Positions 1-53,721 of a DNA stretch of 53,721 nucleotides are shown here, piece after piece; the first letter of the stretch is position 1, and every line of letters starts with the position of its first letter. The stretch comes from Syntrophobacterales bacterium (GTDB lineage: Bacteria; Desulfobacterota; Syntrophia; Syntrophales; UBA2210). A program made the translations under genes and the position numbers. The stretch spans positions 1 to 53,721 of the forward strand of contig JAHDRK010000100.1 in the NCBI GenBank assembly GCA_018433345.1, written 5' to 3'. The notes under the pieces were generated by a model. It worked only from the letters and a program-made list of their open reading frames with translations. It searched no databases and was not told the origin of the DNA.

Positions 1-1
1 C

Positions 2-199
2 CGCGAACCGGGCTACCAACCCGCACTTGACATAAACACCCTAACGGTGCAATTCGTGATAGAAGCCCTCGACAACAGGGGTTCGGAAGCAATTCCCACG
101 GTCAAGACTGAAACGTACGAAACCTTGCGGGACATTCTCGAGACATTCAGGGCCGAACTCGCGAAATCGCCTGCCAATAGACTCATTAAAGACATATGA
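2..199 (+). CDS. 3' end of an unidentified protein (partial)
   Basis: An open frame enters from the left edge and ends in TGA at 197-199, giving the last 65 residues of a protein. The tail is hydrophilic and mixed alpha/beta in character, with a long charged helix (ETLRDILETFRAELAK) near the C-terminus and no membrane segment. I do not recognise the family. It is convergent with the minus-strand transglycosylase gene, whose stop lies 4 nt further on, and no terminator fits between them. The reading frame is clean and continuous to the edge, and an antisense frame over the same bases looks less protein-like. Confidence that this is a real coding end is moderate; function is unknown. Confidence 0.6.
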   Translation, partial: REPGYQPALDINTLTVQFVIEALDNRGSEAIPTVKTETYETLRDILETFRAELAKSPANRLIKDI

Positions 200-203
200 G
201 GGC

Positions 204-1601
204 TCAATCCGGCCGGAACGTTGTTTCACCAGCTACCTGATTCCAAAGGTGGTGCTCGAGAATCTGCTTGTAATTTCGAATTCTTGCCACAAACACGACC
301 GGTTCTTGACCTCGGGCATATCCGAAGCGTAGATAGTTATAATAATCCGGTTGTGACAATTTCGGCAATACCTCCCGGAGGCCCGCCCAGGTATCCTTAT
401 CAAGCCCGTACAAGTCCGCCAGCGCCCGAGCATCGTAGATGTGTCCCATGCCGACATTATAAGCCGCCAGGGCGATCCAGGTTCTGTCCGGTTCTTCTAT
501 TGATTCGGGCAACCGTCGGTGTAACTCGGCGAGGTAACGGGCACCTCCTTCGATGCTCTTTCCCACATCAAGCCGATCATCGATACCGAGCTCTTTCGCC
601 GTATCAAGGGTAATCATCATAATGCCCCGCACCCCCGTTGAGCTTCGAGCCCTTGGATCCCAGTGCGATTCCTGGTAAGCCAGCGCCGCCAGAAGTGTCC
701 ATTCGAAGCCATATTTTTCGGCCGCCTCTTCAAATAACGGCCTATATTGGGGAAGCTGTTCCTCTACGCTTTGAGCAAATCGTACAATGTCGACATAATC
801 AAAAACCTCCACGTGTGCATAGTACCGCGTGGTTAACGTCGACAACCCGCCGGATTCTTCAAACACCGCGAACCACTCGTCCAAGGCCCTGGAAAGTTCC
901 TTCGCCCCCTTGGGAAGCAACCACACCAATTCCTGGAGATCCGTCAGCGGCAAAACAACAACCAGATCGGGGTAGAACCGCCGATTCTTTGCCACTACAT
1001 TTGAATCGGCCACAGTGCAGTCCAATTCGCCCCGCCAGACCATTTCAAGCAATAATTCTTGTGACACTCCTGGAATTGATTCCCACGCAAGGTCGGGCAA
1101 CAAGGACCCGCGAATCTCGCAAAGTCTCTCGTCATGGCTGCTGTCCTTCACAACCGCCAGCGAAACGGAGTCGAGATCTTCGATATTCTGCGGCCGATTA
1201 CCTCCCCTTCGACATACCAACTGTTGCTGTACCTCGTAATAGGGAGGACCGAATTCAAATATTTCGGCACGTCGCTCCGTGCCCGTAAGACCCGCGGCCG
1301 CCAAATGACCTTTGCCCTTTTCCAGTGATTTTATTATTTCGCCTACGCTGTCGTACAGTTTGAAGCGAACGGAGACACCGAGCCACCGGGCGAAATGTTT
1401 CGCCATGTCATGTTCGAAACCTGCTGTTTCGCCGTTTCTTTCCACGTAATACGTGGTAGGGGCCTTCCTGGTCAGCACCACTAGTTCGCCTTTCTTTTTT
1501 ATCGCATCCAACGAAGGATCGAGCGGCTGCAAGAAATGTAAACACAGGATCCCTGCAACGCTTATCACGATAATAAGCAATATTTTTAAATACTTATCCA
1601 T
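204..1601 (-). CDS. mltF: MltF-like membrane-bound lytic murein transglycosylase
   Basis: 465 residues. Residues 5-25 form one hydrophobic signal/anchor segment. Residues ~35-265 match a family-3 periplasmic solute-binding domain (SBP_bac_3). Residues ~290-450 are an SLT domain with the catalytic glutamate E311 in AYQESHWDPRA, followed by the conserved GIMMIT and ALAAYNVGMGH segments. This is the MltF architecture, which cleaves the MurNAc-GlcNAc bond to form 1,6-anhydromuropeptides at the inner face of the outer membrane; the SBP-like domain is regarded as regulatory. The ATG at 1601 is preceded by AGGATG. The 196 nt upstream are very AT-rich and probably hold the promoter, but no single hexamer pair stands out. 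Length is close to the family norm (~480-520). Confidence 0.93.
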   Translation of the reverse strand: MDKYLKILLIIVISVAGILCLHFLQPLDPSLDAIKKKGELVVLTRKAPTTYYVERNGETAGFEHDMAKHFARWLGVSVRFKLYDSVGEIIKSLEKGKGHLAAAGLTGTERRAEIFEFGPPYYEVQQQLVCRRGGNRPQNIEDLDSVSLAVVKDSSHDERLCEIRGSLLPDLAWESIPGVSQELLLEMVWRGELDCTVADSNVVAKNRRFYPDLVVVLPLTDLQELVWLLPKGAKELSRALDEWFAVFEESGGLSTLTTRYYAHVEVFDYVDIVRFAQSVEEQLPQYRPLFEEAAEKYGFEWTLLAALAYQESHWDPRARSSTGVRGIMMITLDTAKELGIDDRLDVGKSIEGGARYLAELHRRLPESIEEPDRTWIALAAYNVGMGHIYDARALADLYGLDKDTWAGLREVLPKLSQPDYYNYLRFGYARGQEPVVFVARIRNYKQILEHHLWNQVAGETTFRPD

Positions 1602-1797
1602 AATCCATCCTACAAATATATATGAAATATTATTTTATAATATAATCATTGTTATTTATTAATGAAGTGTCTAAAAATTTCTTTTTTTATCTTTTTCATA
1701 AGCCGGGTTATGGGACATCTTCAATCAGAACCCCCAACAAGCACGGCTCGAACAAAGATATTCATCGGCGTTTTTTCAATACCTATTTCGCAACAAC

Positions 1798-2244
1798 CTA
1801 TAGATTGAATGAGGCGTCGATTTTGAAGGTGCGGATAGGACGCATATCGATGATGTCATCAACGCCGGTGCTTTGTCGAAGCGATGCAAGAATGGCGTCG
1901 ATTTCGCCCCGGGAAGGGGCCAACAGCGTAAACCAGACATTGTAATCGTACTTTCTCAGATAATTATGTGTAACCCCGGGCAGCGAGTTTACCGTGGAAA
2001 CAAATTCCTCCATGCGCTCCTTCGGCACCCTGGCGGCGCAAAGTGTGCCTTCCCATCCCAGGGTTTCCCTGTCGAATACCCCACCTATTCTGCGGATAAT
2101 TCCCGATTCCTTCAGTTTTACGAGACGCTTTTCCACTTCATCGGCTGTTAGACCCACCCGTTCACCCACCGCTGCGAAAGGATCCGGCTCCAGGGGGAAA
2201 TCGCGTTGCACTATATTGAGGATGGCCTTGTCAAGTTTGTCCAT
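1798..2244 (-). CDS. AsnC/Lrp-type siroheme decarboxylase subunit (AhbA/AhbB family)
   Basis: 148 residues: an N-terminal AsnC-type winged helix (residues ~1-60, containing the typical DFPLEPDPFAAVGE start) and a C-terminal AsnC/RAM-like ligand domain (~65-145) with the family signature THNYLRKYDYNVWFTL. In the Ahb pathway AhbA and AhbB together decarboxylate siroheme to 12,18-didecarboxysiroheme, the first step of the alternative heme route of sulfate reducers and archaea; NirD/G/H/L are the denitrifier relatives. Only one subunit lies here and no ahbC, ahbD or partner is adjacent, so I cannot say whether it is A or B. A plain transcription factor role is less likely because the YNVWFTL stretch is typical of the enzyme. 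The ATG at 2244 has only a weak upstream ribosome site. Confidence 0.82.
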   Translation of the reverse strand: MDKLDKAILNIVQRDFPLEPDPFAAVGERVGLTADEVEKRLVKLKESGIIRRIGGVFDRETLGWEGTLCAARVPKERMEEFVSTVNSLPGVTHNYLRKYDYNVWFTLLAPSRGEIDAILASLRQSTGVDDIIDMRPIRTFKIDASFNL

Positions 2245-2280
2245 GTTAGAAAATCCCGAATTTTTCTTCTTTTAATAAAT

Positions 2281-2304
2281 ATAGGATTGGCCGTCCAATC
2301 CTAT
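2281..2304. terminator. 10-bp perfect hairpin, possible terminator
   Basis: ATAGGATTGG, a CCGT loop, then CCAATCCTAT form a perfect 10-bp stem between the nitroreductase stop (2364) and the ahb start (2244). It is followed by TTT on the plus strand and by an ATTTATT stretch on the minus strand. It may attenuate or end minus-strand transcription from the nitroreductase, but the T tract is short. Confidence 0.5.
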
Positions 2305-2328
2305 TTTACAAATACCATCCGCAAATCA

Positions 2329-2351
2329 ATCTTGAAATACATCTTGAAATA
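2329..2351. repeat. tandem 12-bp direct repeat
   Basis: ATCTTGAAATAC is followed directly by ATCTTGAAATA, just downstream of the nitroreductase stop codon. It is two copies of one unit, probably local slippage; no function is evident. Confidence 0.5.
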
Positions 2352-2363
2352 AAGACTCCCCTT

Positions 2364-2966
2364 TCAGATGGTTTTTAACACCAGTTTTTCCAGGCTGACA
2401 CGGGGTCTGGCCTTCGGCGATTGGTCGGGATGTCCAACGGGTAAAAGCACCACGGGGTGAATGCTCTCGCTCAAGGCGAGATAGTCCCTGACCTGATCGC
2501 GATCGAAACGCCCCACCCAGCAACTACCCAGACCCAGGTCCACCGCTTTTAGAACGATATGCTCCACTGCAATGGCCACGTTCATCGAAAGATAGGCCTT
2601 TATCTCCTCATCTCCCCTTTGGGTTCCTGAACCAGGCAGACCGGCAATGTCAAATTCCACCCCTTCGAAGGCCCCTCCCTTGAAAAGCTCTTCCACGCGT
2701 CGTTCCCTGGTTGCCATGACCGTCAGGTCGGCGCAACATACAAAGACAACCGCCGCTTTCACGATAAATTTGTAAGGGGTGAACCGCCCGAGAGCCTCTT
2801 TGGCCCCCGTTGATCGAGCGACGACGAAACGTGAGGGTTGCAGGTTCGACCCGGACGGGGCGAGCCGGGCGGCCTCCAGGAGCTCACGAATTACGTCGTC
2901 CGAGACCGCCTCGTCTTTAAATTTTCTGATACTTCGCCTTAATTGTATTACATCGGAAAATTCCAT
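2364..2966 (-). CDS. nitroreductase family protein
   Basis: 200 residues, the usual length of a single-domain FMN-dependent nitroreductase. The N-terminal RRSIRKFKDEAVSDD and the AARLAPSGSNLQPSRF segment form the conserved phosphate- and FMN-binding start; the C-terminal LGLGSCWVGRF segment is also typical. Members reduce nitro compounds, quinones or flavins, and the substrate cannot be told from sequence. The start at 2966 is well supported by GAGGAGG upstream. A second, divergent nitroreductase lies immediately upstream on the same strand, so the two may be co-expressed. Confidence 0.9.
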   Translation of the reverse strand: MEFSDVIQLRRSIRKFKDEAVSDDVIRELLEAARLAPSGSNLQPSRFVVARSTGAKEALGRFTPYKFIVKAAVVFVCCADLTVMATRERRVEELFKGGAFEGVEFDIAGLPGSGTQRGDEEIKAYLSMNVAIAVEHIVLKAVDLGLGSCWVGRFDRDQVRDYLALSESIHPVVLLPVGHPDQSPKARPRVSLEKLVLKTI

Positions 2967-3054
2967 TCCTGTTCCTCCTCATCCGCAATTTCAACATGTT
3001 AGTCACACAAATCGCACCCCGCTTACATACATCGATCAAAGAAAGGTAAACACC

Positions 3055-3744
3055 TCAATTAAAGGAAACTCCATCAAAACCAACCCATCTCGTTATCTTG
3101 TCAAGAGGTTCTCTCGCGGTCGTGATCGAGTTCACAATGTTTTCATCATCGGGGTAACCGATGGAGACGGCTATAATGAGACGTTTCGATCCAGGTACTC
3201 CTGCATGTCTCCTTACGACGTCCGGATACATGACACCTTGGTCGTGGATGCAGGTGCCCAAGCCGTAATGCATGGCGGCGAGACATATCGTCTGCATCAC
3301 CGCCCCCAGGTCCAACAGCGGCGAGCTCTCCGTCAGGGCCCTGTCTACGGTTATAATGATCACCGCTGGAGAATCGAAGTAGCGGAACCCCCTTTCCGTC
3401 CAGGCGGTCCGCTTCGCCTTGTCTTCCCTGGGGATATTCATTATATGGAAAATCTGCTTTGCCAATTCCACCTGACGGCTTCGATACACGCTATCATTTC
3501 CCCATCCCACCACCTGATGCTCCGGCTCAGGTACCTCACCGGCCCTGAACCTTCTAGAACATTCCTCCTTGATCTTTCGCAACGGCTCACCCTTTATGAC
3601 TACAAATTCCCATGGCTGCGTGTTCATGGCGGAAGGGGCGCGAATCGCTGCCTCCAGAACTTCCCTGATCACTTCTTCGGGAACCGCATCCGGTCTGTAC
3701 GCACGTATACTCTTTCGTTTCTTGATGGCTTCAATAACATCCAT
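3055..3744 (-). CDS. nitroreductase family protein (second copy)
   Basis: 229 residues from the ATG at 3744, which has a strong GGAGGAAGG site upstream; the open frame runs further 5' but that extension looks non-coding. The N-terminus KKRKSIRAYRPDAVPEE and APSAMNTQPWEFVVI carry the FMN-binding pattern, and LGLGTCIHDQGVMYPDV marks the C-terminal half. It is only distantly similar to the preceding nitroreductase, so this is not a recent duplication. Predicted cytosolic FMN oxidoreductase of unknown substrate. The region upstream is a divergent promoter region shared with the flavoprotein gene at 4030, which suggests a common redox theme. Confidence 0.9.
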   Translation of the reverse strand: MDVIEAIKKRKSIRAYRPDAVPEEVIREVLEAAIRAPSAMNTQPWEFVVIKGEPLRKIKEECSRRFRAGEVPEPEHQVVGWGNDSVYRSRQVELAKQIFHIMNIPREDKAKRTAWTERGFRYFDSPAVIIITVDRALTESSPLLDLGAVMQTICLAAMHYGLGTCIHDQGVMYPDVVRRHAGVPGSKRLIIAVSIGYPDDENIVNSITTAREPLDKITRWVGFDGVSFN

Positions 3745-3793
3745 GCTACCACCCTTCCTCCATACATAAACCGTTCCATTAAACATCACATTT

Positions 3794-3815
3794 ACAGACA
3801 CTCCAGCATGTCTGT
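3794..3815. promoter_or_regulatory. 7-bp inverted repeat in divergent promoter region
   Basis: ACAGACA, 8 nt, TGTCTGT is a perfect inverted repeat about 50 bp upstream of the nitroreductase start at 3744. Its position fits an operator, but no regulator gene is adjacent and the assignment is tentative. Confidence 0.3.
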
Positions 3816-3929
3816 TCCTGTCACTCTCAACAACTGTAAGCAACGGAGCCTGATTTGCCGTCCGTAACAATGTACCAAAACATCTCAAAAGCGGCCACCG
3901 ATAATTATTATCCACATTATTTATATCAC

Positions 3930-3959
3930 TTGAATCGGAACATATATACAAGGTATATA
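3930..3959 (+). promoter_or_regulatory. putative sigma70 promoter for the flavoprotein/GGDEF operon
   Basis: TTGAAT (3930-3935), an 18-nt spacer and TATATA (3954-3959), about 70 nt upstream of the ATG at 4030 in a very AT-rich stretch. The hexamers are reasonable; there is no experimental support. Confidence 0.4.
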
Positions 3960-4029
3960 AAAGCGGTTTCCAATGGTGCAGATGTCGCATCCAGGTCTCG
4001 CGCTGTTCATAATCGAAATGGGGTGATTC

Positions 4030-5406
4030 ATGAAAACGGCGGTTCTCAACGGAAGTCCCAAGGGGAGCTTAAGCGTGACTCTCCAATACATCCGGTACAT
4101 AGAAAAATATTTTAAAAACCATCACTTCGACTACATGGACATCTCATCAAAAATCTCGGCCATGGAAAAAAAGGAGGACCTTTTTAACGATGTTCTGCGC
4201 CGTATTGACGCATCTGATCTTATAATATGGAGTGTCCCCTTGTACGTATGTCTCGTACCCTCGCAGTACAAACGCTTCATAGAGCTCATTCTTGAAAGAA
4301 ATGCACAGGATAGATTCCGGGGCAAGGCGGCGGCCGTCGTGACCTCATCGATCCATTTTTACGACCACACCGCCCACAATTACATGCGCGGCATCTGTGA
4401 CGACATGGGCATGGTCTTTGCCGGCGCTTTTTCTCCCGACATGTACGATCTCGTCAAAGAGACGGAAAGGAAACGGCTGCTTAATTTCGCGTCGATCATG
4501 TTCGGTGTCGTCGAAAGCGGAAGGAGCTTCAGCCGCGCGTCGAACACAATAAACTACGCCGTGCCCCTGTACATTCCCGGTAGGGAGTCTCCCCCGCTTG
4601 ATGTTCGTGGTAAAAAAATACTCATACTTGCCGACAGGCCTTATGGAGAATCGAACCTTGGGAAAATGATAGAAAGGATGGCGAAGAATTACGGCGGCGC
4701 AGCGAAAGTCCGTTACCTTTCCGACGTGGACATCAAGGGTGGATGCCTCGGATGCTGCGAGTGCGGATTCGATTACAAATGCGTTTACACGGGCAATGAT
4801 GGTTTTATTGATTTCTACAACAACGAAATAAAACCCTCCGACATAATCGTCTATGCCGGAGAGATAAGAGACCGCTACCTTTCAGCAGATTGGAAACGCA
4901 TGTTCGACCGGGCCTTTTTTAACACGCACACCCCAACGCTAACCGGCAAACAAATCGGCTTTCTTGTGTCCGGCCCCCTGCGGCAATTACACAATCTCAG
5001 GGAGATACTGTCGTCCTACGCGGAATGGCAGGCAGCAGGATTGGTTGATTTTGTCACTGACGAGGACACTTCACCGGAAGTGGACGGCAACATCGACACG
5101 TTGGCCGCACGGCTCGTGGAATTCGCAGACAGGGAGTATCTGCCGCCCCCCACCTTTCGCGCCCTTGGAGGAATGAAGGTTTTCAGGGACGATGTATGGG
5201 GGCGGTTGAGATTCGTATTTCAAGCCGACCATAAATACTACGAGGAAAACGGCTTGTACACTTTTCCCCAGGACGACGCGAAGACCATCGAACGAAACAA
5301 GAAAATGATGGAACTCACGTCACATCCAGAATTGCGAGAAAACATCCGTAAAATGATCAAGAGGGAAATGGTAAAACCACATCTGGAGGTGGTGGAAAGG
5401 AAGTGA
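4030..5406 (+). CDS. tandem flavodoxin-fold NAD(P)H/FMN reductase with iron-sulfur flavoprotein motif
   Basis: 458 residues with two flavodoxin-like domains in one chain. Domain 1 (1 to ~175) begins with the FMN phosphate loop LNGSPKGSLS. Domain 2 (~194 to ~370) begins GKKILILADRPYGESN and contains cysteines C239, C242, C245 and C251 spaced CX2CX2CX5C, the compact motif that binds the [4Fe-4S] cluster in iron-sulfur flavoproteins (ISF); C243 is an extra cysteine. Domain 1 has no such cluster. A charged tail (~371-458) follows. Predicted cytosolic electron-transfer or detoxifying flavoprotein. The start is supported by GGGGTGA before the ATG. It overlaps the downstream response regulator/GGDEF gene by 4 nt, implying translational coupling. 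The natural substrate is unknown. Confidence 0.85.
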   Translation: MKTAVLNGSPKGSLSVTLQYIRYIEKYFKNHHFDYMDISSKISAMEKKEDLFNDVLRRIDASDLIIWSVPLYVCLVPSQYKRFIELILERNAQDRFRGKAAAVVTSSIHFYDHTAHNYMRGICDDMGMVFAGAFSPDMYDLVKETERKRLLNFASIMFGVVESGRSFSRASNTINYAVPLYIPGRESPPLDVRGKKILILADRPYGESNLGKMIERMAKNYGGAAKVRYLSDVDIKGGCLGCCECGFDYKCVYTGNDGFIDFYNNEIKPSDIIVYAGEIRDRYLSADWKRMFDRAFFNTHTPTLTGKQIGFLVSGPLRQLHNLREILSSYAEWQAAGLVDFVTDEDTSPEVDGNIDTLAARLVEFADREYLPPPTFRALGGMKVFRDDVWGRLRFVFQADHKYYEENGLYTFPQDDAKTIERNKKMMELTSHPELRENIRKMIKREMVKPHLEVVERK

Positions 5407-6437
5407 ACTTGACCGAAGAAAAAAAAGATGAAATAAAAAAAGTCATGAATGAGCCGATTCCGGTAAAGGTTTTTGTTGTCGATGACGAGCCCGGCACCTG
5501 TGAAACTTTGGCCGACATCCTCAAGTGTGACGGCTACGAGGTGACAACGGCCAATTCGGGCAACGAGGCCCTGGAGATCCTGAGCGGAGACAGCTTCGAT
5601 GTGCTCATTACCGACCTCGTAATGGAAAATATCGACGGAATAACACTGACAAAGATAATTCGCGAGAGGGGTTTTGATTTTCCCATAATTGTAATGAGCG
5701 GCTTTGGAACTATAGAGAGGGCCGTGGAATCGATCAAGGCCGGCGCATGGGAGTTTATAAACAAACCCTTCAACAGCGAACATATAACGATGATCTTGAG
5801 GAAGGTTCTTGAAACGAAGAGGCTCCGCGAACTCGCCCAAGAAAGCGAATACTATAAAACCCTTTCATTCACCGACCCCATGACCGGATTGGCAAACTAT
5901 CGCTCCCTCATGGAAACGTTAAAAAATGAGCTTTATCGGTCCAAACGATATGACCATTCCCTTTCGTTTTTGATAATCGACATCGATGATTTCAAGATAT
6001 GCAACGACACCTGGGGACATTTAACGGGAGATCGCGTTCTGAAAGAAGTGGCCGGAATAATACGTAAAAGCATCCGTGGCTATGACTTCGCAGCCCGGTA
6101 CGGTGGTGAAGAGTTTGCGGTGGTACTCACGGAAACGAAGGGTGATGAAGCTCTCTTCGCGGCGGAGCGAATTCGCCGTAGTATTTTTAATTATAAATTC
6201 AATACCAACGATGGTGCTTCCATTGATACTCCCATATCTGTAAGTATCGGAGTTTCTTCCTTTCCTGACAATGGAGCCACAGAAAAGGAGCTGATCGAAG
6301 CGGCCGACAAGGCCCTCTACCGGAGTAAAAGGGAAGGGAAAAATCAAGTATTCAGTTCTAAACCGGGTCTCCGTGCCGCACATAATCTGCCGGAGCCGGA
6401 GCGGATCATGGCCGAATCACGGCGTAATCAATCGTAG
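5403..6437 (+). CDS. response regulator with GGDEF diguanylate cyclase domain
   Basis: 344 residues. A receiver domain (~20-138) has the acidic pocket D27/D28, phosphoacceptor D71 in LITDLVM and K121 in NKP. A GGDEF domain (~155-318) has the intact active site GGEEF (234-238) and a product-inhibition I-site R225-G-Y-D228 exactly five residues upstream. It should therefore make c-di-GMP from two GTP on receiver phosphorylation and be feedback-inhibited. The architecture is like PleD/WspR with a single receiver. It starts with GTG in a GTGA overlap with the flavoprotein stop. No histidine kinase is adjacent, so the input is unknown. The C-terminal ~25 residues look like an unstructured tail. 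Confidence 0.93.
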   Translation: MNLTEEKKDEIKKVMNEPIPVKVFVVDDEPGTCETLADILKCDGYEVTTANSGNEALEILSGDSFDVLITDLVMENIDGITLTKIIRERGFDFPIIVMSGFGTIERAVESIKAGAWEFINKPFNSEHITMILRKVLETKRLRELAQESEYYKTLSFTDPMTGLANYRSLMETLKNELYRSKRYDHSLSFLIIDIDDFKICNDTWGHLTGDRVLKEVAGIIRKSIRGYDFAARYGGEEFAVVLTETKGDEALFAAERIRRSIFNYKFNTNDGASIDTPISVSIGVSSFPDNGATEKELIEAADKALYRSKREGKNQVFSSKPGLRAAHNLPEPERIMAESRRNQS

Positions 6438-6549
6438 GTTTTGTTTTGCGATGAAGAAGCACGAGGAATGCGCCAATCTTCGGACTTTTTTCCATAAACA
6501 ACAGTTTGGATCAAATCTTCAACAACCATCCGGCTGATCGAAATCTTGT

Positions 6550-7280
6550 ATGATTTACATAGGTACATCGGGATGGAATTACAAGGACTGGAAAGGTCCT
6601 TTTTATCCTACCAGGCTTGCCCCGCGCGACTATCTCGCCTTCTATGCCGAACGGTTTCGCACTGTGGAGATCAACAATTCTTCTATAGACTGCCGGAAAT
6701 AAAGACTCTGGAATCATGGCACAATACGGTTTCGCCAGATTTTGTGTTCGCGGTGAAGGCAAGTAGATATATTACGCATATGAAGAAGTTGAAACAGCCA
6801 AAGGCGGCGCTGCATTCTTTTTTCCACAGAATGGAGGCGCTTGGAGAAAAGCTCGGCCCCGCGCTCTTCCAGTTGCCGCCCCGGTGGGGTTTCAACCGGG
6901 ACCGTTTACAGGCCTTTCTCGAAGAACTGCCCCGGGGGGTTCGTTGTGCCTTCGAGTTTAGGGACGAAAGCTGGCATAACCGGGAGACCCACGATCTCCT
7001 GAGGAGAAACAATGCCGCTTTTTGTATCTATCACCTTGCAAGCAGCTGGTCTCCTTGTGAAATAACGGCCGATTTTATTTATATGCGGCTTCACGGTCCA
7101 GGTGCCCCCTACAAGGGGAAATACAGCGATCCCATCCTTTCTTCTGTGGCAGACAACCTGGCGGAATGGGACGAAAAGGGATCGGATATTTATTGCTACT
7201 TCGACAACGACGAGGCAGGCTATGCCATTCAAAACGCCGCGACCCTCATGGAAATGATTTATCGCAGGAAGGATACATGA
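6550..7280 (+). pseudogene. DUF72 family protein, interrupted by one frameshift
   Basis: The start ATG at 6550 opens a classical DUF72 N-terminus (IYIGTSGWNYKDWKGPFYP, then RTVEINNS), but one base is missing at about 6679-6680. The original frame hits a stop just after, and the rest of the family (FYRLPEIKTLESW, then FEFRDESWHN, YMRLHGPG and YCYFDNDEAG) continues in another frame to the TGA at 7278-7280. Restoring one base gives about 243 residues, the normal length. DUF72 proteins have a TIM-barrel-like fold and unclear function. This is either a real single-base deletion, making it a recent pseudogene, or a sequencing error; the rest of the frame shows no other damage. Confidence 0.85.
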
Positions 7281-7404
7281 TATCCATGCCGGTGCACCTC
7301 CAGTCCAATAAAGAGTTGTTGACAGGTGAACTCTTTAAGGGCATACATGATGCGGACGATGCGTCACAGCCAAGGTATGGAGTAAGCCATTCACTCTCAA
7401 GAAT

Positions 7405-7671
7405 ATGAAATTTATGGATGCTTTATTTTGGTGGTCTAAACAGCTTTTCATCCTAATGGTTTCCGGTTTTTTCTTTGTCCGGGGCATAGAGGTGTTGATC
7501 GGATCATATGGACTCGATAATCCGCTAAATTTTATAATGTATTTCTTTTCCTCAAGCCTGCTGATACTGGTCAGCGCAAGTATCATGCTCTATCCAATTT
7601 TCAGGATATACGGACGTATGACTGCCGATCCAGGTACAATAGAAATATCTTCGGAAAAGGACGAACCATGA
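7405..7671 (+). CDS. small two-helix membrane protein, unknown function
   Basis: 88 residues with two hydrophobic segments, about residues 10-32 and 40-65, and a charged acidic C-terminus (ISSEKDEP) that is probably cytoplasmic. No family recognised. Its stop overlaps the start of the M16 peptidase gene in an ATGATG arrangement (4-nt overlap), so it is likely translated with that operon and could assist its export or anchoring. The ribosome site before the ATG at 7405 is weak; the ATG at 7414 is an alternative. Confidence 0.6.
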   Translation: MKFMDALFWWSKQLFILMVSGFFFVRGIEVLIGSYGLDNPLNFIMYFFSSSLLILVSASIMLYPIFRIYGRMTADPGTIEISSEKDEP

Positions 7672-9218
7672 TGCTTCGCGCTGCGGATTTTTTTGTATCG
7701 CCGCGTGGTTTCCGTCGCCTCGCGACCATCCTCGGGTCGGCGGTATTCCTTTTTTTTCTTCTCTTCCCGACGACCAACGTCCCGGCCTTCGACCTTGCCG
7801 ATCGGGTGTACAAGACCACCCTGACCAACGGAATAAGGTTACTTGTCTTGGAACGTGATGTCAGCCCCACAGTTTCATTTTACATCCGTCACCGGGCGGG
7901 CGCTGTCAACGAAGACGCGGGTCGGACAGGGGCTGCTCATATGTTGGAACACATGATGTTCAAGGGAACCACAACAATTGGAACCAAAGATTTCGAAACC
8001 GAAAATCGGCTCCGGCTTCAGATCGAAGAAATCCGAACGGCGCTGAAAGAAACGATCGCGAAAGAAGGTGAAGACTCTGAGAATGCGAGGCTTTTGTATG
8101 AGAGGCTCAAAGATCTGCAAGAAAAGAAGAATAGCCTTATCGTCTCTAACGAGATTGATCGTATATATCGCGAGCGGGGGGGTGTGGATCTCAATGCCGC
8201 CACGGGCTACGAGCTTACCTCGTACATGGTCAGTCTTCCTTCCAATGCCCTCGAGATATGGGCGCGTGTCGAGTCAGACCGCCTCCTGAACCCGGTGTTC
8301 AGGGAATTCCTCCCCGAACGGGACGTGGTCATGGAAGAACGGCGTCAGACGGTGCATTCACGTCCCGACCAGCAACTCATGGAGCTTTTTCTTGGAACGG
8401 TTTTTCACGCCCATCCCTACGGCCGACCCATAATAGGGTGGAGCGAGGACATTGCCAGATTGGACCCGGCCTACATCAGGTGGTTTTTCAACACCTACTA
8501 TCGTCCTACGAACATGGTTATAACCATTGTAGGCGACGTATCTACACCCGAAGTGGTCTCGCTGGTAACACTGTATTTCGGCCCTTTAACCGACCGACGG
8601 GAAGAGGGAGCCTTGCCACGGTACATAACACCTGAGCCGCCTCAACAGGGCGAACGGCGCTCCAACCTCTTGTCCGATGCCAACCCCCGAATTATAATGG
8701 GTTTTCGAAAACCTTCCTCATTTTTGCCCGAGGATTATGTCTTTGACGTTATCGATGCAATTCTTTCGAGAGGACGGTCGTCGCGTCTCTACAGGACCCT
8801 GGTAACCGAAAAGAAACTGGCGTCTAACGTCTTCACGATAAACGGTCTACCCGGCGATCTCTACGAAAATCTATTCGTGGCGGGGGCGGACCCCTTGGAA
8901 GGTGTGTCCCTGTTGGATCTGGAAACGGCTATCTATACTGAACTGGAGAGATTGAAGTCAGAGCCGGTTTCGAAAAGGGAACTGGAAAAAGCGAAAAACC
9001 AAATCAGGTCCGATTTCTTCAGGGGCATGGATTCAAACAAAAAGCTGGCGGCGCTTTTGTCTTATTATGAAGCAATCATGGGAGATTACAGGTATATAGC
9101 AACCTATCTTGACCATATAGAAACCATCGATCCCGAAGACATCAAAAACGCGGCTTCCGCATACTTTGTGAAAAGAAACAGAACCGTTGCGCTGCTGGAA
9201 CGGGAGGAAAGACCGTGA
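7668..9218 (+). CDS. M16 family zinc metallopeptidase (catalytic)
   Basis: 516 residues. A signal/anchor segment lies at ~18-40 (ILGSAVFLFFLLFP), so the protein is exported. The inverted zinc motif HxxEH is intact as H91-M-L-E94-H95, with downstream NAATGYELTSY and VESDRLLNPVF supplying the remaining metal ligand region. A ~60-residue charged coiled insert (~106-165) separates these, longer than in the mitochondrial peptidase type. The C-terminal half holds the second M16 domain. Predicted periplasmic or outer-membrane-facing peptidase. It overlaps the next gene, a non-catalytic M16 partner, by 4 nt, the usual two-subunit arrangement in Gram-negative bacteria. AAAGGA precedes the ATG at 7668. 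Confidence 0.93.
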   Translation: MMLRAADFFVSPRGFRRLATILGSAVFLFFLLFPTTNVPAFDLADRVYKTTLTNGIRLLVLERDVSPTVSFYIRHRAGAVNEDAGRTGAAHMLEHMMFKGTTTIGTKDFETENRLRLQIEEIRTALKETIAKEGEDSENARLLYERLKDLQEKKNSLIVSNEIDRIYRERGGVDLNAATGYELTSYMVSLPSNALEIWARVESDRLLNPVFREFLPERDVVMEERRQTVHSRPDQQLMELFLGTVFHAHPYGRPIIGWSEDIARLDPAYIRWFFNTYYRPTNMVITIVGDVSTPEVVSLVTLYFGPLTDRREEGALPRYITPEPPQQGERRSNLLSDANPRIIMGFRKPSSFLPEDYVFDVIDAILSRGRSSRLYRTLVTEKKLASNVFTINGLPGDLYENLFVAGADPLEGVSLLDLETAIYTELERLKSEPVSKRELEKAKNQIRSDFFRGMDSNKKLAALLSYYEAIMGDYRYIATYLDHIETIDPEDIKNAASAYFVKRNRTVALLEREERP

Positions 9219-10687
9219 AAAAAAGGTTTCTACCGGCCATTCTGATCGGCTTTATCTTTTACGCGACCTCTTGCGCCGGCCCAAGCATCATAAAACCAGA
9301 ACCAATCGGTTCAAAAATGCCTGATCCAGACACCATCGCCTCCCCTCCTATCGATTTTGATCCCCCCTGCGCCGAACGAATCGAGCTCGACAACGGCATG
9401 GTGCTTTTTTTCATGGAGGACCGGGAGCTGCCCATTGTGAACATGACTTTCGTAACAAGAGCAGGCTCCGTCTTCGATCCACTGGGACTTGAGGGTCTTG
9501 CGGCCATGACAGCATCGGTTATGCGAAGCGGCGGAACACTGAATCTCTCCGCCGACGAAGTGGATGACGAATTGGACTTTCTTGGAGCCGAAATCTTTGC
9601 CTCCGTCACTCCCGAGTACCTGACCTTTTCGCTCAATTCGACGGTGGAAACCTTTGACAGAGCTTTTCGGCTGTTTGTTGACATCCTAAATCATCCCCGT
9701 TTTTGTGACCAACGCCTCGCCACCTCGAAAGGCGTAACCCTGGAGGAACTGACGAGGATCCAAGACGACCCGCAACGCCTCGCTTTTCGTGAAATCTCTA
9801 GGCTTATCCATGAAGACGAAGCATGGGGACGTCAGCCGTCGCCCGCCACTGTGGGCGCAATAGAGAGAAGCCACCTGGTGACCTTTCATGAACGACACAT
9901 CAAGAGAGGACCGGCAATGATAACGGTTGCCGGAGCCGTTAAGGCGTCGGAAATTACACGACAGCTGAACGATCTTTTCGGCTCGCGTTCTCTCGAAGAA
10001 AGTGATCCTCTTCCGCCTCCTCCGATTCCACGCCGCTCCTCGGCCTCATACTACCTGGCCAAGCGGCTTCCACAGTCGGTTATCATAGCCGGACATTCCG
10101 CGCCCGGCAAAAAGAGCGGTGATTATTACGCCATGGAAGTGCTCGATACCATCGTAGGCGGAGGCGGTTTTCAATCCAGGATGATGACCGAGATAAGGAC
10201 GAGACGCGGGCTGGCTTACAGTGCCGGTTCCATCTACCTGAGCCGAAGCGGGCACGGTGTTTTTACCGCCTACGCCGTAACCCGTTCCGAGGCTACCGTG
10301 ACCGTTGTGGACCTGACCGAATCCATTCTCCAGGAAATGGTCCGTAATCCGGTGGAAGAAAAAACCCTCGATCAAGCACGTAAAGCACTGACCAATAGTT
10401 ACGTCTTTTCTTTCACATCACCACGCATGATAGTGGAAAGATGGATGATTAACGAATTCCTGGGACTTCCCCCTGATTTTCTCTATACTTATATCGATCG
10501 TATCAATGCCGTAACAGCCGAAGATGTCAGGCGGGTCGCCGAAACCTTCTTAAAGGACGACAGACGAGTCCTTTTTGTTCTTGGCGACCCGGCTTTCTTC
10601 AAAGGAAACCTGTCTCAAAGAGGTCCCCTGTCGGAGGTACGAAGCGATCTGCTCAACAAGGCCTTAGACGGCAAAGATGACGATTGA
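9215..10687 (+). CDS. M16-like non-catalytic subunit, lipoprotein
   Basis: 490 residues. Residues 1-21 are a lipoprotein signal with lipobox ATSC (lipidated cysteine ~20). The fold follows M16 peptidases (MVLFFMEDRELPIVNMTF at the start), but where the catalytic protein has HMLEH this one has GLAAMTASVM, so zinc binding is lost. The second half keeps the RTRRGLAYSAGS segment that lines the substrate chamber in M16B partners. It is therefore predicted to form a heterodimer with the preceding catalytic subunit and to tether it to a membrane. It starts with GTG inside a GTGA overlap with the catalytic gene, consistent with tight stoichiometric coupling. Confidence 0.9.
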   Translation: MKKRFLPAILIGFIFYATSCAGPSIIKPEPIGSKMPDPDTIASPPIDFDPPCAERIELDNGMVLFFMEDRELPIVNMTFVTRAGSVFDPLGLEGLAAMTASVMRSGGTLNLSADEVDDELDFLGAEIFASVTPEYLTFSLNSTVETFDRAFRLFVDILNHPRFCDQRLATSKGVTLEELTRIQDDPQRLAFREISRLIHEDEAWGRQPSPATVGAIERSHLVTFHERHIKRGPAMITVAGAVKASEITRQLNDLFGSRSLEESDPLPPPPIPRRSSASYYLAKRLPQSVIIAGHSAPGKKSGDYYAMEVLDTIVGGGGFQSRMMTEIRTRRGLAYSAGSIYLSRSGHGVFTAYAVTRSEATVTVVDLTESILQEMVRNPVEEKTLDQARKALTNSYVFSFTSPRMIVERWMINEFLGLPPDFLYTYIDRINAVTAEDVRRVAETFLKDDRRVLFVLGDPAFFKGNLSQRGPLSEVRSDLLNKALDGKDDD

Positions 10688-10708
10688 TCGAGGAGTAATC
10701 TGAAACCC

Positions 10709-11959
10709 ATGATCAAAGAAGAATTATATTCCCGCCTATCAAGGGATATCGATGGATCGACAAGCGACATGATCGAGTTGCAGAAAATTCTCACCGCCAT
10801 TCCCGCGTTGGCGCCCGAAAGCGGGGGTGACGGAGAGGAAAAGAAGGCTCGTGCCTTGGAGACGGTCTTACGGGCATGGGGATTTACAGATATCGAACGT
10901 TTCGACGCGCCGGACGAAAGGACTTCTTCGGGCATACGTCCCAATATATTGGTTACCGTACCGGGCAAGCGTTCCGACAAAAGGTTGTGGATTATCACCC
11001 ACATCGATGTGGTGCCGCCGGGCGAACTCTCACTGTGGTCAACCGACCCTTACGAGGCGGTTGTATCCAACGGAAAGGTTTACGGCCGGGGGACGGAAGA
11101 CAACCAGCAGGACTTGGTGGCATCGACCATCGCCGCCAGAAGTTTGCTTCGGACTGGAATAACCCCCGAATCGACGGTTTTTATCGCCTTCGTGGCCGAC
11201 GAGGAAACGGGAAGCACCAAGGGCCTGGGTTTTTTACTCGATCATGAGCCTTCCCTCTTCAGGAAAGACGATTACATAGTGGTCCCCGATTTCGGAAACG
11301 ACCGAGGTGACGGCATCGAAGTCGCAGAAAAAAGTGTGCTGTGGCTTCGTTTTCACACCACGGGCAAGCAATGCCATGCCAGTGTCCCAGCCATGGGAAG
11401 CAACGCCTTCAGGGCGGCGTCGCACCTCGTGGTCGAGCTTGAACGTTTGCAAACCCTTTTCTCGGCAAGCGATCCTCTGTACGACCCGCCGAAAAGCACT
11501 TTCGAACCGACGAAAAAAGAGGCCAACGTTCCAAATATCAACACAATTCCAGGAGACGACACATTTTACATGGACTGCAGGATATTGCCCTCTTATAACC
11601 TGGACGATGTCATGGATGAAATCCACGCCATAACGGCACAAATGGGGAAACTATGGAACGTCACCATCAAGGCGGAAGCGGTCCAGAAGATGCAGGCCCC
11701 TCCCCCAACTCCGGCGGATTCTCCTGTTGTCCAAATGTTGCAGGAAGCCGTGGGACATGTTTACAATGTCAAGGCGGTGCCCGTCGGCATAGGCGGCGGT
11801 ACCGTGGCCGCCCTTCTAAGAGAGAGGGATTATCCCGTAGCCGCCTGGTCAAAGGTTAACCGCATGGCACATCAGCCGAACGAATACTGCGAGATCGACG
11901 TCATGACAAACAACGCAAAGGTATTCGCAAGGCTGTTTCTCAGCGAAGGAGGGCGCTGA
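10709..11959 (+). CDS. M20 family metallohydrolase (peptidase/deacylase)
   Basis: 416 residues, the normal M20 length. Metal ligands fit the family: H in ITHIDVVPPG, the bridging D in GRGTEDNQQD, the catalytic E-E pair in VADEETGS, a following D in VVPDFG and the final H in NRMAHQPNEY. The dimerisation domain lies between ~195 and ~310 (GKQCHASVPAMGSNAF). Members hydrolyse peptides or N-acyl amino acids; succinyl-diaminopimelate desuccinylase and ArgE are relatives, but diagnostic residues are not clear enough to choose. It follows the M16 pair by 21 nt and GAGGAG precedes the start region, so it probably belongs to the same peptide-degradation operon. No signal peptide is seen, so it is cytosolic. 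Confidence 0.9.
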   Translation: MIKEELYSRLSRDIDGSTSDMIELQKILTAIPALAPESGGDGEEKKARALETVLRAWGFTDIERFDAPDERTSSGIRPNILVTVPGKRSDKRLWIITHIDVVPPGELSLWSTDPYEAVVSNGKVYGRGTEDNQQDLVASTIAARSLLRTGITPESTVFIAFVADEETGSTKGLGFLLDHEPSLFRKDDYIVVPDFGNDRGDGIEVAEKSVLWLRFHTTGKQCHASVPAMGSNAFRAASHLVVELERLQTLFSASDPLYDPPKSTFEPTKKEANVPNINTIPGDDTFYMDCRILPSYNLDDVMDEIHAITAQMGKLWNVTIKAEAVQKMQAPPPTPADSPVVQMLQEAVGHVYNVKAVPVGIGGGTVAALLRERDYPVAAWSKVNRMAHQPNEYCEIDVMTNNAKVFARLFLSEGGR

Positions 11960-12287
11960 AAAAGGAGCGCAGGTCGATATCCGCGTTTCTGTCCGCCCCT
12001 CGAGCTCCCATCCCCCGCATAGAAACCCATGGGCCATGTTCTGCGTGATATTATTTCCAGGTGCCCCAACTAAATGATCACAGTTCACAGTAGCCCCCGG
12101 GATTGATTGAATGGTCGCAGCGGAGCCACAAGCGTACTTCAAAAGGGATTGCTTTAGTGTTTTTGAAGTGCTAGCATCCATTTTCCCGCATGCAGGAGCC
12201 GGTATCTTTGTGGCTTGAAACGGCTGAAAGTGAAACTCCCGATAAAGGAAACGGGAACAGTGACAAAATCGAGGTAAGAGCGAGGCA
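11960..12287 (+). other. 328-nt intergenic leader upstream of phoH
   Basis: No convincing gene on either strand; a minus-strand open frame covering it has poor protein character. It contains a 9-bp stem at 12136-12169 and a small CCCG/CGGG hairpin at about 12238-12256 close to the phoH start. No riboswitch class could be matched. It may contain the promoter and 5' leader of the phoH-pgpH-ybeY run. Confidence 0.4.
12136..12169. promoter_or_regulatory. 9-bp stem-loop in the phoH leader
   Basis: ACTTCAAAA (12136-12144), a 16-nt loop and TTTTGAAGT (12161-12169) form a perfect 9-bp stem. There is no T tract, so it is not a classical terminator; it could be a leader structure or an operator. Confidence 0.35.
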
Positions 12288-13283
12288 TTGAAGTCTAACA
12301 CTCAAGAAAACGACAGGGTTGTCAAGAAAATGGAATTTACGGACAACGCGGTCATTCAGGCTCTTTTGGGTGAACAGGGGGGAAACGTCAAGAGACTGGA
12401 AAAACTGGAAGATGTTTCAATCCATACGAGGGGCAACGTTGTGACCGTTACGGGCGGTCCACGGGAAGTGGATTTTGTCTGCAACCTCTTCGGGCAGCTT
12501 TACAGGCTTCTGGAAAAGGGCTACCCCCTCTATGCCGCCGATATTGATTACGCCCACCGTATCCTCTCCGGCAACGCCGGGATGGACCTGGAAAATATTT
12601 TTCTTGACACCGTTTTTATTTCATCAAAGAAAAAGATCATCACCCCCAAAAGCATCGCGCAGAAGCAGTATATAGATGCCATAAGAAAAAGAGACATCGT
12701 TTTCGGCATCGGCCCCGCCGGGACGGGCAAGACCTACCTGGCAATGGCCATGGCCGTGTCGGACCTCCTATCGAAGAAGGTGAGTCGGATCGTACTTACG
12801 AGACCCGCCGTAGAGGCCGGGGAGAAATTAGGATTCCTTCCAGGCGACTTGGTGGAAAAGGTAAATCCCTATCTTAGACCGGTCTACGACGCCCTTTATG
12901 ACATGATGGACTTCGAGCGCGCCGGGGCCTTGATAGAAAAGGGAACCATAGAGGTAGCTCCATTGGCGTTTATGAGAGGGAGAACCCTGAACGACTCCTT
13001 TATCATCCTAGACGAGGCACAGAATACGACCCCGGAACAGATGAAAATGTTTCTTACGAGGTTGGGGTACGATTCAAAGGCGGTGGTTACAGGAGATATT
13101 ACCCAGACCGATCTTCCCCCCAATAGACAATCCGGGCTGATTCACGCTGAATCGATCCTCCGCAAAACAAAAGGAATCGCATTCGTACATTTCTCCGACA
13201 TAGACGTGGTGAGACACCCTCTGGTCCAGGAGATAATCCGCGCGTATAACAATCTCGACAGTGCCGGCGCCGACAAAGGATAG
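12288..13283 (+). CDS. ybeZ: PhoH family ATPase (YbeZ/PhoL type)
   Basis: 331 residues from TTG at 12288; an ATG at 12330 (EFTDNAVIQALLGE) is a good alternative because family members usually begin about there. An N-terminal KH-like region (~15-100) is followed by the ATPase core with Walker A GPAGTGKT (142-149) and Walker B FIILDEAQN. PhoH/YbeZ proteins are cytosolic nucleotide hydrolases that work with the endoribonuclease YbeY in RNA and ribosome maintenance. Here ybeY lies two genes downstream with a pgpH-like gene between, an order seen in several bacterial groups. The pgpH gene starts 26 nt after this stop, supporting one transcript. Confidence 0.92.
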   Translation: MKSNTQENDRVVKKMEFTDNAVIQALLGEQGGNVKRLEKLEDVSIHTRGNVVTVTGGPREVDFVCNLFGQLYRLLEKGYPLYAADIDYAHRILSGNAGMDLENIFLDTVFISSKKKIITPKSIAQKQYIDAIRKRDIVFGIGPAGTGKTYLAMAMAVSDLLSKKVSRIVLTRPAVEAGEKLGFLPGDLVEKVNPYLRPVYDALYDMMDFERAGALIEKGTIEVAPLAFMRGRTLNDSFIILDEAQNTTPEQMKMFLTRLGYDSKAVVTGDITQTDLPPNRQSGLIHAESILRKTKGIAFVHFSDIDVVRHPLVQEIIRAYNNLDSAGADKG

Positions 13284-13309
13284 CATTCCCTGCCCCCGAA
13301 TCCGTCAAG

Positions 13310-15775
13310 GTGAATGAGACTCTTGATTGCGGTAGTTTACGAAACGTAGTGGATGTCGAGATGACAATATCCTCTCAGCACAGACAAAAGAACGAAAAAG
13401 TCAACGGCACGTCGGCGGCATTTGAAAGAATCCCCGCTTTTTTCGGCGACAAATCGATTCAACAATGCCTCATAACGGTGGCGACGGCCTTGGTCGTCGC
13501 CTGGCTCCTTTCGCCATTGTTACCCTCCCATCATCCGCAATACGATCTTGATATGATCGCATCTAAAGATATCAAGGCGGATCGCGATTTCCTCGTGAAA
13601 GACAGCGCAGCCACGGAACAGAAAATCGCAGAAGTTTCTAAAGAAGCACCCTCCCTTTTCGAGTTCGACGAATACCTCCCGAAGCTGATAGTGGACGGCG
13701 TGAAAGAGGCTTTCATGACGGCCAGGAACGCCGGTCATGCCGAAGCCGTAGAAGAAAAACATGTCAAGAAAACGGCACTGGCCGCCTTTGAAAGCAAGGC
13801 CGGCCTCGTGTTGTCGGATGATGAATTCGACCTGTTGTATAACCATGGTTTCCCCTCCGAAGTGGAAACCACAGTGCTTCAGCTTATTACAAGACTTTAC
13901 GATAGGTATTACATCCTTGACGAACGGAGCTCTCAAGTACAGCCGCCCCATGGCATTTTACCGCACTTTTATGAATCTCCATCTAAAAAAGAATTGAGCA
14001 CCGTTGACTCCAAAGAAGCGCTAACTCTGGAGGAGGCAAAGGAGATAATCCTGTCAGCCGCTGGAGATATCGAATTTATCTCCGAACCGCTCAGGGATCT
14101 CGCAATTAAAATATCCTTACGCTTAATACGCCCTAATTTGGTTTTTTCGCCTTCCTTGACCGAGCAGAACCGCCGCAAACTAATGGAAGAAGTGAAGCCT
14201 GTTTTCTACAGGGTATCAAAAGGAGAAATGATTGTCCGGGAGGGACAGAAGATTACTCCGCCGGAGCTTGAAAAACTTCAAGCACTGTCTGAGCACCGGG
14301 ACAACCGTATCCTTGGCGGGATCTCGCTTTTCACGGGAACATTTCTACTCGTTCTCATCCTTCTATTTATCCTGTACCACACGACCATTCATCGCATAGG
14401 AACATTGACCGAAAAGACAAAAAACATCCTTTTCTTGGCCTCGGCGGCACTATTGCAAGTAATCCTGCTTAAGGCGGGATTGTTTATTTCCGAAGCGGCG
14501 CCACTGCCCGCCCAAGCGATCGACAACCCTTATTTTTATGCCATTCCTTTCGCCGCCGGATCGATGTTGGTATCTGTCCTACTGGGAAACCGCGATACGG
14601 GTCTTATATTTTCCGTCTTCACTTCCTTCACCGCCGCCCTCTTGTTCCAAGAAAAATCGGCGGCGTTTTTCGTTTATTCCTTCTGCGGATCCTCGATCGC
14701 CTCCTTTTACATAGTTCGATGCAAAAAAAGATCTGATTTTTTAAGGACAGGTCTTCTCGTTGGGATTGTAAATATCTCCGTTGTCATTGCCCTTGCCCTC
14801 GTAGACGGAACCCTTTTCACTCTCAATTCTGCGATGGCTGTCCCCATGGCCGTCTCCGGAGGACTAATAACCGGTATAATGGTTTCCGGTACGGCACCTC
14901 TCTTTGAATACATTTTTGGATACACGACGGATATCAAGCTGCTGGAACTGGCGAACCTGAACCAGCCGATCTTTCAGAAAATGATCTTGACTGCGCCCGG
15001 CACCTATCATCATTCCATAATCGTAGCCTCCATGGTCGAGGCGGCCGCCGAGGAAATAGGCGCTAATTCGCTGCTGGCCAAGGTAGGCGCATACTACCAT
15101 GATATCGGGAAGATGACCAAGCCTCATTATTACGTTGAAAACCAGAAGTCTTGGGAAAACAGGCATGATAAATTAAAGCCCTCCATGAGTTCCAGGGTCA
15201 TTATATCCCATGTGAAAGACGGTTACGAAATGGCCTGCGGCTTAAAGCTGGGCGAGGAAATACGAAACATTATAAAACAGCACCATGGAACTCGACTGGC
15301 CACCTTTTTTTACGAAAAGGCAAAGAAGGAACAAGACCGGTCCCAGCCTCCCATATTGGACACCGACTTTCGATACCCCGGACCGAAGCCTCAATCCAAG
15401 GAAGCCGCCCTTGTTCTGCTGGCGGACATCGTGGAGGCGTCTTCACGCATTCTAAAAAATCCCACTCCTTCAAGGATCAAAGCCTTGATTGATACGAGAA
15501 TCAGAGAAGTCGTGGATGACGACCAGTTGGATGCCTCGAACCTCACGTTCAGCGATCTCAACAAGATTGCCGAATGTTTCTCCAGGATACTGAACGGGAT
15601 ATTTCACCACCGCATCGAATATGACGAGTCACAGGGAGTGGAACCGGGGCAGGAAGAGAAACATAAAAGGATAAACGATGACCTACATCGAAAACCGACA
15701 GAAAAAAATACCCCTGAATTTGACGAAGATCGAGCAGTGGCTTCGACAAATACAGGAGCTTCTCGAATGCGATGA
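13310..15775 (+). CDS. pgpH: 7TM-HD family phosphodiesterase (PgpH/YqfF-like)
   Basis: 821 residues. One N-terminal membrane segment (~48-65) is followed by a large extracytoplasmic domain (7TMR-HDED, ~75-330), then about seven hydrophobic helices (~340-540) and a cytosolic HD domain (~560-720) with YHHSIIVA and the metal-binding YYHDIGK. PgpH of Listeria degrades c-di-AMP, and this family usually sits between phoH and ybeY as here. It starts with GTG at 13310; the in-frame ATG at 13361 is possible. Unusually, its last ~32 codons overlap ybeY by 98 nt, and that tail is low in conservation (KPTEKNTPEFDEDRA). c-di-AMP is the expected substrate by family, but it is not proven for this lineage. 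Confidence 0.9.
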   Translation: MNETLDCGSLRNVVDVEMTISSQHRQKNEKVNGTSAAFERIPAFFGDKSIQQCLITVATALVVAWLLSPLLPSHHPQYDLDMIASKDIKADRDFLVKDSAATEQKIAEVSKEAPSLFEFDEYLPKLIVDGVKEAFMTARNAGHAEAVEEKHVKKTALAAFESKAGLVLSDDEFDLLYNHGFPSEVETTVLQLITRLYDRYYILDERSSQVQPPHGILPHFYESPSKKELSTVDSKEALTLEEAKEIILSAAGDIEFISEPLRDLAIKISLRLIRPNLVFSPSLTEQNRRKLMEEVKPVFYRVSKGEMIVREGQKITPPELEKLQALSEHRDNRILGGISLFTGTFLLVLILLFILYHTTIHRIGTLTEKTKNILFLASAALLQVILLKAGLFISEAAPLPAQAIDNPYFYAIPFAAGSMLVSVLLGNRDTGLIFSVFTSFTAALLFQEKSAAFFVYSFCGSSIASFYIVRCKKRSDFLRTGLLVGIVNISVVIALALVDGTLFTLNSAMAVPMAVSGGLITGIMVSGTAPLFEYIFGYTTDIKLLELANLNQPIFQKMILTAPGTYHHSIIVASMVEAAAEEIGANSLLAKVGAYYHDIGKMTKPHYYVENQKSWENRHDKLKPSMSSRVIISHVKDGYEMACGLKLGEEIRNIIKQHHGTRLATFFYEKAKKEQDRSQPPILDTDFRYPGPKPQSKEAALVLLADIVEASSRILKNPTPSRIKALIDTRIREVVDDDQLDASNLTFSDLNKIAECFSRILNGIFHHRIEYDESQGVEPGQEEKHKRINDDLHRKPTEKNTPEFDEDRAVASTNTGASRMR

Positions 15776-16130
15776 TGACGATATCTCCGTGATCCTTGTG
15801 GACGATAAGGAGATAAAGTCCATCAACCGACAATATCTTGGGAAAGATCGCCCCACAAACGTGATTTCCTTCCCCATGCGGGAGGACGGGTTCGACAACG
15901 TGGCCCCCCACCTCCTGGGCGACATCATGGTATCCGTCGATACCGCCGAACGTCAATCGGAAGAGAGTGACATCCCCCTGGAGGACATGATTCTCTTTCT
16001 CATGATCCATGGCGCACTTCATCTGCTCGGCTATGATCATGAAACCTCTGAAGAAGGGCGCAAACAAATGGTCGACAAAGAGGATGAATTGTTTTTCACC
16101 TTGACGGGATATTACCTGGAGAGGGAGTGA
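15678..16130 (+). CDS. ybeY: endoribonuclease YbeY (rRNA maturation factor)
   Basis: 150 residues with the zinc-binding signature HGALHLLGYDH (H3xH5xH pattern) and the upstream NVISFPM segment that define YbeY. It is a single-strand endoribonuclease needed for 16S rRNA 3' maturation and 70S quality control. The start at 15678 is supported by AAAAGGA upstream and by the conserved YIENRQKKIPL N-terminus, which lies entirely in the region overlapping the pgpH-like gene. The overlap therefore appears real rather than a mis-called start. It is the last gene of the phoH-pgpH-ybeY run; a corC homologue is present in the window but in a separate operon with lnt. Confidence 0.95.
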   Translation: MTYIENRQKKIPLNLTKIEQWLRQIQELLECDDDDISVILVDDKEIKSINRQYLGKDRPTNVISFPMREDGFDNVAPHLLGDIMVSVDTAERQSEESDIPLEDMILFLMIHGALHLLGYDHETSEEGRKQMVDKEDELFFTLTGYYLERE

Positions 16131-16202
16131 TCCGAATATTGCGGTCAGACCCTTAATCCTCCCTTTTTTGTATTCCTTTGCTCTACCTGGTTATCCATTG
16201 GA

Positions 16203-16319
16203 ATGATTCTCAAAGGTAAAATGATACTCCAAGGCCGCCTATGGAAGTCCTACCTGGCGGCGGTGGGGAGATATAAAGAATTCCGTACGGTATTGGTGAA
16301 GGATGGGTGGTACTGTTAA
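16203..16319 (+). CDS. possible 38-residue small protein
   Basis: An open frame between ybeY and the MltD-like gene encodes 38 residues, basic and aromatic (ends KDGWYC). It has a second in-frame ATG at 16221. There is no good ribosome site and no recognised family, so it may be chance. The rest of the ~200-nt gap shows nothing else. Confidence 0.15.
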   Translation: MILKGKMILQGRLWKSYLAAVGRYKEFRTVLVKDGWYC

Positions 16320-16331
16320 GGAAACATGGAA

Positions 16332-18356
16332 TCAATGCCGTATAATGACCAATTCCTGTCCCGGGAAAATCCTGTCATTCCGTGCCAACCCGTTCGTCTC
16401 CAGCAAGTGATCGAGATCGACATTGAACCGTCTCGCTATAGTATAGGGGCTGTCGCCGCTTTGCACCTGGTATGTAGTTTTTTCTCCGTGCTTCCCATCG
16501 GCCCCCGGGGAGATCTTTCCAGGAGGCACCGAAGTCGGTATGCGAAGCTCCTGTCCCGCACGAATCAAGTTGCCGCCCATGTTGTTTTCCGCCTTGATTC
16601 TCGATACCGTGGTATTGTATCGACGGGCCAAGTGAAAGAGCGAATCACCCTTCTGCACGGTGTGGGAAACCAACCTCTCGTTCACCGACCCTCCGTAAGC
16701 CACGGCCGCCTCCCTTCCGGGAATGATCAATACCTGGCCTTCTCTTATCATATGACTATGAGAAATATCATTTGCACGAACTATCGCGTCTACGGAGCAG
16801 CCGTAGCGCAAGGCAATGGACGAAAGGGTCTCCCCTCTCCGGACCCGGTGACGAGAAGACTTAGATGGAGATGACTGTGCGCCTGCGGTATACTGTGATT
16901 TTCCGACAGGAATACTAAGTGTCCGCCCCGCTCGGATTATGTGCCGCTGCGATATATTATTTGCCCGAGCTATCGCGCTGACGGTGGTGCCGTAACGCCT
17001 CGCAATGACGGAAAGTGTTTCGCCTTTACGCACCTTATGATGTATCACCGGACCCACCTGCACCACCATAGCGGGAATCTTGTCCATTACCGCCGACAGA
17101 ATTTCCTTTCCCCCTGCAGGAACCTTCAACTCGTAAGGCCCATCGGGTGTCGCCTTTAACCGCAATTCCGAATTCAGAAATTCCAAGTCCTGTTCCGTCA
17201 CATCTATACCTTTTGCTATGTCCGATAGACGCATACACTTATCAGTCACAACGGTTTCATAAGGAATCGGTTCTTGTAGATCTATATTTTCAAGATCAAA
17301 TCCATAAGTTTCCGGGTCGTTCACAATCATCAATGTGGCGAGAAACCTTGGTACATAGCGGCGTGTTTCTCCGGGAAGTTGTCGATAAAGGTCCCAGAAA
17401 TTATCCAAGTAATTAATCCGTTGCTGCGATATGACACGAAGAACCCTTCCTTCTCCGCAATTATAGGCCGCAAGGGCCGTGTTCCAGTCACCGAATATAC
17501 CGTGAAGTTCAGTCAGATATTCAATCGCCGCCAGGGTGGACTTTTCGGGATCCATTCGTTCGTCTATAAACTGGTCGCGTTTCAAGCCAAACTTGTATCC
17601 CGTTGATGGGATGAACTGCCACAAACCAAGAGCCCGTGCCGAAGAAAACGCCCTCGTACTGAAACCGCTTTCAACGAGGGGCAGCCACGACAGCTCTTCG
17701 GGAAGTCCCGCCTCGCGCAGATGTCCCGCTATCATATCCCGATAGGCTCCGGAGCGTCGGTAGGATTGAACGAAAAATTCTCGCTCCTGACCCTGAAACC
17801 GCCTGATTTCCTGCCTGACCTCTTCCGTATCGGACAGTGGAATTTCGCTTTGTTTGCCTGCCGCCACGGTGCTCCTTGAAGCATAGATTTCAATAATGCG
17901 CTTTGCTATTAGGAACCGTAGGTCGTCACGTTGCCAGGCAATGTCGGGATCGTCATTTATGCCGAGCGTAAGGGCGTATGCCTCGTCAAGGATGGCGAGG
18001 GCGCTTTCGAGCTCCCCTCTTTCCCAACACTCGCGCGACTGATCCAAAAGAACGAGGGCTTCATCTATTGCTTCTTGCACCTTTATTTTCCTCAGTTCGA
18101 CATCGTCAACACCTTCCGATTCGGAGGTCGTATCAATTCTCTCTCCCGATGCGGCAATATCCGGCTCAAGATCTTGGTTGTCCTCTCCACCGTTATTTCC
18201 CCTCGCTTTTTCCTCGGTGGTCTCGACGGGCGAACCCTCCATTCCGCCAGCGGTCGTCCGAACCACGTAACCTTCGCCCTCGGTAAGGAACGCACAGGAA
18301 GTCGCCGCTAAAATCACGGCGATACATACTCCGGAAACGAACATAACTCTATGCAT
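16332..18356 (-). CDS. mltD: MltD-like lytic transglycosylase with four LysM domains, lipoprotein
   Basis: 674 residues. The lipobox ends at C21 (ILAATSC), giving an outer-membrane lipoprotein. Residues ~22-200 are acidic and helical. An SLT domain at ~215-310 carries catalytic E229 in WLPLVESGFS plus ARALGLWQFIPSTG and ALAAYNCGEGR. Four LysM repeats at ~439-484, 503-547, 564-608 and 628-672 bind peptidoglycan glycan strands. E. coli MltD has two LysM repeats, so this is an expanded form. It cleaves glycan strands to anhydromuropeptides. AGAGGTGG lies just before the ATG and a sigma70-like promoter sits at 18409-18437, so it is probably expressed independently of prfB upstream. Confidence 0.95.
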   Translation of the reverse strand: MHRVMFVSGVCIAVILAATSCAFLTEGEGYVVRTTAGGMEGSPVETTEEKARGNNGGEDNQDLEPDIAASGERIDTTSESEGVDDVELRKIKVQEAIDEALVLLDQSRECWERGELESALAILDEAYALTLGINDDPDIAWQRDDLRFLIAKRIIEIYASRSTVAAGKQSEIPLSDTEEVRQEIRRFQGQEREFFVQSYRRSGAYRDMIAGHLREAGLPEELSWLPLVESGFSTRAFSSARALGLWQFIPSTGYKFGLKRDQFIDERMDPEKSTLAAIEYLTELHGIFGDWNTALAAYNCGEGRVLRVISQQRINYLDNFWDLYRQLPGETRRYVPRFLATLMIVNDPETYGFDLENIDLQEPIPYETVVTDKCMRLSDIAKGIDVTEQDLEFLNSELRLKATPDGPYELKVPAGGKEILSAVMDKIPAMVVQVGPVIHHKVRKGETLSVIARRYGTTVSAIARANNISQRHIIRAGRTLSIPVGKSQYTAGAQSSPSKSSRHRVRRGETLSSIALRYGCSVDAIVRANDISHSHMIREGQVLIIPGREAAVAYGGSVNERLVSHTVQKGDSLFHLARRYNTTVSRIKAENNMGGNLIRAGQELRIPTSVPPGKISPGADGKHGEKTTYQVQSGDSPYTIARRFNVDLDHLLETNGLARNDRIFPGQELVIIRH

Positions 18357-18408
18357 GGACAGCCACCTCTATTTACAAATCATGTGATTTCTTTTTTTCA
18401 AATGTGGG

Positions 18409-18437
18409 TTTTTACCCTGTTTGACACACTATGGCAA
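18409..18437 (-). promoter_or_regulatory. putative sigma70 promoter of mltD
   Basis: On the minus strand: TTGCCA (18437-18432), 17-nt spacer, TAAAAA (18414-18409), about 50 nt upstream of the mltD ATG, in the gap after prfB. Confidence 0.45.
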
Positions 18438-18489
18438 TGGAAAGAAACAGTTAAAAGTCTATTTCCGTTTTTTATCACACCCTTATGGT

Positions 18490-19606
18490 TCACTTCGCCT
18501 CATTTTCCACCGTCGCTTGGCTGACAAGATAGGCTTCGATAAAATCGTCGATGTCGCCGTCGAGAACCCTTTCGACACTTGCCGTCTCCATGTTTGTTCG
18601 ATGGTCTTTCACCATGCGGTAGGGATGCAGAACGTATGACCTGATCTGACTCCCCCAAGCGATATCTTTTTTGGTTTTGTTGACCTCGCTGATTTTTTCT
18701 TTTCGCTCCTCCAGCCACGCCTCGTACAGTCTCGAGCGAAGTATCTTCATGGCCATGGACTTGTTCTTGTGCTGAGACCGTTCATTCTGACATTGCACGA
18801 CAATCCCCGAGGGCAGATATGTGATGCGGACGGCGGAATCCGTCTTGTTGACGTGCTGGCCTCCGGCACCGCTGGCTCGGTAGGTGTCTATTTTGAGGTC
18901 GTTTTCATCGATTACTATGTCTACGTCATCTTCGACTTCCGGATAAACGAAAATCGAGGCGAAAGACGTGTGACGTCGTTTTCCCGTATCGAAGGGAGAT
19001 ATCCTGACAAGCCGGTGAATTCCCGCTTCGGCCCGTGCATAGCCATAGGCGTAGGGTCCTTCGAGCATCAACGTTGCGCTTTTGATTCCAGCTTCATCGC
19101 CGGGCTGGATGTCTACGATGGTCGTGGCATATCCCTTTCGCTCGGCCCACCGAAGATACATACGAAGAAGAATTTCCGCCCAGTCCTGCGCCTCCGTGCC
19201 CCCGGCTCCGGCGTGAATTGTCAGAATGGCGTTGCCTCTATCATGTTCACCGGACATCATGAGGGTGATTTCTTCTCTGCGGACTCGCTCTTCGAGCAAC
19301 CTCAGGTCCCGTTCTATTTCGACTAGAATTTTTTCGTCGTTTTCCTCGCGGGCCATCTCATAGAGGCCCTCGAGTTCCTTAAGCCCCGCGTCCAGGTCGC
19401 GCAAGTTCTCGACAACCGATTCAAGACGACTCCTTTCCTGCAGAACCTTTTTAGCCCGCTGGGGGTCGTTCCAGAAATCCTCCTTCAGAGAAAGGGATTC
19501 CAGTTCTTTTGTACGCAAATCAATGTGTTCCAGGTCAAAGGCACCCCCCGAGGTTGCCTATCCTCTTTTTTAAATCCGCGATGGATTCTTCTATCAATTC
19601 AATCAT
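18490..19606 (-). CDS. prfB: peptide chain release factor 2, with programmed +1 frameshift
   Basis: RF2 recognises UGA and UAA stop codons. The gene starts at ATG 19606 and reads 23 codons (IELIEESIADLKKR and onward) to an in-frame TGA at 19537-19535. A +1 shift at CTT TGA C then joins it to the long frame, giving about 371 residues, the usual RF2 length. The downstream frame holds the SPF tripeptide (RISPFDTGKRR) that reads the stop codon and the GGQ peptidyl-hydrolysis motif (GAGGQHVNKTDSAVR). It overlaps the lnt stop by 4 nt (ATGA). The frameshift allows RF2 autoregulation: low RF2 slows termination at UGA and favours shifting. Confidence 0.96.
19534..19549 (-). promoter_or_regulatory. prfB +1 recoding site
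   Basis: On the minus strand the order is GGGGGG, TGC, CTT, TGA, C. The G-run acts as the internal Shine-Dalgarno-like stimulator three bases before CTT, exactly as in the E. coli prfB site, and TGAC gives the weak stop context. The zero-frame stop is TGA at 19537-19535 and the +1 frame resumes with GAC at 19536. Confidence 0.95.
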
Positions 19607-21123
19607 AACGCCTTTCTCCTCGTAAAAAGTGATAAAATCAGCATAATCCCCGTTGCGGACAGACAAGTCAGGGCGAACAGGTCGCCGTATAGGGCATAAA
19701 AGGTTTCCAAGTCCAATACCATCAAACGCCCTGAAACCGTGGTACGTTCAAAGAGAGACGATTCCGCAGTGATCCTTCCAAGGGGATCAATAAGCGCGCT
19801 TATACCCGTGTTCGCGGCACGCGCTACGGACCTACGATTTTCCACGGCCCGCAAAGGAACCATCGAAAGATGCTGGTACGGTGCAGAAGTTCTTCCGTAC
19901 CAGCCATCATTTGTTATATTCACCAGAAAATCGACCCCGTTTCTTGCGTAGTTTCTGCTTATTTCAGGAAAAATGCTCTCATAACATATTAAAACACCTA
20001 CCGCGAGCCCGTTCAATTTCAGCGGAACGATTGATTCTCCGGGCGTAAAGTCCGCAAAACCCTCTACCAGCTTGTCCACAAAAAACAATATTTTTCTCAA
20101 GGGAACATATTCTCCGAATGGCACAAGATGCACCTTGTCATAACGACCCACGACCGCTCCTTCACCATCGAGCAACCACGCGCTGTTCATTAGATAACGT
20201 TTTCCTTTTTTTATACGGTAACTGGGGCTCCCAAAGAGAAGCGGCGTCCCTGTTTCGCGGACCATGCCCACGATCGCACGGTGATTCTCGTCAATGTCTT
20301 GAAAATAAAACGGCATCGCCGTTTCGGGCCAGATAATACAGTCTACATCACCTTTTGCGACTTTTTCTGAAAGTTCTTTGTATACTGCTATAGTTTCCCT
20401 TTGATACTCCGGGTCCCACTTGATGGATTGATCTATGTTCCCTTGGACAATCGCAAGGTTTAAAGAATCAGCCTTATGGAGATGCCTTTCCACATAATTG
20501 ATGCGCCAGGCACCGTAAGAAACTACAGATGTCATAAGGAGCACGCCCCCAAGGGCCTTAAGAACGGCCTGTTTTCGAGGTCCTCCTTTCAAAAGCTCGA
20601 AGAGGAGGCAATTCATCAATACCAAGATGAAGCTCAGGCCGTATACTCCTGTTATGTCGGCCAACTGGATCAGTGGTATTTGGTCATGTAAGACGTAACC
20701 CAGATTCCCCCACGGAAACCCGGTAAATACATGACTTTTGATATATTCCAGGGATGTCCAAAGAAGCGGACCCGAGATCCACAAGGGACAGCCTCGCCTC
20801 CGGAGAAAAACTATACCCACAGCGAAGAACCCGAGATAAATCGCCAGGTACAAGGAAAACAACAACATTACGGCTACTGAAACGAAGACCGATAGGTTGC
20901 CGTAGTGAATTGTAACGTGGGTGATCCAATAAAGGAGTCCCGTGTTGAAAACAGTTCCTGTTATGAACCCAAAGAGGAAGGCTTCGTTTTCCCGAGTGTT
21001 TTCGAGAGCGAAAAAAAGAGGGATCAGCGCCACCCATGCCATGTAGGACTCGCCCCACTTGGGAAACGCCGCCACCAGCAGGGCGCCCGATACCAAGGCC
21101 GACGATAGGGTCAGCTTATTCAT
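19603..21123 (-). CDS. lnt: apolipoprotein N-acyltransferase
   Basis: 506 residues from the ATG at 21123, preceded by AGGGCG; the longer open frame upstream runs into corC and is not used. About six to seven hydrophobic helices occupy ~5-205, followed by a nitrilase-like periplasmic domain (~220-470) with the E-K-C triad: E in WPETAMPF, K in YDKVHLVPFGEYVPL and C in LICYESIFPE. A final helix lies at ~485-505. Lnt transfers the third acyl chain to the N-terminal cysteine of lipoproteins at the inner membrane. Its start overlaps the corC stop by 8 nt and its stop overlaps the prfB start by 4 nt, making corC-lnt-prfB a coupled run. Confidence 0.95.
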   Translation of the reverse strand: MNKLTLSSALVSGALLVAAFPKWGESYMAWVALIPLFFALENTRENEAFLFGFITGTVFNTGLLYWITHVTIHYGNLSVFVSVAVMLLFSLYLAIYLGFFAVGIVFLRRRGCPLWISGPLLWTSLEYIKSHVFTGFPWGNLGYVLHDQIPLIQLADITGVYGLSFILVLMNCLLFELLKGGPRKQAVLKALGGVLLMTSVVSYGAWRINYVERHLHKADSLNLAIVQGNIDQSIKWDPEYQRETIAVYKELSEKVAKGDVDCIIWPETAMPFYFQDIDENHRAIVGMVRETGTPLLFGSPSYRIKKGKRYLMNSAWLLDGEGAVVGRYDKVHLVPFGEYVPLRKILFFVDKLVEGFADFTPGESIVPLKLNGLAVGVLICYESIFPEISRNYARNGVDFLVNITNDGWYGRTSAPYQHLSMVPLRAVENRRSVARAANTGISALIDPLGRITAESSLFERTTVSGRLMVLDLETFYALYGDLFALTCLSATGIMLILSLFTRRKAL

Positions 21124-22003
21124 CGCCCTGAACGCCTTTATACCCGGGCACCCTCTCACTGTCCGGGACCGGTTTCCGGCGCACCCTCACCTTCTTGACG
21201 CTCCGCTCGTCCACCCGTTCCATGACCATCTCGAGATTATCATAGTGAACCACTTCGCCGGCAAGGGGTATCTTCTTGAGCAGGTACAGAATAAACCCTC
21301 CCAAGGTCTCGAACTGTCCCTCGGGCACCTTGCATCCGAAATATCTTTCGAATTCATCTATCTCCGTTCTTCCGTCAACTATGATCTCTCCCGACGCCAG
21401 CTCGATAAACGGTTCCTCTTCCTCCACGTCATACTCGTCGTGAATCTCGCCCACGATTTCTTCTATCAGGTCCTCCAGCGTGACCAGGCCGGACGTTCCT
21501 CCATATTCATCTATCACAACCGTCATGTGAGACTTCATCTCTTTCAATTCATGAAGAAGAAAAAGCACACTTTTTGTTTCCGGAATAAAATAGGCCTTCC
21601 TGAGAACGGAAAGTATCTCGGGCTCTCCCACGGGCCGAGACCAATAACGGAGAAGGTCCTTGACATTAAGTACCCCTATTATGTTGTCAATATTTTCCGA
21701 ATAAACGGGCATCCTCGTATGACCGAACTTGGCCACGAGATTCAGTATCTCTTCAATACCGGCACTGCTGGATATTGCTACGATCTCCGTCCTGGGGACC
21801 ATTACTTCCCTTGCGATTGTCTCTCCCATCTCAAGGATGTTACGTAGCATCTGTCCCGATTGCCTGTCGATGGTTCCTCCATCGATTCCCGTTTCGATCA
21901 GAGACAGAATCTCATCTACGGGAAAGGGATACTCGTACGGGTCTGCGTTACTCGATGTAAGAACATGATATAAGTATTTTATTTTTCTGTGTATTGTACT
22001 CAC
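21116..22003 (-). CDS. corC: CorC/YbeX-type protein with CBS pair and CorC_HlyC domain
   Basis: 295 residues. A CBS pair (~65-190; VPRTEIVAISS, GHTRMPVYSENIDNIIG, MTVVIDEYGGTSG) is followed by a CorC_HlyC transporter-associated domain (~205-285). There is no N-terminal DUF21 membrane region, so it is the soluble CorC/YbeX form. Family roles proposed are magnesium/cobalt homeostasis and ribosome or RNA maintenance beside YbeY/YbeZ. GTG at 22003 is the likely start with a weak ribosome site. It lies directly upstream of lnt, as ybeX does in enterobacteria, although ybeZ and ybeY are about 6 kb away on the opposite strand. Confidence 0.92.
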   Translation of the reverse strand: MSTIHRKIKYLYHVLTSSNADPYEYPFPVDEILSLIETGIDGGTIDRQSGQMLRNILEMGETIAREVMVPRTEIVAISSSAGIEEILNLVAKFGHTRMPVYSENIDNIIGVLNVKDLLRYWSRPVGEPEILSVLRKAYFIPETKSVLFLLHELKEMKSHMTVVIDEYGGTSGLVTLEDLIEEIVGEIHDEYDVEEEEPFIELASGEIIVDGRTEIDEFERYFGCKVPEGQFETLGGFILYLLKKIPLAGEVVHYDNLEMVMERVDERSVKKVRVRRKPVPDSERVPGYKGVQGDE

Positions 22004-22029
22004 TTTTACCGCCGGCGTACTCCCTGCCG

Positions 22030-22902
22030 CTAAAGCCCGCGAAGAAATTCGGGCCGGAGAACCCTTCTGTTTTTAGACTGGATGATATCCGTCAGGAGAC
22101 GAAGGGCCTCTTCTTTATCCCTGGGAAGCTGTATGCGGAGCGGAACATAATTTGAGGCGTGATTGGACGTAAAAAAGCAGTCAGTGAAGTTTGATTCAGC
22201 GATCATCATTCTAAGTTCTTCGAGCAGTCCGAAGACGTCCGGAAGCTCGAAACTACCTTCCTTCATTTCCTGGTAAAGCGGCGTTCCTGGAATGACCATG
22301 ACAGTCAAGGCCCCAACGAACTCGGGATCCATCTCGGTGAGTATCCGGGCAGTGTCTTTAGCGTGTTCCAAGCTTTTTTCCTTCCCCCCGATGCCTAAAA
22401 GAACCGTTACGGAGAGAGTTATACCCGCTTCCTTGAGCATTCGACCCGCCTTTACAAGTTCTTCATAGTCTGCGCCCTTGTTTATTTTATCGAGTATTTC
22501 TTCATTTCCCGTTTCCACGCCCAGGTAGGCTATCTTGAGCCCTTTTTCCCGCAATTCTTTTAACTCCTTCGGGGTTTTACGAAGTACGCTCTTTGCGTTC
22601 GCATAGGTTCCTATCCTCTGAACCCCTCTAATGTTCCGATTGATAGCTTCAAGAACGGGGAGCAACTTCCGCTGGGGAACAATGAGCGCGTCACCGTCGC
22701 AAAGAAAGACCCTGTCTATGGGTCCCCATGAAGCGGCTTCCAATATGTCTTCCTCAATTTCTTCAAATGATTTTATCCTGAACTTTTCTCCCTTGTAGGT
22801 ACCGCAAAAGGTACATTTGTTATGAGAACAACCGACCGTCACCTGGAGAAGAAGGCTGTGTGCTTCACTCGGCGGTCGAATGATCATTCCTTCATATTTC
22901 AT
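22030..22902 (-). CDS. radical SAM protein, unknown reaction
   Basis: 290 residues. The cluster cysteines are C25, C30 and C33 in GCSHNKCTFC, spaced CX4CX2C rather than the classical CX3CX2C, a variant seen in a group of uncharacterised radical SAM proteins. The SAM-binding GG-like ETGNE and GIGGKEKS segments follow, consistent with an Elp3/MiaB-NifB-type TIM barrel. No B12-binding domain or auxiliary cluster is present. GGAG lies about 10 nt before the ATG. The gap to the corC start is 26 nt, so it may be the first gene of a radical SAM-corC-lnt-prfB transcript. Function unknown. Confidence 0.88.
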   Translation of the reverse strand: MKYEGMIIRPPSEAHSLLLQVTVGCSHNKCTFCGTYKGEKFRIKSFEEIEEDILEAASWGPIDRVFLCDGDALIVPQRKLLPVLEAINRNIRGVQRIGTYANAKSVLRKTPKELKELREKGLKIAYLGVETGNEEILDKINKGADYEELVKAGRMLKEAGITLSVTVLLGIGGKEKSLEHAKDTARILTEMDPEFVGALTVMVIPGTPLYQEMKEGSFELPDVFGLLEELRMMIAESNFTDCFFTSNHASNYVPLRIQLPRDKEEALRLLTDIIQSKNRRVLRPEFLRGL

Positions 22903-23285
22903 GCTGGTTATTCTCCAAAGTTGTTTCTTCTATAAAGCAGATAAACTTTATATCAGAGTCGATGAAAACACAAGAGAGCCGCGGCACTTTTGGTTTACCA
23001 CACATTCCTTTCTCAGTGGACATCCTTTGTCGCTTACCGCGGCAGCTCCAGCGTCATCCCCCATCTCGATATCCACCGATTATTTACGATACCCATTTCT
23101 CCTAAACCGCGTAAGGTTTTTTGAGGCCTTAACAGGTCGCTTTTGCCAATGGAACTTTCAAGGTCATATGTTTATAAAATTGATTAAGAAAAGGGATCGG
23201 AGAAATCAAGATCTCTCTATTGGTCATATTTGCCGACCCACCAGAGGTCGATGCTAAAATAAATAGAATATCAGGAGAAGAAATC
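22903..23285. other. 383-nt divergent intergenic region
   Basis: This separates the minus-strand radical SAM gene from the plus-strand acyl-CoA synthetase, so it should hold both promoters. I see no clear hexamer pair. The 8-bp palindrome GCCGCGGC (22978-22985) is matched by CCGCGGC at 23037-23043, which could form a stem. Open frames here look like chance. Confidence 0.35.
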
Positions 23286-24941
23286 ATGAAAGAAAAAATC
23301 TACGAACCGGGCGAATGCTATGATTATCAACTGACTCTTGACAAACTATTACGAACGCCTCTTACCTACGCTCCGGACCGGGAAATCGTCTATCGGGACA
23401 GGTATCGCTATACATACCGAGATTTGATTGAAAGAATTCATCGGCTGGCCGCCGGTTTGAGCGCAATCGGCATCAATAAAGGCGATAAAGTATGCATATT
23501 CGATTATGACAGTCCCCGTTACCTCGAAACCTATTTTGCAGTGCCCATGATGGGAGCCGTCATGCATATGATGAACTGGCGTTCCTCTCCGGAACAGATC
23601 ATGTACATGATTAACCACGCCCGTGACAAGGCCGTCATTATTCATGAAGATTTTTTGCCGCTTCTCGATGAAATCTGGGATCAACTAGAAACCGTCGAGA
23701 CTATTGTGGTTATTTCCGATGGTGGGTCGAAATACCATACTGCACTTCCAATCGATATTGATTACGAGGAAATGCTTGCCGATGCTTCCTTACCCCACCG
23801 GTTTCCACATATCGATGAGGATGACACGGCGACAATGTTCTATACCACCGGCACAACAGGGCTTCCCAAGGGCGTTCATTTCACCCACAAACAATTAATG
23901 CTTCATGTAATGAGCGAAACAGTCATGACAGGAAGCTATCATTCAATAGGCCGATTTCACTCAAACGACGTGTATATGCCGATAACACCGATGTTTCACG
24001 TACATGCATGGGGATTCCCCTATGTTGCCACAATGCTTGGAACCAAGCAGGTCTATCCGGGCAAGTATGAACCGGAAATGTTACTGAAACTTATCGAAAA
24101 AGAGGGGGTCACCTTCTCGCACTGTGTTCCCACGGTATTACGTATGATTCTATCACATCCCAGGGCGGAGGACGTTCATCTCCAGGGATGGAAGGTAGTG
24201 GTTGGAGGTTCCAGTTTCCCCGTGGCACTGGCGAAACAGGCCCTCGACAAGGGCATTGAGGCCTATGATGGATATGGCATGTCCGAGACCTGCCCTCTTT
24301 TGTGTATTGGTAACCTGAAACCGCACATGATGGAATGGGACAATGATAGAAAAGCCGAGATCGTCACAAAAACAGGACTCCCATTGCCCCTTGTGGACCT
24401 ACGCATTATCGATTCAGCGGGAAACTTCCTTCCTCACGACGGTAGACGTACAGGTGAGCTTGTGGTGAGGGCTCCCTGGGCAACCCGATCGTACTATGAC
24501 GAACCGGAGATGACAAAGGAATTGTGGCGTGATGGATGGCTTCACACGAAGGATATAGCGTTGATTGACAATGAAGGTTACGTCACGGTAACCGATCGCC
24601 TCAAAGACGTTATCAAAACTGGCGGTGAATGGGTCTCTTCTCTGGATCTCGAAAATTGCGCCACTCAACATGAAGCTGTGGCCGAGGCGGCAGCTGTCGG
24701 AATCCCAGATGAAAAATGGGGTGAAAGACCCGTGATAATGGCCACCTTAAAGGAAGCATACCGAGGTAAAATAGAATCGGATGAAATAAGGAATTTCTTG
24801 AGATCATTTGTAGATCAAGGTGTGATACCTCGGTACGGTATGCCGGACCGGGTCATTCTTGTTGATGCCATACCGAAGACAAGCATCGGCAAATACAATA
24901 AAATAGAAATCAGGCGTATTATGGAAGAATCATGTATATGA
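23286..24941 (+). CDS. AMP-forming acyl-CoA synthetase (fatty acid or aromatic acid CoA ligase)
   Basis: 551 residues from the ATG at 23286, which has AGGAG at a good distance; the open frame extends 22 codons further but that part looks non-coding. Adenylate-forming signatures are present: the P-loop FYTTGTTGLPKGVHFTHKQ, the A5 motif DGYGMSETCP, the hinge region VTVTDRLKDVIKTGGEWVSS and the C-terminal catalytic lysine in KTSIGKYNK. It activates a carboxylic acid to acyl-AMP and then acyl-CoA. The PFAM/COG0318 type suggests medium or long-chain acids, with substrate not predictable. It is monocistronic, followed by a strong terminator at 25084-25107. Confidence 0.93.
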   Translation: MKEKIYEPGECYDYQLTLDKLLRTPLTYAPDREIVYRDRYRYTYRDLIERIHRLAAGLSAIGINKGDKVCIFDYDSPRYLETYFAVPMMGAVMHMMNWRSSPEQIMYMINHARDKAVIIHEDFLPLLDEIWDQLETVETIVVISDGGSKYHTALPIDIDYEEMLADASLPHRFPHIDEDDTATMFYTTGTTGLPKGVHFTHKQLMLHVMSETVMTGSYHSIGRFHSNDVYMPITPMFHVHAWGFPYVATMLGTKQVYPGKYEPEMLLKLIEKEGVTFSHCVPTVLRMILSHPRAEDVHLQGWKVVVGGSSFPVALAKQALDKGIEAYDGYGMSETCPLLCIGNLKPHMMEWDNDRKAEIVTKTGLPLPLVDLRIIDSAGNFLPHDGRRTGELVVRAPWATRSYYDEPEMTKELWRDGWLHTKDIALIDNEGYVTVTDRLKDVIKTGGEWVSSLDLENCATQHEAVAEAAAVGIPDEKWGERPVIMATLKEAYRGKIESDEIRNFLRSFVDQGVIPRYGMPDRVILVDAIPKTSIGKYNKIEIRRIMEESCI

Positions 24942-25083
24942 CCTGTGGCAAGGCGGGTCGTGCTTGTTCTTCGAAAAAAAGGGCCGCGTCCCGCCCATCC
25001 TTTAAACTCCCAGCGAAAACCACTTTTGTTTTATGCTTCAATTCTCGCTACCTTAGCGGATCCTCGTAAAAATCTTTTAGGTC

Positions 25084-25107
25084 GATCTCAAAGAGATCCT
25101 TTTTTTT
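25084..25107 (+). terminator. rho-independent terminator
   Basis: GATCTC, AAA loop, GAGATC, then C and eight Ts. It probably ends the acyl-CoA synthetase transcript and insulates feoAB. Confidence 0.75.
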
Positions 25108-25131
25108 CTGATGCCGCGGGACATGGGAATA

Positions 25132-25150
25132 AATTCCTCGCAGAGGAATT
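25132..25150. promoter_or_regulatory. 8-bp inverted repeat upstream of feoA promoter
   Basis: AATTCCTC, GCA, GAGGAATT is a perfect inverted repeat ending 23 bp before the -35 element. It could be an operator or upstream activator site. It does not resemble a classical Fur box. Confidence 0.45.
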
Positions 25151-25173
25151 ACTCCGTCTTTCTTTCATCACCC

Positions 25174-25202
25174 TTGACATTTTTATTGCCATGGGATAGA
25201 TA
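25174..25202 (+). promoter_or_regulatory. putative sigma70 promoter of feoAB
   Basis: TTGACA (25174-25179), 17-nt spacer, TAGATA (25197-25202). The -35 is perfect. The -10 is weaker and lies in the palindrome TAGATATATCTA (25197-25208), which could be a repressor site occluding the promoter, plausibly iron-responsive. Confidence 0.6.
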
Positions 25203-25250
25203 TATCTAATTTTTTTAAAGTCAATTACTCACTAGGGAAAGACAAACTTT

Positions 25251-25487
25251 ATGATATTGAAACTGAGCCAACTCAATCCCAACGAATCAGGTGTCGTAAC
25301 AGAAATTCGCGGCGGCCGTAATTTGTTGAACCGTCTCAACGCACTTGGCATCAGACCCGGGAAAAAAATTACAAAAATAAGCTCGGTCTTTTCCAACGGC
25401 CCTGTAACTATCCTTGTGGACCGGGCCCAGATTGCCGTCGGTCATGGCATGGCGGACAAGATCATGCTTTCAGTCGATAGAAATTGA
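25251..25487 (+). CDS. feoA: FeoA domain protein
   Basis: 78 residues, an SH3-like FeoA domain with GRNLLNRLNALGIRPGKKI and the closing RAQIAVGHGMADKI segment. FeoA is a small cytosolic partner required for FeoB-mediated ferrous iron uptake. It lies directly before feoB with a few-nt overlap, the normal order. AGGG lies upstream but about 13 nt from the ATG, so the ribosome site is only fair. Confidence 0.93.
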   Translation: MILKLSQLNPNESGVVTEIRGGRNLLNRLNALGIRPGKKITKISSVFSNGPVTILVDRAQIAVGHGMADKIMLSVDRN

Positions 25488-25489
25488 CC

Positions 25490-27196
25490 ATGCGTATCCT
25501 TCTAATGGGTAATCCCAATGTGGGCAAAAGCGTAGTGTTTTCAAGACTCACCGGCGTCCATGTGGTATCCGCCAACTATTCCGGCACCACGGTGGAATAC
25601 CTTTTGGGAAACATGAAACTGGGCGACAAAACAGTCGAAATCGTGGACGTTCCCGGGGCATATACCTTGGATCCCACAAGCGAAGCTGAAGAGGTGGCGC
25701 TGAGAATGCTCGAAACGGGTGACATCGTTATAAACGTGGTTGATGCAACAAATCTTGAGCGTAACCTATACCTCACCCTTCAATTATTGGAACGAAACAT
25801 ACCCGTCATCGTGGCCTTGAATCTTTGGGATGATGTAAGGCATCGAGGAATCGACATACAGGTAGACAAACTCGAGGAATTGTTGCGAGTTCCGGTTGTT
25901 CCCACTTCGGCCTTGACCGGCAGCGGTATCAAGGAACTGGTGGAAAGGATACCGGAGGCCCGCTCGCCGATTTATCCCGCCCTCGATCGAGACACCCGAT
26001 GGTCAGCGGTGGGCAACATAGTGAACGAAGTCCAAAAGATACATCACCGCCACCATCGCTGGTTCGAGCGCTTGGAAGACGCCAGCGTCAAACCTATCTC
26101 CGGTATGATTATCGCCGCGTCCGTTCTCGCTCTTTCATTTATCGCTATCAGATTCATCGGCGAATCGCTTATCCGTTTCGTCTTCGACCCGCTGTTTTCC
26201 ACACTGTGGATGCCGGTACTCAAGGGCTTGAGTTCCCTGATGGAAGGCGAGGGTTTTCTTCATGATATCGTTGTGGGTAAACTGATGGAAGGAGGAATCA
26301 GTTTCACCGAGTCTTTCGGAGTATTGAGCAGCGGACTCTATGTGCCTTTTGCCATGGTACTTCCCTATATCGTGGCCTTTTACCTGGTGCTTGGATTGCT
26401 GGAAGATATCGGGTATCTTCCCAGGCTTGCCGTACTCCTGGACACTACAATGCACCGATTGGGTCTGCACGGATACGCTGTTATCCCCACCCTCCTCGGC
26501 CTTGGTTGCAACGTTCCAGCCATCCTTGCCACGCGAGTCTTGGAAAGTCGGCGGGAGCGATTTATCGCGGCAACCCTGGTCGCCATAGCCGTTCCATGCG
26601 CCTCCGCACAGGCCATGATACTCGGCCTTGTGGGAGTTTATGGTTTTCAGTATTTGCTGATTGTTTATGGGACACTCGTCGTTGTATGGATCATTATCGG
26701 CATGGTCCTGAACAAGATCATGAAAGGACTAAGCCCGGAATTGCTTATAGAAATACCCCCCTATCGTCTTCCCAGAATCTACACCGTGGCGCAAAAGCTT
26801 GGCATGCGAATCAGGGGATTCCTTGTCGAAGCCGTTCCGATCATCTTGATCGCTATTATTATTGTCAACATTCTTTTTTTCGGAGGATTCTTTGACATTG
26901 CCGCCAGGATCGCTGCCCCTCTAATAACGGGTATCTGGGGTCTGCCGGAAAATTCGGTCACGGCGATAATAGTGGGACTTTTAAGAAAAGACGCCGCTCT
27001 GGGCATGCTTGCAACCACGGCCATGACGGCAAAACAGATGGTGGTCGGATCGGTGGTATTGACCATGTTCTTCCCATGCGTCGCCGCCTTCGTGGTACTT
27101 TACAGGGAGCTTGGACTAGCGAATTTTTTCAAGTCCCTGGCCGTCATGCTCACGGCTGCCATCACCGTCGGCGGGCTGCTCAATCTCATAATGTAG
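25490..27196 (+). CDS. feoB: ferrous iron transport protein B (compact form)
   Basis: About 568 residues from the ATG at 25490; a TTG at 25484 overlapping the feoA stop is the alternative. The N-terminal G domain has G1 GNPNVGKS, G3 DVPG and G4 NLWD. The membrane part carries the two Gate regions, with cysteine in LGLGCNVPAILATRVL and the second in FFPCVAAF. About ten hydrophobic helices follow residue ~205. At ~570 residues it is shorter than E. coli FeoB (773), reduced in the spacer and C-terminal part; such compact forms are common in anaerobes. It imports Fe(II) across the inner membrane. Confidence 0.94.
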   Translation: MRILLMGNPNVGKSVVFSRLTGVHVVSANYSGTTVEYLLGNMKLGDKTVEIVDVPGAYTLDPTSEAEEVALRMLETGDIVINVVDATNLERNLYLTLQLLERNIPVIVALNLWDDVRHRGIDIQVDKLEELLRVPVVPTSALTGSGIKELVERIPEARSPIYPALDRDTRWSAVGNIVNEVQKIHHRHHRWFERLEDASVKPISGMIIAASVLALSFIAIRFIGESLIRFVFDPLFSTLWMPVLKGLSSLMEGEGFLHDIVVGKLMEGGISFTESFGVLSSGLYVPFAMVLPYIVAFYLVLGLLEDIGYLPRLAVLLDTTMHRLGLHGYAVIPTLLGLGCNVPAILATRVLESRRERFIAATLVAIAVPCASAQAMILGLVGVYGFQYLLIVYGTLVVVWIIIGMVLNKIMKGLSPELLIEIPPYRLPRIYTVAQKLGMRIRGFLVEAVPIILIAIIIVNILFFGGFFDIAARIAAPLITGIWGLPENSVTAIIVGLLRKDAALGMLATTAMTAKQMVVGSVVLTMFFPCVAAFVVLYRELGLANFFKSLAVMLTAAITVGGLLNLIM

Positions 27197-27335
27197 TGTC
27201 TTTTTCGCCATAGGTGCCACCGCCTGCCTTTCACCCTACGGCACATGAACTTTCCAAAAAGACAACCCCTGGAAAATACGACATCTTTGTTAATGAAACC
27301 TAAACACATCCAGCAATCAACAGACTTGTTTATAA

Positions 27336-27349
27336 GGTTGTTGACAACC
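27336..27349. repeat. palindrome GGTTGT-TG-ACAACC
   Basis: Perfect 6-bp arms with a 2-nt spacer, flanked by direct copies of TGTTTATA whose starts are 24 nt apart. The symmetry suggests a protein-binding site. Confidence 0.35.
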
Positions 27350-27395
27350 ATGTTTATACGAGACGCAACCCCCCAAAAACCTCTTTTTTCTTTCG

Positions 27396-27430
27396 TATTG
27401 CATTAACTTTAAGCATTGATATTGCATTAA
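27396..27430. repeat. paired TATTGCATTAA direct repeats
   Basis: Two identical 11-bp copies (27396-27406 and 27420-27430), again with a 24-nt start-to-start spacing, in an AT-rich tract. Confidence 0.4.
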
Positions 27431-27686
27431 ATTTCAAATAGTTAGGTGTTTATCCCAATAGTTTTCATGACTTGACCGGTATTCGCCGCCACATCACAAA
27501 CCCGGTGCTAAGATCATTGGAAATATTCTGGAACACAGATATAGGGCGATATATCACTGAGTTCGAAGGGACAACCGAATCGCCCGTTTTAAAGACCGAA
27601 ATTGATCGGAGGTATATTGAGATCCGGATGACAGGACAGGATGATACGAAAGGTGATCAACTTGATTGTATTTTGCTCTTGATGGT

Positions 27687-28004
27687 TCAACATGTCTCTT
27701 CTAGAAGTCTATACCATTCAGATTCCGGTTTTCGAAGTTCGGCGTTGATGAATTTGCGGTCTTTCCAGATATGATTGACCAGTTCTGCAATCCGCTTGCT
27801 CTCTTCGTTTCTGCTCCCGGGGATAGAGGAATAAATTTCACACTTGTTTGACTTGGTATCACAGTGTATCGTGACGAAACTCCCTTCCATTCCCCCTACC
27901 AAGGGGACATGGTAATAAAATTCCTTGTCCAGTTTACGTATTTTTTTCGCAAACAATGCCGCGTCACGCTTTGAACGTATTTGAAATACTTTATGTTTAT
28001 TCAT
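27687..28004 (-). CDS. hypothetical protein
   Basis: 105 residues from the ATG at 28004, which has GGAGG upstream; the frame could extend 20 codons but the ribosome site decides for this start. The protein is charged, with a basic N-terminal helix (KRDAALFAKKIRKLDKEF) and a central beta-like stretch (SFVTIHCDTKSNKCEIYSSI), and no signal or membrane segment. I do not recognise it. It stands alone, convergent with feoB, with no close neighbours on the minus strand other than the small membrane protein upstream. Composition is like the rest of the window. Likely a real small cytosolic protein. Confidence 0.6.
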   Translation of the reverse strand: MNKHKVFQIRSKRDAALFAKKIRKLDKEFYYHVPLVGGMEGSFVTIHCDTKSNKCEIYSSIPGSRNEESKRIAELVNHIWKDRKFINAELRKPESEWYRLLEETC

Positions 28005-28373
28005 GGTACTTCCTCCCGCCTGTCTGTTCATGGGGAAATTCGATGAATCGAAGAGTTCCACCATGAAGAAGGCACCCTACCTATCGAAGGTATGGAGAGT
28101 GTATCGTTTAATATGTGTCCCATTCGCCGATTGTCCGTACTATTGCAGTTGAAATTCATGAGGTCAAGCAAATTGTTGAAATCAACTTTATCTTGTCTCA
28201 ATCCATTGACTTTTGTTTTGCCGTTCCACTCAGCCGTAACCTCGGACTTAACTTCGCATTCATTGAAAAATATCGATGCCGGGCTACCGTCGATGCTTGT
28301 AACGGAGCTCGATCAATGTTCTTCAATTCAACGATCGGCAAGCCCTTTTACCCGAGATATCGGAATCATGTCT
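28005..28373. other. 369-nt region without a convincing gene
   Basis: Short open frames exist on both strands, for example about 95-100 codons on the plus strand overlapping the neighbouring gene's 3' end, but they lack ribosome sites and look like chance. No repeats or clear promoter were seen. Confidence 0.4.
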
Positions 28374-28649
28374 TCAACCGTCGCACCTCAATAATCCGAT
28401 AACCATCAAGAGGGCAACGACAAAACCGAATCCATAGTAAAGTGCGGCAGCCTTGAAATCAAGGATATCATAAGTGGTGACGAATCCCGGGGAATCGATG
28501 GAGATGTAGAACCAAAAATATAGAAAGAGGTAAACTATGACAAGGGCGGCACGGTATTTCCCCCAGAGAACGGCGACGGTACACAAAAGTAAAAGGCCGG
28601 CTATCTGCGAGAGAGGAACGACTACCTCCAGTTTCACCAAATCTTCCAT
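28374..28649 (-). CDS. small membrane protein, unknown function
   Basis: 91 residues from the ATG at 28649; a TTG at 28655 or GTG at 28673 are alternatives because AAGGAG lies somewhat far (about 11 nt) from the ATG. It has three hydrophobic helices, about residues 10-28 (SQIAGLLLLCTVAVL), 33-50 (AALVIVYLFLYFWFYI) and 68-88 (GFGFVVALLMVIGLL). No family recognised; it is probably an inner-membrane protein. It is divergent from the korDABC operon. Confidence 0.55.
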   Translation of the reverse strand: MEDLVKLEVVVPLSQIAGLLLLCTVAVLWGKYRAALVIVYLFLYFWFYISIDSPGFVTTYDILDFKAAALYYGFGFVVALLMVIGLLRCDG

Positions 28650-28862
28650 GGCCAATGATTCTCCTTCCCCCACTAAAACAGTTATCCGCTCCCCCGGATT
28701 GTTTTTATTTCATATCTTTGTAAAAGGCACTATATCATATTATTTAAAATGAGAATTTCTGATTAAATCGCCTTCGAGAAATTCGAGGGATACTTCAGGG
28801 AGTTTTCCAAACGATCGAATCTCGGACATCATCGATCTTGCCGATAAGATATGTTTTGGCAC

Positions 28863-28889
28863 TTGACAAATGATCTGCCTAAGCATAAT
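28863..28889 (+). promoter_or_regulatory. putative promoter of korDABC
   Basis: TTGACA (28863-28868), 15-nt spacer, CATAAT (28884-28889). Hexamers are good, but the spacer is shorter than the usual 17. Confidence 0.4.
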
Positions 28890-28948
28890 CAATTTGAATT
28901 CAATCTGCGGCCTGCACGATGAATGCGACAGTGAATCCGAAGGAATCT

Positions 28949-29215
28949 ATGCCTATGAGTAAGACAAGGCGTGAAAAAGCACCCTCCCGGCGCGGCCACA
29001 TTATTATCGACAGGGAACTTTGCAAGGGGTGCGCATTGTGCATCTACGCCTGTCCCCGGCAGGTCATCGGCATCTCCGACAGTCTCAACGAAAAAGGATA
29101 TTACCCAGCCGAATTCATTGAGGCACCTGATTCGCACAATAACGGTCGTTGCACGGCATGCGGCTTTTGCGCCATCACCTGTCCAGATGTGGCGATAGAG
29201 GTGTACCGTGACTGA
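28949..29215 (+). CDS. korD: 2-oxoacid:ferredoxin oxidoreductase delta subunit (ferredoxin-like)
   Basis: 88 residues from the ATG at 28949. ATGs at 28919 and 28955 are in frame, and AAGGA just before 28949 favours 28949 or 28955. It has two [4Fe-4S] motifs, CKGCALCIYACP and CTACGFCAITCP, each CX2CX2CX3C followed by proline. It carries electrons from the catalytic subunits to external ferredoxin. It leads the order delta-alpha-beta-gamma, typical of 2-oxoglutarate or branched-chain oxoacid oxidoreductases (KGOR/VOR). It overlaps the alpha subunit start by 8 nt. Confidence 0.92.
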   Translation: MPMSKTRREKAPSRRGHIIIDRELCKGCALCIYACPRQVIGISDSLNEKGYYPAEFIEAPDSHNNGRCTACGFCAITCPDVAIEVYRD

Positions 29216-30293
29216 CAAGGTTTTGATGAGGGGCACCCATGTTATCGCAGAAACCGCTATCCGGGCGGGATGCCGTTTTTACGCGGGATATCCCATCACA
29301 CCCCAGAACGAACTTGCGGAATATATGTCCGGGGCCATGTTGAAGACCGACGAAGGAACATTTATCCAGGCTGAAAGCGAAATCGCGGCGGTCAACATGG
29401 TGATCGGCGCCTCCATGGCGGGCGCTCGCGCCATGACCAGCTCGTCCAGCCCCGGCATAAGCCTCAAACAAGAGGGTATCTCATTTCTAGCCGCCCAGGA
29501 ATTGCCGGCGGTCATCGTCAACGCCATGCGAGGCGGCCCCGGTCTCGGAAACATAGCGCCGACACAGGGGGATTATTTTCAAGCGACAAGGGGCGGCGGC
29601 CACGGCGATTATCGAACTATAGTCCTTGCCCCCGCCAAAGGACAGGAACTTGCCGACCTCACCATAAAGGCCTTTGATTACGCAGATCATTACAGGTCTC
29701 CCGTGATCATTCTCATTGACGGCATGATGGGCCAGATGATGGAGCCGGTTTTGCTTCCGGAACCCCTTCAACTTTCCGACCTGCCTTTCAAAGACTGGAT
29801 CCTCGACGGCGCCCGCCGGCGCCCGTCACGTATAATAAGGTCATTGATTCTTGACCCGGCACTCGAGGAAGAACACAACTGGAAACTCTACCGGAAATAC
29901 GAAAACATCTCCAGGGAGCTGCAAATTGCCGAAACCTACCAGACAGACGACGCCCGCTTGGTGGTTGTGGCTTATGGCACGGCCGCCAGGATAGCAAAGG
30001 GCGCCATAAAACGTGTCCGTGAAATCGGACTCAAGGTTGGTTTGCTTCGACCCTTGACATTGTGGCCCTTCCCCGTGAAGGCCATGGAAGAGGCAAGCCG
30101 TTTCGTCAAGGAGTTCCTCGTGTACGAAATGAGCACGGGTCAGATGGTGGAGGATATACGCTTGGCATTGAAGCACAGGAGCGAAGTTCATTTCCATGGA
30201 AGACCCGGCGGCATCGTGTCCACGCCCGATGAAATCGCCAAGATTATAACAAGCCTTTATTATCGCCGGGGTCTTGAAGAGGAACCTGGATAA
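29208..30293 (+). CDS. korA: 2-oxoacid:ferredoxin oxidoreductase alpha subunit
   Basis: 361 residues, the alpha (pyrimidine-binding and domain II) subunit. The N-terminus has the conserved AGCRFYAGYPITPQNELAEYM and the ESEIAAVNMVIGASMAGAR segment containing the TPP-interacting glutamate. The C-terminal half has VVVAYGTAARIAKGA and GLLRPLTLWPFP. It starts with GTG at 29208 overlapping korD. With the beta subunit it oxidatively decarboxylates a 2-oxoacid to acyl-CoA and CO2, or runs in reverse with reduced ferredoxin. Whether the substrate is 2-oxoglutarate, 2-oxoisovalerate or an aryl pyruvate cannot be settled from motifs. Confidence 0.93.
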   Translation: MTDKVLMRGTHVIAETAIRAGCRFYAGYPITPQNELAEYMSGAMLKTDEGTFIQAESEIAAVNMVIGASMAGARAMTSSSSPGISLKQEGISFLAAQELPAVIVNAMRGGPGLGNIAPTQGDYFQATRGGGHGDYRTIVLAPAKGQELADLTIKAFDYADHYRSPVIILIDGMMGQMMEPVLLPEPLQLSDLPFKDWILDGARRRPSRIIRSLILDPALEEEHNWKLYRKYENISRELQIAETYQTDDARLVVVAYGTAARIAKGAIKRVREIGLKVGLLRPLTLWPFPVKAMEEASRFVKEFLVYEMSTGQMVEDIRLALKHRSEVHFHGRPGGIVSTPDEIAKIITSLYYRRGLEEEPG

Positions 30294-31042
30294 TGAAACA
30301 AATTTTTCAACGACCCAAATATCTAAAGAAGACTCCCTTCCATTATTGTCCCGGCTGCGGCCACAGCATTATCCACCGGCTTATAGCGGAGGTTCTCGAA
30401 GAACTAGATATAGGAGACATCGCTGTGGGAGTCCCTCCCGCAGGTTGCGCTGTCCTGGCATATGATTACCTTGACGTGGACATGGGAGAAGCGGCCCACG
30501 GTCGCAGCCCCGCCGTGGCGACAGGCATAAAGCGCACTCTTCCCGACAGGATCGTTTTTTCTTACCAGGGAGATGGGGATATCGCGGCAATAGGCACAGC
30601 GGAAACCATCCACTCCGCCAACCGGGGGGAGAATATCACGGTAATCTTCGTCAATAACGGTTGCTATGGAATGACGGGTGGCCAGATGGCGCCCACAACG
30701 ATCCTGGAACAAGAGACAACCACAACGCCGGGAGGACGATCGGCGGCGCATCACGGACATCCCATCGACCTGAGTGAAATGATCGCCATAACCCACGGCA
30801 GTGTTTACATCGAGAGAACTTCTGTACATTCAGTAAAACACATCCTGGGAACCAAAAAAGCTCTCAAGAAGGCCTTTAATTGCCAGATGGAGGGAAGAGG
30901 GTTTTCAATGGTGGAAATACTTTCTCCCTGTCCCACGAACTGGAAGCTTTCACCTATCGATTCTTTCAGACGGATTGAAAAGGAAATAACGAAGGCCTAC
31001 CCCCTGAAGGTAATCAAGGACCTTACCATCGGGGAGAAATAG
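30293..31042 (+). CDS. korB: 2-oxoacid:ferredoxin oxidoreductase beta subunit (TPP-binding)
   Basis: 249 residues. The N-terminal HYCPGCGHSIIHRLI and AGCAVLAYDY supply cysteines near the TPP site. The TPP-Mg motif is GDGDIAAIGTAETIHSANR followed by VIFVNNGCYGMTGGQMAPTT, typical of the KorB/VorA type. The short length without an extra ferredoxin domain fits the four-subunit enzymes. The start codon overlaps the korA stop by one base (TAATG). It works as a heterotetramer with the neighbouring alpha, gamma and delta proteins in the cytosol. Confidence 0.94.
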   Translation: MKQIFQRPKYLKKTPFHYCPGCGHSIIHRLIAEVLEELDIGDIAVGVPPAGCAVLAYDYLDVDMGEAAHGRSPAVATGIKRTLPDRIVFSYQGDGDIAAIGTAETIHSANRGENITVIFVNNGCYGMTGGQMAPTTILEQETTTTPGGRSAAHHGHPIDLSEMIAITHGSVYIERTSVHSVKHILGTKKALKKAFNCQMEGRGFSMVEILSPCPTNWKLSPIDSFRRIEKEITKAYPLKVIKDLTIGEK

Positions 31043-31052
31043 CTGAAAAAAC

Positions 31053-31598
31053 ATGAAAAAAACCATATTTGCGGGATTCGGCGGACAGGGAGTTTTATTG
31101 ATGGGTTATGTTTTCGCCGTGGCCGCCATGAAAGACGGAAAAAACGTGACCTATCTCCCGTCCTACGGGGCCGAAATGCGAGGCGGCACGGCCAATTGCA
31201 CCGTCGCAGTTTCCGACGATGAAATTTTCTCTCCAGTTGCCTCGACACCCGATTACGCAGTTATAATGAACAAACCTTCGTTGGCTAAATATGAAAACAT
31301 GATGAAAAGTGGCGGAATGCTGTTCATCAATTCCAGCATAATTCCTCAGGGACTGTTCAGGAGTGATCTGGCGGCCGTGAGAATACCGGCTAATGACATC
31401 GCACGCGAAGTGGGATCCGATCGCGTGGTCAACATGATCATGCTTGGCGCATTTACTGAAAAAACGCGGCTCACTTCTTTAGAATCAATCATAAGCAGTC
31501 TCCAGGAAAACGTAAAAGCAAAATCGGCCTCGGTGATGAAACTCAACAAAAAAGCTCTTTATCGAGGCGCGGAATATGTGTCGAGAGGAAATGAATGA
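31053..31598 (+). CDS. korC: 2-oxoacid:ferredoxin oxidoreductase gamma subunit
   Basis: 181 residues beginning with the gamma-subunit signature FAGFGGQGVLLMGYVFA, followed by YLPSYGAEMRGGTANCTVAVS and MLGAFTEKTRL. The gamma subunit completes the coenzyme A channel and stabilises the complex. It starts 10 nt after the beta subunit stop, has only a weak ribosome site and is probably coupled to the upstream gene. Its stop overlaps the start of the ACT-domain gene by 4 nt, which puts that gene in the same transcript. Confidence 0.93.
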   Translation: MKKTIFAGFGGQGVLLMGYVFAVAAMKDGKNVTYLPSYGAEMRGGTANCTVAVSDDEIFSPVASTPDYAVIMNKPSLAKYENMMKSGGMLFINSSIIPQGLFRSDLAAVRIPANDIAREVGSDRVVNMIMLGAFTEKTRLTSLESIISSLQENVKAKSASVMKLNKKALYRGAEYVSRGNE

Positions 31599-32026
31599 TG
31601 AAAACCGTGAAACAAATCGGTCATTTTTTAAGAAACGAACCGGGAGCACTGTCGGAAGTAAGCGAACTCCTGGGATCCAACGGCATCAACATCATCGGCC
31701 TCTATTTCAAGGCCCAGGACAAGGAAGGCCGCCTTCAGTTCGTGGCGAACGACCCGGCAAAGGCGGCCAACGTCATGAAATCGGCAGGCTATGACATAGA
31801 CGTAACCGATGTCATTGCCTGCGTCGTGCCTCACCACCCGGGAGGTCTCAACGCCGTCCTGAAACCTCTTCGAAACGGACGCATCAACGTTGAATACATA
31901 TACCCCTGCCTCGGGACAGGCTCCAGGACCATCGTAGTTCTCGGCGTGGACAAGGTGAAAGAGGCCGTCAAAATCTTGGCAGACAACTGGATTCACCTGA
32001 TGGGAGAAGAACTCTATCGTCTGTAA
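31595..32026 (+). CDS. tandem ACT-domain protein
   Basis: 143 residues consisting of two ACT-like domains (~5-68 and ~72-140): NEPGALSEVSELLGSNGINIIGL, then HPGGLNAVLKPLRNGRINVEYIY. ACT domains bind amino acids to control metabolic enzymes. Stand-alone proteins of this size are often found beside phenylacetate-CoA ligase or indolepyruvate oxidoreductase genes. Here it is fused in operon with korDABC through an ATGATG overlap with AGAGG upstream, so it may sense the amino acid whose 2-oxoacid the enzyme consumes, perhaps branched-chain or aromatic. That role is inference. Confidence 0.88.
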   Translation: MMKTVKQIGHFLRNEPGALSEVSELLGSNGINIIGLYFKAQDKEGRLQFVANDPAKAANVMKSAGYDIDVTDVIACVVPHHPGGLNAVLKPLRNGRINVEYIYPCLGTGSRTIVVLGVDKVKEAVKILADNWIHLMGEELYRL

Positions 32027-32080
32027 TGGTGGAGTTTGCAGCTCAATGGGAGCGACAAATCAAAACATGTCCGTCCTTCT

Positions 32081-32488
32081 CTACTCAATCCAAAACTCTA
32101 CAGAATCAAGAAAATTTCCTTTTCCATCATATAACTCGACCACCCAAAGGCCTTCAGCGCCGTGTACCGTCTTCACCGCCCACGCCCTCCAGCGTGTCCC
32201 CGTCGTCAAGGGCAATTCGGTCTTGTGTACCTCCTTGCCGTTGTGAAGCCATAAAAAAATCGCCGTTGTATCCTGCTTGATGTTTACGGCTTCAAGAAAA
32301 CAATACACCACCTCTACATCGGTGGAGAAGCGGGTGCCGATATCTACCGGTTCCCTGTCTTCGATTCCTCGGGCAACAACAAGACGCCCGACTTCGAACT
32401 CGGCCGCCTCCTCACTTGCCGCGACGGGCAAAGCCGTCAACGCCGTCACAAACCATGCCAACACACACAACAAAATACCTTTCTTCAT
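32081..32488 (-). CDS. DUF2914 domain protein, exported
   Basis: 135 residues from the ATG at 32488, supported by AGGAGGG; the frame could start 9 codons earlier but that lacks a site. Residues 1-~24 form a signal peptide (LLCVLAWFVTALTALPVAAS), followed by a DUF2914 domain (~28-135) with YCFLEAVNI, FLWLHNGKEVHK and WRAWAVKTVHGAEGLWVVELYDGKG. Members are small periplasmic or surface beta-sandwich domains of unknown function, often near envelope genes. It is convergent with the ACT gene, with a 54-nt gap, and sits downstream of htpX. Confidence 0.85.
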   Translation of the reverse strand: MKKGILLCVLAWFVTALTALPVAASEEAAEFEVGRLVVARGIEDREPVDIGTRFSTDVEVVYCFLEAVNIKQDTTAIFLWLHNGKEVHKTELPLTTGTRWRAWAVKTVHGAEGLWVVELYDGKGNFLDSVEFWIE

Positions 32489-32712
32489 GCCTGGCACCCT
32501 CCTCTCCTTCGACACTCGTTTTAACGTGATTTACGACATCTCACCGGTTGACCGTTTTTTCATGGCGGAAATCGCCGACGTCCGGGTTTACGCGTATCTT
32601 CCACAGACGAAGAAGGGCGCGGAGTATGGTTTAGGTTTACACGTCGTCTCCCAAGACCCTTCTTGGCGTTCGAGGCTCCAATCCGAAACGATACTTCTTT
32701 CTTTGTCCACTA

Positions 32713-33609
32713 TCATCGTCCCATCTTCATCCCCTCGAGGGCTTCAATCCTTTCTTCCAGGGAGGGATGAGTCATGAAAAGTCTTTTGATTCCGGAGGAA
32801 GACCACTTGCCGGAAATTCCGAAGGCAGCCATCTGGTCCGGGAGGTGAGACTGCCCGGCGGTCATCTTTAGACGCTTTAGAGCGGCGATCATCTTCTCCC
32901 GCCCTTCGAGCGCCGCCGAACCGGCATCCGCCCTGAATTCACGCCGACGGCTGAACCACAAGACTATGATACTTGCCAATATACCAAAAACAATCTGCGT
33001 TATGATGGTAGTTACGAAAAAACCCAAACCATGCCCCTCCTCATTTTTAAAGATTACCCGATCCACGAAATGTCCCACCACTCGGGACAGAAATATGACA
33101 AAGGTGTTGACCACGCCCTGTATCAAGGCAAGGGTCACCATATCACCGTTGGCTATGTGGCTCACCTCGTGGGCAAGCACCGCTTCCACTTCGTCACGGT
33201 TCATGGAGCGTAGCAGCCCCGTACTAACCGCCACGAGGGAGCTGTTCTTGCTCATGCCCGTGGCAAAAGCATTGGGTTCCGGGGAATCGTAAATTGCGAC
33301 CTCGGGCATTCCAATATTGGCTTCCCGTGCTTGCCGTTTGACCGTGTTCACGAGCCACAACTCAATTTCGTTCGAGGGCGCCCTGATCACCCGGGCACCG
33401 GTCAGGCTTTTCGCCGTCCATTTCGACATGGCGAGGGAGATGAACGAACCCCCGAAACCAAAGACCGCTGCAAATATTAAAAGGTTGGTCATATTCAGGC
33501 CGACTCCCCGTTCGTCCAGTATGGTATCAACGCCCAAAAGACTTAATACGACGAACAGGACCGCCAATACGGCTATGTTTGTCACCATGAACAGCAAGAT
33601 CCGCTTCAT
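32713..33609 (-). CDS. htpX: HtpX membrane zinc metalloprotease (M48)
   Basis: 298 residues with two N-terminal hydrophobic helices (~5-25, ~40-58) and two further ones at ~160-180 and ~195-215. The zinc site is HEVSH in [15 protein letters not shown], with the third ligand in [11 protein letters not shown]. HtpX is an inner-membrane quality-control protease that degrades misfolded membrane proteins with FtsH; the active site faces the cytosol. GAGGGG lies before the ATG at 33609. The neighbour upstream is the decayed Kef antiporter, not a stress gene. The length matches the family (~290). Confidence 0.95.
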
Positions 33610-33815
33610 AAAATACTACCCCTCTTTTCGTGAAATTTATTGTAATATAATCATTATACGCGTTGCGGCAAGAATACCCGCTTGCGCACGGGGGAGTCAA
33701 TACCTTCGACCATCGAGAAAAATACCCTCGGGGAGAAAATCCGAAAAATCAATCTGTTTCGCACCCTCGCCATTTCTTTTTCACCGATAACCGGCCTACA
33801 CCTATATCTTATACA

Positions 33816-35706
33816 TTAAAGTGGTTCTTTCTTTTTTACATTCTCAATTTCTCTGGTCGTTCCGATAACCAGGAGACGGTCGCCTGCTTCAAGACGCTCA
33901 AAAGGTCCTGGCATGTAGATACTTTCTTCGTTTCTCCTGATTCCTACGACCGTTACAGAATAATTCTGTGAAATTGTGCATCCGCCAAGCTCGTGCCGTG
34001 GAGGACCGAATCTTCCGCAAGTGCGATTTCCGCAATATCGAATCTATCAGATTGCGACAAATCATCATTTGTTGATACCACCTGCTTGTTCAGGAGATTT
34101 TCAGCTTCTTTCAATTCCGTGGGAAGTCCCACCAGTATTAAACGGTCGCCCGGATAGATCTGGAAATCAGGACCCGGTGTGTAGTGTACCCGTCCTCCCC
34201 TGCTTACAGCAATGATCGATACATTGGCCGCCGACCTGAGAGGGATGTCCCGCACCTTTTTCCCGGCGTAAGCGGACCCCGACCCAATGCGTATTTCCTT
34301 GAAGGATATGGGCATGTCGCTTTCGTCCGGCAACACCCATGGCATCCGTGAGCGAATCCACCGCCTGTTCCGCAGCGTCTCTAAAGGGACGGAACACCAC
34401 GTGAGCACCGGACTTCAGGCAAAGGTCAGCCTCTTCCTCGTTTACAGCCGTCAGCGCCACCTTTCCATTGAAGCCCTTGTTTTTCAAAAGGTTCAAGAGG
34501 ACTAAATTCAACTCCCTGTTCCGGACCGTACATACAACCCAGCTTGCCTTGCTCAACGGCAGTTGTTCCAACATTTCGGGATCGGACATGTCGCCGTAAC
34601 GGCAAGGGACATCAAGAGACAGCCAGCGTTCCAGCTCCACAGGATCGAAATCCACTCCGCAAAGGTCTTGTTTCTGGCCAGCAGTTGGGACGCGATACCG
34701 CTCCCGTAACTCCCCAGGCCGACAAGAATAACATCGACCTTGGGCAGCAGTTCGGAAGGGAGGTCGTCAAGGGTCTCTCTGTAAGGATTCTTTCTTTCAA
34801 AGAGCTTCAATGGACCTTTTAGGAATTGATAGAGTTTGGCCGAGTTTAGAATCAGGTAAGTAGAGACAAATATCGTAACCACGCCAATCAGGGTTATCAT
34901 TCCGATCTTTTCGTCGCCTATGTGCCCCAGACTGTGATCCAGCGCGGCCACTATGAGTGAAAATTCGCTCATCTGGGCCAAGGTGATACCGAAAATGAAA
35001 CCGGTCCTTCTTCGGTAACCCATGACCCCCATTATTATAATTATTATAAGGGGTTTTCCGACCAACACGAAGATCGAAAGCCATATCGACGGTATCACCT
35101 GGGCCCCCACTGTAGACCAGTCGAGTCTCGCTCCAAGATCTATAAAAAAGAAAACAAAGAGAAAATCCCGGAGCGAGATGAGCCGCCCGACAATCGTGTC
35201 TCGATAATGGGACGAGGCCAATGAGACGCCTGCCAGGAAGGCCCCGATTTCCTTGCTGAATCCAAGGAATTCGGACGTACCGCCCAAAAATATGGCCCAG
35301 GTTATGGCAAAAAGGACAAGCAGTTCTTGAGATGATGCCAATCGTCTCAATAGACCGGGTATGACATAGACCGTGATGAGTAAGACGGAGGCAAGGAATC
35401 CAACACCCTTAAAAACCACTATCATCGTTACGAACCAAGCCGGTTCATCAACGCCTATTCTTGATCCCATGGTCGTCAACACCACCAAGGCGGCGATAGC
35501 CGCTATATCCTGGACAATGAGAATTCCAATGGCTATCTGGCCGTGAAGGGCGTCGATTTCCTTCTTGTCGGAAAGAAGCTTAACAATGATGATCGTACTC
35601 GAAAAGGTCAAGGCGATGGCGACATACAACGCACTGATGGTTGTCATCCCGAAAAGAAGAGATATGACAAAACCGATGGCCGCGGTGAAAACGATTGAAT
35701 TCTCCG
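33816..35706 (-). pseudogene. Kef-type cation:proton antiporter with RCK domains, truncated and frameshifted
   Basis: Homology to CPA2/Kef transporters starts at about 35706 (SIVFTAAIGFVISLLFG) and runs through the exchanger helices to the RCK/TrkA-N domain (VDVILVGLGSYGSGIASQLL) and two TrkA-C domains. The first ~100 residues of the membrane domain are missing. The remaining frame is broken three times: a lost base near 34659-34660, a net +1 near 34330 and a lost base near 33965. The last domain then reads to TAA at 33816-33818 (VTVVGIRRNEESIYMPGP, DRLLVIGTTREI). Intact, it would have coupled K+ or Na+ efflux to H+. The 5' end is fused to the MBL gene tail, suggesting a deletion joined the two genes. 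Confidence 0.88.
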
Positions 35707-35708
35707 GA

Positions 35709-36530
35709 TTAAAGGCAGAGCAAAGGCCGGTACGCTGAGGGAGGGTTCTTTTTATCTGACGCCGCCCATGTTTCGAACCCCCGCAAGGATACATTCTCCA
35801 AGACTTTGTTCACTCCTAAAATGGGTGCTCCATGCCCTGGATAAAGAGAAGACACGGATAAGGAGAGAAGTCGCTCGTAAGACGACAGGATGCCCTCTGG
35901 GTGGGTACAGAAATAATTCAACTCTCCACCGCCCCGCATGTTCAGGATCGTGTCTCCCGCAATCAGTACCCCTTCCTTTTCACAGTAAAAACAGAGACTG
36001 TCGGGGGTGTGTCCCGGGGTCTCAACAACCCGCCAGTGAGTAAAATCCCCAGGGGATTCCCCCTCGATGAGATCACAGTCAACGTCGTAGGATATTCGGT
36101 TATGCCTTCGCATGAGCGGCAAAGGAATCCCCCGATGAGGGCTCAACATGCCGTACCATGTCCCCTTTACTTTGCGGGGCATCCCGAAGACAATCGGTAC
36201 CAGGCCTCTGATCCACCTGCGTAAAGAGGGCACGGCCAGGACCTTGTCGCCCTCTATGTAGTCCCGAACCAGCTTGCCGAAGTGAACCCGGCTTCCGGGA
36301 CAGAGGCGGAGAAGTTCCTCGATTCCTCCGATATGGTCATAATGAAAGTGTGTTGACGTTATAAATGTCAAACGATTAGGCTCAACCATCAATTCTTCCT
36401 TCATGTAGCGGACCAGGAGTTGTGCGTCACGTCTCGTCCCCACATCAACGGCCATGAACCTTCCTCTTTCTTCTATGAGCCAGGGATTCGCGTGGCCCGC
36501 TGCGGGTGGTGAATATATCCCTATTTCCAT
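35709..36530 (-). CDS. MBL-fold metallohydrolase
   Basis: 273 residues from the ATG at 36530, with a strong AAGGAGG; the long upstream extension overlaps the Smr gene and is not used. Metal-binding motifs are THFHYDHIGG (HxHxDH), ETPGHTPDS, AGDTIL and a late histidine in LYPGHGAPI. The core ends near residue ~235. The last ~35 residues (SLRGFETWAASDKKN onward) lack family character and run into the truncated Kef sequence, so they may be an artefact of the deletion. It hydrolyses an ester, thioester or lactone bond of unknown substrate. It overlaps the Smr gene by 10 nt. Confidence 0.9.
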   Translation of the reverse strand: MEIGIYSPPAAGHANPWLIEERGRFMAVDVGTRRDAQLLVRYMKEELMVEPNRLTFITSTHFHYDHIGGIEELLRLCPGSRVHFGKLVRDYIEGDKVLAVPSLRRWIRGLVPIVFGMPRKVKGTWYGMLSPHRGIPLPLMRRHNRISYDVDCDLIEGESPGDFTHWRVVETPGHTPDSLCFYCEKEGVLIAGDTILNMRGGGELNYFCTHPEGILSSYERLLSLSVSSLYPGHGAPILGVNKVLENVSLRGFETWAASDKKNPPSAYRPLLCL

Positions 36531-37258
36531 AGCGTGACCTCCTTTTTTATGGAACCTCTTCGCCGCTTGCCGCTTTTTGTGAGTCGCCGGTGACGAAGCA
36601 GAACATAGGTGGCCCCGGCGCCGCCGTCGCATAACCTGGCGCTCGAATAAGCTATTATCCAGGCACGAAAGGGCCCCTTCGTCAGCCACTCCCTCACCAT
36701 GGTCTTAAGCACAGGTTTTACCGGCGACGACTTCCCTCTTCCGTGGATTATCAGTATCATGCGAATGCCTCTTTCTATTGAACGGGCGAAGAAACTTTCA
36801 AGGGCTTCTGCGGCTTTCAGCCTTGTCAATCCGTGCAGATCAATGTAAGCCTGGACCGCAAACTCTCCGCCGTGAAGGCGCTCTATTACATTCCCCTGCT
36901 CGTGATACAGGGTGCCCGCCATATATTCCGGCGTCTGCTCCACAGCAAAACCGGATCCCTTCCCCACAAGATCTCTTAGTGAATCGACGACATCCTGTTC
37001 GTCGCCATGCCGGTTTATACTATTCAGCAGCCCCTGTTTTTTCCCCGCCTCTTCCCGCTCGATCTTCTCTTTTAACGGCTCCACTCCCGCCATGGCCCGC
37101 CGAAAAAGCTCAATATCGCCGCAATGCGGCGATTCCGACTTCTCTCGATCTATAGCTGTCGGTGTCTTCGGTTTCGAAGGCTTATCGGTATCTGGAAACA
37201 AGCGGATATCATCGAGGCCTTCAAAAGGACGAAAACGAAGAGAATGGTACGATCTCAT
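36521..37258 (-). CDS. Smr/MutS2-type domain protein
   Basis: 245 residues. The N-terminal ~135 residues are charged and probably flexible. A C-terminal Smr domain (~137-235) has the signature YIDLHGLTRLKAAEAL, ILIIHGRGKSSP and a final AYSSARLCDGGAGATYVLL. Smr domains are nicking endonucleases acting on branched DNA or on mRNA and collided ribosomes; stand-alone proteins like this resemble E. coli YdaL/SmrA-SmrB. GGGTGG precedes the ATG at 37258. It shares a short overlap with the MBL gene. No MutS domain is present. Cytosolic. Confidence 0.88.
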   Translation of the reverse strand: MRSYHSLRFRPFEGLDDIRLFPDTDKPSKPKTPTAIDREKSESPHCGDIELFRRAMAGVEPLKEKIEREEAGKKQGLLNSINRHGDEQDVVDSLRDLVGKGSGFAVEQTPEYMAGTLYHEQGNVIERLHGGEFAVQAYIDLHGLTRLKAAEALESFFARSIERGIRMILIIHGRGKSSPVKPVLKTMVREWLTKGPFRAWIIAYSSARLCDGGAGATYVLLRHRRLTKSGKRRRGSIKKEVTLWK

Positions 37259-37379
37259 TGAACAACCACCCCCTAAGGCGAAACAAAAGACTCTTCCGCT
37301 CGAGATTTATATATTTATTGGTTTCTCAAAACCCCTTTCCTCTTGGTCAGGCGTTCAAAAGTGAGTGACGGACCGAGTC

Positions 37380-39731
37380 TCATGAATCTTCGTACTGCTC
37401 ATACAAATCGTCTTTCCGGGCATTGCAGGATCCATGCGAATATAAAGGATCGTAAGCCGATTCCCTCCAGTCGCCAACCTGCTTGAGCACCCCGGCCACG
37501 GTATTTTCTCCCACTAACCTTTCCGCGTAAGCGCGGGCCTCCGACATGTCAAGCTCGCGCAGATATCTTTGAACCTCGGGGATATACCTCGGGTCGATAC
37601 TCAGTATCCGAACACCTACTCCCGCAAGAAACGGCAGATAATCTTTGTCGCGCGCCTTTTCACCGCAAAGTGAGACTTCTTTCCCTCTTTCGGAAAAAGC
37701 CGTAACGATCTTCTTTATACTTCTGAGAACGGAGGGGTGAAAAGGCTGATAATATTTGGCCACTTTATCATTTCCACGATCCGCCGCCAGCATGTACTGG
37801 ACCAAGTCGTTTGTGCCAATGGAAGCAAAGTCAACCGCTTCCGCAACGTCATCGATGATATCAACAAGGGCGGGCACCTCGATCATCAAGCCTATGGACG
37901 GTCTATCGTTGCAGGGCAACCCCTCCTTTTGCATCTGGTTCACGCAAGACAGTACGAAGTCGCGCGCTTCCCGGAATTCGTCGAGCGAGGACACCAGGGG
38001 GAAAAGTATGCCCATTTTATAAAATCCCGCCCCCGCCCTGAGGACAGCCCTTACCTGTTGCTCGAATATATCCTTGTTTTCGAAAAGAAACCTGATAGAT
38101 CGCAGCCCCAATTGAGGGTTGTCTTCCTGTCGGGACTCCGCGTACGGCAACATCTTGTCACCTGCAAGGTCAAGTGTTCTGATAACCACCGGCCGACCTT
38201 CCATCTCTGAAAACAATTTTCGGTAAACTTGGTACTGCTCTTCCTCCGATGGATAGCTCGACCTGACAAGATAGGGAAACTCTGTGCGGTACAGCCCCAC
38301 GCCTTCGGCCTTCAACGCCCTTGCGATCTCCAGTTCTCCCAGGATGTTGATATTCGCCATAAGGCGAATCCTCTCGCCATCCCTTGTAAGGGTGACATCT
38401 CTGACATTCCTCGAAAGTAAATCGATCGATGCCCGCGTTTTGTTTCTCGTCTCGAACTGTTCCACCACGTCCGGCGCGGGATCTACATACACGTTCCCCA
38501 GATCGGCGTCGAGCAGGATGGGGATCCCCCTGGGAATTCCAAGCAATTCTTTGTTATCGACCAATACAAGTGGAAATTGGAGCGAACGGGAAAGAATGGA
38601 GACATGCGACGTCAGCCCTCCTCCAACGAGTACGGCTCCGCGCACGTCTTCCGCAACAAGCCTGAGCATGTCCGAAGGATAGAGCATGTCTGTTACGATG
38701 ACCCGTTCCGCCACAGGCATTCCGTCTGCGACATTTATCGCTTGCAGATTAGCGATAATGCGCAGCGCCAAGTCTTCCACGTCAAGCGCCTTCTCGCGAA
38801 GCGCCTCGTGACTGCTCGATGAAAAAAGCTTTATATAGTGATTGGCGGTCAATCGTACGGCCTCGGCCGCCCCTTTCCCACTTCCCATGTAATCGAAAAC
38901 ACGTCGGGAAAAACCCGCGTCCTTTAGAATCATGTGATGAGCGTCGAATATAAGTGAAGCTGCTTCGGGAAGCCTCTCGAAAAGTCTCCTTTGCAGCTCT
39001 TCCAGTTGGCGTGCCGTTTCAGAGAGTGATCTCTTGAAGTCTTCCACCGTGGATGTTTCGCCCACGGTTATTATTTCTTCTCCAAGTTCCGCTCCCTTGT
39101 GGTCAAAAATCGCCGAAAGACCGAAGGCAAATCCTCCTGAAGCGCTTCTGCCCTTTACAAACCGGAGACGTTTGAAAAATTCATCAATGTTTGGTGGGGG
39201 GGTCGGAACGTCAAGGCCGATCAGAAGCCGTGCATTGGCGATGACTCCTGCCAGCTGGGCGGCTATACCCCTAAGTGCCATGGCATCGGCGGCACCGAAA
39301 TAATTGGGACCTTCGTGCTGAACCACTATCACACCGATGCGTTCTTTGCCCCGGGTGATGGGGATGGCAAGAAAGGACTCGTACCTTCCATCGTATGCTT
39401 CATTGAAGTATTTAAATTCAGGGTTGTATTTGACTGATCCTTTAAGTATTGGATTACATATTTCCATGGCTTTTCCGACCAACCCTTCTCCAAGCTTCAT
39501 CCTGACCCGGTCAACGGCACCCGGATTGAGTCCCCGCGTGGCCTTCAGTGCCAGTTCCCTATTCATCTCATCGTAAAGATAAATTGAACATACAGGCACT
39601 CTCAGATGTTCCGCAACCATTACGACAGTACGTTGAAGAAATCCTTCTATATTCTCGCTGCCTACAAGCAACGAGGCAATCTCGCTCATATCGCAAAGCA
39701 TGCTCAGATGGGTATCTTCGGTCCTTCTCAT
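37380..39731 (-). CDS. ptsP: PtsP, GAF-domain phosphoenolpyruvate-protein phosphotransferase (EI-Ntr)
   Basis: 783 residues. A GAF domain (~15-165; VPVCSIYLYDEMNRELALKA) is followed by the EI core: the N-terminal HPr-binding region, the phosphohistidine loop GGGLTSHVSILSR, the ARALKAEGVGLYRTEF barrel segment and the PEP-binding active site with catalytic cysteine in VSLCGEKA. This is EI of the nitrogen PTS, which phosphorylates NPr and then EIIA-Ntr to tune potassium, nitrogen and stress responses; the GAF domain senses small ligands. No ptsO or ptsN lies in the window. A sigma70 promoter at 39857-39885 implies a ~119-nt leader. Confidence 0.94.
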   Translation of the reverse strand: MRRTEDTHLSMLCDMSEIASLLVGSENIEGFLQRTVVMVAEHLRVPVCSIYLYDEMNRELALKATRGLNPGAVDRVRMKLGEGLVGKAMEICNPILKGSVKYNPEFKYFNEAYDGRYESFLAIPITRGKERIGVIVVQHEGPNYFGAADAMALRGIAAQLAGVIANARLLIGLDVPTPPPNIDEFFKRLRFVKGRSASGGFAFGLSAIFDHKGAELGEEIITVGETSTVEDFKRSLSETARQLEELQRRLFERLPEAASLIFDAHHMILKDAGFSRRVFDYMGSGKGAAEAVRLTANHYIKLFSSSSHEALREKALDVEDLALRIIANLQAINVADGMPVAERVIVTDMLYPSDMLRLVAEDVRGAVLVGGGLTSHVSILSRSLQFPLVLVDNKELLGIPRGIPILLDADLGNVYVDPAPDVVEQFETRNKTRASIDLLSRNVRDVTLTRDGERIRLMANINILGELEIARALKAEGVGLYRTEFPYLVRSSYPSEEEQYQVYRKLFSEMEGRPVVIRTLDLAGDKMLPYAESRQEDNPQLGLRSIRFLFENKDIFEQQVRAVLRAGAGFYKMGILFPLVSSLDEFREARDFVLSCVNQMQKEGLPCNDRPSIGLMIEVPALVDIIDDVAEAVDFASIGTNDLVQYMLAADRGNDKVAKYYQPFHPSVLRSIKKIVTAFSERGKEVSLCGEKARDKDYLPFLAGVGVRILSIDPRYIPEVQRYLRELDMSEARAYAERLVGENTVAGVLKQVGDWRESAYDPLYSHGSCNARKDDLYEQYEDS

Positions 39732-40139
39732 TGATTCACCAATTCAATATGGCAGGACAGAGCGTTTTTCAGGGGTATCGAGTCTTCACCGACAGGGACA
39801 AATCTTCTCCACCGTATTGCACCGTCCCCCATCTCGTAATGCACATAACTTTTTAAATTTTAGCCGGATTAGACATGGAGGTCAAATTACAAATCAGACT
39901 ATATTCGAAATTGCGCGCCATCGACGGCAAATTCAAACCGGGAGCATAGGAACGTTCCTCAATCCTCGAATGGGGAACAGAGAGTATGACGGACGGGGAC
40001 GGTATCCAGTTATATATTATTACGTACTCGTATGCAGAGATCCCCACCTCGACTCGTGCGCCGCGGTAAGGCGGGAAACAAGCGGGCATTCCCTTGTTAT
40101 CAATATCGCAAGGAAAAACCGGTACCGGTCAATATCACC
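39732..40139. other. 408-nt intergenic region with ptsP promoter
   Basis: Separates the patatin gene's 3' end from ptsP; both are on the minus strand. It contains the putative ptsP promoter and a 12-bp palindrome AGGAACGTTCCT (39948-39959). Short open frames here have no ribosome site or recognisable family. Confidence 0.45.
39857..39885 (-). promoter_or_regulatory. putative sigma70 promoter of ptsP
   Basis: On the minus strand: TTGACC (39885-39880), a 17-nt spacer and TAAAAT (39862-39857). Both hexamers are close to consensus. The start codon is about 120 nt downstream. Confidence 0.6.
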
Positions 40140-41717
40140 CTATTCTCCCCTCGGCCTCCGTCTTTCTTTGGATGGGTGACTTGACACGACATTCGCCGTG
40201 GGACGGGCCCCTGTATCACGGAGCAGACGCTGAAACTCTGGGCAGGAATAGAGAAGCTTTGCAGCCACTTTCCTTACGCGATCCACCTGCTCTTCAGGCA
40301 GCGCTAACGACGTGGGGATACCCTGGAAATAATCTCTTTCCGATTCTTCGGAAAGGGCGTTGAAGGTGATATGTGTAAGGTAGAACTCGATTGGATAGGC
40401 TTCCCCTCTGTCTTCGACACGCCATTTCCGAATGGTGCGATACAAGAGATCGATCGTTTCAAAGTTGTACCGGCTGATCATGATGGCGGAAGTACTTGAA
40501 AGCATCTCTCCAAGCCCCGGTATCTTCCCCATTGATCCTCCGCCAGCCCGCACCCGCGTTTCCGCATCAACTATTATAATAGCCACACGCTGAACGCCGT
40601 CCCGTTTCGATTTAGAAAGAACCTCTTTAATGCCCCCCGATGCCTCTATAATATCGATCAAGGTACGTATACCGAGATTGTCAGAGACACCACCATCGAC
40701 GAGATATAAATATGGTATCGATTCTTGGTTAAGATAAGCACTTGCCCGCACCGCCATGTGATAAGTGCGGCTCCGCATATCTCTATTTTTCAGGGATTCT
40801 TCCATCCATTGCGGTATCTCGATGGCGCAATGATCAGCGTAATTCTTTATAATGATCGGTGTAAAAAGCCCGGGCACAGCAGAGGAAGCCGCTACGGCCC
40901 GCGATACAGAAAAGCTGTAATAATCGGAACAGATCCATTCGAAAGATCCGGGCATTATGGGAAATCCATATCCTCCGGCAAGGTCCGTTGTCATGATGAC
41001 GATCGCAGGACGATCGGGATCGCGCATATCCTTCATCAGTGCTCCACCGAAGAGAATGTCGTCATAATATCGCTGGGCAAGATCACTCCTCCCGAAGCGG
41101 GGTGAGGCCAGTGTCGGCCAGTAAATCGGATTAAAAAGCATTCTCAGAAGCGCACCCTGGACATTACGAAGAAGAAATCTCTCCCTGAAGTCGTCAAATA
41201 TTTTTTTTCCGTTAAGACCGTAATAGGCAGCCGTAAAGCTGCCGCCTGACACGGAGGTTATCATTGAAACTTTATCCAGCATTGTTGTTGTCTCAGACCC
41301 GCTTTCCCAGTCGATTCCAATTCCGTCGAGGGCTTCAAGCGTTCCGTATGCAAGCGATGCCGCCCTTGTCCCCCCACCGGAAAACGCGAGGATAATAATC
41401 AAATCATCACCGACGACTCCCTGCTCGTATGTCATGCTATATTGATATTCAGGGACAAAACCGGCTTCCATGGGCTTGTTCAGAGGGTAATGGGCCGCGC
41501 AGCCTGCGAGAAAAAAAAGGCTGGGCAGAATGAGCAAATAAATAGTCTCTATGGCGAGCTTGCTGCTGCTCCCGGCGCTCACACCTTTTACAATGCCTGC
41601 CCTGCTCATGACGTAAGAACCGTTTCGTTTTAGACGTACCAATAAAGTATATAAAGACAAAGACATTGACGGCCGAAAGACAGGCAACTGCAACACTTCA
41701 TTATCGACCCCACTCAT
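40140..41717 (-). CDS. patatin-like phospholipase family lipoprotein
   Basis: Up to 525 residues; a later ATG at 41609 better explains the lipoprotein signal, whose lipobox is FLAGC just after LILPSLF. The catalytic domain starts with the glycine-rich oxyanion loop LAFSGGGTRAASLAYG, then the nucleophile serine in ITSVSGGSFTAAYYG and the aspartate in LVDGGVSDNLG, forming the patatin Ser-Asp dyad. These enzymes hydrolyse phospholipids or acyl esters. Surface or periplasmic lipoproteins of this kind may act in envelope remodelling or interaction with other cells. No ribosome site clearly picks the start. It lies between ptsP and the RND operon. Confidence 0.9.
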   Translation of the reverse strand: MSGVDNEVLQLPVFRPSMSLSLYTLLVRLKRNGSYVMSRAGIVKGVSAGSSSKLAIETIYLLILPSLFFLAGCAAHYPLNKPMEAGFVPEYQYSMTYEQGVVGDDLIIILAFSGGGTRAASLAYGTLEALDGIGIDWESGSETTTMLDKVSMITSVSGGSFTAAYYGLNGKKIFDDFRERFLLRNVQGALLRMLFNPIYWPTLASPRFGRSDLAQRYYDDILFGGALMKDMRDPDRPAIVIMTTDLAGGYGFPIMPGSFEWICSDYYSFSVSRAVAASSAVPGLFTPIIIKNYADHCAIEIPQWMEESLKNRDMRSRTYHMAVRASAYLNQESIPYLYLVDGGVSDNLGIRTLIDIIEASGGIKEVLSKSKRDGVQRVAIIIVDAETRVRAGGGSMGKIPGLGEMLSSTSAIMISRYNFETIDLLYRTIRKWRVEDRGEAYPIEFYLTHITFNALSEESERDYFQGIPTSLALPEEQVDRVRKVAAKLLYSCPEFQRLLRDTGARPTANVVSSHPSKERRRPRGE

Positions 41718-41861
41718 TGAAGACCCACAATCACAATTCGTTCGGCGGAGTCAAGTAAAGTTATAAGGTCATTTGCCCGAATCATCCGGGGTTGGAGATG
41801 ACGGTCAGTGCATCATGGTCTGATCCACCTGCTCGACCCTGGTCCCATATTAACTTGACTT

Positions 41862-43265
41862 CTATTGCCATCCACCAAGCGCTTTGTAGAGTCCAACAAG
41901 GTTCATTCTCCACTCCAGTTGCAATCCTATAAGCCCCTGTTCTGCAGCGTACAGCGACCTCTGAGCATCAAGGACACTCAGGTAACTGTCGATTCCGTCG
42001 GTATAGCGGGACTCCGATATCAGAAATGTTCTTTCCATGGCATCTACCAATGCCTTCTGTGCTTCTATCCTCCGATTCAGCGTTCCCCGTACCGCGAGGA
42101 TATCCGCAACCTCCCTGAAGGCAGTCTGAATCACCTTTTCATATTCAGCCACCACCATCTCACGTTCCACTTTCGATATCTCGTAGGCCAAGCGGACCCG
42201 GGGGTCAAAAATTGGAATTGTAAGCTGCGGGACAAAACTCCAGGCTCCGGAACCCGACTCGAACAATCCGGACAGGTCACTTGCTGTTGTTCCAACGGTG
42301 GATGTCAATGTAATTCGCGGAAAAAAGGCCGCCCGGGCGGCGCCTATATTGGCATGGGCCGCTTTGAGTCGATGTTCGGCCGACAATACGTCAGGCCTCG
42401 ACAGGAGGATTTCCGAGGACAAGCCGGGAGACACCTCTTGCGGCGGCTCCGCCTTTCTAAATTTGGAGGGAAGGTCGTCCACTGGAATTTGTGCCCCTGT
42501 CAGCAACGAAAGTGCATTTTGTCCCTGCGCCACGAGCTGCATAAAGAGCGACTCGTCTCTGCGGGCACTTTCCACCTGGGTACGGGCCCTTTGAAGGTCG
42601 AGCTCCGAAGCGACACCGTTTTCATAGCGGGTATTCATAAGCCTGTATGAAGCTTCCTGGGCCTCGAGGGTGGAACGGGCAAGTTCCAGATTTTCATTAT
42701 CCGCTGCCAACGCGAACCAGGTATTGGCGACTTCCGAAATAAGGACCGACAAGGCGGCTCTACGTGCCTGTTCGAGGGAAAAATATTCTTCGAGCGCGCT
42801 GTCTCTCAGGTTTCTAATGCGACCGAAAAAGTCGAGTTCCCAGGCCGGAACAGCTAAACCGACACTATACTGTTCCCTCGTCATTGCATGCCCCGTCATT
42901 GACAAATCCTCGGGAACACGTTCTCTGGTGTACCCGCCGGTTGCATCAACGGTGGGCAACAATTCGGCCCGCCTTATGCCGTACATTGCTCGAGCCCTCT
43001 CCACGTTAAGCGCGGCGATGCGCAAATCGCGATTATTTTCCAAGGCCATTTCAATAACACGTTGAAGTTTCAAGTCCGGAAAATGTTCACGCCACCGCAA
43101 GGGAGGCACACTTCCCCGGGGTAAATCCGAAAGAGCCTCTTCGTAAACTCCTCCTCCTGGCCATTCTTCCGGCACCGGTGCATCGGGCTGCTTGTATGCC
43201 GGAGCAAACGAGCAGCCGATCAGGATTAATATCGATAAGAGAGCCGAGACCGTCTTACTCTTCAT
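41862..43265 (-). CDS. RND efflux outer-membrane lipoprotein (OprM/NodT family)
   Basis: 467 residues with lipobox LIGC at ~15-18, then two outer-membrane efflux protein repeats (OEP) at ~60-255 and ~280-460 with NRDLRIAALNVERARA and ARAAFFPRITLTSTVG. It forms the trimeric TolC-like exit duct. The start overlaps the RND permease stop by 11 nt, with GAGGGGG upstream. It is the last of three genes encoding a complete tripartite pump. Substrates cannot be told from sequence. Confidence 0.94.
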   Translation of the reverse strand: MKSKTVSALLSILILIGCSFAPAYKQPDAPVPEEWPGGGVYEEALSDLPRGSVPPLRWREHFPDLKLQRVIEMALENNRDLRIAALNVERARAMYGIRRAELLPTVDATGGYTRERVPEDLSMTGHAMTREQYSVGLAVPAWELDFFGRIRNLRDSALEEYFSLEQARRAALSVLISEVANTWFALAADNENLELARSTLEAQEASYRLMNTRYENGVASELDLQRARTQVESARRDESLFMQLVAQGQNALSLLTGAQIPVDDLPSKFRKAEPPQEVSPGLSSEILLSRPDVLSAEHRLKAAHANIGAARAAFFPRITLTSTVGTTASDLSGLFESGSGAWSFVPQLTIPIFDPRVRLAYEISKVEREMVVAEYEKVIQTAFREVADILAVRGTLNRRIEAQKALVDAMERTFLISESRYTDGIDSYLSVLDAQRSLYAAEQGLIGLQLEWRMNLVGLYKALGGWQ

Positions 43266-46200
43266 TTCTGTCCCCCTCTATTATCTTTCCGCGCCGCTTG
43301 TTGAACCAATTGGACATGTCTTCCAAGAGCTTGTAAAACATGGGCACAAAGAGGAGGGCAAGGGAACTGGCAAAAACCATGCCCCCCACAACCACGGCCC
43401 CGATCCCCTGGCGGCTCGCAGCGCCGGCGCCTGTGGCGACCGCAAGCGGAATGGTGCCTATTATAAAAGTTCCCGCCGTCATGGCGATGGCCCTAAACCT
43501 TTGCCTGGTCGCGGCAAGCGCCGCCTCGGAGGATGACATTCCTTCCTCGCGGTTCTGCGCCGCAAAAGCCACTATCAGGATGGAGTTCTTGGCGGCGAGA
43601 CCGATAAGCACCAGCAAGCCGACCTGGAAATAAATGTCGTTCGGAAAACCTCTCACAGTGGCTGCAAAAGCCGCCCCTAGGACGCCAATTGGAACGGCTG
43701 ACATGATTGCGATAGGTAAGGACCACCGCTCATACTGGGCCGCCAGAATCAGAATGACCATGACGAATCCCAAGGCAAACGCCAAACCACCCGTGCCCTT
43801 GGCTACGTCGAGCTGGTAGGCTTCGCCTATCCAACCTATTTGAACGTCCCCCCCCTTCGCCGAGAAGAGATTCTCTATTACTTCTTCCATGGCCGCCTTG
43901 GCCTGCCCGGTCGTGTAGCCGGGGGCGGCATCAGCCAGGAAACGGGCGGCATTATATACGTTGTAACGGTTGATGATGTCCGCCCCGGCAATCCTCTCCA
44001 GATCCACCAAAGAACTGACGGGTATTATCATGCCGGATTCGGATCTCACGAACACTTTGCTCAGATCCTCAGGGTGACTCCTGAATTCCTTGTCGGATTG
44101 GAGGTTGACCCGCCAATTACGCCCAAGGTAGGTAAAGTCGTTGACGTAGAGAGATCCAAAGGTGCTACTCAAGGAGTTAAAAACGTGACTGACGGGCACA
44201 CCCATCTCCAGCGCCTTTTCCCGATCCACTTTGGCGTAATATCTCGGGATGTCGGTTTGCAGCGTAGTGCGGGCGTTGACGATCTCCGGACGCCCGTTCG
44301 CTTCCTTCATCATTCTTTGCGCAATCTCTTCGATCTCCCGGATAGGTGCATCACCACGCATCTGGAGATACCCTTCCACGCCGCCCGTAAGGGAAAGACC
44401 GTGGATGGGAGGCGGCAGAAAGGCATACACGTTCGCCTCCTTTAATCCCATTCCCATTCCCATGACGCGGCCAGCGAGGGATGCGGCATCCTGCCCCCGG
44501 CCCCTGCGATCACTCCAGTCTGTCAGCTTTAAAAATCCCATGCCTGCGTTTGTCCGCAATGAATGGGCGAATATATCGAATCCGGACATGATCGTGGCAT
44601 CCTTAATTTCATCCAATTCACGAGTCATTTCCGTAAGCTGGTCTCTCACCTTTTCCGTCCGCTTTAGTGATGAAACGGGAGGCAGCTGGTACACCGCCAT
44701 TACCACGCCCTGGTCTTCCTGGGGAACCAGGGCCGTTGGCAACCTGTTTGCCATTAACACCGCCAGAACTATGAGAACGAAAAAAACAATACAGCCGATG
44801 ACGTAATGACGGACAAAGTAGCCCGCCATCCTCACGGCGACATCGGTTATTTTTGCAAAGGCCACATTGAAAAATACAAAAGGTTTGATAACCTCACGCT
44901 TCTGCCTGTCAAGAAGAAGTGAGCATAATGCCGGCGTAAGGGTGATTGCTACGATACCTGAAAGAAACACAGAAACCGCGATCGTGACGGCAAACTGGCG
45001 ATATAATACACCTGTCATGCCTCCCAGAAAAGCCACGGGGACAAAGACCGAAACCAGGACCAGCGTCGCTGCAATAACGGCGCCTAAAACCTGATCCATG
45101 GTTTTTATGGAAGCTTCATGGGCCTTCAGATTATTGACCATCATCTGGCGATCCACGTTTTCCATGATGATGATGGCGTCGTCCACCACTATACCGATAG
45201 CCAGGATCAACCCGAAGAGGGTTAGAAGGTTTATGGAAAAACCCAAAACCAACATGCCTGCAAAGGTGCCTATAAGAGAAACGGGAATGGCCAAAACGGG
45301 GATCAACGTCGCCCGAATATGCTGGATAAAGATAAAGGTCACCAACACGACCAGGATCGCGGCGATGATAAAAGTAATTATCACCTCGTGTATAGATATC
45401 TTTATGAATTCGGTCGAATCGTAACCGATGGCATAGGTAAGACCTTCAGGAAAATTTTCCTTTAGTTCCGCGAGCTTTTTATGCACCGCCTCCGCCGTAT
45501 CCAGCGCGTTTGCCCCCGGCTGCAGATACACGGCTATGGGAACGGACAGATGGCCGTTGTATGTTGCCGAAAAGGCATAATTCTCCGCACCAAGTTCGGT
45601 CCAGGCGACATCCCCGACACGCAGAATGCCTACCTCATCGTCAGCTTTCAGGATGATCTGTTTGAATCCTTCGGGTGTCGTCATCTGACCCCTGGTGGTC
45701 ACGGTGTAGGTAAAGGCCTGCCCTTCCGGAGAAGGTTCGGCCCCCAACCGACCGGCCGCAAACTGGTCGCTTTGGGTCCGTATGGCGGAGGCGACGTCCA
45801 ATGGTGTTAGTTCATATTGAGCCATTTTGTCCGGACTCAGCCATATGCGCATGGAATAGTCCGGTGAACCAAAAGTCGATGCATCGCCCACGCCGGGAAG
45901 GCGAACCAGCTCATCTATAATATTTAATATTGCGTAATTACCCATGAACAGGGAGTCATACCTGTCGTCGGGAGAGTATAAAGACGCAACCATCAAGATG
46001 TTCGACGACCGCGAGATGACACGCACACCCTGCTCCCGAACCGCTTGAGGCAGCCTGGGGAAACCCGCCTGGACGCGACTGTCTACATTGATAGTCGCTT
46101 GGTCGGGATCCGTTCCCATCTCGAAAGCGACAACGATAACGAGATAGCCGTCGTCCATAGCGGTAGAGGTCATGTATATCATGTCGTCCACGCCGTTGAT

Positions 46201-46404
46201 TTCCTGCTCCAGGGTTCCGGCGACCGACTCGGCCATCACCTCCGCGCTCGCGCCGGGATACTTTGCTATTACAAAAACCTCGGGCGGAACTACCTCGGGA
46301 TACTGTTCCACCGCCAAAATATTCATGGCTGCGATCCCTGCGATCACAATGATGATTGATATAACCGACGCAAAAATAGGGCGATCGATGAAAAAACTTC
46401 GCAT
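43255..46404 (-). CDS. RND efflux permease, HAE1 family (AcrB/MexB-like)
   Basis: 1049 residues from the ATG at 46404, which follows GGAGG and overlaps the adaptor stop by one base. It has 12 predicted membrane helices and two large periplasmic loops. The helix-4 proton-relay aspartates are in IGIVVDDAIIIMENV. MRSFFIDRPIFASVISIII is the standard N-terminus and the length is typical (1030-1050). This type extrudes hydrophobic drugs, bile-like compounds, solvents and dyes, driven by proton influx. It lies between the adaptor and outer-membrane genes. Confidence 0.96.
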   Translation of the reverse strand: MRSFFIDRPIFASVISIIIVIAGIAAMNILAVEQYPEVVPPEVFVIAKYPGASAEVMAESVAGTLEQEINGVDDMIYMTSTAMDDGYLVIVVAFEMGTDPDQATINVDSRVQAGFPRLPQAVREQGVRVISRSSNILMVASLYSPDDRYDSLFMGNYAILNIIDELVRLPGVGDASTFGSPDYSMRIWLSPDKMAQYELTPLDVASAIRTQSDQFAAGRLGAEPSPEGQAFTYTVTTRGQMTTPEGFKQIILKADDEVGILRVGDVAWTELGAENYAFSATYNGHLSVPIAVYLQPGANALDTAEAVHKKLAELKENFPEGLTYAIGYDSTEFIKISIHEVIITFIIAAILVVLVTFIFIQHIRATLIPVLAIPVSLIGTFAGMLVLGFSINLLTLFGLILAIGIVVDDAIIIMENVDRQMMVNNLKAHEASIKTMDQVLGAVIAATLVLVSVFVPVAFLGGMTGVLYRQFAVTIAVSVFLSGIVAITLTPALCSLLLDRQKREVIKPFVFFNVAFAKITDVAVRMAGYFVRHYVIGCIVFFVLIVLAVLMANRLPTALVPQEDQGVVMAVYQLPPVSSLKRTEKVRDQLTEMTRELDEIKDATIMSGFDIFAHSLRTNAGMGFLKLTDWSDRRGRGQDAASLAGRVMGMGMGLKEANVYAFLPPPIHGLSLTGGVEGYLQMRGDAPIREIEEIAQRMMKEANGRPEIVNARTTLQTDIPRYYAKVDREKALEMGVPVSHVFNSLSSTFGSLYVNDFTYLGRNWRVNLQSDKEFRSHPEDLSKVFVRSESGMIIPVSSLVDLERIAGADIINRYNVYNAARFLADAAPGYTTGQAKAAMEEVIENLFSAKGGDVQIGWIGEAYQLDVAKGTGGLAFALGFVMVILILAAQYERWSLPIAIMSAVPIGVLGAAFAATVRGFPNDIYFQVGLLVLIGLAAKNSILIVAFAAQNREEGMSSSEAALAATRQRFRAIAMTAGTFIIGTIPLAVATGAGAASRQGIGAVVVGGMVFASSLALLFVPMFYKLLEDMSNWFNKRRGKIIEGDRNEE

Positions 46405-47591
46405 CACCGTACCTCCCCGCCATTGTCTCCACTAACAGAGCCGGGTACCTTTCCTTGCCCTTCAATCGATACCTTCAGCCCGTCACGCAGGGCCACATGT
46501 CCCTCTACTACGACACGATCACCCTCCGTCAGGCCGGCCGTTATCACATGCCTTCCTTCAATAACCGGGCCAAGCTCCACCCTCCGCTCACGGGCTATGT
46601 TTTCGTCATCAACCACAAAAAGGCGGACGCTTTCCTGTACCTGGCTTATGGCCGTTTCAGGCACCAAAATCGCTCCATCAATCATATCTAAAAGCATTTG
46701 GACACGAACAAACTGACCCGGCACAAGGAGCTTGTCGGGGTTGGAAAAGACCGCCCTGTAGGTAACCGTCCCTGTTCTCGGGTCAATGGTGCTTGATGTA
46801 AAGTCTATGTCGCCTTTACGGTCCAGGATGGTTCCGTCTGGTAGAATCAGTTCTACTTGCCTGTAGCGCCGTTCGCCGGAAAAACGATTGATTGTGAACC
46901 GATGTGTCAGGGCATCTTCTTCGGGAAGTGAAAAATGGACATGCACCGGGTCGATTTGAGTAATTGTCGTGAGCAGGCGGCCCCATTCGATAAGATTGCC
47001 CTCTGACACGGACTCCATGCCCGTAATACCACCCACTGGCGCCTGGACTTCGGTGTAACGCAGGTTGCGCCTGGCATCGGCAAGGTTTGCCTCGGCCCTT
47101 TCAAAACGCGCCAGCGCGAGTTCATAGTCCGTTATCGCCTTGTCACGTTCCTGCTCGCTTACCGCCTTCTGCGCATAAAGACGCATGTACCTGTCACGTT
47201 CTCTCAGGGCGCTGTCGAAATTGGCGGATGCATCAGTAAGCTCAGCCTTCGCCTTTTGCAAAGCTATTTTGTACGGTTCCGGATCGATTAGAAACAGAAC
47301 ATCGTTCTCTTCGACCAGTCGACCTTCATCGTAGCGCTTTTCCTGTAAGATTCCCTGTACCCTCGCCCGCACTTCGACTTCGCGGGCACCGCGTACCCTG
47401 GCGGGATATTGTCGGTAATAATCAATCTCCTTTTTTTCAACGGTCATTACGTTCACGACAGGATCGTACACGATCCTCCCTTCGACCTCATCATTGCCGC
47501 AGGCGGTAGCCAGCATCATAATGAAGGGGACGATCAGCAGCAGTATCCATTGTCTCTGTCTCAGAAAAACCGCCTTTATTCCTTTTTTCAT
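46404..47591 (-). CDS. RND periplasmic adaptor (membrane fusion protein), lipoprotein
   Basis: 395 residues from the ATG at 47591, directly preceded by GGAGG; a TTG four codons earlier is not needed. The lipobox LATAC at ~28-32 anchors it in the inner membrane. A lipoyl-like domain, alpha-hairpin (~95-165, ELTDASANFDSALRERD), beta-barrel and membrane-proximal domain follow in AcrA order (PARVRGAREVEVRARVQGIL; YTEVQAPVGGITG). It bridges permease and outer-membrane channel. It is the first structural gene after tetR. A perfect TATAAT lies at 47631-47626 upstream but lacks a good -35. Confidence 0.95.
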   Translation of the reverse strand: MKKGIKAVFLRQRQWILLLIVPFIMMLATACGNDEVEGRIVYDPVVNVMTVEKKEIDYYRQYPARVRGAREVEVRARVQGILQEKRYDEGRLVEENDVLFLIDPEPYKIALQKAKAELTDASANFDSALRERDRYMRLYAQKAVSEQERDKAITDYELALARFERAEANLADARRNLRYTEVQAPVGGITGMESVSEGNLIEWGRLLTTITQIDPVHVHFSLPEEDALTHRFTINRFSGERRYRQVELILPDGTILDRKGDIDFTSSTIDPRTGTVTYRAVFSNPDKLLVPGQFVRVQMLLDMIDGAILVPETAISQVQESVRLFVVDDENIARERRVELGPVIEGRHVITAGLTEGDRVVVEGHVALRDGLKVSIEGQGKVPGSVSGDNGGEVR

Positions 47592-47705
47592 CAATTCCTC
47601 CAAGACCCCCCCTGGGGAATGTTTTATTATATTGAAAATAGAACCACGATGGCCTTCAATGCATATGCCGTTTACAAGACCATTAATTATAATTATCGAT
47701 GTTTT

Positions 47706-48290
47706 TCATACATATCGGGATCTTACAGCATCCCAACAGCTCTCCACAATCCGCGAAATCATTTTTTCGTCGAGTGTCTCAAAACCGAAAACGTGATCTC
47801 TCATCAGCACAAGCAAGGGACCGAAGGTGAGAGCGAAAAGAACTCCCTCCGGGAGGTTCTTCATTATACCCTGTTTTACACCTTCCGACAGGATCTTGCT
47901 GACCACGTCACCGGAATCGGCTTCTCCCAGTATCTTGTCGCGGCGGCGTGAAACACCGTACGGGGAATTGAAATATTGTTCCATGTACCTGTAATGGAGC
48001 GGATTAGCCACGAAGTATCTCACCACAGCCCCCACAAGAAAAAGAAATCGCTCCCGAATGGGCTGCTCCTCTGAGCAGCCTTCCCGGAGCATTTCTTGGA
48101 TTTTTTCCTCGAGCGACAGATGCAGCTCGTTGATAAGAACGTCTCTGTTCTCGAAGTAGTGGTAGATCGTTCCCGTTGCAACGCCTGCTCGTTCCGCGAT
48201 CTCGGACATGGGAGAACCGTGAAATCCGCGTTCTGCTATCAATTCCATGGCAGCCAGCATAATATCTTCACGTTTTTCGCCCTTTTTCAT
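47706..48290 (-). CDS. TetR/AcrR family transcriptional regulator
   Basis: 194 residues. The N-terminal HTH domain (~8-55) is typical: AMELIAERGFHGSPMSEIAERAGVATGTIYHYFENRDVL. The C-terminal ~130 residues form the variable ligand-binding helices. It precedes the adaptor gene by ~115 nt on the same strand, so it probably controls the pump and itself. GGGGA precedes the ATG at 48290. A near-perfect palindrome 20 bp upstream sits just after the promoter -10, consistent with autorepression. The effector is likely a pump substrate. Confidence 0.94.
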   Translation of the reverse strand: MKKGEKREDIMLAAMELIAERGFHGSPMSEIAERAGVATGTIYHYFENRDVLINELHLSLEEKIQEMLREGCSEEQPIRERFLFLVGAVVRYFVANPLHYRYMEQYFNSPYGVSRRRDKILGEADSGDVVSKILSEGVKQGIMKNLPEGVLFALTFGPLLVLMRDHVFGFETLDEKMISRIVESCWDAVRSRYV

Positions 48291-48309
48291 AATATAATCC
48301 CCATAACGC

Positions 48310-48327
48310 CGAATGAACTTTCATTCG
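48310..48327. promoter_or_regulatory. TetR-type operator
   Basis: CGAATGAA, CT, TTCATTCG is a perfect 8-bp inverted repeat with 2-nt spacer between the promoter -10 and the tetR start codon, overlapping about +4 to +21 of the predicted transcript. Outer GCCGAA and TTCGGC give a second, wider symmetry. The GAATGA core is common in TetR-family operators. Confidence 0.75.
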
Positions 48328-48336
48328 ATTTCGGCA

Positions 48337-48365
48337 TTAATAACCGACAGTGGGGTCCATGTCAA
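48337..48365 (-). promoter_or_regulatory. sigma70 promoter of tetR-RND operon
   Basis: On the minus strand: TTGACA (48365-48360), 17-nt spacer, TATTAA (48342-48337). Perfect -35, good -10, followed immediately by the operator. Confidence 0.7.
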
Positions 48366-48432
48366 TAATTTTCGACAAATTTTTTTGAAAGCCATATTTT
48401 TACCATGGCCGCCCCCCTGACTCCATGACCCA

Positions 48433-48461
48433 TTGGAAGCTTCTTTAGAAAATGCTATAAA
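48433..48461 (+). promoter_or_regulatory. sigma70 promoter of the unknown gene-recD2 operon
   Basis: TTGGAA (48433-48438), 17-nt spacer, TATAAA (48456-48461), about 30 nt before the GTG at 48493. Confidence 0.65.
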
Positions 48462-48492
48462 AGCAAACATATAAGGAAAAAGGAGCACCGCC

Positions 48493-49005
48493 GTGGCCGA
48501 TATAAAAATACCGCGGGTAATGTCCACCCAACGCCACCACAACGTTCGGCCTCCTTTCTTTGCCGAAAACCAAGACATGTCCGGTAACGACGAAGGACAA
48601 GAGGCATACTATGTTTTTTCGCATCTGGGATGTGATGAACAGATGTGGAACTGCGAGGGAAAGGAAGTTGATGACTTCGTCGTCGGGAATCATAAGTATC
48701 CCTTTTATCCCTGCGACATTAGCATATCCCGGTGGTTCGGAGAATTCTGTCCACTTGAAATCAACGCAATTCCTAATTTCGACTTCGACATGGAGACCTC
48801 AATAGCATTCTTCAACGAAGAAGTGTCGGACATATTGCCTCGCGAGGCCTCTTCGGCACTGATACTTGACTGGGGAACCAAGTCCATCGACGAAGATCAT
48901 AGGGAAGTTACATCGCGATTCATAAAAGCGCTCGGTGAGGGACATACGCCTATTCTCCAGCCCCTCATGCTGGAGGCGGCCCATATTCGAAAATTTCCAG
49001 GTTGA
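48493..49005 (+). CDS. unknown 170-residue protein coupled to recD2
   Basis: 170 residues starting with GTG at 48493; AGGAG ends 7 nt before and a good sigma70 promoter lies at 48433-48461. I do not recognise a family. Visible features are a polar N-terminus with clustered histidines, four cysteines (C47, C54, C74, C86), a long aromatic/acidic middle (NAIPNFDFDMETSIAFFNEE) and a C-terminal region ending ILQPLMLEAAHIRKFPG. There is no signal or membrane segment, so it is probably cytosolic. The cysteines could bind a metal, but that is a guess. The stop is 1 nt before the recD2 ATG, so the two are almost surely co-translated. Confidence 0.7.
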   Translation: MADIKIPRVMSTQRHHNVRPPFFAENQDMSGNDEGQEAYYVFSHLGCDEQMWNCEGKEVDDFVVGNHKYPFYPCDISISRWFGEFCPLEINAIPNFDFDMETSIAFFNEEVSDILPREASSALILDWGTKSIDEDHREVTSRFIKALGEGHTPILQPLMLEAAHIRKFPG

Positions 49006-49006
49006 C

Positions 49007-51172
49007 ATGACGGAACTGCAGGGACAAGTAGAAAAGGTCGTATATACTGATGATGAATCGGGATTCACCATTGCCCGCGTGAGGGTGAGTGCCCGCCGGG
49101 AACTCGTTACTTGCGTGGGACCCATGATAAAGACCATTCCCGGAGAACTCTTGGCCATGAAGGGCGAGTGGACCAACCATCCCCGCTATGGCCGCCAGTT
49201 CAGGGTTGATTCATGCCGAACAGCCGTCCCCGCCACGGCCAAAGGCATCGAAAAATATCTCGGGTCCGGACTCATAAAAGGCATCGGGCCGGTTATGTCC
49301 AAGAGGATTGTCAGCAGGTTCGGAACCGACACTCTCAATATAATAGAAAACGACATCGATCGTCTTACCGAAATCCCAGGGATCGGAGAACACCGCCTCA
49401 AAATAATTGAAAAGGCATGGCGGGACCAGAAGGAAATCAGATCTGTCATGATATTTCTCCAAGGACACGGCGTAAGTTCCGGTTATGCCTCCCGAATCTT
49501 CAAGCAATACGGAAACGAGGCCGTGAATATCGTCACTGACAACCCCTATCGCCTGGCCACCGATATCCCCGGGATAGGCTTTCTGACCGCCGACAGGATC
49601 GCTCAAAACATGGGTTTTTCGAACGATTCACTCAAGCGGGCCGAGGCTGGAATCCTGTACGTTTTGAACGGCTTTGCCCAAGAAGGACATGTCTGTTACC
49701 CTGAAGACCTCCTACTGGAAGCGGTCCAAAATATTCTCGGCACGAAGAAGGATATAATAGAATCAGCTCTCAAGGGGCTGATACTCCAAATGCAAGTTAT
49801 CGTCGATGGCAAGATTGGAAAGGAAGATTCGGCAATTTACTTGCCTTATCTCCATGCGGCTGAAACTCAGGCGGCCAAACACCTTAAAGCCCTTGTCGAT
49901 CATCCCGGGAAAGCACCGGCACAGCCACACGAAAGGGTCGTTGAAGTTGTAAGAAAGACACTGGCAATGGAACCCGCCCCCGAACAGATTCGAGCCGTAA
50001 AGGCTTCGCAATGTGCGAAGGTAATGATAATAACAGGAGGCCCCGGGACAGGAAAGACGACAATTATCCGGGCCGTCATCGCCATGTGGGAGGCAGGTCG
50101 GTCGAAAGTGCTGCTCGCGGCCCCCACAGGAAGGGCTGCGAAACGTCTCGAAGAGACCACGGACCGACCGGCAAAGACGATTCACCGGCTCTTGGAGTTC
50201 AGCGGCAGACAGGGCGGATTTCACAGGAACAGGGACAATCCCTTGGCCTGCGACCTTCTCATCGTCGACGAAGCCTCCATGATCGACATACCTCTAATGC
50301 ACCGGCTTCTTGAGGCCGTGCCTCTTCATGCCACGCTTATTTTGGTCGGCGACGTAAATCAACTACCTTCCGTTGGTCCTGGAAATGTTTTGCGAGATTG
50401 TATCGAATCGGGGATGATACCCGTGGTCAAGTTAAACGAAGTATACAGGCAGGCCCGTGAAAGCGCCGTCATCATAAACGCCCATCGCATCAACAGGGGG
50501 GAAACGCAACTGTTGGACGGTTCGAGGAACGAGCTTTCTGATTTTTACTTCATAGAGCAAGAGAACCCGGAAAAGGCGGTGGAAACGCTCATCCATCTCG
50601 TCGCCGAACGAATACCATCCCGCTTTGGATTGAATCCGCTTTTGGATGTCCAGGTTCTCAGCCCTATGAACAAAGGGACCATGGGTGTCGACAATCTGAA
50701 CTTGCGCCTCCAGGAGATCCTTAATCAACGGGAAAACGGGATTACACGTGCAGGACGGACCTTCAGGATAGGAGACAAGGTCCTTCAAACCATCAACAAT
50801 TATGACAAGGATGTTTTCAACGGTGACATAGGCGTCATCACTGAAGTAAAAACCGACGAACAGGAAATAACCGTATCCTTCGACGATCGTTCCATTGCCT
50901 ATGAATACGATGAACTTGGCGAATTGACACCGGCCTACGCCATTACGATTCACAAGAGCCAGGGGTCGGAATACCCGGCCGTGGTAATTCCCCTTTTCAC
51001 TCAGCATTACATGATGCTCCAGCGTAATCTACTCTATACCGCCGTAACCAGGGGGCGGAAACTGGTGGTCGTTATCGGGACAAAGAAGGCGCTTGCAATC
51101 GCCATAAAAAACAATAAGACACAACAACGATATTCCCTGCTCAAAAAGCGTCTCGTTGAACGTCTTCCATGA
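49007..51172 (+). CDS. recD2: RecD2-type SF1B DNA helicase
   Basis: 721 residues from the ATG at 49007; the open frame extends upstream over the neighbouring gene but the family N-terminus (GQVEKVVYTDDESGFTIARV) begins here. An N-terminal OB-like region and tandem helix-hairpin-helix motifs (GIGPVMSKRIVSRFG, IPGIGEHRLKII, IPGIGFLTADRIA) precede the motor. Walker A is TGGPGTGKTTII, motif II IVDEASMID, and the C-terminal UvrD-like motif has ITIHKSQGSEYPAVVIPL. RecD2 unwinds 5'-3' and acts in DNA repair and replication-fork maintenance without RecBC. A short stem with a T-rich run follows its stop. Confidence 0.95.
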   Translation: MTELQGQVEKVVYTDDESGFTIARVRVSARRELVTCVGPMIKTIPGELLAMKGEWTNHPRYGRQFRVDSCRTAVPATAKGIEKYLGSGLIKGIGPVMSKRIVSRFGTDTLNIIENDIDRLTEIPGIGEHRLKIIEKAWRDQKEIRSVMIFLQGHGVSSGYASRIFKQYGNEAVNIVTDNPYRLATDIPGIGFLTADRIAQNMGFSNDSLKRAEAGILYVLNGFAQEGHVCYPEDLLLEAVQNILGTKKDIIESALKGLILQMQVIVDGKIGKEDSAIYLPYLHAAETQAAKHLKALVDHPGKAPAQPHERVVEVVRKTLAMEPAPEQIRAVKASQCAKVMIITGGPGTGKTTIIRAVIAMWEAGRSKVLLAAPTGRAAKRLEETTDRPAKTIHRLLEFSGRQGGFHRNRDNPLACDLLIVDEASMIDIPLMHRLLEAVPLHATLILVGDVNQLPSVGPGNVLRDCIESGMIPVVKLNEVYRQARESAVIINAHRINRGETQLLDGSRNELSDFYFIEQENPEKAVETLIHLVAERIPSRFGLNPLLDVQVLSPMNKGTMGVDNLNLRLQEILNQRENGITRAGRTFRIGDKVLQTINNYDKDVFNGDIGVITEVKTDEQEITVSFDDRSIAYEYDELGELTPAYAITIHKSQGSEYPAVVIPLFTQHYMMLQRNLLYTAVTRGRKLVVVIGTKKALAIAIKNNKTQQRYSLLKKRLVERLP

Positions 51173-51186
51173 AGCGCAAAAAAGTT

Positions 51187-51207
51187 AGGTACAGACCTTT
51201 TCTTTTT
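51187..51207 (+). terminator. weak hairpin and T-rich tract after recD2
   Basis: AGGT, ACAG, ACCT followed by TTTCTTTTT. The stem is only four pairs, so this is at best a weak terminator. Confidence 0.25.
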
Positions 51208-51251
51208 GGTATAGACTCAAGCCTAACCTAGAAAGCGAGGTGACTTGTCCG

Positions 51252-51893
51252 ATGAAAAAATGGGTTTGCAATGTCTGCGGCTACATTCACGAGGGAGAAA
51301 CTCCCCCCAGGACCTGTCCGATCTGCAGCGCCCCCTCCTCAGAGTTCACACTTCAGATTGAAGAAAAGAAAGAGAAGGACAGGACGACAGGGCGGGGGAA
51401 AATCGACACCGGCGCGAATACGAAACAGGTCCTGCCCGGATTTGTGGAAAGAAACACCGTGCTGAAGTTTCTCGCCGGACGTTTTCCACTCTACCAGTTC
51501 CACCCGATCATGGCGCATTTTCCAAACGGGTTGATTCCCACATCCGTTTTTTTCCTGGTTTTGGGCATTCTTTTCAATTTCCAGTGTGTTGAAAAAACCG
51601 CCTTCTACATATTATGCGCGGCCACAGCGGCAGCTCCCTTTACCGTGATCACAGGCATATACAATTGGAAGACACGATACAAAGGGGCAATCACTTCGAA
51701 ATTCATGTTCAAACTCTATGGAGGCATCATACTCACCGTGCTCTGCGCCGTAACGGTGGTATGGCGCCTGATCAGGCCCGACGTGGTGGATACGTCCCCG
51801 GGCGTGTATTTCATAATCAACCTGGTCATCCTCGGTATGGTGACCATGGTGGGCCATATCGGCGGGAAGCTCGTGTTTGTGGACAAGCGGTAG
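51252..51893 (+). CDS. rubredoxin-like domain fused to DUF2231 membrane domain
   Basis: 213 residues from the ATG at 51252, which follows GAGGTGA at a suitable distance; a GTG at 51240 is possible. The N-terminal ~35 residues are a short rubredoxin-like zinc or iron knuckle: VCNVCGYIHEGETPP and TCPICSAP, giving two CX2C pairs. A charged linker (~40-75) leads to a DUF2231 domain with four hydrophobic helices (~95-115, 122-142, 155-175, 185-205) containing histidines in QFHPIMAHFPNG and near GHIGG, possible heme or metal ligands. It is an inner-membrane protein that may pass electrons between a cytosolic rubredoxin-like centre and the membrane; this role is inference. Confidence 0.85.
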   Translation: MKKWVCNVCGYIHEGETPPRTCPICSAPSSEFTLQIEEKKEKDRTTGRGKIDTGANTKQVLPGFVERNTVLKFLAGRFPLYQFHPIMAHFPNGLIPTSVFFLVLGILFNFQCVEKTAFYILCAATAAAPFTVITGIYNWKTRYKGAITSKFMFKLYGGIILTVLCAVTVVWRLIRPDVVDTSPGVYFIINLVILGMVTMVGHIGGKLVFVDKR

Positions 51894-51946
51894 ATAGTCT
51901 TCCGCGCCGATCAAAATACTCGATGGTGGGGGGCACAAACCCCTCT

Positions 51947-51975
51947 TTGACACTTTTAAACGGTAAGACTGATAA
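51947..51975 (+). promoter_or_regulatory. possible promoter before the acyl-CoA synthetase alpha gene
   Basis: TTGACA (51947-51952) is perfect, but at 17 nt the -10 reads TGATAA, which is poor. It lies about 55 nt upstream of the likely start. Confidence 0.3.
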
Positions 51976-52028
51976 GCGGGTGAGGACACCCTCCTTTTCT
52001 TGTCGATCGAAGGGGTGCTGTTAAAAAG

Positions 52029-53438
52029 GTGGATACTGCGGAAAACTTCATGCGACAAATCGATGACATCCTTCATCCCCGATCTATAGCGGTCGTGGGT
52101 GTTCCACGGGAATTTAAAACCGGAAAGTTGTTTCTCATGGCCCTATTGGACCAAGGTTTCACGGGCTCCATATATCCCGTCAATCCCTCGGCTGCTGAAA
52201 TTGATGGAATCAAGGCCTATCCGAGCGTCTCGAGTATCCCCGGTCCTGTGGATCTTGCCATCATTCTCGTACCGGGCAAGGAGTGTCTTCCCGTGGTACG
52301 CGAATGCACGGCCAAGGGGGTGAAGGGGGCCGTCCTGTTTACGGCCGGCTACAAAGAACTGGGAACGGCGGAAGGCCGAAAACTCGAAGAAGAACTGGTC
52401 CGGACGGCGCGAAGCGGTGGAATGCGCCTCATCGGGCCTAACTGCATGGGCATATACTCCCCCAAGTCGGGGCTGTCATTTTTCCCGGGACTTTCGAAAA
52501 AGGCCGGAGCCGTGGGACTCATATCGAACAGCGGATCACTGGCGAATATCCTCTGCAGGATGGCGCCCGAGAAGGGACTATATTTCAGCACCGCGGTGAG
52601 CCTTGGAAACGAATGCGACCTTTCCGGAACCGATTTTCTTGCGTGGTTCGGAGAAGATTCCGACACGAAGGTTATAGGGGCATACTTGGAATCGGTGAAT
52701 GACGCCCGCCGGTTTCTGGATACTGTCCGACGGGTTTCGCTAAAAAAACCGGTAATCATATGGAAAGTGGGACTCACGCCGGAAGGCGCAATGGCCGCCT
52801 CTTCCCACACAGGGGCACTGGCAGGCTCCCCCCGGGTCTGGCAGGGGGTTGTCCGCCAGGCCGCCGTCGTACCCGTCATCGGTTTTGAAGAGTGGTTGGA
52901 TACCCTCATGGCCTTTTCGATGCTCACTGAAAAACTGGGCGCTCGTGTCGCCATAATTTCCGGTCCCGGTGGCCTGGCCGTCTCCGCCGCAGAGGCCTGC
53001 GGAAGGTCGGGATTGGAGCTGGCAAAGCTATCGAGCGACACCCTGAATCTCCTTCGAGCCGTCGTGCCCCCCACGGGGACAGGTCTGACCAACCCGATCG
53101 ACGTGGGTCTGACGGCATCTCTTGTTATGGATATATATATCGAATCCGCCCGCGCCGTCGCGGCCGATCCCTCGGTGGACGCGGTTTTTGTCATCGGCCT
53201 CGGCATGGATGAAGATACCAATCGGCTTTACACCGAGTCCATGATAGAGATACGGCGTGAGTCCGAAAAACCTTTCATTATTATAAAAGTGCCCGGCTTC
53301 GCAGAGGAACCGATCCGTGCGTTTCTCGACAATGGCTTGCCTTGTTTTGATTCCCCTGAACGTGCGCTGGCCTCCTATGGCAGGGTATATGCGTACCAGC
53401 GCAGGGTTGAGACGCTAAGGCATCGCGATAAGGAATGA
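52029..53438 (+). CDS. ADP-forming acetyl/acyl-CoA synthetase alpha subunit
   Basis: 469 residues with a CoA-binding Rossmann domain (~10-135; SIAVVGVPREFKTGKL, YPVNPSAAEIDG) and two succinyl-CoA ligase-like domains (~145-300 and ~305-455). The phosphohistidine is in SSHTGALAGS, and GPNCMGIYSP and NPIDVG are conserved. It converts acyl-CoA + ADP + Pi to acid + CoA + ATP, yielding ATP in anaerobes. This is the split form without the ATP-grasp beta subunit, which should be encoded elsewhere. GTG at 52029 is the longest start; ATG at 52050 is also possible. Confidence 0.9.
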   Translation: MDTAENFMRQIDDILHPRSIAVVGVPREFKTGKLFLMALLDQGFTGSIYPVNPSAAEIDGIKAYPSVSSIPGPVDLAIILVPGKECLPVVRECTAKGVKGAVLFTAGYKELGTAEGRKLEEELVRTARSGGMRLIGPNCMGIYSPKSGLSFFPGLSKKAGAVGLISNSGSLANILCRMAPEKGLYFSTAVSLGNECDLSGTDFLAWFGEDSDTKVIGAYLESVNDARRFLDTVRRVSLKKPVIIWKVGLTPEGAMAASSHTGALAGSPRVWQGVVRQAAVVPVIGFEEWLDTLMAFSMLTEKLGARVAIISGPGGLAVSAAEACGRSGLELAKLSSDTLNLLRAVVPPTGTGLTNPIDVGLTASLVMDIYIESARAVAADPSVDAVFVIGLGMDEDTNRLYTESMIEIRRESEKPFIIIKVPGFAEEPIRAFLDNGLPCFDSPERALASYGRVYAYQRRVETLRHRDKE

Positions 53439-53650
53439 AGGAATGCGGACAAGACCGGCGACGAATCTATCGTTAAATTAGTCTAAGTCTCCGCCGTTCT
53501 CATGAAAAAATGTGACCGGATGATTTACCTTTACAGTACCTGCAAAGCGATAAAGCGGACAAAAAAGATCATATGTAAAACAAAATAGATACAAGCCGCC
53601 AACAAGGTATATGAAGGGCCACAAAAATAATCTCGCAAGGAGCGCTTTTT

Positions 53651-53721
53651 ATGGTCAACGTGACATTCCTAGGGGCAACCAGATCCGTTACGGGATCGAA
53701 TTTTCTCATCGAAACGAAGGA
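53651..53721 (+). CDS. 5' end of an MBL-fold exonuclease-type protein (partial)
   Basis: AAGGAG lies 8 nt before an ATG at 53651, and the 23 codons to the edge read VTFLGATRSVTGSNFLIET, the typical start of MBL-fold/beta-CASP-type RNA exonucleases (usually FLGAAGTVTGS). The rest is outside the window, so catalytic motifs cannot be seen. It follows the acyl-CoA synthetase by ~210 nt. Confidence 0.75.
   Translation, partial: MVNVTFLGATRSVTGSNFLIETK

Follow-up and report, generated by a model that had tools for sequence, protein, structure and literature searches.

We propose, with a probability of roughly three in four, that the two adjoining genes at positions 4030 to 6437 of the 53,721-nucleotide stretch of Syntrophobacterales DNA analyzed here (the window) encode two separate proteins, the first belonging to a widespread protein family related to the iron-sulfur flavoproteins (ISF) of anaerobes but built of two fused halves, and the second being an ordinary receiver-GGDEF (REC-GGDEF) protein; the two would share a transcript through their neighboring position on lineage-specific DNA, with no control of one by the other. 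The first gene, which we refer to as the flavoprotein gene, has the following parts:

4030 to 5406, forward strand: tandem flavodoxin-fold (FMN_red/ISF-type) protein, 458 aa (open reading frame, Pfam, AlphaFold2 model)
4030 to 4524, forward strand: half 1, FMN_red domain, approximately residues 1 to 165 (Pfam match at residues 1 to 132)
4051 to 4065, forward strand: GSPKG (G8-S9-P10-K11-G12), putative FMN phosphate-binding loop of half 1
4615 to 5127, forward strand: half 2, ISF-like flavodoxin-fold domain, approximately residues 196 to 366 (hhalign; secondary structure in the AlphaFold2 model)
4744 to 4782, forward strand: CX2CX2CX5C, putative [4Fe-4S] ligands C239, C242, C245, and C251 (motif search and family alignment)
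5137 to 5403, forward strand: family-conserved C-terminal helical extension, approximately residues 370 to 458 (AlphaFold2 model and alignment)

The original prediction of two flavodoxin-type domains in this protein is borne out by the Pfam FMN_red model, which matches in two stretches (2.3e-17), and by an AlphaFold2 model of the whole protein (pLDDT 93.2, pTM 0.92) with two flavodoxin-type halves and a C-terminal extension of four helices (residues 376 to 393, 398 to 406, 417 to 430, and 433 to 457). The best solved-structure matches of this model come from the azoreductases, quinone reductases, and FMN reductases, at identities of 12 to 18%. For the cluster-bearing half 2, the flavodoxin-type fold is seen in the whole-protein model, in a Foldseek search with a separate half-2 model (pLDDT only 78) that matched AzoR/flavodoxin-type structures, and in profile comparisons with hhalign. 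The source genome encodes three single-domain ISF-type proteins; with these the half-2 profile aligns at a probability of 95.6 with the cysteines in register, and the half-1 profile at 93.7, through the GSPR loop and PxY region. Sequence searches of solved structures gave no match with the flavoprotein family profile and a chance match only with the half-2 profile.

The two halves differ in their motifs in a manner that is strongly conserved across the family alignment of 57 rows. Half 1 has the GSPKG loop and a PLY motif and lacks the cysteine cluster; all five loop residues, together with P70 and Y72, are present in 57 of 57 rows. The full cysteine motif lies in the second domain, as first described, where 56 of the 57 rows retain all four cysteines and C239, C245, and C251 are invariant; in shuffled versions of the sequence a CX2CX2CX4-7C pattern arises in only ∼0.01% of trials, and with this degree of conservation the motif is thus not a product of chance. 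The one departure is a protein of an Ignavibacteriae genome (locus L131, 8001-9371), in which C242 is replaced by Asp. An additional cysteine (C243) lies between residues 239 and 251 of the window's protein, outside the CX2CX2CX5C pattern. Within the C-terminal extension, R386, D387, F412, and P413 are invariant.

These features set the protein apart from the systems that it most resembles. With the prototype ISF (Isf of Methanosarcina thermophila) it has in common a flavodoxin-type fold, a compact cysteine motif, and anaerobic hosts, the ISF motif being CX2CX2CX5-7C (PMC3164229). However, ISF is a single domain of ∼190 aa, whereas the flavoprotein consists of two fused halves and a helical extension. 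Moreover, in the single-domain ISF-type proteins mentioned above, all three from the source genome, the cysteine motif and the GSPR-type loop lie within one domain, but in the flavoprotein they are in different halves; the cysteine-bearing domain is devoid of the FMN phosphate loop, and GSPK(G) is in half 1 only. The fold of half 1 is that of the NADPH-dependent FMN reductases, azoreductases, and quinone reductases (PF03358/PF02525; AzoR, NQO2, SsuE), although these are single-domain proteins with no fused second half, and are only distantly similar at the identities given above. To our knowledge, proteins of the AzoR, NQO2, and SsuE group also lack the cysteine motif.

Judging from the motifs, half 1 would bind FMN and half 2 would hold a [4Fe-4S] cluster, such that the FMN and cluster sites may be divided between the halves and electrons could pass between them in a single chain. 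The protein would then be a soluble reductase or electron-transfer protein, acting as a one-electron to two-electron switch, and its substrates might be small oxidized molecules, for instance quinones, nitro compounds, or oxidants. A reductase role is suggested both by the fold group and by gene neighbors, since TetR or PadR regulators adjoin some of the flavoprotein's relatives, and two different nitroreductase-family genes lie in tandem in the window (2364-3744), divergent from the flavoprotein gene:

3055 to 3744, reverse strand: nitroreductase-family protein, divergent from the flavoprotein (Pfam PF00881, 1.4e-31)
2364 to 2966, reverse strand: second nitroreductase-family protein (Pfam PF00881, 2e-30)

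One genus-mate has a 62% identical relative of the nearer of these (3055-3744), located on a different contig stretch (L178). Our best guess at the function of the flavoprotein is electron transfer between FMN and [4Fe-4S] in the reduction of small oxidized compounds. Half 2 might bind FMN through another type of loop, and a tentative alternative is that both halves do so, the protein being two ISF-type reductases joined covalently as a dimer, with one cluster lost. The retention of the flavodoxin fold in half 2, and an invariant Asn where the GN of the loop would be, are consistent with such an origin, but no GSPR-type loop is found in half 2 in any of the 57 aligned rows, and around the loop position only D202 and N209 are fixed, with residues 207 and 208 varying freely; we regard the linked dimer as possible and not probable. 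It concerns the first gene only, and is compatible with our reading of the gene order. If confirmed, the division of sites would provide a simple system in which flavin-cluster electron transfer takes place within one chain, in organisms from Spirochaetota and Chloroflexota to Lokiarchaeota.

The family is widespread but little described, and is apparently unnamed; no NCBIfam model scores above its cut-off with the flavoprotein, and the Pfam matches are generic. Members are present in Spirochaetota, Thermodesulfobacteriota, Chloroflexota, Bacillota, Chlorobiota, Lokiarchaeota, and others, mostly anaerobic lineages, and the remaining interest of the locus lies in such a widely spread family, whose two fused halves seemingly divide the ISF flavin and cluster sites between them. 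Among 100 relatives the gene is patchily distributed, being present in about one-quarter and absent from all four genus-mates. The nearest relatives of the window's protein are in Spirochaetota, at 62 to 63% identity and below. In the family tree it groups with three Spirochaetota rows (100/99), within a clade of six Spirochaetota rows (100/99) that is separate from the other rows of its order. Lateral transfer of the gene, in either direction, is likely from these sequence relationships, although the end branch is long (0.62). We rejected misassignment of the contig as the source of a Spirochaetota-like gene because PhoH, encoded on the same contig, is 82 to 83% identical to that of two genus-mates, and the contig is therefore well placed. 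Paralogous tandem flavoproteins adjoin each other in one Lokiarchaeota genome (L129) and lie 11 kb from each other in a genome belonging to the window's phylum (L206 and L218). Two further loci, L074 and L075 on contig DSDU01000243.1, are identical and inverted with the same flanks, and are possibly an assembly palindrome.

The second gene and its junction with the flavoprotein gene have the following features:

5403 to 5406, forward strand: GTGA, 4-base overlap of the stop with the proposed start (from the sequence; requires GTG as the start)
5403 to 6437, forward strand: receiver-GGDEF response regulator, putative diguanylate cyclase, 344 aa with the GTG start (open reading frame, Pfam, NCBIfam)
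5469 to 5795, forward strand: receiver domain with D27, D28, phospho-acceptor D71, S99, and K121 (Pfam PF00072, 3.9e-28, residues 23 to 131; motifs)
5868 to 6347, forward strand: GGDEF domain with active site GGEEF at residues 234 to 238 (Pfam PF00990, 6.7e-47, residues 156 to 315; motif)
6075 to 6086, forward strand: RxxD inhibitory-site motif, RGYD at residues 225 to 228 (motif search)

The protein has all of the features of the REC-GGDEF class, namely the receiver phosphorylation residues, a GG[D/E]EF active site, and an RxxD site, and the earlier description of an intact GGEEF and RxxD is accurate. Its receiver Asp/Ser/Lys site, GGEEF, and RxxD are as in PleD, WspR, and DgcR (Leptospira). 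The NCBIfam PleD and DgcR models both match it below their equivalog cut-offs, and we therefore place it in the general REC-GGDEF class and not in the PleD or DgcR families. Proteins with these domains are usually read as phosphorylation-driven diguanylate cyclases with product inhibition; by analogy with the family, a histidine kinase would phosphorylate the receiver, leading to dimerization and c-di-GMP synthesis, and the product would inhibit the putative cyclase at RxxD. Its relatives in the window's phylum are 45 to 53% identical, in ten genomes. It is the sole REC-GGDEF protein of the source assembly, which is incomplete (2.13 Mb in 112 contigs), with 6 GGDEF and 29 receiver matches that coincide only at this gene.

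The coordinates and reading frames first given for the two genes are correct. Their reported overlap depends on the choice of start codon: it is 4 bases long if translation begins at GTG 5403, but is abolished if it begins at either of the in-frame alternatives, TTG 5409 or ATG 5445, and the TTG has an AAGGA at a normal distance upstream. The suggestion that such tight coupling is unusual did not hold up. Overlaps of exactly 4 bases occur in several other same-strand pairs of the window (e.g., at 7668, 9215, 25484, 31595, and 46404), and the overlap by itself is thus nothing special. No promoter-like match was found in the junction, and together with the overlap this makes co-transcription, and hence some shared physiology, plausible; the two genes are probably co-transcribed. 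We found nothing beyond this probable co-transcription that ties the two proteins functionally.

To compare gene neighborhoods, we predicted genes with a simple caller in the loci of relatives and in 80 flavoprotein loci from named genomes, and screened them for GGDEF and receiver domains. The two genes are adjacent in none of the relatives examined, an outcome named beforehand as refuting the original proposal. None of the 72 named-genome loci with a downstream gene has a GGDEF gene next downstream of the flavoprotein gene, and neither does any of 19 loci in a second, phylum-wide set drawn partly from the same genomes; a conserved operon of flavoprotein and cyclase is rejected by this comparison. 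In the seven Spirochaetota genomes with the nearest flavoproteins, no receiver-GGDEF gene lies beside the flavoprotein gene, and the best matches (31 to 37% identical) are elsewhere; likewise, the ten genomes of the phylum with receiver-GGDEF relatives have no flavoprotein gene within the stretch read. The genus-mates keep the block p88-M16-M16-M20-PhoH with no flavoprotein, receiver-GGDEF, or DUF72 gene adjoining it. Because the pair is not kept among relatives of either gene or in genus-mates, it is a local, lineage-specific arrangement, and appears to reflect a chance local ordering of genes. That the second gene is the only REC-GGDEF gene of the assembly is a point against chance, since chance adjacency is less likely here than in genomes where such genes abound. 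Among the titles and abstracts searched, we recognized no flavoprotein/diguanylate cyclase pair of this kind.

These comparisons bear directly on the proposal that the flavoprotein senses redox and controls the diguanylate cyclase by binding or oxidizing the receiver-GGDEF protein, with cell redox setting c-di-GMP in this lineage. A redox input to c-di-GMP would be notable if true, and the overlap, the lack of a promoter-like match in the junction, and the single REC-GGDEF gene can be read in its favor. Nonetheless, gene order speaks against it, as the pair is missing in all examined relatives of either gene and the flavoprotein is conserved in many phyla with no adjacent cyclase; in addition, the fully retained phosphorylation site of the receiver points to input from a histidine kinase. 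We consider direct control very improbable, and likewise its specific form, in which the flavoprotein would sense redox, bind the product of the overlapping gene, and set c-di-GMP output in the lineage. Of the original proposal, the tandem ISF-like architecture stands and is conserved, and co-expression is plausible, but a meaningful pairing with a diguanylate cyclase is unsupported.

A weaker connection would be joint regulation of the two proteins within a single stress or lifestyle response, such as oxidant exposure combined with attachment, with no physical contact between them. The likely single transcript and the divergent nitroreductase genes next door are consistent with this, as are the TetR and PadR genes beside some relatives, which suggest inducible detoxification genes. 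However, nothing of the arrangement is common to relatives, and any such co-regulation would have to be recent and private to the lineage; we think it unlikely, and favor independent proteins that happen to share a transcript.

Signaling genes do occur near other members of the flavoprotein family. Three loci (L041, L045, and L057) have a CheA-CheB-receiver/SpoIIE-hydrolase run immediately upstream of the flavoprotein gene. The output domain of the L041 response regulator is SpoIIE and not GGDEF, and we therefore rejected this run as evidence of a recurrent signaling partner. A PAS-GGDEF gene upstream in L105, and receiver-bearing genes downstream in L122 and L049, were also considered as partners, but these are single cases that look like chance. 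Downstream of the pair in the window is one further gene:

6546 to 7280, forward strand: DUF72 gene, broken, with the N-terminal part from 6550 in another frame and a stop near 6700

Because its N-terminal part lies in another frame that ends near 6700, it is either a pseudogene or the result of a sequencing error.
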